Shown here piece by piece: positions 1-20,920 of a stretch of DNA of 20,920 nt. Origin of the DNA: a virus; the IMG/VR virus record IMGVR_UViG_3300004461_000434, positions 1 through 20,920 of that record; one strand, given 5' to 3'. The position numbers and the translations under genes were made by a program. Numbering within the stretch: the stretch's first letter is position 1; each line of letters opens with the position of its first letter. The notes under the pieces were generated by a model. That model ran no database searches and had not been told where the DNA came from. It saw nothing but the letters and a program-made list of their open reading frames with translations.

Positions 1-171
1 TCGGGCGCAAGTTCGGGGCGACCCACCTCGATAAATGTCGAGATCGGTTCACTAATAGAGAACTTTAGCGTACAAGCGGAGAATTTGGAGAAAATGCAAA
101 GACAAGTAAAGGATGCCGTTTCGCGTGCTTTGGTGTCGGCTGTTAACGATGTTAATTTAATTGCGGAATAA
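1..171 (+). CDS. Tail tape measure protein, C-terminal end (partial)
   Basis: Open from the left edge of the window, this frame encodes the last 56 residues of a longer protein. The end has an amphipathic stretch rich in Val, Glu and Asn followed by a helical segment ending LVSAVNDVNLIAE. Tape measure proteins of Bacteroidetes phages and prophages often end in this way, and the gene sits immediately before tail-tip genes, where the tape measure belongs. Its role would be to set tail length and to assist DNA passage. The stop codon overlaps the next start (TAATG), which suggests translational coupling. The call rests on the short C-terminus and on position, because the body of the protein lies outside the window. 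Confidence 0.6.
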   Translation, partial: SGASSGRPTSINVEIGSLIENFSVQAENLEKMQRQVKDAVSRALVSAVNDVNLIAE

Positions 172-347
172 TGGATAAAAGATTGGTTCAAAAAAGCGTG
201 GAAAAAATAGTGCTAGTTATTTTACTATCAACTTTATTTTATATTGGAGTGAGTGAGTACAGGAAAGCCAACCCGTTTTTTGATTTGAAAATCAAGAAAG
301 TGAACGAAACTTTTAGCAATGCGATTTACAATATGATAAGAAGATGA
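171..347 (+). CDS. Small single-pass membrane protein (58 aa)
   Basis: This 58-codon frame starts in a TAATG overlap with the tape measure stop and ends in an ATGA overlap with the next gene, so both ends are tightly coupled. The protein begins MDKRLVQKSVEK, then has a hydrophobic helix at about residues 13-27 (IVLVILLSTLFYIGV), followed by a charged, Lys-rich tail. I know no family for it. Small membrane proteins next to tape measure genes could be structural or could assist entry at the inner membrane, but neither role can be shown from the sequence. That the gene is real is supported by the coupling at both ends and by the lack of any other use for this stretch. Confidence 0.6.
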   Translation: MDKRLVQKSVEKIVLVILLSTLFYIGVSEYRKANPFFDLKIKKVNETFSNAIYNMIRR

Positions 348-565
348 AAACAGAAATATTTGCAAAAATATTCGAACAATCATTTTTGGTTGTGGTCCTT
401 TGCGCTGTTTCTTACTTCATGGTGTTGGAGTATAAAACTTTGCACGAAGAACTAAGCCAAAGAACAGAACGAGACGAACGGTTGATGCTCGATAGATTAA
501 CGGAATTGAACGAACAAAAAGACCAACTTTACGAAAGATTAATTTTGAAAAATGGACGAAAATAA
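344..565 (+). CDS. Small membrane protein with coiled-coil tail (73 aa)
   Basis: The protein has a hydrophobic helix at about residues 13-29 (FLVVVLCAVSYFMVLEY). After it comes a highly charged helical tail (about 31-70) with heptad-like Leu spacing, probably a coiled coil. This one-helix-plus-coiled-coil plan resembles BhlA/UviB-like holin-related proteins and also inner-membrane spanin subunits. However, the gene lies in the tail module and not beside the endolysin, so neither name is secure. It starts in an ATGA overlap with the gene before and overlaps the DUF6046-like gene by 14 bp, so it is co-translated with tail genes. Confidence 0.6.
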   Translation: MKTEIFAKIFEQSFLVVVLCAVSYFMVLEYKTLHEELSQRTERDERLMLDRLTELNEQKDQLYERLILKNGRK

Positions 566-1211
566 ATTCCCCTTACAAACCGAGTTAACGAACGTTACTC
601 GAATACAGCCCACAAAGATTTTAACCCAATTCGGGTTGCAGAGGTTGAGAACTTCAATCTATGGAGGCAGAGCCGACGGAACGGACACGGCGACGGATGC
701 CGACGTCAACGAAAGCGGGCTTACGGTTACGTCTTATTTAGGTACACCGGTTTTCTCGAATTTGGATTTTATAGGCGGTAATTATAAGAATTTACAAGGC
801 GAGGAAATACAATATGGAGGGGGCGAAAGTGGCGAGGGTCTAAGGATCGACACCGTACTTTTTGACGTGGCGCAAGCTAAAAACATAGTAACAACAGAAA
901 TACAAGGACGAAACGGAACTATAAAGGAGTACATTTCGGACGGGGATTTTGCCATAAACATAAACGGTTTGATTGTTCACCCCGACGCGAACACCTACCC
1001 GGAAACGGATGTTTCAACGTTAATGGACATATTGAAAGCACAAACGACAATTGGTATTGCGTCAAGGTTTTTAAACGATATTTTTGGAATCAATAGTGTT
1101 GTTGTTATGTCGTATTCATTCCCACAACCGGAGGGGGTGCAAAACACTCAGCCATTTCAAATTCGTTGTTTATCAAATGACCCAATCGAGTTACAAATAA
1201 AAACGCGCTAA
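552..1211 (+). CDS. DUF6046-like tail protein
   Basis: The 219-residue protein contains the block IVTTEIQGRNGTIKEYISDG followed by FAININGLIVH (about residues 112-143). This is very like the core I associate with DUF6046 proteins of Bacteroidetes phages: an EIQGRxGTVKEYI segment, then a beta strand, then a segment about a set of coordinates and a terminal 'domain' FGI. Such proteins lie between the tape measure gene and the hub gene and are thought to join tail tube and baseplate, a place comparable to LysM-type connector proteins. The neighbours here fit exactly. Function is by family memory and context, not by catalytic motifs. Confidence 0.7.
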   Translation: MDENKFPLQTELTNVTRIQPTKILTQFGLQRLRTSIYGGRADGTDTATDADVNESGLTVTSYLGTPVFSNLDFIGGNYKNLQGEEIQYGGGESGEGLRIDTVLFDVAQAKNIVTTEIQGRNGTIKEYISDGDFAININGLIVHPDANTYPETDVSTLMDILKAQTTIGIASRFLNDIFGINSVVVMSYSFPQPEGVQNTQPFQIRCLSNDPIELQIKTR

Positions 1212-1212
1212 A

Positions 1213-2190
1213 ATGTACCAGGTAACGAGCAAAACGGAATTTGAAACGGTTACTTTCGGGTTTACAAACGATATAGAAATCGAATCGAGTTATAACCAAC
1301 TAAGTGACATAGGGAAAATAACAATTCCGAGGAACATTAATTTCGTTGATGATTCGGGGGCGACCATTTCCGACGTAACAAAGGGAGAAAACGCCGTTTT
1401 CAAACGCGGGGACTCGGTGCGAATTTCTATTGGTTACGACCACAAAATTGTTGAGAGGTTCAACGGTGTTATTTCGGGGGTCACAAACAAGTTCCCTTTG
1501 GATATTAGGTTAGACGACGAAATGTGGAAATTGAAGCAAAATTCACATACTTTCACACTCGAAAACCCAACATTGGACCAACTATTGAAAAAAATAATCC
1601 CTGCGGGGGTCGATTATAAGGTAACAAAAAAACAAACGTTGGGGGACTTTAGGGTTTCGGACGCGTCAACGGCTCAGATCTTGGACGAACTAAGGAAAAA
1701 GCATAAGATTTTTTCATGGTTTCGAGGCGGTAAACTTTACATTGGTTTGTCGTACGTTCCGGAATTACAAACACGCCACGGTTTTACAATGTACGACGAC
1801 ATAATCGACGGCGAATCAATGGAATACATAAACGCATTTGATCGGAAAATAAAAGTAAAAGCCATCTCAATACAAGATGACAATTCAAAAATTGAAGCAG
1901 AGGCAGGAGACGCGGACGGGTCCACACGAACGTTGCATTTCAACGGCATTTCGGACGAAAACGAGTTGCTAAAGATAGCAGAGTCACACGTTGAGGAATA
2001 CAAGTATGACGGCTTCGACGGCTCTTTTTTAACTTTCGGTCATCAGTGGGTCGAACACGGGGATATTGTAGACTTGACAAACCCGAAAATTCCCGAACAA
2101 AATGGTTCTTATATTGTGGATAAAGTTGTTACTAAATGCGGTATGGGTGGAATAAGGCAAATAATTTCAATAAAACAGCGGGTTGCATGA
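1213..2190 (+). CDS. Baseplate hub protein, gp27/gpD-like
   Basis: The 325-residue protein carries the pattern usual in hub proteins of the T4 gp27 / P2 gpD / Mu gp44 group. A phrase of the type GDSVRISIGYDHKIVERFNGVI (about residues 66-87) describes the first beta domain, and then comes LDDEMWKLKQNSHTF, matching the IxxxDxMWxLK block. The C-terminal part has the WVEHGDIVDLTNP strand and ends in a segment (YIVDKVVTKCGMGGIRQIISIKQ) typical of late control D proteins. The hub forms a trimer at the tail tip and holds the spike. It is followed by the spike gene in an ATGA overlap, the usual order. Confidence 0.8.
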   Translation: MYQVTSKTEFETVTFGFTNDIEIESSYNQLSDIGKITIPRNINFVDDSGATISDVTKGENAVFKRGDSVRISIGYDHKIVERFNGVISGVTNKFPLDIRLDDEMWKLKQNSHTFTLENPTLDQLLKKIIPAGVDYKVTKKQTLGDFRVSDASTAQILDELRKKHKIFSWFRGGKLYIGLSYVPELQTRHGFTMYDDIIDGESMEYINAFDRKIKVKAISIQDDNSKIEAEAGDADGSTRTLHFNGISDENELLKIAESHVEEYKYDGFDGSFLTFGHQWVEHGDIVDLTNPKIPEQNGSYIVDKVVTKCGMGGIRQIISIKQRVA

Positions 2191-2681
2191 ATTTAATTGA
2201 TTTAATACAACAGGCTTCGAAAACAAATACGGAGCAATACGCACAAATTGGAACAATTGAAAGTGTGGAGGGGGCAACGTGTGTTGTAAAGCCCCTAAAC
2301 GGAGACGCACCAATCAACGGTGTGAAGTTAACCGCAGGAGAAACCGAAAATGGTTTTTTGTTAGTCCCGGTTGTGGGTTCGGTTGTAGTGGTTTCTTTTA
2401 CCTCAAAAACTCGTGCTGTTGTTTCGATGTTCTCAGAGGTGGAAACGGTAGCGGTGCGCGGGGATCAGTTGGGGGGCGTTTTGATAGCGGACGAAATGCG
2501 AACGCAATTGGACCGAATGACAGCGAGAATTGACGGGATCGTGGACGCGTTGAATGAAAGTTCTCCGGATTCGTCCGCGGGCGCTTTTAAAACAAGTTTA
2601 ACACCCTTATTGGTAAAGGTTAAAGCGTTACCCGTAGAAGATTGGGAAAATATCGAAAATCAAAACGTTAAACACGGGTAA
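2187..2681 (+). CDS. Baseplate spike/assembly protein, gpV/gp45-like
   Basis: I chose the ATG that overlaps the hub stop (ATGA), giving 164 residues; the frame is open further upstream, but that extension would lie inside the hub gene. The N-terminal half reads as an OB-fold of small-spike proteins (IGTIESVEGATCVVKPLNGD, later NGFLLVPVVGSVVVVSFTSK), the part that sits on the hub trimer. The second half is helical and polar. A phage spike protein of the P2 gpV / Mu gp45 type normally ends in a beta-helix needle; here no clear needle repeat is seen, and the length is short. The position between hub and gp25-like gene supports the call. Confidence 0.7.
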   Translation: MNLIDLIQQASKTNTEQYAQIGTIESVEGATCVVKPLNGDAPINGVKLTAGETENGFLLVPVVGSVVVVSFTSKTRAVVSMFSEVETVAVRGDQLGGVLIADEMRTQLDRMTARIDGIVDALNESSPDSSAGAFKTSLTPLLVKVKALPVEDWENIENQNVKHG

Positions 2682-2698
2682 AACCGTATATTGTAACA

Positions 2699-3013
2699 AT
2701 GGCAAAGGCGCACGACATAAGGTTGGATGATAACGGGGATTTATTTATTGACTCGGGGGGAGACTTTGAGATTTCAGAGTCCGACACGCGCCATGTTGAT
2801 GATATTATTGATTCATACATCGGACATTGGAAAGAATTTCCAACGGTGGGTGTTGGGATCAAAAGAAAACAAAGTCAAAGCGGATCAATTCAAAGGGTAT
2901 CTCGAGAAATCAAAATTCAATTGATTGCGGACGGTTACAGAGTGGACGGTATAAAATTCGATAAAGACGGCGGCGTATTTGTAACAGGAAAACGAAACAA
3001 TGGCAATATTTAA
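2699..3013 (+). CDS. Baseplate protein, gp25/Mu gp46-like
   Basis: The 104-residue protein has the plan of the small gp25/W/Mu gp46-like family. A Asp/Gly-rich N-terminal hairpin (DIRLDDNGDLFIDSGGDFEI) is followed by a helix and the block WKEFPTVGVGI (about residues 47-57), which matches the conserved region in Bacteroidetes relatives. It ends with a helix and a final beta hairpin. In contractile tails such proteins build the baseplate wedge. No baseplate J (gp6-like) gene follows, so whether this phage has a contractile tail cannot be decided from the window. The 3' end overlaps the next gene by 14 bp. Confidence 0.7.
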   Translation: MAKAHDIRLDDNGDLFIDSGGDFEISESDTRHVDDIIDSYIGHWKEFPTVGVGIKRKQSQSGSIQRVSREIKIQLIADGYRVDGIKFDKDGGVFVTGKRNNGNI

Positions 3014-3272
3014 GACATCAAACGGACAAAATATATTCGATATTGCTTTAATGACTTACGGCGACATTTCGGGGGCGGTTGACTTAGTAAAAGACAACCC
3101 ACATATTGATTTTAACCAGGATATAAGCTCGGGTACAGAATTAACTTATACACCACAACAAAACGCCGTGGTGGACTTTGTAGTAATCAAAAACGTAACT
3201 ATTGCCACGGATGAAAGCGACGCAACAACAGGCGGCGCATTTGATAGTGGTTTCGATAATTCATTTAATTAA
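3000..3272 (+). CDS. LysM-like tail protein (tail protein X type)
   Basis: The first half reads like a LysM module: TSNGQNIFDIALMTYGDISGA, then a helix, then DLVKDNP and a final GTELTY strand (about residues 6-50). Non-lysozyme LysM domains of this kind occur in tail proteins of the P2 gpX / T4 gp53 sort, which connect tube and baseplate. The second half has a short beta segment and ends in a Gly/Asp/Phe-rich tail (GGAFDSGFDNSFN). It lies between a gp25-like gene and the fibre gene, fitting a tail-tip role. The 90-residue length is usual for the group. Confidence 0.65.
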   Translation: MAIFKTSNGQNIFDIALMTYGDISGAVDLVKDNPHIDFNQDISSGTELTYTPQQNAVVDFVVIKNVTIATDESDATTGGAFDSGFDNSFN

Positions 3273-3274
3273 TT

Positions 3275-5446
3275 ATGTTAACAACGCAGGAACTAATCAA
3301 CAACGCTAATTCGAGACAGCCGGACAACTCAAACGGCGAAATCTCAGCGGCAGACGTGAGGGAACAAAACAAAGATGTTGCCGTCTCTTCTTTCAATAAA
3401 GTAAGTGATAAACATCTAATTGGTTTAAGAAATTACGACCCGTCGAGAAGCTACGAAGTAGGCGAGGCGGTAACGTATGACAACGGCGGGGGCGAAATAC
3501 TTTGGAGATGCACCGAAGCAACAACGGGGGCGTTTAATCCCTCAAAGTGGGTCGAGGTAGGTTCGGGCGCCACATCTTATTCGTTAAGCGTGGACCCGTC
3601 CAAAACAAACGGTTTGGAGGTTTTAGGAACCAACCCGCAAACGGTAGGAATTGCGGTTGCTGCGGCAGGGCAAAGCGGAGCGTTGAGCGCAACAGATTGG
3701 GCGGAATTTAAAGCTAAACAAGCGGCTTTGGGATTCACACCTTTAAACGCAGTAGAAAAGGGGTTGCCTTTCGGAATCGCGCCATTGGATAGTTCGGGGG
3801 TTGTAGCGTTTGCGAATTTACCGTCATCATTAGCCGGGGCGCTAGACTATAAAGGAACATACGACGCATCGACAAACACACCAGCGATAACAGACGCAGG
3901 CGGAGCAATTAGGCAATATTACGTTGTAAGTACACCAGGAACGCAGGATTTCGGCTCCGGTTCGATTTCGTTAGGTTCGGGGGATTTTTTAATCCACGAC
4001 GGCGCGAAGTTCGACCACGTTTCAACGCAAGGCGCAGGTATAGAAAGCGTACAGGGCGACACGTCCACAAATATTGACTTAGGGAGCGGAACCGAAAATA
4101 AATTGGTTGCATGGAAACCGGGGAACAAATTTAAAGAGGTAGACATCGAAATGGTTGAGTCCGGAGGGGCTCAAAGTTTTGGGGTTGGTGGCTCGGCTTT
4201 TAGTGGTATAGATTTAAGTATAGGAGGCGAACCAACAGGTTTTACCACTTTAAATAACAGCATTACAAATGATTTGTACTTGATTGTTGGAAACAGTTTG
4301 TTTGCTACATTGGGAAACCCAAAAACAACGGGGTACCCTTCTGTAAGATTTCAACATTGTTTAAAAGTTGTCGGGTCAAACAGTTCAACAGAACCAAACA
4401 TCGAAACGGGTGAGTCGTCTAGTAATCACGCGGCTATTCGTGTAAATTACGGAGCGGCACCAACAAACCCACAACCGGGGGATGTATGGGCGACGTCGGA
4501 CGGTTTATTTTATAGATACGGAACACAAACGATTAATTTATCGACACCAAACGAGGGGGTGGTCCAAACAATTGTTGGGGGTTCAAACGTCGCGGTAAAC
4601 AACAGCGACCCACAAAACCCGGTGGTTTCAGCGTTCCCAACAACAACAGCGGGTCTATTGTCAAGAACTTACTTCACAGCGGACACGGAGACATTGAGTG
4701 CCGGAACTTTCTTTAAGTCAAATAGAGACGGCAAAGGAGTAGCAGAAACAGCCACGCAAACCGTAACGGTAAACGACAACGAAAAAGAGTTTTTTGCACA
4801 GGATTTAATTTCGGAGCCTTACCCAATAGAAACAACAATTTACGCGGGTAGCTATTCGGGTATTCTAAACGGAAAAGTAAGTGCGGCGTCCGCAGAGCAA
4901 AAGTTCTATGTTGAAATATATTTAACAGATGCAAACGGGACCCCGGTATCGAGCGGGATAACAGGCGCACCGGTTGGAGATTTGGGGGTTGAGGTTGTCG
5001 CAATCGCTGAAAGCGGTTTAATTGATCTAAGACAATCAGACGAAACACAATTTGCGATAACGGCAGAACTTACAGGGAATTTAACACTATCAACTTCTAA
5101 TCGTATTCGCTACCATGTAGCCGCGGAGAAATCCGGAGCAGCGGGGGGAGCGATTGATATTTCAATTAGTTACGGGTCGGGGCATGTTGCACATTTGGAC
5201 ATTCCAATACCATCGACAACAAACACGGTGATTAACACCGACGCGGCAACGTTTCCAAATGAAGCGACGCAGTACGATATTAACAGGAAGTTAAACACCG
5301 ACAAAATCGGAAGCACAACGGCAGGAGAGCCAACGGGCGCAACTGTTATCGGAAATATTGTTGAAATATCCCAAACAGATTACGACAGCGCAAAGACCGC
5401 AGGCACTTTAAACGCAACAACTTTATACTTGACGCCGGATGCTTAA
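3275..5446 (+). CDS. Long tail fibre / receptor-binding protein
   Basis: This is the longest tail gene here (723 residues). The N-terminus (about 1-45) is a polar helix of the type that attaches Bacteroidetes phage fibres. Residues about 54-95 (YDPSRSYEVGEAVTYDN, then WRCTEATTGAFNPSKWVEV) resemble a small carbohydrate-binding module as in chitin-binding CBM5/12 proteins. The rest is Gly/Ser/Thr-rich and beta-strand dominated. It includes a block PTNPQPGDVWATSDGLFYRYG (about 399-419) and a following segment of GGSNVAVNNSDPQNPVVSA that are common in phage fibres of this group. The function would be binding to the cell surface. The stop overlaps the start of the next tail gene by 8 bp. No enzyme motif was recognised. 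Confidence 0.75.
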   Translation: MLTTQELINNANSRQPDNSNGEISAADVREQNKDVAVSSFNKVSDKHLIGLRNYDPSRSYEVGEAVTYDNGGGEILWRCTEATTGAFNPSKWVEVGSGATSYSLSVDPSKTNGLEVLGTNPQTVGIAVAAAGQSGALSATDWAEFKAKQAALGFTPLNAVEKGLPFGIAPLDSSGVVAFANLPSSLAGALDYKGTYDASTNTPAITDAGGAIRQYYVVSTPGTQDFGSGSISLGSGDFLIHDGAKFDHVSTQGAGIESVQGDTSTNIDLGSGTENKLVAWKPGNKFKEVDIEMVESGGAQSFGVGGSAFSGIDLSIGGEPTGFTTLNNSITNDLYLIVGNSLFATLGNPKTTGYPSVRFQHCLKVVGSNSSTEPNIETGESSSNHAAIRVNYGAAPTNPQPGDVWATSDGLFYRYGTQTINLSTPNEGVVQTIVGGSNVAVNNSDPQNPVVSAFPTTTAGLLSRTYFTADTETLSAGTFFKSNRDGKGVAETATQTVTVNDNEKEFFAQDLISEPYPIETTIYAGSYSGILNGKVSAASAEQKFYVEIYLTDANGTPVSSGITGAPVGDLGVEVVAIAESGLIDLRQSDETQFAITAELTGNLTLSTSNRIRYHVAAEKSGAAGGAIDISISYGSGHVAHLDIPIPSTTNTVINTDAATFPNEATQYDINRKLNTDKIGSTTAGEPTGATVIGNIVEISQTDYDSAKTAGTLNATTLYLTPDA

Positions 5447-6476
5447 TATAGGAGGAAATAAAAAAAAGGCATACTTAGGGAATAATTCCCTGAGTATGGC
5501 TCATTTGGGGGATGTTTTGGTCTATTCTAAAACAGGACCTTTCATTGCAACATACCAAATCGACGACATAGCAGAACCATTAACACTACCTGTTACAAAG
5601 GATTATGAAGTTGATTGGGGAGACAATGTAACAACTACGACAGGCAAACAACACTTTTACAGCACAACAGGTGTGAAAACTGTAAAGATGTTTGGGGTTG
5701 TAGATGATTTCGTTTTTCCTTTTTCAGACACAAACCCTAACTCAAGAAAAATAACATCCATTACAAATTGGGGAGGACTAGTTTTAGGTTCCGGTACAGG
5801 AGAGCTTAATTGGTGTCGTAATTTATTAACAGCACCAAACAATTATAACAATACTTCTAGTGTTAGTTGGGGGAATGTATTTAGGTTCTGCGATAACCTT
5901 AACCACGATTTCACAAACTTCTCTAATGTACCCGTCATAAATTTATCTAGTGCATTTCTAAGTAATAAAGAGTTAAGAAATCAAGACCTTAGTTTTTTAG
6001 ATACTTCAAATTGTGTAAGGTTTACAAACTGTTTTAACAGCTCAAATTACAATGTTGATTCTTCATGGATAGATACTTCTAACGCCGTATTTTTTGAGGG
6101 TGTTTTTTCTTCTAATTCATTATTTAATCAGTCTTTAAATCATTTAGATACAAGCAAAGTAGAGGGTTTTAGTAACACGTTTCAAAACGCTACATCTTTC
6201 AATCAAGATGTTTCAAGTTGGGATTACTCAACCGCTAAAACTGTATCCAACTTCATGGCTGGCAAATCCCCCGCAAACTATGACTACCAATACTACGATA
6301 ACTTATTAATAAAATGGGCGAGTGGAGCAGCAAACGGAGGCTTAGATTTCACTAAACTAACAGTATTAACAACCAACTTCGGAACGATCCAATACAGTAG
6401 TGCAGGAGCGGCGGCTCATGATAGTTTAGTTGCGCAAGGTTTAATTATAACGGACGGCGGTCAAAACGCATTTTAA
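5439..6476 (+). CDS. Tail-tip protein with BspA/DUF285 leucine-rich repeats
   Basis: The 345-residue protein has three parts. The N-terminus carries two copies of a YLGN/HLGD motif (AYLGNNSLSMAHLGDVLVYS, residues 11-30), which I know from fibre proteins of Bacteroidetes phages. Residues 34-85 look like a PKD-type beta domain (DYEVDWGDNVT). Residues about 145-275 have BspA-like (DUF285) repeats of about 25 residues, seen as LDTSN, IDTSN, LDTSK and WDYSTAK at 187, 211, 236 and 261. The C-terminus (YDNLLIKWAS, AGAAAHDSL, ITDGGQNAF) matches the usual end of flavobacterial BspA-like adhesins. It probably binds a host surface molecule. The gene is visibly AT-richer than its neighbours, which suggests transfer from a bacterial adhesin. 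The first ATG is kept because it gives the full N-terminal motif. Confidence 0.75.
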   Translation: MLNIGGNKKKAYLGNNSLSMAHLGDVLVYSKTGPFIATYQIDDIAEPLTLPVTKDYEVDWGDNVTTTTGKQHFYSTTGVKTVKMFGVVDDFVFPFSDTNPNSRKITSITNWGGLVLGSGTGELNWCRNLLTAPNNYNNTSSVSWGNVFRFCDNLNHDFTNFSNVPVINLSSAFLSNKELRNQDLSFLDTSNCVRFTNCFNSSNYNVDSSWIDTSNAVFFEGVFSSNSLFNQSLNHLDTSKVEGFSNTFQNATSFNQDVSSWDYSTAKTVSNFMAGKSPANYDYQYYDNLLIKWASGAANGGLDFTKLTVLTTNFGTIQYSSAGAAAHDSLVAQGLIITDGGQNAF

Positions 6477-6478
6477 TT

Positions 6479-6730
6479 ATGGAGAAAAGATATTATTTTA
6501 TTTACAACGAAGTTGCAAAAGAATTTGATAGCATTTCAGAGATCAAAGACTCTCATTTTTTACATTTGAAAATGACACCCGACGAAAACGACCCGGCGAA
6601 AGTATGGTATTCTGTAACGACATTAACAGAAGCAAGCGCAAGATCAATGTTCACGGTTACGGGGTTTTTACCGAGCGCAAAGTTTGAGGAATTAATGACA
6701 CAAGCAAAAACAGATAATAATGCAGCATAA
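6479..6730 (+). CDS. Unknown small protein after the fibre genes (83 aa)
   Basis: The protein is polar and mixed alpha/beta, with no membrane helix and no motif I recognise. It begins MEKRYYFIYNEVAKEF and ends in Ala/Asn-rich residues. The gene starts 2 bp after the repeat-protein gene and overlaps the endolysin start by 11 bp, so it is in the same operon. A position directly after receptor-binding genes is where fibre-assembly chaperones often lie, but this is only positional inference. Confidence 0.6.
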   Translation: MEKRYYFIYNEVAKEFDSISEIKDSHFLHLKMTPDENDPAKVWYSVTTLTEASARSMFTVTGFLPSAKFEELMTQAKTDNNAA

Positions 6731-7121
6731 CAATTGGGGGAAAACTAGTCTGAAACGAATGGAGGGAGTAAACCCTCTTTTGGTTATATTTGCGGAGCGA
6801 CTTTTAAAAGCGTCTCCGTACGACCTTACAATCCCGTGGATGGGAGGGCGCAGAACACCCGAACAGCAAAGAGAGATTTTCGAGGCGGGAAACTCTAAGT
6901 GCGACGGGACCACTAAAAAGAGCAACCACCAAAGCGGAAACGCTATTGACATTGTGATCTATTCGAAAACAGTTGCGGAAATGTACGACGCCGAAAAACT
7001 TGACGAGATTGGAAAGCTAGGTAAACAGATTTGGGCGGAAATGGGATTCAAACATTGCGCTTTAAAGTGGGGCGGGGATTGGAAAAACTTTGTTGACCGT
7101 CCACACTGGGAAATACATTAG
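6720..7121 (+). CDS. Endolysin, M15-family peptidase (VanY/L-Ala-D-Glu type)
   Basis: The protein (133 residues) has the zinc peptidase signature of family M15. The motif SNHQSGNAIDI (residues 68-78) gives ligands His70 and Asp77, and WGGDWKNFVDRPHWEI (117-132) gives the third ligand His129 with Asp126 nearby as a likely catalytic partner. Phage relatives such as the T5 endolysin cut peptide bonds in the peptidoglycan stem peptide. There is no signal peptide or cell-wall-binding domain, so a holin is needed for export. An in-frame Met at residue 14 is an alternative start that would remove the overlap with the preceding gene and leave the domain intact. It opens the lysis cassette. Confidence 0.9.
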   Translation: MQHNNWGKTSLKRMEGVNPLLVIFAERLLKASPYDLTIPWMGGRRTPEQQREIFEAGNSKCDGTTKKSNHQSGNAIDIVIYSKTVAEMYDAEKLDEIGKLGKQIWAEMGFKHCALKWGGDWKNFVDRPHWEIH

Positions 7122-7191
7122 GCATTTATCGAAAAAATAAAACTTTTAGGTATTGATTTTTGTTAAAGTAGTTAATTAACTAACTTAACAA

Positions 7192-7410
7192 ATGATAGAC
7201 CAAAATTTTAAAAACGCTTTTATGGGGGTAGCAAGAGCCACGGTTCTAACTTTGTCGACTATCTCAGTACCTCATTTGTTACGAGATATTGAGCCGGTAG
7301 CGGCGGACATTGCAACCGTTATTGGGGCGATTTTTATTTGTTTTAAGTGTTACAATGAAATTTTTAAGTGGTGGAAAACGACGGTAAAAGGCAGAACCCC
7401 GGATTCTTAA
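7192..7410 (+). CDS. Small membrane protein, holin-like (72 aa)
   Basis: Two hydrophobic segments are visible: a weaker one at about residues 12-28 (VARATVLTLSTISVPHL) and a stronger one at about 36-52 (VAADIATVIGAIFICFK). The C-terminus is basic (KWWKTTVKGR). This size and plan, next to an endolysin gene, is that of a small class II-like holin. No named family is recognised. It is preceded by a 70-bp gap in which I see no clear promoter, and it overlaps the next gene by 43 bp. Confidence 0.6.
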   Translation: MIDQNFKNAFMGVARATVLTLSTISVPHLLRDIEPVAADIATVIGAIFICFKCYNEIFKWWKTTVKGRTPDS

Positions 7411-7592
7411 ACGAGAACGACGGGGGGCATTCAGTACCCAATTTAGGTATCATATTAGGTATAGTCGGGGGTTTTATTTGTTTCTTTGTTGCGTTGTACT
7501 TAGATCGCCCAGAGGCGTATATTCCCGCCGGAGGTATCACAATGGCGGCACTTTCAGCGGTAGGAGTAAAAGCATACAAAAAAACATCATGA
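7368..7592 (+). CDS. Holin-like membrane protein, two helices (74 aa)
   Basis: Polar N-terminus, then two hydrophobic helices at about residues 27-44 (LGIILGIVGGFICFFVAL) and 51-66, separated by a short loop (RPEAYIPAGG), and a basic tail (KAYKKTS). A hairpin of two helices beside an endolysin gene is typical of a holin. The start is uncertain: the frame opens with GTG codons at 7368 and 7371, both inside the preceding gene, and no ATG precedes the hydrophobic part. GTG starts are not common in this window. The stop overlaps the next start (ATGA). Confidence 0.6.
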   Translation: MVENDGKRQNPGFLNENDGGHSVPNLGIILGIVGGFICFFVALYLDRPEAYIPAGGITMAALSAVGVKAYKKTS

Positions 7593-8035
7593 GATACCTA
7601 TTTATTTTATGCGTGGCAACTCTTTTATTGACGGGGTGCGCAACACGTAAACAAAGGCGAGAACGTCGCGCACAACGCAAAATTGAGAGGGCAAAAGAAT
7701 TGGCGCCACACCGTTTTTTTATGGACACGGTGATTGTACATGACACAATTGTAATTGAAAACGTAACGGTTGACACTGTAACATCTATAAAATACCACGA
7801 CACTACGGTAATAATCAACAACGACCGAGTTGTTGCGCGCTACTTCTACGACACAACACGAATGGAAATCCATCACGATATACAATGCAAGGAGATTATA
7901 AAACCAATTGAGACGCGAGTAGTCACGGAGCAATTCAAGTTTTTAAACTTTTGGGAGAAAGGTTTGGGCGGTTGGAATTGGATCGTAGTAGTAGGCGCAG
8001 GCGTTTTATTGGGGTGGCGGTTAATTTATAAGTAA
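7589..8035 (+). CDS. Lipoprotein with C-terminal membrane helix; candidate unimolecular spanin
   Basis: The ATG in the ATGA overlap with the holin-like gene gives 148 residues. It begins with a lipoprotein signal (MRYLFILCVATLLLTGC); the lipobox is LTGC with Cys17, and residue +2 is Ala, which suits sorting to the outer membrane. A strongly basic segment (about 20-36) is followed by a beta-rich region full of Asp-Thr pairs (about 45-95) and then a hydrophobic helix at about 129-146. An outer-membrane lipid anchor at one end and an inner-membrane helix at the other is the architecture of u-spanins (phage T1 gp11 type, 131 aa), which fuse the two membranes in the last step of lysis. Its position directly after endolysin and holin-like genes agrees. 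The sequence itself does not show homology to T1 gp11. Confidence 0.65.
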   Translation: MRYLFILCVATLLLTGCATRKQRRERRAQRKIERAKELAPHRFFMDTVIVHDTIVIENVTVDTVTSIKYHDTTVIINNDRVVARYFYDTTRMEIHHDIQCKEIIKPIETRVVTEQFKFLNFWEKGLGGWNWIVVVGAGVLLGWRLIYK

Positions 8036-8158
8036 CCACCACAACCCAATTTGGACTATTTCAAATAACACCATAACAGAAACCCCCGCAAATTTAGTTT
8101 TAAACGGTTGGTGTTTCCCGTCCCCGAAAAACAGCCAAACAAGAATTGCAAAAATCAT
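8021..8158 (-). CDS. Very small membrane protein coupled to the HTH gene (45 aa)
   Basis: This minus-strand frame starts in an ATGA overlap with the stop of the HTH gene. Of its 45 residues, the first 11 (MIFAILVWLFF) and about 24-44 (AGVSVMVLFEIVQIGLWWLLI) are hydrophobic, with a short basic loop between. It looks like a one- or two-helix inner-membrane protein. The last 15 bp overlap the 3' end of the spanin-like gene tail to tail. Paired expression with a regulator apart from the lytic genes would fit a superinfection-exclusion or immunity role, but nothing in the sequence proves this. The coupling and the strongly hydrophobic composition are the reasons for believing in the gene. Confidence 0.5.
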   Translation of the reverse strand: MIFAILVWLFFGDGKHQPFKTKFAGVSVMVLFEIVQIGLWWLLIN

Positions 8159-8367
8159 TTGGATCCGCAAACGCAAATGTCGCAATTCCCGCAGCCTTTA
8201 GAGGTTCTAAATAGTTCGATATTCTCGAGGCAATAAACAACATGCCATTTCCCGAACTTTGTTTCTGTTTTCAATTTGTCCCGTTTACGTGTAACGCTTG
8301 ACGGGTTAACACCAATTATTTTCGCGAAGTGCGCGGGTATCAGTAATTCGTTTTCTTTTATTTCCAT
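8155..8367 (-). CDS. Small HTH DNA-binding protein (70 aa), minus strand
   Basis: From the ATG at 8367 the protein is 70 residues. A helix-turn-helix is readable at about residues 9-32 (LIPAHFAKIIGVNPSSVTRKRD: PAHFAKIIG as helix, NPSSVTRKRDKL as recognition helix), followed by a short beta wing. The end is rich in cysteine (GCGNCDICVCGSK, four Cys in the last 15 residues), which could bind metal. The frame is open upstream to a TTG, but the ATG is preferred because a minus-strand promoter lies just before it. It is one of only two minus-strand genes and faces the early operon across a shared promoter region, so it is a likely regulator of it. Confidence 0.7.
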   Translation of the reverse strand: MEIKENELLIPAHFAKIIGVNPSSVTRKRDKLKTETKFGKWHVVYCLENIELFRTSKGCGNCDICVCGSK

Positions 8368-8397
8368 GAAAGCAATTAACAAAAAAAAGTGCGTAAA

Positions 8398-8431
8398 CAA
8401 AAATAATTGCAATCATGTTTTGCATAACAAA
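8398..8431 (-). promoter_or_regulatory. Bacteroidetes-type promoter for the HTH gene
   Basis: On the minus strand TTTG (8431-8428) is followed after 22 bp by TATTTTTG (8405-8398), matching TTTG-N-TAnnTTTG. The spacer is at the long end. The predicted transcript begins near 8394 and has a leader of about 27 bases before the HTH start. The site overlaps the + strand promoter by 13 bp. Confidence 0.5.
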
Positions 8432-8442
8432 TATTTTTGCAT
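8418..8442 (+). promoter_or_regulatory. Operator-like direct repeat in the divergent promoter
   Basis: TTTTGCAT occurs at 8418-8425 and again at 8435-8442, 17 bp apart. The first copy covers the -33 element of the + strand promoter and the CAAA element of the minus promoter; the second touches the -7 element. A perfect palindrome ATTGCAAT lies at 8406-8413 next to the minus -7 element. These are candidate binding sites for the adjacent HTH protein. Confidence 0.45.
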
Positions 8443-8449
8443 AGCTTTG
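8419..8449 (+). promoter_or_regulatory. Bacteroidetes-type promoter of the early operon (leaderless)
   Basis: TTTG at 8419-8422, a 19-bp spacer, and TAGCTTTG at 8442-8449 give a full match to the Bacteroidetes -33/-7 form. The ATG of the first early gene begins 5 bases after the last base of the -7 element, so transcription is predicted to start at or one base before that ATG. Confidence 0.75.
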
Positions 8450-8453
8450 AGAC

Positions 8454-8732
8454 ATGGAAATAAAACAACTCATCCACGACGCCGCGCCGGTTTTGGCGGA
8501 CGTAATAAACAAAACCAACAGACCGAACCGTTTATGGTTGGCGAAATGGTTTTTGGAATTACCAAAAATAGAAGTGATTTGCCAAGAGAATTTCTTGAAG
8601 GAACTTTCACTTGATACGGGAATCGACATTGAAACATGTCGAGAGATAAAAAACGAATGGGTGTTGGACGAAACGAACGCGATTGATCAATGGGCGAAAA
8701 AAGTAGCGACAAGAACAAAACCGTTGACGTAA
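8454..8732 (+). CDS. First gene of the early operon, unknown function (92 aa)
   Basis: The 92-residue protein is predicted to be mainly helical, soluble and neutral to slightly acidic, without a recognised motif. It starts at the ATG placed directly after the -7 promoter element, so its message is predicted to be leaderless. The stop overlaps the start of the next gene (TAATG). As first gene under the regulated divergent promoter it is likely expressed early. Function unknown. Confidence 0.65.
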   Translation: MEIKQLIHDAAPVLADVINKTNRPNRLWLAKWFLELPKIEVICQENFLKELSLDTGIDIETCREIKNEWVLDETNAIDQWAKKVATRTKPLT

Positions 8733-8875
8733 TGGACGCAAAAGAATATTTCAAAGAACTACAAAAGCAAAGCGAGAAACCGGGGGGATTATTACGCCGG
8801 TTTATAAAAGCGGGCTTTAGCTTAGAGGAAAGAATGCTTGCAATGGGTAACAAACCACTTAAACCAATCAAATAA
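8732..8875 (+). CDS. Unknown small protein (47 aa)
   Basis: I use the ATG in the TAATG overlap with the preceding stop, giving 47 residues; a further upstream ATG at 8690 would lengthen the protein by 14 residues but would lie inside the preceding gene. The protein is charged and helical (MDAKEYFKELQKQSEKPGG, then LLRRFIKAGFSLEERMLAMG). No family is recognised. It is followed after 1 bp by the next early gene. Confidence 0.55.
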   Translation: MDAKEYFKELQKQSEKPGGLLRRFIKAGFSLEERMLAMGNKPLKPIK

Positions 8876-8876
8876 A

Positions 8877-9173
8877 ATGGATAAAAAAGAATTATTTCAA
8901 ATTGCTACATCGGTAAAAACAGCCGAGCAGCTAAAAGAGTTCGAGCCGAAAATAATAAAAGCGGTAACGGCAACGGTGGAAAGCGAGTTAATGCCGTTGC
9001 AATGGTTAGGGCACACCGACGTTCAATCCTTAGTGAATAAATGCGTAAACGCTTTCGCTGTTACATTACGGGATGAAATCGGAATCAGAGACGCCGAGTC
9101 CATGAAAATATTGGAGCGCGTGCGCATCGTATCAGAGAGAACAATCCAAAGGGACAAGCAAAAAACAAAATAA
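8877..9173 (+). CDS. Unknown helical early protein (98 aa)
   Basis: The ATG one base after the preceding stop gives 98 residues, predicted all-helical, with alternating charged and hydrophobic positions and a Lys/Arg-rich end (ERTIQRDKQKTK). No motif for an enzyme or for DNA binding is certain. It lies in a run of short early genes before the SSB-like gene, so a role in early takeover or DNA handling is possible but not shown. Confidence 0.6.
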   Translation: MDKKELFQIATSVKTAEQLKEFEPKIIKAVTATVESELMPLQWLGHTDVQSLVNKCVNAFAVTLRDEIGIRDAESMKILERVRIVSERTIQRDKQKTK

Positions 9174-9175
9174 CC

Positions 9176-9379
9176 ATGCAGCAATTTAAAGCGGAATACG
9201 TGTTGGGATATTACACAACGCAATTCGAAAAAAACAAACCAGGACAAGAGATCGAAACAATTTATGTCTCCGAGTTCCTGCGCGGTGCGCTAACTTTAGA
9301 GGGAATAAACAAAGAATGGCATAACATCGAAATTAAAACAGTTTTAAACGTTTCAGACTTTTGGGTCGACGTAGTATAA
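9176..9379 (+). CDS. Unknown early protein (67 aa)
   Basis: This short protein (MQQFKAEYVLGYYTTQFEK at the start) seems to be a small alpha/beta protein with alternating beta-like segments (IETIYVSEFLRG, then WHNIEIKTVLNVSDFWVDVV). It has no signal or membrane part. It begins 2 bp after the preceding gene and ends 26 bp before the SSB-like gene. I recognise no family. Confidence 0.6.
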   Translation: MQQFKAEYVLGYYTTQFEKNKPGQEIETIYVSEFLRGALTLEGINKEWHNIEIKTVLNVSDFWVDVV

Positions 9380-9405
9380 AAATTCACAATTAAACACAAA
9401 TTAAA

Positions 9406-10155
9406 ATGGCAAGAGGAATTACAATCGACACGGGGGTTTCGAATACGAAATACGTTAGAGTCTCACCGGACGGAAAATTCGTTCAACGAATTGGGTCAGC
9501 TATGACAAGCGAGGAACACGCGGCAAAGGATCACGAACGAACTAAGGACATAACAATCCGAACGCTAACAAAAGGACCTAACGAGGGAAAAATCGTTTGG
9601 GAACGTAAGATAAAAGAGTTTGAGGGGCAACTCGTGGACATAAGGTTCGACGACTCGGGAAACTACGGGGACGAATGGTCGTTAAGATTTGACGTAACAG
9701 AACCAGGAGCAGCGCCGGAGTTTATCAACTTACAGTTCAACGCGGATTCAGATATTGCAAATTCAATAGTTTTAAAAATGCCAAGCATAACGGATTTTGC
9801 ACAAGATATGCGCGTCATGGCGTACGCACTAGATACGGACCGAGAGGGTAACAAAATGGAATACGCACGTTTAGGGGTTGCGCTTTATGAGGGCGGAGCG
9901 GTTAAGGTATCGCCGTTTTTCACTAAGGACAACCCGGGAGGGATGCCGAAATGGAAAACAGTCACGGTCAACGGTAAAAAGGTGAAGGATAAAACCGACG
10001 CTTTGGAGTTTATCAAAAACATGATGTTGAACGAGATTTTACCAAAAGTTAAGGCGGTTGCACCAACTGAGCCGGAGCCAAAGCCGGAGGCAATTAAAGC
10101 GGTTGAACAGGCTTTTGGAGAGGGTGACGTGGCGAACGATGAATTGCCATTCTAA
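9406..10155 (+). CDS. Single-stranded-DNA-binding-like protein with SSB-type C-terminal tip
   Basis: The 249-residue protein has a beta-rich N-terminal and middle part (about 20-185, for example DITIRTLTKG, EGKIVWERKIKEFEG, YARLGVALYEGGAVKVSPFF), then a Pro/Glu-rich linker (about 217-232, PTEPEPKPEA). The last residues are GDVANDELPF, an acidic tip ending in Pro-Phe. Such a tip at the end of a disordered tail is the protein-docking signal of bacterial SSBs. It is therefore likely to bind ssDNA and to recruit replication or repair proteins. The body does not obviously match the Escherichia coli SSB fold, so the assignment rests on plan, tail and neighbourhood. Confidence 0.6.
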   Translation: MARGITIDTGVSNTKYVRVSPDGKFVQRIGSAMTSEEHAAKDHERTKDITIRTLTKGPNEGKIVWERKIKEFEGQLVDIRFDDSGNYGDEWSLRFDVTEPGAAPEFINLQFNADSDIANSIVLKMPSITDFAQDMRVMAYALDTDREGNKMEYARLGVALYEGGAVKVSPFFTKDNPGGMPKWKTVTVNGKKVKDKTDALEFIKNMMLNEILPKVKAVAPTEPEPKPEAIKAVEQAFGEGDVANDELPF

Positions 10156-10387
10156 AGTTTATTATTCGCCGGAATCATTGGATTGGTTCCGGCGTAATTA
10201 CAACGGCGAATGGAACCACGAAAAGTTTTGGATCATGTTTGATTGGTTGCAGAAACAAAAAAGGGGAATAAAAATACTATTCAAAAAAGAGAATTTACCA
10301 CTAATTCAATTCTACATTGACACGGTAAAAAACAAACCCGAATACGTGTGGGTCCAGGTAACAGGAAAGCACTTAAAAATAGGGTAA
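10139..10387 (+). CDS. Unknown early protein (82 aa)
   Basis: The start chosen overlaps the SSB-like gene by 17 bp (MNCHSKVYYSPESLDWFRRN); the frame is open further upstream inside that gene but would give an implausible overlap. The protein is aromatic- and Lys-rich, with helices and strands, for instance WNHEKFWIMFDWLQKQKRG. No family is recognised. It is the last protein gene before the structured RNA region and closes the early operon. Confidence 0.6.
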   Translation: MNCHSKVYYSPESLDWFRRNYNGEWNHEKFWIMFDWLQKQKRGIKILFKKENLPLIQFYIDTVKNKPEYVWVQVTGKHLKIG

Positions 10388-10399
10388 AGACATTAACGG

Positions 10400-10589
10400 G
10401 TTCGCGCTTTGCATGTTTCGAACGCTGCCCATTCAAAACAAATCGTGTAAACATGCAATCCGTGGGTGGTGTCAGAGCCTACCACGGAGCAAGAGATTAA
10501 GGATCGTGGTTGTTCCCTTAATCTCTAGTGACCGAGTGGTCACGTTTCAGCCGGAGGAATTGAGAAGCCTTTGACTATGTTAGATACTT
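10400..10589 (+). ncRNA. Candidate structured RNA with four consecutive hairpins
   Basis: The space after the early operon holds no gene but several perfect inverted repeats in a row: TGCATGTTT/AAACATGCA (10410-10418 with 10449-10457, 9 bp), TCCGTGG/CCACGGA (10459-10465 with 10482-10488, 7 bp), AGAGATTAAGG/CCTTAATCTCT (10492-10502 with 10516-10526, 11 bp) and GTGACC/GGTCAC closing a GAGT tetraloop (10528-10543). A rival pairing GTTCG/CGAAC (10400-10404 with 10419-10423) overlaps the first hairpin. An intrinsic terminator follows. The + strand is assumed because neighbours and terminator are on it. I know no matching RNA family; it could be a phage small RNA or a processed 3' region of the early transcript. 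Confidence 0.6.
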
Positions 10590-10599
10590 TATGAAAAAT

Positions 10600-10636
10600 A
10601 AAAACGCTTTTGGGGGTTCCTGGGAGCGTTTTTTGT
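10600..10636 (+). terminator. Intrinsic terminator after the structured RNA
   Basis: AAAAACGCT (10600-10608) pairs with AGCGTTTTT (10625-10633), a 9-bp stem around a 16-base loop, and the 3' side runs into a T tract. It would end the early operon together with the candidate RNA, and it isolates the next operon, which has its own promoter 30 bp further on. Confidence 0.75.
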
Positions 10637-10662
10637 TTATAAGCAAAAAAAAGTCCTCGCAT

Positions 10663-10674
10663 ACTTTGCAAAGT
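10663..10674. promoter_or_regulatory. Palindrome ACTTTGCAAAGT over the -33 element
   Basis: A perfect 12-bp palindrome covers the -33 element of the promoter that follows. A second inverted repeat, TCCTCGC (10654-10660) with GCGAGGA (10715-10721), encloses the whole promoter. Both are candidate regulator sites; the TTTGCA core is shared with the repeats in the divergent promoter. Confidence 0.4.
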
Positions 10675-10695
10675 AATTTGCTTTTTATACTTTTG
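10665..10695 (+). promoter_or_regulatory. Bacteroidetes-type promoter of the replication operon
   Basis: TTTG at 10665-10668, a 19-bp spacer and TACTTTTG at 10688-10695 match the -33/-7 form in full. Three bases later comes an ATGG (10699), so the transcript is predicted to start on that ATG. It drives the membrane protein, the ATPase and the operon behind them. Confidence 0.75.
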
Positions 10696-10698
10696 GGT

Positions 10699-10818
10699 AT
10701 GGAATCGCAACGGGGCGAGGAAATCAGATACAAATTAAGATGGAAACAAGAACAGAACCACAACACAAAAAACCAAATTGGGAGGTTTTCGCAATTTCGG
10801 TATTACTCACGGGATTAA
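10699..10818 (+). CDS. Leaderless short frame (39 aa), possible leader peptide
   Basis: The frame opens with the ATGG set 3 bases after the -7 promoter element, the same spacing as the VRR-NUC gene. It encodes 39 polar, Arg/Gln-rich residues (MESQRGEEIRYKLRWKQEQ at the start). The frame overlaps the first 79 bp of the next gene in another frame. It could be a real leaderless gene, a leader peptide that controls the next start, or chance. Only the promoter spacing supports it. Confidence 0.35.
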   Translation: MESQRGEEIRYKLRWKQEQNHNTKNQIGRFSQFRYYSRD

Positions 10819-11129
10819 TCATGTACAATTGCATGGGTAACGACGGCAACAAGTCACCCAAAAGCGAGTCAACAAAGAAAATCGAATGCTACGTACAAGC
10901 AAAGGAGATTGTAAAAAACAAACTTCGTTCACCGTCAACCGCAGAGTTCCCAGGGGCTTACGAATACGTCAAACATATTACAAAGATTGACGAAAACACG
11001 TTCGAAATCAATTCTTATGTGGATAGCCAAAACGGGTTCGGCGCCGTTGGTAGGTCGTTTTTTACAATTAGAATTGTTTATGCGAACGACGAATTGAGCT
11101 CATGGTCAAATTTTAAAATAAAAAAATAA
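10740..11129 (+). CDS. Membrane-anchored protein with a small C-terminal beta domain (129 aa)
   Basis: After a charged N-terminus there is one hydrophobic helix at about residues 15-31 (VFAISVLLTGLIMYNCM), then a linker and a domain from about 47 to 125. The domain contains the block AKEIVKNKLRSPSTAEFPG and SYVDSQNGFGAVGRSFFTIRIVY; this 'LKSPSTAEFP ... VDAQNSFGA' pattern recurs in small secreted or anchored proteins of bacteria and phages whose role is unknown to me. It is the first annotated gene after the promoter and overlaps the ATPase gene by one base (TAATG). Confidence 0.7.
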   Translation: METRTEPQHKKPNWEVFAISVLLTGLIMYNCMGNDGNKSPKSESTKKIECYVQAKEIVKNKLRSPSTAEFPGAYEYVKHITKIDENTFEINSYVDSQNGFGAVGRSFFTIRIVYANDELSSWSNFKIKK

Positions 11130-12316
11130 TGCAAATTCAAAGCGTAGAAATTCAGAATTTCAAGTCGATTAAAAACGTTGCAAAGCAATTAAACGGAAAC
11201 AACGTATTTTTGGTAGCACCAAACGGGATGGGTAAAACGTCTTTTATAGACGCGTGTTTTGGAGCGATGCCGGAACAGCCATTGAGAGACGGGGCGAAAA
11301 GTGGCAACGTAAAAATAAATATTGGAGACTACATAGTTGAGTTCAAGTTCTCAGCAAGGAGCCAAAAACCAAAAATGAACATTTTCGACGCCAACGGAAA
11401 CGCGCAAACAAAGCCAGCAACGTTGTTCAAAGAGTTATTCGGTGTTACAGACTTCAATATTGACACTTTCATAAATAAACCGGTATCAAAACAGATTGAT
11501 TTCATTAAAGAAATCACGGGGATTGATTGGTCCGACGTAGACGCGAGATTCAAAGAACTATACGACGAAAGACGATTCAAAAGTCGAGAGTTAAAAGAGC
11601 TAGAGGGCGAGATAGCAGGGCGCTTTTTTGATACCGAGATCAAACCGGTTGATGTTTCAGAAGTTACCGAGAGACTAAACGCCGCAATGAAGAACAATGC
11701 CAATATTGACCGCATAAACTCGGGAGTGGAAAACAAAATGGCGGAACGGGCATCGATAGCCGAGCAAATAAGAGTTTTAAACGAACGAGTGTTTGACCTC
11801 GACAACGAAATTTCAAAGGGTGAAACGTGGCTAAAAGACCACCAACAAACTCCGGTGTCGTCAATTCAAAAGGAACTAAACGAGGCGGCGGAACACAACG
11901 CAAGCATCCAAGAAAACACCAAAGTTGGAGAACTTAGGGACAAAGCCGGGACCGTAGCAACCGAGGTTGACGAAATCCAAAACGAAATGGACGAGATAAC
12001 AGAAGCCAAAAAACGAGAGTTGGAGAACACGCCATTGCCGGTTTCCGGATTGGAACTTGACGACGACAAATTGTTATTAGATGGATTACCGTTTAACGAT
12101 AACCAAATAAACACCGCCCGCAGAATCATTGCAGGCTTAGAACTTCAATTCCAACTTATGCAGGACGTGAAAATTGCAAGGTTCGACGGTTCATTGTTAG
12201 ACTCTAAAAACTTAAAAGAAGTGGAAGCCTGGGCAGAACAAAGAGGTATTCAACTATTTGTGGAACTTGTGGACCGTAACGGCGACGACTTGAAAATTGA
12301 GGTATGCGAAAAATAA
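11129..12316 (+). CDS. SMC/RecF/SbcC-like ATPase
   Basis: The 395-residue protein starts with the SMC/RecF-type N-terminal strand (IQSVEIQNFKSIKNV) and Walker A APNGMGKTS (residues 30-38). Residues about 140-310 are charged and helical, suited to a short coiled-coil arm. The C-terminal part has LPFNDNQINTARRIIAG (where an ABC signature would be expected), then VKIARFDGSLLDSKNLKEVEAW, the Walker B and D-loop region. The Glu normally next to the Walker B Asp is not seen (RFDGS), and the signature is not LSGGQ. The family binds DNA and changes shape with ATP; such phage proteins are usually placed in recombination or end processing. No nuclease partner of the SbcD type is in the window. Confidence 0.75.
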   Translation: MQIQSVEIQNFKSIKNVAKQLNGNNVFLVAPNGMGKTSFIDACFGAMPEQPLRDGAKSGNVKINIGDYIVEFKFSARSQKPKMNIFDANGNAQTKPATLFKELFGVTDFNIDTFINKPVSKQIDFIKEITGIDWSDVDARFKELYDERRFKSRELKELEGEIAGRFFDTEIKPVDVSEVTERLNAAMKNNANIDRINSGVENKMAERASIAEQIRVLNERVFDLDNEISKGETWLKDHQQTPVSSIQKELNEAAEHNASIQENTKVGELRDKAGTVATEVDEIQNEMDEITEAKKRELENTPLPVSGLELDDDKLLLDGLPFNDNQINTARRIIAGLELQFQLMQDVKIARFDGSLLDSKNLKEVEAWAEQRGIQLFVELVDRNGDDLKIEVCEK

Positions 12317-12561
12317 AAAAGCTAACAGAAAAGGAAAAACTAGAGCGTCGAGAATATGGCGCTCTAGTTAATGCCAGGATAACAGCTTTAAAAATCAGTA
12401 AAGTAGCATTGGCGGGATTCATAGGGATTAGACCGGACCAATTTTGGAGAATAACAGACGGGCAGCGCCCAACGTCTCCGGAGGTAAAAAAAGCAATTGC
12501 GGTTGTTTTTGAAGAATACGAGAAAGCAGAAAAGAGAATAAAAGAAAAAATATTTAAGTAA
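12304..12561 (+). CDS. Small HTH (Cro/XRE-like) protein (85 aa)
   Basis: The protein has a Lys/Glu-rich N-terminal arm, then a probable helix-turn-helix at about residues 29-58 (LKISKVALAGFIGIRPDQFWRITDGQRP), of the lambda-repressor-like kind: helix 2 'KVALAGFIGI', helix 3 'RPDQFWRITDG'. The C-terminal helix is strongly charged. It overlaps the ATPase gene by 13 bp and the next gene by one base. A transcription regulator or a small DNA-binding accessory protein is likely; its target cannot be told. Confidence 0.6.
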   Translation: MRKIKKLTEKEKLERREYGALVNARITALKISKVALAGFIGIRPDQFWRITDGQRPTSPEVKKAIAVVFEEYEKAEKRIKEKIFK

Positions 12562-12797
12562 TGAAAATCAAATTCACTCCCGAAATGACGGGACAACACA
12601 GGGTTCGAAATATAGGAGTCGGGCAAACAATCAACGGCGTTGCAATGATACAACAGACATACAAAGTTGTTGAGGTTTTGCCATCCGGTAAAGCTATGGT
12701 GTCTCTAGTTGACGACAACCGACGAGAACGGTTAACGGTCCGAGTAATGGAGCCGGAAATAATGACAATCGAGGAACTAGCGGATTTATGCAAGTGA
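12561..12797 (+). CDS. Unknown small beta-rich protein (78 aa)
   Basis: The chain alternates short strands (YKVVEVLPSGKAMVSLVDDN, then RERLTVRVMEPEIM) and ends in a short helix, suggesting a small beta-barrel or SH3-like fold. I recognise no family. It overlaps the HTH gene by one base and the next gene by 10 bp, so it is made from the same message. Confidence 0.6.
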   Translation: MKIKFTPEMTGQHRVRNIGVGQTINGVAMIQQTYKVVEVLPSGKAMVSLVDDNRRERLTVRVMEPEIMTIEELADLCK

Positions 12798-13054
12798 TTT
12801 ACTGCGGGGCGTTGCGTGTTCAAACGAACGCCCACATAAAACCGAGAGGGAAACGAAAAGTGGTACCGGAACACCTCAAAGAATATCGCAACGTCGATTG
12901 GTGCGTGTGGACAGGTGAGGACATCGAAGCATTAAACAAACGGGCGCACATGATTTCGATGATTTGCAAATTAACAGGAATTAAAAACCGTGAAGCAATC
13001 AAAATTGTGGCTATTGTCCACAAAAAAGCGGTTGGAAACACTAAAGTTTATTAA
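12788..13054 (+). CDS. Unknown basic protein (88 aa)
   Basis: A Lys/Arg-rich protein (RGKRKVVPEHLKEYRN) with a helical C-terminal half; the helix-loop-helix at about residues 55-78 (MISMICKLTGIKNREAIKIVAIV) may be a DNA-binding element. No family recognised. It lies between two small unknown genes upstream of the helicase and overlaps its upstream neighbour by 10 bp. Confidence 0.55.
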   Translation: MQVIYCGALRVQTNAHIKPRGKRKVVPEHLKEYRNVDWCVWTGEDIEALNKRAHMISMICKLTGIKNREAIKIVAIVHKKAVGNTKVY

Positions 13055-13055
13055 A

Positions 13056-13253
13056 ATGAACAACGCGACACAATACCACGTCATCGGAGAGGGTAAACGG
13101 ATCATCTATTTTCTACGCCACGAAATTACCGCAGAAGAACGGGCGCGAGTGATAACGAGACAGGGTCACCGAGAATCCGGAACACTCATGCCGGACGACA
13201 TTTTCAAGAAGTTTAAAGAATGGATCAAACAGGATAACAGGTTTAAAAAATGA
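13056..13253 (+). CDS. Unknown small protein before the helicase (65 aa)
   Basis: The ATG one base after the preceding stop is chosen (MNNATQYHVIGEGKRIIYFL); the frame is open for 66 bp upstream, within the previous gene. The protein is basic, with a short strand region and a C-terminal helix (MPDDIFKKFKEWIKQDNRF). No motif is recognised. Its stop overlaps the helicase start (ATGA), so both are probably translated together. Confidence 0.6.
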   Translation: MNNATQYHVIGEGKRIIYFLRHEITAEERARVITRQGHRESGTLMPDDIFKKFKEWIKQDNRFKK

Positions 13254-14965
13254 TCAAATTATACGACTACCAAAGCCACATCGAAAGCGAGTTGGACAAG
13301 CACGACACCGAAAATTGTTGCGTGCAGCTTGCGACCGGTGGGGGGAAAACTTTTACTTTTGCGCACTACCTAATTGAGCAGGCAAAGAAAACAACCACGG
13401 TTCGTTTCATGGTTTTGGTTCACAGGGAAGAACTATTGCAACAAACAATCGAGTCGTTTAGAGATTTAGGACAGGACCCCGACGTTGTTTGCGCCACAGG
13501 AACAACACTCGAATTGCAGCCACGGAACTATGGCGAGGTAACAAAGGAACCTCGATTTGTCGTCGCTATGGTTGAGACTTTAGCGGCACGAATAGAAAAG
13601 GGGTTTACGTTCCCAGGAGTTGACACCGTAGTTATTGACGAGTGCCACCGCGGGGAGTTCTTCAAAATCACGGGGGGTTGGGAATACTCAAAGAAAACGG
13701 GGCAACTCGAATACATCGACGGGCTATTGCAACACCGCAGGCGAATTGGATTTACAGCAACACCGGTGTTTATGGAAAAGAAACGCGCAATGGCTTTGTA
13801 TTACGACAAGCTAATTGCAGGCGCAGACATCGACGAACTAATCAATTTCGGGTCGTTGGTCCAACCAAATACCTACGTGGCACCAATAGACCCCCAGTCG
13901 TTCCAAAACTTAGAAGCTGCAAACAACGCCGCCGGTTTCTCGTCCCCCTCATTAAACGGGATATTCACCACCCCGGAAATGATCACGTCAGTTTTTACCG
14001 AGTACATGCAACACGGGTTCGGGCGTCAAACTCTAGTTTTCGCCGTGTCAGTAAAACATGCCAATTTGCTACATGAGCATTTTATAAAAAAAGGAATCAA
14101 CGCCCGCGTCTACCATTCCAAAGGGGACAACATCGAAAGCCGCAGGGAGGTGGTACAATGGTTCAAAAGCAACCCGGACGCCGTGTTGATCAACGTGGAC
14201 GTTTTCACAACGGGGTTCGATTGTAAAACTGTTGGTTGCGTACTTCTTGCAAGGTCTACGCGTTCACTCGCTTTGTTCCTGCAGATAGCAGGGCGCGGGG
14301 GTCGCTCTTATTCCGGGGACGACTACATCAAAACATCATGGAACTTTGTAGACTTAGGGTTCAACATCGAGGGCGTTGAGGGCGTTTTCAGAGGTCACGG
14401 AACATGGGAAAAACCACGCGCAAAGCAATGGCAAAAAGAGTGGAACAACTTTTCGTTGGAAACCGAGGCAATGCCAACGAAAGCGTGTCCCGAGTGCGAA
14501 CACGAAAACAGGATAACGGCGAAAAGCTGCGAAAAGTGCGGAACAGAATTTCCAAAATCGGTTAACGTTCCCGAACTTTTGGCGCGTCAAGATTCAAAAC
14601 TTTATTCGAAAACAAACGAAGACAAGGAAATCGAAACGATTTGCAGGCACGCTATAAAAGCCATGCACCGCAGGAGCCACAAACCAAGCCGCGCAATTTA
14701 TTTGATGATCGAAAAGCTATTCGAGACAACGATAGAACGCCACCAAATAACGCCGGAGCAATGGGACACGAACGAAACCAAACTAAGAACAAGACTTTGG
14801 CAACTATTCGAAAAATACTATCTAACCATGTGCGAAATTGACCCCGAAACCTACAAGCCGCAGCGGATCACAACAGGGTTTTGGCAAAAGGAGTTCGCAG
14901 AAAAGACAAATATATTTTGGATAGAAAGAAAAGAACAACTAAAATTGCAATCAATAAGCGCGTGA
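13250..14965 (+). CDS. SF2 DEAD/H-box helicase with zinc ribbon
   Basis: The 571-residue protein shows the motifs of superfamily 2 in order: a Q-like start (LYDYQSHIESEL), motif I ATGGGKT (28-34), motif II DECH (130-133), motif III TATP (169-172), motifs IV-V in the second RecA domain (LVFAVSVKHANLL, VLINVDVFTTGFD), and motif VI QIAGRGGR (345-352). This is the RecG/UvrB-type or type III restriction-like layout found in many phage DNA helicases. After it, CPEC and CEKC (Cys 413, 416, 427, 430) form a zinc ribbon. The final 130 residues are helical without a known domain. It would unwind DNA in phage replication or recombination, next to the VirE-type primase-helicase. Confidence 0.85.
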   Translation: MIKLYDYQSHIESELDKHDTENCCVQLATGGGKTFTFAHYLIEQAKKTTTVRFMVLVHREELLQQTIESFRDLGQDPDVVCATGTTLELQPRNYGEVTKEPRFVVAMVETLAARIEKGFTFPGVDTVVIDECHRGEFFKITGGWEYSKKTGQLEYIDGLLQHRRRIGFTATPVFMEKKRAMALYYDKLIAGADIDELINFGSLVQPNTYVAPIDPQSFQNLEAANNAAGFSSPSLNGIFTTPEMITSVFTEYMQHGFGRQTLVFAVSVKHANLLHEHFIKKGINARVYHSKGDNIESRREVVQWFKSNPDAVLINVDVFTTGFDCKTVGCVLLARSTRSLALFLQIAGRGGRSYSGDDYIKTSWNFVDLGFNIEGVEGVFRGHGTWEKPRAKQWQKEWNNFSLETEAMPTKACPECEHENRITAKSCEKCGTEFPKSVNVPELLARQDSKLYSKTNEDKEIETICRHAIKAMHRRSHKPSRAIYLMIEKLFETTIERHQITPEQWDTNETKLRTRLWQLFEKYYLTMCEIDPETYKPQRITTGFWQKEFAEKTNIFWIERKEQLKLQSISA

Positions 14966-15066
14966 CATCCACAACGAACGCGTAAAGAAATTATTTAAAC
15001 CTCAAATGAAACGGCGAGTGGATGCGCTGCGGATTTTGGGGTTTTTGTCATTTAAAAGAATACCGC

Positions 15067-17337
15067 ATGGAAACAATAATGAGTCTATACGACCACGTTA
15101 AAACCAACATTAAAAACCGGGATATAACACTTGAAGCATACATCGAGCGCATCAAAGACGGGGACCACCAAAAAACGGTGATGTTGGCACGCCAGGAACT
15201 ACTCAACAACAACAACCCCAAAGGGTACAACGAACACAAATCGAAGTTGCCAGGTGTTACAGGCTGCGGCGTCATCGACGGCGAAACACGAACCGACGCA
15301 AACACAATTCTAAACGGTTACATTGTTTTGGACATCGACAGAAAGCCGACAAGCCCAGGAGACGACAGGATAACAAACGAAGAAATCGAGGCGGTTGCAA
15401 ACGATCCACACACAAAGTTGGTACACCGCACGCCGTCCGAGTGGGGAATTTGTGTTCTCGTAAAAATCAACCCCGACCGTTTCCTCGACAGCTTCAAAGG
15501 TTTAGAACTTTACTACATGGAAAAGTTCGGAATGAGCATTGACGCTAGCTGCAAAAACCCTGGGCGCTTTCGCTTTCTGAGTTACGACCCCTCAATAATC
15601 GTAAACGATAAATGTCACACGTTCAAAAAATATCCTAAAAAAGTAAAGATAAAGGAGCCGGCAATCATCGTTGTAAAGTCAGACTTCGACGCTATGGTTG
15701 CAGAGGTGCAACAACGGGGTGTCGACTTAACGAACGACGACTATGCACGCTTTCTCCGAATTGGTTTTGCTATTGCAACCGAATTTGGTGAGGGTGGCAG
15801 AGGCTACTTTCACGCAATAACCGGTAACGCCATAAAGTACAACCAAAAAACAGCAGACAAACAGTTCACCCACTGTTTAAACGGTGACGGGGGCGTCTCA
15901 ATTGGAACGCTTTACTACTACGCACTAGACGCAGGAATTGAAATCTATTCCAAAGAAACCACAAACATGATTCGCACCGTGTCCCAACACAAACGACGGG
16001 GGCATTTCGAAGCCGGAGACGACGCGATAGACGAAGTGTTCACCCGTTACACCAAAACAAACGAAATCGAGGACAGCGAAGAAAATCGAGAACTATTCAA
16101 AAAGATAGCAAACTCAAAAAAGGACCTCGAAAAAGCGTTGAAGTTTGAGAACGAAAGCGAAACGGCAATTTTGCAAAACTTCATTCGAACAGAATATCCA
16201 TTGAGGTTGAACGAGTACACCAATAAAAAAGAATTAGAGGGGGGAAAGGTACTTGACGACCGAGGCATGAATAAAATATGGATAGATGCCGACATCGCAA
16301 TGGCTTTCGATGTCTCGCAATCAAAGGTTCGCGCGATAATGGACAACACCGACGTCGATTCGTTCAACCCGTTGCGCGAGTTCCTACACGAAAACAAAGA
16401 CATTCAAACAGAAAACGAGGTCCAACGATTAGTTGACACACTCAGCATTGAGGGTGACATAGCAAAGCGCGACCTCATTAAAAGCATGGTAAAAAAGTGG
16501 TTCGTTTCAATGTTCACAGTTTTAGAAAACGATTATTCACCGCTCGTTTTGGTGTTGCAAGGGGCGCAGGGCGACGGGAAATCGTATTGGTTTGAACACT
16601 TGTTACCTATTGAGTTGAAACGTTATTTTGCAATGTCAGAGTTTAACGGGACAAAAGACGACTTATCAATGATGCACGCAAACCTTTTATTGGTAAATGA
16701 CGAGTTCGGGGGGCAAACAATAAAGGATTCGCAGAAATTCAAAGAAATGGTATCTAAGAACTTTGTAAAGTACCGCCCACCATACGGACGCGAGGAACAG
16801 GAGTTCAAACGAATTGCGTTGTTCGCAGGAACTACAAACGAGGAAACTTTTTTAAATGACGCCACAGGAAACAGACGTATTGTTCCCGTGAGGTTGAAAC
16901 CCAACGAAGTGTGGACCGACGGGGACGGGTGGCAATACTCAATTGATCAAAAAGCATTTAACGCCATTAACAAAACGGCGCTAATTGTTGAGGCGTGGAA
17001 TCTTTACAAATCCGGTTTTGATTTCCGAGTGCTGCGCGAGGACATCGAAGCACTAGAGGACAACACCAAAGATTTTCAAATTCAATCCCAGGAGCACGAA
17101 TTGGTGTTTAAACACTTTAGAGTGTTCGACGACGGAAAAATGACGTCTACGGACGTAAAAGTTGCCTTAATTGCGAAATCCGGCATTACTCAGTTAGGCA
17201 CCAAAAAAATCAGTGCGGCACTAAAGGAATTAGGGGCAATTCAAAAGAACAGCGCGGGGCGTTGGTGGAACGTTAGGCTGTTAGGCGAGGACGAGAGCGA
17301 CCCCGTACCGTGGCAAATGCCGGATTTCAACGGGTAA
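15067..17337 (+). CDS. VirE-type primase-helicase
   Basis: I favour the ATG at 15067 (METIMSLYDHV; 756 residues); 15079 is an alternative, and the frame is open up to 15022. Domains in order: an N-terminal BT4734/VirE_N-like part with KSKLPGVTGCG and YIVLDIDRKP (about 58-100) and NPGRFRFLSYDPS, whose DxD-type motif recalls archaeo-eukaryotic primases; a PriCT_2-like part (about 217-290, LTNDDYARFLRIGFA); and a VirE P-loop helicase with GAQGDGKS (499-506) and LLVNDEFGG (about 540-549), followed by a sensor-like FAGTTNEETFLND. The protein probably primes and unwinds at the phage origin; a terminator and a repeat-rich region follow directly. No DNA polymerase is in this window. Confidence 0.85.
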   Translation: METIMSLYDHVKTNIKNRDITLEAYIERIKDGDHQKTVMLARQELLNNNNPKGYNEHKSKLPGVTGCGVIDGETRTDANTILNGYIVLDIDRKPTSPGDDRITNEEIEAVANDPHTKLVHRTPSEWGICVLVKINPDRFLDSFKGLELYYMEKFGMSIDASCKNPGRFRFLSYDPSIIVNDKCHTFKKYPKKVKIKEPAIIVVKSDFDAMVAEVQQRGVDLTNDDYARFLRIGFAIATEFGEGGRGYFHAITGNAIKYNQKTADKQFTHCLNGDGGVSIGTLYYYALDAGIEIYSKETTNMIRTVSQHKRRGHFEAGDDAIDEVFTRYTKTNEIEDSEENRELFKKIANSKKDLEKALKFENESETAILQNFIRTEYPLRLNEYTNKKELEGGKVLDDRGMNKIWIDADIAMAFDVSQSKVRAIMDNTDVDSFNPLREFLHENKDIQTENEVQRLVDTLSIEGDIAKRDLIKSMVKKWFVSMFTVLENDYSPLVLVLQGAQGDGKSYWFEHLLPIELKRYFAMSEFNGTKDDLSMMHANLLLVNDEFGGQTIKDSQKFKEMVSKNFVKYRPPYGREEQEFKRIALFAGTTNEETFLNDATGNRRIVPVRLKPNEVWTDGDGWQYSIDQKAFNAINKTALIVEAWNLYKSGFDFRVLREDIEALEDNTKDFQIQSQEHELVFKHFRVFDDGKMTSTDVKVALIAKSGITQLGTKKISAALKELGAIQKNSAGRWWNVRLLGEDESDPVPWQMPDFNG

Positions 17338-17344
17338 AATAATT

Positions 17345-17372
17345 AGCCATCCTTTAAAGGGTGGCTTTTTTT
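17345..17372 (+). terminator. Intrinsic terminator after the primase-helicase gene
   Basis: AGCCATCC pairs with GGGTGGCT (8 bp, one G-T pair) around a TTTAAA loop, followed by seven T. It lies 7 bp after the stop codon and ends the replication operon. Confidence 0.85.
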
Positions 17373-17377
17373 ATACA

Positions 17378-17695
17378 ATCCGAACAAAACGATTTGTTCG
17401 TTTTTTTGATTTGTTCGCCCATTTGTTCGGATGAAAAAGCACGTTTCAACAGTGTTAAGGGCGTTTTAGTATAATATTTTATTAAAAAGAACAAACGAAC
17501 AAATCAAATTGAATAAAACTCTCTAGTAAAAAATAAAATCCGTCATTGCCATTTCTTGTTTGTTATTAATTATACAGAAACAAAAGTTTGAAAAAAAACA
17601 TGTTTATTTCGTTCGTTTTGTTCGTAACACCTAAAAAACGCTATTTGGGTTGAGATAGGGCTGTTTTTTGTAGTGAACAGTTTTTGTTCAGAACA
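17378..17695. other. AT-rich region with TTTGTTCG iterons; candidate replication origin
   Basis: No gene lies here. ATTTGTTCG stands at 17392, 17409 and 17421. The ends ATCCGAACAAA (17378) and TTTGTTCGGAT (17422) form a perfect 11-bp inverted repeat enclosing the cluster. Inverted copies GAACAAA and CGAACAAAT follow at 17489-17504, TTTCGTTCG and TTTTGTTCG at 17607 and 17616, and TGAACA/TGTTCA at 17674/17685. Between them the DNA is very AT-rich (for example 17469-17486). Repeated short sites beside AT-rich DNA, directly after a primase-helicase gene, are the usual plan of an iteron-type origin. That these are the sites of an initiator is inference. Confidence 0.55.
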
Positions 17696-17733
17696 GAACT
17701 AATTCTTTTATTATGTTCTTTTATGCAATATTA

Positions 17734-17765
17734 TTTGCTTTTTTGGCTCATGTTGGCTAGTTTTG
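17734..17765 (+). promoter_or_regulatory. Bacteroidetes-type promoter of the VRR-NUC gene (leaderless)
   Basis: TTTG at 17734-17737, a 20-bp spacer and TAGTTTTG at 17758-17765. The ATG of the nuclease gene begins 4 bases after the end of the -7 element, which places the predicted transcription start on the A of the ATG. It is also the nearest promoter upstream of the cassette array. Confidence 0.75.
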
Positions 17766-17768
17766 AGC

Positions 17769-18224
17769 ATGGATAAGAAAAGAACACCCCCAAAAGGTCG
17801 ACCGATGACCGAATCACAACTGCAAACAAAGTGCGTTTCGTGGTTCAACTCTAATTTTCCCGAATTACGGGGTTTATTGTATCACAACTATAACAACCCC
17901 CGGAACGCTATTTCCGGCGCGAGGTTGAAAGCCCAGGGGCTTGTCGCAGGTATTCCGGACTTGTCACTCGCTGCGGGTTCAATGTTATACATTGAATTGA
18001 AAGCAGAGGGCGGGCGCGTGTCGATAGAACAAAAATCTATACACCGTCAATTGGAGGCGTCGGGGTTTGAAGTCGAAATATGTTGGAACCTCGAAGAATT
18101 TGTCCGCGCGGTTGTTGATCACTTAGACGGTTTCAATTTTATCGAATATTCGTACGCGTGGAACTACGACGAAAACAAATTAGAGCGAGAGGGACCGCAA
18201 GGGATTAATTTTATAGGGGTTTAA
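17769..18224 (+). CDS. VRR-NUC nuclease
   Basis: I start at the ATG just after the promoter (151 residues); a TTG two codons earlier overlaps the -7 element and is unlikely. The fold pattern of VRR-NUC is plain: Glu15 in TESQLQ, then GIPDL (Asp64), IELK (Glu76 and Lys78) and a Gln in SIEQK (88), the PD-(D/E)XK set. VRR-NUC domains act as structure-specific or single-strand nucleases (as in FAN1 and many phage proteins) and probably process replication intermediates. The gene stands between the candidate origin and the cassette array and has the CG-rich codon use of the phage genes. Confidence 0.85.
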   Translation: MDKKRTPPKGRPMTESQLQTKCVSWFNSNFPELRGLLYHNYNNPRNAISGARLKAQGLVAGIPDLSLAAGSMLYIELKAEGGRVSIEQKSIHRQLEASGFEVEICWNLEEFVRAVVDHLDGFNFIEYSYAWNYDENKLEREGPQGINFIGV

Positions 18225-18285
18225 TGGTAGGACTGTTGATGTCATTGCTCACATCTTTAAAAATATACCACAGGTGTAGTATTGC

Positions 18286-18379
18286 TAATAACGCTCCGCA
18301 TAAGATACGTGCGAAAACCAAAGAGAAAACAAATTAAAAAACTAAACTTAAATAGCATGGATTTTATGCCTTGTTATAT
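18286..18379 (+). repeat. attC-like site 1 (left edge of cassette array)
   Basis: R''-like box TAATAAC (18286-18292) followed by G, then a pairing arm GCATAA (18298) with TTATGC (18364), a long central part, and CTTG before the R'-like box GTTATAT (18373-18379). Predicted strand exchange lies after G18373. The central part carries ACTAAACTTAAATAGCATGG, like the leaders of the cassettes downstream. This is the weakest arm pairing of the six sites. Confidence 0.55.
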
Positions 18380-18385
18380 GCTTTT

Positions 18386-18595
18386 ATGGAAAACATACTA
18401 AGAGAAAATACGGAAATAAACGATGATATGCACATGATGTGTGCTGAAGGTTGTTGTGATGAAGAGCCAACTGAACAAGAAATCGAAAGGTTTTTGTGTA
18501 TTGAAGGATGGGCTATGAGTGGATTGCTAGACATAGATTTTGATGATTTTCAAAGTGTATGGAGGTGGAGATGTGGGATAGCTAGAGCAAGGTAA
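18386..18595 (+). CDS. Cassette 1 gene, unknown acidic protein (69 aa)
   Basis: The ATG at 18386 (MENILRENTEIND) lies 6 bases after the R' box of site 1; the frame is open to a TTG at 18371 inside the recombination box, which I reject. The protein is strongly acidic with a Cys-rich patch (MMCAEGCCDEEP) and a Trp-rich end (FQSVWRWRCGIARAR). I recognise no family. The codon use is AT-rich and unlike the phage genes to the left. It is the only gene of a 273-bp cassette. Confidence 0.55.
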   Translation: MENILRENTEINDDMHMMCAEGCCDEEPTEQEIERFLCIEGWAMSGLLDIDFDDFQSVWRWRCGIARAR

Positions 18596-18599
18596 TTAC

Positions 18600-18652
18600 C
18601 TATAACGTTAAGTATAAACGGTCGTTTTAATGCCGTTTATACAGTGTTACCC
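18600..18652 (+). repeat. attC-like site 2
   Basis: R'' box CTATAAC (18600-18606) then G; arms GTATAAACGG (18612-18621) and CCGTTTATAC (18633-18642) pair perfectly over 10 bp around an 11-base loop; R' box GTTACCC (18646-18652). The R'' TATAAC matches six bases of the reverse complement of the site 1 R' box, which would be its partner in the excised circle. Confidence 0.75.
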
Positions 18653-18674
18653 TTAGTTTTAAAAAAGATTTAAT

Positions 18675-19340
18675 ATGACAGAACAAACGATTTATAACGA
18701 AGATTGGCAAATAGGCACGAAGCGTATTGCAAATGATAGCGTTGACTTAGTAGTAACTGACCCACCTTACGGAATGGCATTTCAAAGCAACCACCGAAAA
18801 GTAAAACATAAAAGTATCCAAAACGACACGAACCTTGATTGGTTGGGTGGTTGGGTTAAAGAACTAAAACGTGTTTGTAAAGACGAAGCACACCTTTACA
18901 TTTTTTGCTCGTGGCATCACATAGATAAATTTAAGCAAGAAGTAGGTGCTTTATTTAATGTGAAAAATATTTTGATTTGGGAAAAGAACAATACTGGAAT
19001 GGGTGACCTTGAAGGAGATTATGCACCGAAATATGAAATGATACTTTTCTGTAGTAACGGAACAAAAAAATTGAAAGGTGGGCGTGATTCTAATATACTA
19101 AAAGCTAAAAGAACACAGAATGAAAACCACCCAACAGAGAAACCAATTAACCTAATAAGCTATTTGATTGAAAAAAGCAGTAACAAAGGTGATTTAGTTT
19201 TGGATACTTTTGCTGGGAGTTGTGGAACTGCGATTGCAAGTAGACAAAAAGAAAGGAATTGTATTTGCTTTGAAATTGAAGAAGATTACTGCAAAGTAGC
19301 GAATGAAAGATTATTTGCAACATCACTATCCCTTTTTTAA
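18675..19340 (+). CDS. Cassette 2 gene: DNA methyltransferase (N6-adenine or N4-cytosine)
   Basis: The 221-residue protein is a beta-type DNA methyltransferase. Motif IV DPPY (29-32) contacts the target base. HPTEKP (152-157) is motif X. LDTFAGSCG (176-184) is motif I, which binds S-adenosylmethionine; it has Cys where most relatives have Gly (FxGSG). Order DPPY before FxG is that of the beta group. DPPY is compatible with N6-adenine or N4-cytosine targets. No recognition domain or cognate restriction gene is seen, so an orphan enzyme that protects phage DNA from host restriction is likely. It fills a 750-bp cassette. Confidence 0.9.
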   Translation: MTEQTIYNEDWQIGTKRIANDSVDLVVTDPPYGMAFQSNHRKVKHKSIQNDTNLDWLGGWVKELKRVCKDEAHLYIFCSWHHIDKFKQEVGALFNVKNILIWEKNNTGMGDLEGDYAPKYEMILFCSNGTKKLKGGRDSNILKAKRTQNENHPTEKPINLISYLIEKSSNKGDLVLDTFAGSCGTAIASRQKERNCICFEIEEDYCKVANERLFATSLSLF

Positions 19341-19343
19341 TAT

Positions 19344-19402
19344 TAAGGGTAACGTTGAGTACATGAGCCTGTGCGTAGCATGGCTTATGTATATTGTTAT
19401 AC
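19344..19402 (+). repeat. attC-like site 3
   Basis: R'' box TAAGGGTAAC (19344-19353) is the exact reverse complement of the first 10 bases of the left junction of its cassette (18646-18655). Arms ACATGAGCC (19361-19369) and GGCTTATGT (19382-19390) pair over 9 bp with one G-T. R' box GTTATAC (19396-19402). It starts 3 bp after the methyltransferase stop codon. Confidence 0.85.
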
Positions 19403-19425
19403 ACGCACAAATTAAAAAAGTAGAT

Positions 19426-19644
19426 ATGGAAAAATATAGCGATTTCGGGAGAATGATGACGGGTTTCGATAATAGTTCTGACCACGCATTTTACGGACAC
19501 CACAGCAACCCAGAGTACCAACAGAACCAACAAATGGAAGGTATGAGCGAGGAAGAATATAAAGAGTACACGAAGAAGCAGAGCGAAAAGGAACAAGAAC
19601 AAAAACAAATAGGTGAGGAGATTGATGAATCTATGCCTTTTTAA
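19426..19644 (+). CDS. Cassette 3 gene, unknown polar protein with SSB-like acidic tip (72 aa)
   Basis: The ATG at 19426 (MEKYSDFGRMM) is chosen because the upstream part of the frame crosses attC site 3. The protein is polar, with Gln/Glu/Lys-rich helical parts (SEEEYKEYTKKQSEKEQEQ). Its last residues are GEEIDESMPF: acidic residues before a final Pro-Phe, much as in the docking tip of SSB proteins. No other family is known to me. It may bind an SSB partner or simply mimic the tip. AT-rich, in a 310-bp cassette. Confidence 0.55.
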   Translation: MEKYSDFGRMMTGFDNSSDHAFYGHHSNPEYQQNQQMEGMSEEEYKEYTKKQSEKEQEQKQIGEEIDESMPF

Positions 19645-19655
19645 TTTTTGTAGTT

Positions 19656-19712
19656 TATAACGCTCCTTGTATGTGGAGCGAGGAACGAGTTACATTATAC
19701 AAATTGTTAGCT
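19656..19712 (+). repeat. attC-like site 4
   Basis: R'' box TATAAC (19656-19661) then G; outer arms TTGTAT (19667) and ATACAA (19697) pair over 6 bp; within lies a further hairpin, CGCTCC with GGAGCG (19661-19666 and 19675-19680). R' box GTTAGCT (19706-19712). The R'' shares TATAAC with the reverse complement of the site 3 R' box. Confidence 0.7.
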
Positions 19713-19749
19713 TTCCGTTTTGGATTGCTAACCACTAAACTTTATTAAT

Positions 19750-19950
19750 ATGGGAAAACTAGAATTTGCAAAAGCTATTACAGAACAAGACTTAGGGGTT
19801 ACCGCATCAAGCGTAATGAGTGACTGCTATAAATATGGAATGACTTACGGCTGTGATGTAGACTGTCCAGTACTTAAAAGCGGTAACTGTGAACTACAAG
19901 ACACAGACAACAAAGAGCTTTATAAAGAAGCTATTAAAAATGAAAGCTAA
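19750..19950 (+). CDS. Cassette 4 gene, unknown cysteine-containing protein (66 aa)
   Basis: The N-terminal part is helical (KLEFAKAITEQDLGVTASSV). The middle has four cysteines (CYKYGMTYGC, then CDVDCPVLKSGNC; five with the last), a small putative metal- or disulphide-containing patch. I know no family. The start has the leader ACTAAACTTTATTAATATG, nearly identical to that of cassette 5. The stop codon TAA lies inside the R'' box of site 5. It is the sole gene of a 362-bp cassette. Confidence 0.6.
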   Translation: MGKLEFAKAITEQDLGVTASSVMSDCYKYGMTYGCDVDCPVLKSGNCELQDTDNKELYKEAIKNES

Positions 19951-20074
19951 CGGTTAATGTATGAATAGTAAGGCATACTAAGCAAACCTTACAAGCGAAA
20001 ATGTTAACTAAGTAGCTTGTTTAATATTGAATTGAGATAGGTCGAGCCTTATTATTTTATACATCTTGTTATCA
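19942..20074 (+). repeat. attC-like site 5
   Basis: R'' box GAAAGCTAAC (19942-19951) is the exact reverse complement of the first 10 bases of its cassette junction (19706-19715). A long imperfect stem joins ATGTATGAATAGTAAGGC (19957-19974) with the arm GCCTTATTATTTTATACAT (20046-20064). The differences leave unpaired bases of the kind found in attC stems. R' box GTTATCA (20068-20074). It is the longest of the sites (133 bp). Confidence 0.85.
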
Positions 20075-20097
20075 TTACTATACTAAACTTAATAAAT

Positions 20098-20331
20098 ATG
20101 CACACATTCAAGAAAAACGATTTAATACATAGAACAGCCTACGAGTTTACAGGACGTAAAAGGAACGGTAAATGTGCCTTTATGCTACAAATAAAAGGTA
20201 AAGGATGGAGAAAGGTAGCTAGTGGAAATATGAATGACTACACTGCTGTAATTCACTTACTGAAAACAAACGAATACACTACACACGAGGAAGCTAGAGA
20301 ATTATTAATAAAAGAGAAGTTTCTCAATTAA
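20098..20331 (+). CDS. Cassette 5 gene, unknown basic protein (77 aa)
   Basis: The protein is basic and seems alpha/beta (MHTFKKNDLIHRTAYEFTG at the start, then strands AFMLQIKGKGWRKVASG, and helices NDYTAVIHLLK and HEEARELLIKEKF). I recognise no family. The leader ACTAAACTTAATAAATATG is shared with cassette 4. The stop codon is part of the R'' box of site 6. It is the only gene in a 310-bp cassette. Confidence 0.6.
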   Translation: MHTFKKNDLIHRTAYEFTGRKRNGKCAFMLQIKGKGWRKVASGNMNDYTAVIHLLKTNEYTTHEEARELLIKEKFLN

Positions 20332-20384
20332 TGATAACATTGAAGCAAACGCCGTTTCAATGGCGTGTTTGCTGAATGTTATAC
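20329..20384 (+). repeat. attC-like site 6 (right edge of cassette array)
   Basis: R'' box TAATGATAAC (20329-20338) is the exact reverse complement of the first 10 bases of its cassette junction (20068-20077). ATAACATT pairs with AATGTTAT and AGCAAAC with GTTTGCT, separated by a small mismatch. The tip is ACGCC/GGCGT around GTTTCAAT. R' box GTTATAC (20378-20384). The 18-bp tip sequence recurs directly afterwards. Confidence 0.85.
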
Positions 20385-20404
20385 GCCGTTTCAATGGCGT
20401 TTTT
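20383..20404 (+). terminator. Intrinsic terminator between cassette array and terminase genes
   Basis: ACGCC (20383) pairs with GGCGT (20396) around GTTTCAAT, followed by TTTT. The same 18 bases, without the T tract, form the tip of attC-like site 6 at 20349-20366. It would end transcription from the array and isolate the terminase genes, though the stem is only 5 bp. Confidence 0.5.
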
Positions 20405-20427
20405 CGAATATTACCAAAAAAAAAGAC

Positions 20428-20811
20428 ATGCCTACAAAGACAAATAAAACCGTACACAATAAAAAGCGAGTGTTAAAAGCACTCGTGAAATCGTTGGGGA
20501 TAGTTACGACAGCGTGCAAAGAAACAGACATTTCGACGACTCAATTTTATCATTGGATAAAGACAGACGAGGAATTCAAAAAAGACGTTGAATCTGTCGG
20601 GGACGTGGCACTCGATTTTGCCGAGAGTAAACTATTAGAAAACATCAAAGAGCAAAAAGAGACATCTATAATTTTCTACCTTAAAACAAAAGGCAAAAAA
20701 CGCGGGTACATTGAGAAAACAGAAGTTGACACCAAAGTCACAACGGTACAATTTGCGATAAATAAACCCGTATCGGATGACGACCAAGACCAGGAAATCC
20801 CGACGGTTTAA
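20428..20811 (+). CDS. terS: Terminase small subunit
   Basis: The ATG at 20428 (MPTKTNKTVHNKKRV, 127 residues) is chosen; the frame is open upstream to 20365 but crosses the attC-like site and terminator. It has the homeodomain-like HTH usual in TerS of the phBC6A51 type: VLKALVKSLGIVTTACKETDIS, then TTQFYHWIKTDEEFKKDVE (about 15-58), followed by a helical region (ALDFAESKLLENIKEQ) and an IIFYLKTKGKKRGY block. TerS binds phage DNA and guides TerL for packaging. The stop overlaps the start of the large-subunit gene (TAATG). Confidence 0.85.
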   Translation: MPTKTNKTVHNKKRVLKALVKSLGIVTTACKETDISTTQFYHWIKTDEEFKKDVESVGDVALDFAESKLLENIKEQKETSIIFYLKTKGKKRGYIEKTEVDTKVTTVQFAINKPVSDDDQDQEIPTV

Positions 20812-20920
20812 TGGTTGAGATCAATTTGCCTAAATGGCGCGAGGTTGTCAACGAACCGTTTTGGTCGATGGAAAACAACCGGGACGACATCATTTTCAAT
20901 TGGGGTGGTCGTGGTGGTGG
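20811..20920 (+). CDS. terL: Terminase large subunit, N-terminal end (partial)
   Basis: The frame starts in the TAATG overlap with TerS and runs out of the window after 36 codons. The visible part is MVEINLPKWREVVNEPFW at the start and then DDIIFNWGGRGGG at the end. GGRGGG is the beginning of the Walker A motif (GGRGxGKS) of the ATPase domain of TerL, the packaging motor. The position after TerS and the sequence leave little doubt. Confidence 0.85.
   Translation, partial: MVEINLPKWREVVNEPFWSMENNRDDIIFNWGGRGG

Follow-up and report, generated by a model that had tools for sequence, protein, structure and literature searches.

Three exact -33/-7 promoters of the Bacteroidota type were found in a phage sequence, each with an ATGG three or four nucleotides after its -7 box. 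We propose that they are ordinary Bacteroidota primary-sigma promoters heading three phage operons, the first of which would give a leaderless mRNA, the second a conventionally leadered one, and the third either of the two. Taken as a whole, we consider this explanation somewhat likelier to hold than to fail. The boxes, their spacing, the position of a conserved gene behind the second promoter, and the existence in other phages of a class of boxes placed exactly four nucleotides before an ATG (hereafter N4, other distances being named N3, N5 and so on) are established observations.

The window, i.e. the whole stretch of DNA analysed here (virus record IMGVR_UViG_3300004461_000434, 20.9 kb), contains tail, endolysin, recombination, replication, VRR-NUC nuclease, methyltransferase and terminase small subunit genes. 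Related phages infect Flavobacteriia (Nonlabens, Flavobacterium, Cellulophaga, Tenacibaculum), which makes a Bacteroidota host with its TTTG/TAnnTTTG promoter a reasonable assumption to begin with. The only near match of the window in the phage collection is Tenacibaculum phage JQ (MT002873.2), with 92% identity over 18612-19356 in the DNA methyltransferase region. Record L163 (IMGVR_UViG_3300004448_000019) is 99% identical to the window over 9387-15123, with most of the differences concentrated in the helicase gene (13275-14270); upstream of this match its genes are unrelated to those of the window, and judging from the alignment it is a modular recombinant. A search of the whole window against Rfam returned no family at the gathering threshold, and near promoter 2 a chance-level match only.

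Table 1. Features at the three promoter sites of the window.
Site	Feature	Positions	Strand	Remarks
1	promoter 1, -33 element TTTGC	8419..8423	+	spacer 19
1	rival -7 box TATTTTTG	8432..8439	+	would yield a leader of ~9-10 nt
1	promoter 1, -7 element TAGCTTTG	8442..8449	+	followed by AGAC, then ATGG 8454 (N4)
1	in-frame TGA stop	8448..8450	+	directly 5' of ATG 8454
1	92-aa ORF	8454..8732	+	first gene of operon 1; predicted leaderless
2	promoter 2, -33 element TTTGC	10665..10669	+	spacer 19; within palindrome ACTTTGCAAAGT (10664-10675)
2	promoter 2, -7 element TACTTTTG	10688..10695	+	followed by GGT, then ATGG 10699 (N3)
2	39-codon ORF	10699..10818	+	starts at the ATGG adjoining promoter 2; overlaps the next gene in another frame
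2	conserved 129-aa protein (phrog_13160)	10740..11129	+	first gene of operon 2
3	promoter 3, -33 element TTTGC	17734..17738	+	spacer 20
3	promoter 3, -7 element TAGTTTTG	17758..17765	+	followed by AGC, then ATGG 17769 (N3)
3	VRR-NUC nuclease ORF	17769..18224	+	start at ATG 17769 (leaderless) or internal ATG 17805 (~35 nt leader)

An exact search for TTTG-N18..21-TAnnTTTG on both strands of the window returned sites 1, 2 and 3 and no others (Table 1). The three promoter strings, their positions, their TTTGC -33 elements and the ATGG after four, three and three nucleotides are all as the earlier note had described them. All three sites agree exactly with the sigma-ABfr promoter (-33 TTTG, -7 TAnnTTTG, spacer of about 19-21 nt), with spacers here of 19-20 nt, and they differ from it in extending the -33 element to TTTGC and, at two sites out of three, in a disfavoured G at the third position of the -7 box. 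The revised -7 consensus of F. johnsoniae is TAHHTTTG, with a frequency of G at that position described as "virtually zero" (PMC6847099); it fits site 2, and not sites 1 and 3, which begin with TAG. In the survey described below, G at this position was depleted and yet present, in 18 of 230 leadered boxes and 1 of 43 N4 boxes, versus a background of 16%. Both promoters 1 and 2 contain a possible candidate operator, as judged from repeat structure: the direct repeat TTTTGCATA in promoter 1 (at 8418 and 8435, with no other copies in the window), and the 12-bp palindrome around the -33 element of promoter 2.

How surprising is this arrangement? Markov-resampled windows contain 0.87 full promoters on average and 6% of them reach three, so that the number of promoters by itself is unremarkable. 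Full promoters with an ATG at N3 or N4, however, occur at 0.015 per resampled window, versus 3 observed, and given three promoters the probability that all have such an ATG is about 2e-5 before correction for look-elsewhere effects. As the offsets were picked post hoc, we estimate that a fairer value lies nearer 1e-3 to 1e-4, and an accident is still unlikely, in keeping with what had been claimed for this spacing. The base preceding the ATG is moreover a pyrimidine at all three sites (Y-ATGG). We also observed the same box-ATG geometry where a promoter is not expected: at 540-555, in the interior of the tail operon, TAATTTTG-AAAA-ATGG adjoins a gene that begins at 552, with no -33 element.

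Published maps indicate where transcription would begin. Most F. johnsoniae promoters have 4 or 5 nt separating the -7 box and the start (PMC6847099); the F. psychrophilum box occupies -12 to -5, which leaves 4 nt to the start (PMC9723704). With a spacing of 4 nt, RNA polymerase at promoter 1 would initiate about 4 nt beyond TTTG, at the A of ATG 8454, and ribosomes would have to start on a 5'-terminal AUG. The same rule places +1 on the T of the ATG at sites 2 and 3, unless a 3-nt spacing is used. These transcription starts are predictions from the DNA, and any use of 5'-terminal AUGs or of 70S ribosomes is inferred.

At site 1, the in-frame TGA makes 8454 the earliest possible start, and no longer ORF exists. 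The first 13 codons of this ORF score 7.1 bits for the codon usage of this phage, above 78% of true-gene segments, and no off-frame segment of known genes reaches that score. The stop codon overlaps the start of the next gene (TAATG), a pattern of a translated operon. No homologue of the 92-aa protein was found in IMG/VR, nor by tblastn at E values up to 5. Given the TGA and the coding-like codons, operon 1 is predicted to open with a gene starting at ATG 8454, and if the box at 8442 is the -7 element of promoter 1, the mRNA of operon 1 must be leaderless. We therefore regard leaderless expression from ATG 8454 as probable on sequence grounds. Facing promoter 1, a small divergent ORF lies on the minus strand at 8158-8367 (70 aa, MEIKENELLIPAHFAKIIGVNPSSVTRKRD...); by eye it is HTH-like, and it had no match in Pfam or PHROG.

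At site 2, the reading frame opened by ATG 10699 is not coding-like overall (-0.13 bits/codon). The gene at 10740 is coding-like from its start, and its match to phrog_13160 begins at residue 14 of the protein. Because the 10740 gene is conserved and the 10699 frame is not coding-like, operon 2 should have a leader of about 40 nt: promoter 2 would produce a conventionally leadered mRNA for the 10740 gene, and the ATG at its 5' end would not be the start of that gene. The leaderless reading, as far as codon usage and conservation tell, fails here. Site 2 is unchanged in L163, which is too similar to reveal selection and, with a match limited to 9387-15123, is uninformative for sites 1 and 3. 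Between operons 1 and 2, the non-coding stretch 10395-10640 contains strong hairpins (10409-10458 and 10492-10526, folding z -3.2) and ends, just 5' of promoter 2, in a terminator-like repeat (10595-10638). It is a candidate structured RNA by its predicted folding; it matched nothing in Rfam, and the phage collection contained no similar DNA.

At site 3 the start may lie at either of two ATGs in the same frame. Translation from 17769 would give MDKKRTPPKGRP-MTES and from 17805 MTES. The VRR-NUC homologues of L001, L139, L143 and L145 begin at the residue corresponding to ATG 17805, whereas others begin 3-14 residues further upstream. The 12-codon extension between 17769 and 17805 has poor codon scores, and the codons just after 17805 are equally poor. 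Promoter 3 would thus be leaderless from 17769 or leadered by about 35 nt from 17805; the former is plausible from the box position, if not quite to be expected. Several of the VRR-NUC homologues carry a short extension at the N-terminus and have a TAnnTTT[GA] box 3-5 nt before the ATG. TAnnTTTA boxes lying 3-6 nt 5' of an ATG were seen in L139, L143, L147-L153, L006 and L008, before VRR-NUC and some operon-internal genes. As promoters, those before the VRR-NUC starts of uncultured viruses were rejected, since they are without a TTTG -33 element and since such boxes also precede operon-internal genes; perhaps they are a translation signal or another type of promoter. Upstream of site 3, the non-coding region of ~400 bp between primase and VRR-NUC (17378-17692) contains many copies of TTTGTTCG in both orientations and a perfect 13-nt inverted pair (17405-17417/17496-17508); it looks iteron-like and is possibly an origin or a regulatory region.

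We surveyed the distance between the -7 box and the first ATG opening an ORF of 50 or more codons in IMG/VR virus contigs, whose Bacteroidota hosts were inferred from the promoter signal itself. The raw count of a scan at fixed distance (TTTGC-N18..20-TAnnTTTG-N3-ATGG) was discarded, as most of the matches listed lie inside genes, and a scan with TTTGC and TAnTTTTG was dropped because it gave too few intergenic promoters. Scans that left the box-to-ATG distance free, and a bait-excluded count, took the place of the fixed-N3 scan. In the baited scan (TTTGTA-N16..18-TATATTTG, 2-32 nt to ATGG), 12 of 67 starts lay at exactly N4, bins 7 to 15 held 0-2 each, and a broad class followed at 16-30; in all 12 N4 sites the base before the ATG was a pyrimidine. 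For the bait-excluded count all bait matches were removed, ATG was used in place of ATGG, and the ORF start had to lie within 60 nt. The 80 full promoters so obtained, from a sample partly fetched with the bait and in which contigs stay promoter-enriched even after removal of its matches, were distributed as N2:1, N3:1, N4:11, N5:2 and N6-7:0, then a broad leadered class, versus a flat background for the scrambled boxes used as control.

Without the -33 requirement, N4 held 43 sites versus 11 at N3 and 13 at N5. A TTTG at spacer 19/20 was present before 10 of the 43 N4 boxes (P=2e-7) and 42 of 230 leadered boxes, versus 2.8% of boxes without an ORF. With a -33 element equally frequent in front of both kinds of box, N4 boxes are promoters as much as the leadered boxes are. 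Two genes at N4 sites start where their families start: a C5-cytosine methylase aligns from Pfam position 1, and a YopX protein from profile position 1.

The check on related phages that the earlier note had proposed was extended to 12 cultured Bacteroidota phages (ORFs of at least 40 codons), so that the TAnnTTTG-N4-ATG peak is now seen in both uncultured contigs and cultured phages. Out of 88 sites, N3 held 4, N4 8 and N5 4, versus about 0.6 per neighbouring bin. They include the annotated starts of Cellulophaga phage phi38:2 gp05 (at 3671) and gp15 (at 12862), of the Polaribacter phage P12002L terminase gene and of pippi8-1 gp047, and the N3 site of a Leeuwenhoekiella phage tail fibre gene at 30526. 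Most of these N3-N5 sites are without a TTTG -33 element, and a part of them may not be promoters but A/T-rich contexts for translation. Among the eight cultured phages sampled first, every exact -33/-7 promoter close to a gene was leadered.

The position of the N4 peak agrees with the 4 nt that published maps give between box and transcription start (PMC6847099, PMC9723704). Leaderless promoters, as predicted from this geometry, are a real minority class in these samples, amounting to about one fifth of promoter-like boxes with a nearby ORF, which supports the idea that they occur in Bacteroidota phages. Most promoters in these phages are leadered. In hosts, 5.5% of F. psychrophilum mRNAs are leaderless (PMC9723704), about 3.7% of B. 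thetaiotaomicron leaders are under 10 nt (PMC7366714) and about 13% of F. johnsoniae leaders are 10 nt or less (PMC6847099). A phage strategy, as had been suggested, is not demonstrated, since host maps already contain 3.7-5.5% of mRNAs that are leaderless or have leaders under 10 nt, and phage promoters are mostly leadered.

Could all three transcripts nevertheless begin at, or one base before, the AUG of their first gene, making three leaderless operons as originally proposed? That full promoters are followed by Y-ATGG at N3 or N4 in three cases out of three, with the same pyrimidine as in the baited N4 sites, speaks for this, as do the N3 and N5 sites of cultured phages, the Leeuwenhoekiella tail fibre gene among them, and the VRR-NUC homologues with short extensions behind a box. 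The proposal stands as likely at site 1; at site 2 it meets an ATG that lies 5' of the conserved 10740 gene, out of frame with it and in a frame that is not coding-like, and at site 3 homologues from four lineages that start at the position of 17805, which leaves either ATG there. The published 4-nt spacing would also set +1 within the ATG at both N3 sites. We consider it improbable that all three operons are leaderless. The opposite reading, fairly unlikely in our estimate, takes the N3/N4 ATGs as coincidence: site 1 would be near-leaderless through the TATTTTTG box, and sites 2 and 3 leadered by ~40 and ~35 nt. This box matches TAHHTTTG, unlike TAGCTTTG, the -33 signal of F. johnsoniae promoters is weak (PMC6847099), and the exact promoters of the first eight cultured phages are leadered. 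Against this reading, the 8432 box has no TTTG at spacers 18-21, while the 8442 box has one at 19, a spacing enriched several-fold in promoter-like boxes, and the joint chance of the three ATGs counts against coincidence.

More improbable still, in our view, is that site 1 is leaderless while the 5'-terminal AUGs of sites 2 and 3 load ribosomes upstream of leadered starts. In E. coli, the mRNAs of ptrB, iscR and rcnR have such a 5'-uAUG; these AUGs bind 70S ribosomes, and some alter downstream expression (PMC4965119). Site 2 has a matching layout: ATG 10699 stands at the predicted 5' end, 41 nt before 10740 and in another frame. It differs from the E. coli cases in that the leadered start is without a Shine-Dalgarno sequence, that the uAUG does not recur in relatives, and that it is known here from sequence alone. 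Among 117 leadered full promoters of Bacteroidota-type viruses, an upstream ATG was found once at N3 and never at N4; it is not enriched, and we rejected the 5'-terminal uAUG as a general strategy. L163 keeps site 2, but its similarity is too high to be informative. Such a uAUG is thus no widespread device, and at site 2 it could be a coincidence.

The explanation that we favour, with promoter 1 leaderless, promoter 2 leadered and promoter 3 either, has parallels in known systems. Leaderless mRNAs are already published for Bacteroidota hosts, and promoter 1 would add a predicted phage example. The two share the -7 box, the distance of ~4 nt from box to start, an AUG at or beside the predicted 5' end, and the status of a minority class; in the hosts, though, 5' ends were mapped, and here a phage is concerned. 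The lambda cI mRNA is a leaderless phage mRNA. Like it, the 8454 gene is predicted to be read from a 5'-terminal AUG, with another sigma factor, in a host without Shine-Dalgarno use, and for a 92-aa protein of no known family.

Bacteroidota barely use Shine-Dalgarno pairing, and leaderless mRNAs, in which the start codon is removed from every upstream signal, bear on how their ribosomes choose start codons without it. The rule found here (-7 box, exactly 4 nt, ATG) predicts leaderless phage genes and so provides test cases in cultured phages, such as gp05 and gp15 of Cellulophaga phage phi38:2 and the terminase gene of Polaribacter phage P12002L. Automatic start calls in Bacteroidota phages should be checked against promoters, and promoter calls against gene starts, as the misleading promoter-adjacent ATG of site 2 illustrates. 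A more tentative proposal, which we hold to be doubtful rather than likely, is that Bacteroidota viruses use a precisely spaced leaderless class, TAnnTTTG-N4-ATG, at about three times the host frequency (the 19% of the survey being predicted with a simple ORF caller at distances up to 60 nt, and the host rates coming from published direct mapping), promoter 1 being one member. If true, this would define a set of phage genes translated from 5'-terminal AUGs.

Follow-up and report, generated by a model that had tools for sequence, protein, structure and literature searches.

The window analysed here (20,920 nt, the whole of IMG/VR contig IMGVR_UViG_3300004461_000434) belongs to a tailed phage with tail and lysis genes. 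Its recombination/replication genes, encoding a helicase, a VapE-type primase and a VRR-NUC protein, are followed by an array of five genes alternating with six attC-type sites, all on the plus strand, and then by a probable small-terminase gene (Table 1). The genes, sites, coordinates and box matches reported for this region in a first-pass annotation were exact. The six sites span 2.1 kb, in agreement with the definition of a CALIN (cassette cluster lacking an integrase), which asks for two or more attC sites over a few kb. The phage probably infects Flavobacteriaceae, to judge from Tenacibaculum phage JQ, Polaribacter phage P12002L, Cellulophaga phage phi46:3 and a weak terminase similarity. 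An Rfam scan of the window gave no match and a promoter scan gave no excess over shuffles.

Table 1. Genes and attC-type sites of the cassette array and its two neighboring genes in the window.
Feature	Position	Strand	Description
VRR-NUC domain gene	17763..18224	+	Pfam VRR_NUC, E 6e-7; left neighbor of the array, phage recombination/replication block
Site W1	18286-18379	+	Long loop, left array edge; 84% identical copy in phage contig L056
Cassette 1 gene	18371..18595	+	74 aa, acidic; matches no family over the cut-off
Site W2	18600-18652	+	53 nt hairpin, CGTTTTAATG loop; cassette 2 genes of JQ, L052 and L056 are preceded by a loop of this type
Cassette 2 gene	18675..19340	+	N6/N4 DNA methyltransferase, 221 aa; Pfam N6_N4_Mtase, 5e-39
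Site W3	19347-19402	+	attC-type; box pairing and covariance model
Cassette 3 gene	19426..19644	+	72 aa, start at 19426; no family
Site W4	19655-19712	+	attC-type; box pairing and covariance model
Cassette 4 gene	19750..19950	+	66 aa; homologues are ordinary phage genes
Site W5	19945-20074	+	attC-type, 130 nt; box pairing and scanner
Cassette 5 gene	20098..20331	+	77 aa; no relatives found outside the window phage
Site W6	20332-20384	+	attC-type, right array edge; box pairing and covariance model
Probable small-terminase gene	20428..20811	+	Named by position; right neighbor of the array; large terminase next in L001

The array sites display the elements that define an attC, namely R'' and R' boxes and inverted L arms able to pair. 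Across each cassette the R' and R'' boxes match exactly, over 10 bases in cassettes 2, 4 and 5 and over 6 bases in cassettes 1 and 3, and the true pairing (30/35 bases matching) is the single best among all 120 pairings; when the JQ array is included, 69/84 bases match versus 32 by permutation (p about 1e-5). Within one site the R'' and R' boxes match poorly (39/112), as expected for integrated cassettes. A covariance-model search, as proposed in the first-pass annotation with another attC model, was carried out with a model built from 19 sites, those of the window among them, and returned five sites, all in the array (E 3e-6 to 2e-3), with no match elsewhere in the window; under default filters this model misses sites having loops of about 100 nt. 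In the 19 sites the arms pair in 95.5% of cells over 13 pairs, nine of which show double changes, figures that are partly circular since the sites were chosen for inverted arms. At its threshold a simple scanner recovered five of the six array sites and one match outside the array, and dinucleotide shuffles gave 0-1 per strand. Folding of the bottom strands, likewise suggested at first pass, bore out four of the sites, which fold better than shuffles (W2, z -3.0; W3, z -2.5; W4, z -2.3, with a minimum-energy fold other than the L''/L' hairpin; W6, z -4.8), but not the long-looped W1 (z -0.95) and W5 (z -0.22), whose bottom strands fold no better than shuffles.

The two sites that do not outperform shuffles could be taken to indicate that the array consists of chance inverted repeats or arose from an assembly join. 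Such a reading is, however, at odds with the R'/R'' pairing test, with the like sites seen in two phage isolates, JQ and P12002L, and in 44 further arrays, and with an independent contig. The latter (L001, 20.3 kb, metagenomic) runs from the end of W2 through cassettes 2-5 to the terminase and differs from the window at one of 2278 bases. This second copy of the segment excludes a chimeric join on the right side of the array, the point on which a coverage check had been advised. Chance or misassembly is thus extremely improbable and, in practice, excluded by the present results. L001 terminates inside W2, which would be a natural assembly break point if cassettes vary.

A relative with an 83% identical large terminase (L019) has the VRR-NUC gene followed directly by another gene and the large terminase, and the array is absent. 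The gene found there at the small-terminase position, beside the position of the array, is unrelated to that of the window. L019 was considered as an exact empty site and rejected, since this gene is of another type and the empty site cannot be read to the base. Gain of the array and exchange of the gene at the small-terminase position may have coincided between L019-type relatives and the window phage.

The cargo of the array, methyltransferases and very small proteins, likely serves counter-defence or accessory functions. Homologues of the cassette 4 gene occur in Riemerella phages (49%) and in contig L266 (75%, L266 1907-2077), with no attC-type site found around the latter. Since other phages have it as an ordinary gene, apparently outside any cassette, phage genes can be turned into cassettes, or cassettes into phage genes. 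A search for cassette 4 in 149 Flavobacteriaceae genomes, run without a positive control, gave no match.

No recombinase was detected in the array-bearing phages examined. Pfam searches covering the window, L001, the complete JQ genome, P12002L and eight other records, 11 records in one of the searches, gave no PF00589 match over the cut-off, and a C-terminal tyrosine-recombinase motif was present in 0/115 phage array loci (1.13 Mb; 98 of these loci came in via the attC pattern described below) versus 62/66 control loci. The proposal of a CALIN-like phage array without integrase is thereby sustained for the window and L001, on the understanding that the phage genome may be incomplete; a complete integron, with intI and attI beside the array, is not present in the window. 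The accompanying remark that such phages are little described holds only in part. CALINs have been reported in phages, 17 in 10,705 genomes, among them Polaribacter phage P12002L, Tetrasphaera phage TJE1 and Pseudoalteromonas phage PH101, and recombination by IntI1 was shown for five of the six phage sites tested, including attC2 of P12002L with class 1 IntI1 (Qi et al., 2023; PMC9892861). The category is therefore already known. With regard to direction, that study noted divergent attC directions in P12002L and nothing more (PMC9892861).

Comparison of genomes shows that single cassettes move between unrelated phages. Cassette 2, and only this cassette, has a counterpart of 91% DNA identity in Tenacibaculum phage JQ (L015), an isolate whose circular genome is complete, and the cassette recurs in IMG/VR contigs at 94-95% (L052, L053) and 81-83% (L055-L057), with differing neighbors; the gene copies of the window, JQ, L052 and L053 are 93-96% identical. 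JQ has an array of its own with about ten sites (L015 39297-40712 and 1-4400), annotated as hypothetical proteins and two methyltransferases. In total, cassette 2 was found in at least seven neighborhoods, homology stopping at the site cores (AA|C), so that the cassette-by-cassette gain or loss anticipated at first pass, a mark of CALINs, was indeed observed. Hallmark genes identify several of these contigs as phages, namely those for a portal (L055), a head maturation protease (L056), a primase-helicase (L060) and a terminase plus portal (L036). An alternative is that the arrays move through homologous recombination at hairpins that resemble one another (phage annealing of the Erf/RecT type), the sites being relics. 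Array phages do encode annealing and nuclease functions (L053 has Erf, the window VRR-NUC), and some copies have exchanged both flanking hairpins. This explanation is nevertheless quite improbable, given that the hairpins outside the AA|C boundary are unrelated, that three cassette-2 copies have no site downstream, the array ending after the gene at AA|C, and that R'/R'' matching is kept cassette by cassette, which annealing would not maintain. No cassettes common to phage and chromosome arrays were found, and the chromosomal methyltransferase relatives of cassette 2 in Flavobacteriaceae (about 67% identical) were not in arrays. Cellulophaga phage phi46:3 (L269, NC_021792 53394-53523) has one attC-type site, which shares 84% identity with a site of JQ and sits in a minus-strand gene block within a plus-strand structural operon.

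One attC pattern retrieves 98 IMG/VR stretches, whose viral status rests on IMG/VR, and 44 loci with chained sites. In these phage-type sites the AAC-side spacer measures 5-6 nt and the GTT-side spacer 2-4 nt, and the polarity of the sites relative to the genes is the reverse of that in canonical integrons. Polarity was read from this spacer asymmetry rather than from cleavage, with the canonical direction anchored on a Bacteroidota IntI locus (L177; intI divergent from the genes) where, read along the genes, the longer spacer is that of the R' side; an extra base occurs in L'' at this locus and likewise in a Vibrio array (L189). A bulge-side test was uninformative in both the phage and the chromosomal sets, hence the reliance on spacer lengths. 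Scored in this way, with ORF direction taken from ATG-started ORFs, phage cassettes are reversed in a ratio of 29:0, and of 73:1 in a further sample that was gathered by attC pattern and does not depend on cassette 2 (total 102:1), whereas chromosomal cassettes of Flavobacteriaceae comprise 3 reversed versus 79 canonical (29:0 versus 3:79, Fisher 1e-23; by locus, 14:0 versus 0:23). Thresholds and polarity rules were set on the same data and then tested on the sample obtained by the attC pattern only. The first-pass annotation gave sites and genes a common orientation; all sites do lie on the strand of the genes, but the reversal of their polarity had gone unnoticed.

In a canonical cassette the gene reads toward R'' and the attC lies 3' of it; phage cassettes do not have this form, and a gene direction opposite to the canonical attC polarity means that the phage hairpin lies 5' of the gene to which it belongs. 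This arrangement fits the array ends devoid of a site and the fact that the upstream hairpin is common to two pairs of cassette-2 copies (95% and 92%) and the downstream hairpin to none. The upstream hairpins of the window, JQ, L052 and L053 copies diverge more than the gene, an observation without a simple explanation under either polarity. Half sites, consisting of an R'' box without the rest of the attC, were noted at the end of arrays or inside them (L015 4328-4360 and 351-385; L052 1268; L055 6665), a pattern that hairpins placed 5' of their genes would be expected to give. The nearly uniform reversal in phages versus chromosomes points to a separate pool of cassettes maintained among phages.

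These results bear on the source of the recombinase, which the first-pass annotation had sought in a host IntI. Were the array an ordinary CALIN served by canonical IntI, phage arrays would be fragments of host chromosomal integrons and the direction of their genes incidental. It is true that IntI1 recombines the attC sites of P12002L and other phages (PMC9892861) and that IntI is common elsewhere in the phylum (TIGR02249 over the cut-off in 105/395 genomes), but none of the 397 sampled Flavobacteriaceae genomes has one, random pick-up cannot yield a split of 102:1 in phages versus 3:79 in chromosomes, and phage cassette genes are shorter (median 294-354 nt versus 633 nt in chromosomes). An origin of this kind is unlikely, and mobilization by a host integrase of the usual type is doubtful; another recombinase family adjoins the arrays of these hosts.

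With E values of up to 0.05 accepted, phage-type attC-like sites occur in 29/149 Flavobacteriaceae genomes, compared with about 7 expected by chance, and a recombinase family of 356-400 aa (alignment A3, hereafter A3) adjoins such sites. A3 proteins score 179-208 bits against TIGR02249 (cut-off 265), lack the IntI-specific insert of about 40 residues and have about 100 extra N-terminal residues; by cut-off and insert they fall outside IntI. The nearest NCBIfam model, NF040815, is named 'site-specific tyrosine recombinase/integron integrase', so the broader family already bears such a name. Chained arrays accompany A3 in 14/26 loci, that is in 14/18 of those where 2 kb or more of sequence is available on the 3' side of the gene, and in 0/20 XerCD-like control loci. 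All site pairs at A3 loci (56/56) lie 3' of the recombinase gene and have a single, canonical polarity. Seven loci present a GTT box 25-111 bp past the stop codon, in most cases preceded by a hairpin, and this box matches the R'' of the first cassette at 7/7 bases in six loci and 6/7 in one, which suggests an attI-like site. By sequence, A3 loci thus contain a putative integrase, an adjacent attI-like site and an attC array, the components of an integron platform, and look like an integron with the integrase co-directional with its cassettes and attI at its 3' end. Previously unrecognised integron-like platforms of this kind, in which a recombinase devoid of the IntI insert is followed by an attI-like site and by arrays of co-directional cassette genes, were seen in Flavobacteriaceae genomes (L154, L228, L230, L233, L239, L240, L152 and others). 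Many copies sit at contig ends, as repeats would cause. A scanner tuned to the phage site subtype gave mostly no matches at canonical IntI loci. No description of an A3-type platform was found in the open-access literature, which is not all literature.

Taken together, the preferred explanation (probability about 0.7) is a phage-adapted, CALIN-like pool of reverse-polarity cassettes shuffled in trans by a host integrase, probably of the non-IntI A3 family. Single-stranded phage DNA would fold during infection, and its cassettes would be cut and joined in trans by the host recombinase. A3 is the first candidate, because phage arrays and A3 loci have the site motif in common and both JQ and P12002L infect Flavobacteriaceae, and is probably the moving enzyme; canonical IntI is also possible, given the activity of IntI1 on a site of P12002L (PMC9892861). 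Cassettes inserted between co-directional phage genes would be expressed without a cassette promoter. A phage cassette caught at a host attI would be antisense, as would a host cassette caught in a phage array, a constraint that would keep the phage and chromosomal pools largely separate, in line with the lack of shared cassettes so far. In a bolder form, put forward tentatively at slightly below even odds, flavobacterial phages would have their own cassette economy, with attC 5' of the gene and cassettes silent in the host integron, shuffled by an unrecognised class of XerA-like host integrases (no IntI insert, an N-terminal extension) that defines a separate integron class in Flavobacteriaceae.

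The phage arrays resemble published phage CALINs in being integrase-less attC arrays in virulent phages, with methyltransferase cargo and a marine flavobacterial member (P12002L), the published sites being active with IntI1 (PMC9892861). They differ in that 98 IMG/VR stretches share one site subtype with almost uniformly reversed polarity, in the occurrence of single cassettes in unrelated phages and in the non-IntI host recombinase proposed. Like canonical integrons (IntI, attI and attC; Vibrio superintegrons, Bacteroidota IntI loci), they have the R'', L'', L', R' layout, a G|TT-type core, box pairing across the cassette and one gene per cassette, whereas they reside in phages without IntI or attI, their genes are reversed relative to attC polarity and the hairpin is 5' of the gene. 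A3 loci share with the phage arrays the attC motif and one-gene cassettes, and show an attI-like hairpin; unlike these arrays they are chromosomal, with an integrase that is present, co-directional with the cassettes and devoid of the IntI-specific insert, and with canonical polarity. As far as could be checked, nothing has been published on the reversal of polarity, on how abundant the arrays are, on cassette exchange among unrelated phages or on a host platform without IntI. If this interpretation is true, marine phages would commonly trade methyltransferases and other small genes through integron-type exchange, a process that would follow its own rules (reversed polarity, a helper enzyme from the host), and the question of who moves the cassettes of integrase-less arrays becomes testable. 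It also points to a class of Flavobacteriaceae integrons scoring below the cut-off in IntI-based searches (TIGR02249-type models).

At the right edge of the array a closing box for W6 was looked for downstream and none was found. The motif GCCGTTTCAATGGCGT occurs there twice, at the tip of W6 (20354-20369) and again right after it (20384-20400), the second copy being followed by five T in a terminator-like arrangement.

Follow-up and report, generated by a model that had tools for sequence, protein, structure and literature searches.

An exact 18-bp sequence occurs twice, in two adjacent hairpins, where an array of small cassettes ends shortly upstream of the phage gene terS. Does this repeat record how the array came to lie beside the phage gene, or how one of its sites arose? 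We examined the locus in a 20,920-nt stretch of the virus record IMGVR_UViG_3300004461_000434, positions 1 to 20,920, which we call the window. A sequence-only reading of this DNA had proposed either that the array inserted next to a terminator hairpin or that an attC site was formed from a terminator.

The cassette array and its last site

The two copies of ACGCCGTTTCAATGGCGT were found where the sequence-only reading had placed them, at 20349-20366 and 20383-20400. No third copy with up to three mismatches was present in the window (0.03 matches expected from shuffles). The first copy caps an attC-like site that can fold (A; DNA fold −14.2 kcal/mol, z −4.6). The second forms a hairpin of its own (m), which directly adjoins the first, and the joint fold has z-scores of −4.85 on the plus strand and −5.07 on the minus strand. 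The second copy had been described as terminator-like and followed by T residues; the T residues are there, but the stem is followed by no more than four (TTTTCGAA), and the window's m was missing from the output of a generic terminator scan. The features are compiled in Table 1.

Table 1. Positions of the cassette units, the terminal hairpins and terS in the window
Feature	Position	Strand	Basis
First ORF unit, 74 aa ORF	18373-18606	+	R'/R'' complementarity 6 bp
Tip CGTTTTAATG of attC-like site 5' of methylase	18623-18632	+	
DNA methylase unit (N6_N4_Mtase)	18646-19353	+	R'/R'' complementarity 12 bp
ORF unit, small ORF	19396-19661	+	R'/R'' complementarity 6 bp
ORF unit, 66 aa ORF	19706-19951	+	R'/R'' complementarity 10 bp
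Last ORF unit, R' GTTATCATTA to R'' TAATGATAAC	20068-20338	+	ends complementary over 10 bp
ORF in last unit, 77 aa, no family	20098-20331	+	
A, terminal attC-like site	20332-20384	+	folds; AAC/GTT triplets; homologous A kept with downstream gene in related phages
R'' box TGATAAC of A	20332-20338	+	
Conserved tip CGTTTCAATG of A	20353-20362	+	CGTTTYAATG at the tip of terminal attC-like sites, dozens of viral contigs
R' box GTTATAC of A	20378-20384	+	
m, mini-hairpin adjoining A, sharing the last R' bases	20383-20400	+	GTT to tip 9 nt in 53/56; five covarying stem pairs
m tip, identical to A tip over 10 nt	20387-20396	+	
Short T run 3' of m, weakly terminator-like	20400-20404	+	sequence; not listed by terminator scan
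terS, phage gene 3' of the two hairpins	20428-20811	+	PHROG 4044 terminase small subunit, E 1.5e-6

Upstream of terS, AAC (R'') and GTT (R') triplets stand at the unit ends within imperfect palindromes, and the ends of all five units are complementary over 6 to 12 uninterrupted R'/R'' pairs. Sites at 18598-18656 (z −3.05), 19344-19402 (z −2.8) and 20332-20388 (z −4.6) fold; for those near 19650 and 19945 folding is weak or absent. The block 18593-19356, which holds the methylase unit, was 91% identical to Tenacibaculum phage JQ, whose own array has attC tips reading CGTTTTAATG. The methylase shared 84% protein identity with its counterpart in contig L255. In both relatives the upstream attC with this tip travels along with the methylase unit, and the downstream sites are unrelated. 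The 77-aa ORF of the last cassette had no relatives beyond the sibling contig described below.

The closest and sole sibling in IMG/VR (L006/L008) carries both 18-bp copies and differs from the window by a single base (A/T at 20407) over 18643-20920, the 2.3 kb that they share. This contig stops precisely at window position 18643, where the attC preceding the methylase unit has its R' side. The assembly break at a cassette boundary suggests that the array is variable in the population.

We looked for a tyrosine recombinase (PF00589), which the intI gene of a complete integron would encode, and found none in 19 records, many of them fragments: the window, its sibling, phage JQ and 16 others. 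We therefore infer that the recombinase is supplied by the host. From phage JQ and the gene content, marine flavobacteria are the likely candidate hosts. IntI1 can use phage attC sites (PMC9892861).

A recurring double hairpin in viral contigs

The complete 18-mer was present in four viral contigs, namely the sibling, L005 and two in which its context looks coding. L005 holds an unrelated, Treponema-like cassette array in which the 18-mer caps an attC-like site and no second copy lies next to it. The sequence-only reading had named such a tip without a terminator copy, at sites of the same cassette elsewhere, as evidence against its interpretation, and L005 is a weak instance of it.

Two CGTTTYAATG tips 18-48 nt apart occurred in at least 120 viral stretches, so that element counts are lower bounds, with a spacing peak at 32-36 among the matches listed. 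A reversed control motif gave 58 stretches in a complete scan, with scattered spacing. Stems of at least 3 bp on both copies were present at 57 of 128 places among the matches listed and in 3 of 66 for the control. We compiled 56 distinct elements from IMG/VR contigs. They share a common layout: after a small ORF come R'' (AAC), a stem with CGTTTYAATG at its tip, R' (GTTR) and, immediately, a mini-hairpin with the same tip. The distance from the R' GTT to the second tip was 9 nt in 53 of the 56 elements.

In the m stem, 88% of cells were paired across the 56 elements. Five stem pairs covaried (107 double-change cells against 37 in shuffles), with a score of 0.99 against 0.23 in shuffles (0/500 shuffles) and at most 0.19 in all slid controls, and the GTTR bases of R' had no covarying partner in the same 56 elements. 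For these reasons m is a real and maintained hairpin that overlaps the RRY part of R'.

The pair of A and m was the last such hairpin of the array in most contigs; the earlier remark that the repeat sits at an array boundary was right. Dozens of contigs have this architecture in front of unrelated phage genes; among those downstream of it are core genes of phages, for Erf-like annealing proteins, NinG, TerS, holin, antirepressors and ParB, and the ORFs upstream include methylases, Mom, Dam and MazG. The two hairpins of the window thus appear to be one case of a recurring double-hairpin array end, neither an isolated accident nor a terminator that the phage already had.

Two other hairpin arrangements were observed. 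ORF-less units (L168:5931-5959, L067:10119-10147, L122 and others) consist of a 9-bp R'/R'' stem plus one base under a CGTTTTAATG cap and lie directly between two attC-like sites, like a cassette minus its ORF. Tandem hairpins with CGTTTYAATG tips about 23 nt apart (GTCCCACGTTTCAATGTGGGAGCC...) occur in isolate viral records (L178, L195, L220, L226, L229 and L246) with no attC context.

Could m be the relic of an ORF-less cassette, that is, an R' and a tip with a decayed R''? Complete R'-CGTTTTAATG-R'' hairpins exist in many related contigs, and the pairing of m extends up to GTTR/YAAC without including it. However, the complete hairpins have the GTT+7 geometry with a 9-bp stem and one extra base, whereas m has GTT+6, and the position of the cut is identical in unrelated arrays, which argues for selection rather than decay. 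We regard this origin as rather unlikely.

The earlier judgement that the repeat is not plain chance was right. The 18-bp match comprises 10 conserved tip positions and four base-paired stem positions, not 18 independent matches. Beyond the tip, A and m shared no stem pair in 35 of the 56 elements, one in 12 and two in 8; four shared pairs were seen in the window only (1/56). In a cross-pairing null, in which A of one array was matched with m of another, the probability of four or more shared pairs was 0.0097 per array, so that 0.55 such arrays were expected in 56 and one was seen. We conclude that the identity in the window combines the conserved tip with either a modest coincidence or a rare local conversion. 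Since the stems of A and m are mostly unrelated, local duplication does not hold as a general rule.

A template switch or conversion between the adjacent, tip-identical hairpins may have copied the stem of one to the other in this phage. The C variant of the tip and the four stem pairs are indeed the same in both hairpins of the window, and between L074 and L179, whose right flanks are 96% identical, both arms of the m stem were swapped together while the tip was kept, hinting at fast, templated stem turnover. But stem sharing in the 56 arrays did not exceed the cross-pairing null, and no relative with a before state was seen. We consider such an event rather unlikely in this phage.

Outside the viral contigs, the exact 18-mer was found in 16 stretches among 84,980 bacterial and archaeal species; by context these appear to be coding sequence or unrelated repeats, none of them an attC site or a terminator. 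The double-tip pattern had no member in 395 Bacteroidota genomes, a phylum-wide sample that may miss the hosts. In a TAAC..tip..GTTA scan the spacing was too loose for the counts to inform, and such a scan is useful only with a stem filter. BLAST of one sequence comprising A and m against annotated phages gave nothing convincing, an Rfam search gave no match, and no relevant paper on the tip sequence was among the literature matches listed.

Probable exchange units and empty alleles

We compared related contigs with near-identical right flanks. They have the whole of A and m in common, and similarity is lost just left of the R'' AAC. Identity was 97.2% over 1219 bp in L253/L267 and 98.3% over 1475 bp in L169/L237; the pairs L175/L176, L235/L269 and L162/L209 also break left of the R'' AAC. 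In 14 pairs whose right flanks average 94% identity, the corresponding value was 0.89 in the attC body, 0.96 in m and 0.39 in the 115 nt left of R''; random pairs gave 60% for A and 68% for m. The A bodies of L210 and L262 differ despite nearly identical flanks. Similarity breaks off at AAC on the right side and at GAGTAA|C on the left side, where five contigs have their sequence in common up to GAGTAACG. Exchange at attC sites is thus seen in related lineages, with R'' AAC breakpoints, and for the window itself the evidence of exchange is only the methylase unit common to phage JQ and L255.

Shared blocks with an attC upstream of the ORF were found in L045/L134, L039/L094 and L028/L107, and in the methylase unit. 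Several cassettes that occur in two contexts bring their upstream attC with them, and the moving unit is likely to be an attC with the following ORF, as judged from few independent exchange events. This is the reverse of the canonical order, in which the ORF moves with its 3' attC, and resembles the reverse integron of Treponema denticola.

Using the L262 downstream gene as query, we obtained 592 relatives and retrieved 80 of them irrespective of tip. Four of these 80 (L335, L342, L351 and L352) are empty alleles of this locus, with flanks 91-100% identical to those of filled alleles. In the empty alleles the left gene ends in GAGTAA and the right gene starts 25 nt later, with no hairpin between them. 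The direct junction of left flank and A that had been predicted was not found; the actual empty sites are also without A. Since the empty sites carry neither hairpin, the hairpins arrive with the array in this lineage.

The other contigs were picked via the tip, so that its conservation among them is biased; in the tip-independent sample, the eight distinct filled alleles, the exact tip was found on m in 7/8 and on A in 6/8. The element is not obligatory as a boundary, because one filled allele (L338:2368-2712) has a cassette without either hairpin and in L332/L333 the A tip is changed to CTTTTTAATG.

Does m mainly terminate transcription, separating that of the cassettes from the downstream phage gene? 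At least five T residues in the 8 nt after the hairpin were present for 25% of m hairpins (background 8%), a promoter-like TAnnTTTG motif followed in 22% (background 9%), some downstream genes are convergent, and in the L262 lineage TATATTTG follows m in filled alleles and is missing from empty ones. On the other hand, most m hairpins are followed by few T residues and the stem measures only some 5 bp; termination would require neither the constant spacing from GTT nor the overlap with R'; and, according to a review (PMC8876359), transcription is not terminated by canonical attC sites. We find a mainly terminating role doubtful.

No hairpin of this kind was found before terS in nine TerS relatives (L009, L010, L011, L067, L109, L113, L166, L222 and L242), where the sequence-only reading would have looked for a single copy. 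In L161 (TerS 46.5% identity), which has an array upstream, both hairpins are present with different stems. Among the relatives found, none was close enough to show the window's exact site in an empty state, and the one sibling has the same array, so our conclusion for the window is drawn by analogy: its two hairpins would have come with the array and would stay with terS. That a phage terminator already stood in front of terS when the array landed beside it, or that the last attC was built from that terminator, is highly improbable: the short T run after m in the window and the T enrichment noted above speak for it, but the hairpin-free empty sites already contradict it in one other lineage, the nine TerS relatives are without the hairpin, three quarters of m hairpins are without a strong T run, and the identical tip precedes unrelated genes.

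A probable boundary element and its relation to known systems

Taken together, these findings make it probable that the segment 20332-20400 serves as the boundary element on the right-hand side of a phage cassette array (CALIN) that is integron-like and has no integrase, although the architecture, spacing, covariation of m, retention of both hairpins and AAC breakpoints come mostly from related phage lineages. A host recombinase of the IntI type would exchange units of attC and following ORF at the AAC of A, acting on folded single strands. Because m overlaps RRY and is without an R'' partner, it would pair that part of R' internally and thus close the core-gene side to insertion. It may also insulate transcription where T residues are abundant, weakly so in the window. 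More tentatively, the two hairpins could be a new kind of array-anchoring site, with the loop CGTTTYAATG read by a protein (the recombinase or a host factor). If so, hairpins of phage arrays would be recognized by their tip, whereas the tips of canonical attC sites are variable.

Phage cassette arrays are already known, but not how they are bounded and kept off core genes. With a recognizable end element, such arrays can be located directly in viral data, filled alleles paired with empty ones and candidate recombinases tested. Because DNA methylases, Mom, Dam and MazG-like proteins are encoded in the cassettes, the element may mark exchangeable phage counter-defence loci.

The attI site of integrons is double-stranded, does not form a hairpin and lies beside intI. 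Like attI, the element described here stays in place at an array end, and cassettes are exchanged at its side; unlike attI, it consists of two hairpins, with no adjacent intI and no non-hairpin L/R core. With a Rho-independent terminator m has in common a small GC-rich hairpin and, in the window, some T residues after it, but most m hairpins are without a T run, and m has a fixed geometry relative to R' and a conserved tip.

The CALINs described in phage genomes (Qi et al. 2023, PMC9892861) likewise have attC-like sites and cassettes, methylases among them, and no integrase. That article also describes repeated GTTRRRY motifs at array boundaries, one of them inside a predicted terminator; a conserved tip and a boundary of attC and mini-hairpin do not appear in the parts consulted, and in the present arrays, as distinct from those described there, the ORF moves with its upstream attC. 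In the reverse integron of Treponema denticola (PMC4909258), as in the present arrays, array genes are oriented unusually with respect to the integron, and the R' and R'' that flank a cassette are complementary. The arrays described here differ from it in being phage-borne and integrase-less and in ending in a double hairpin.
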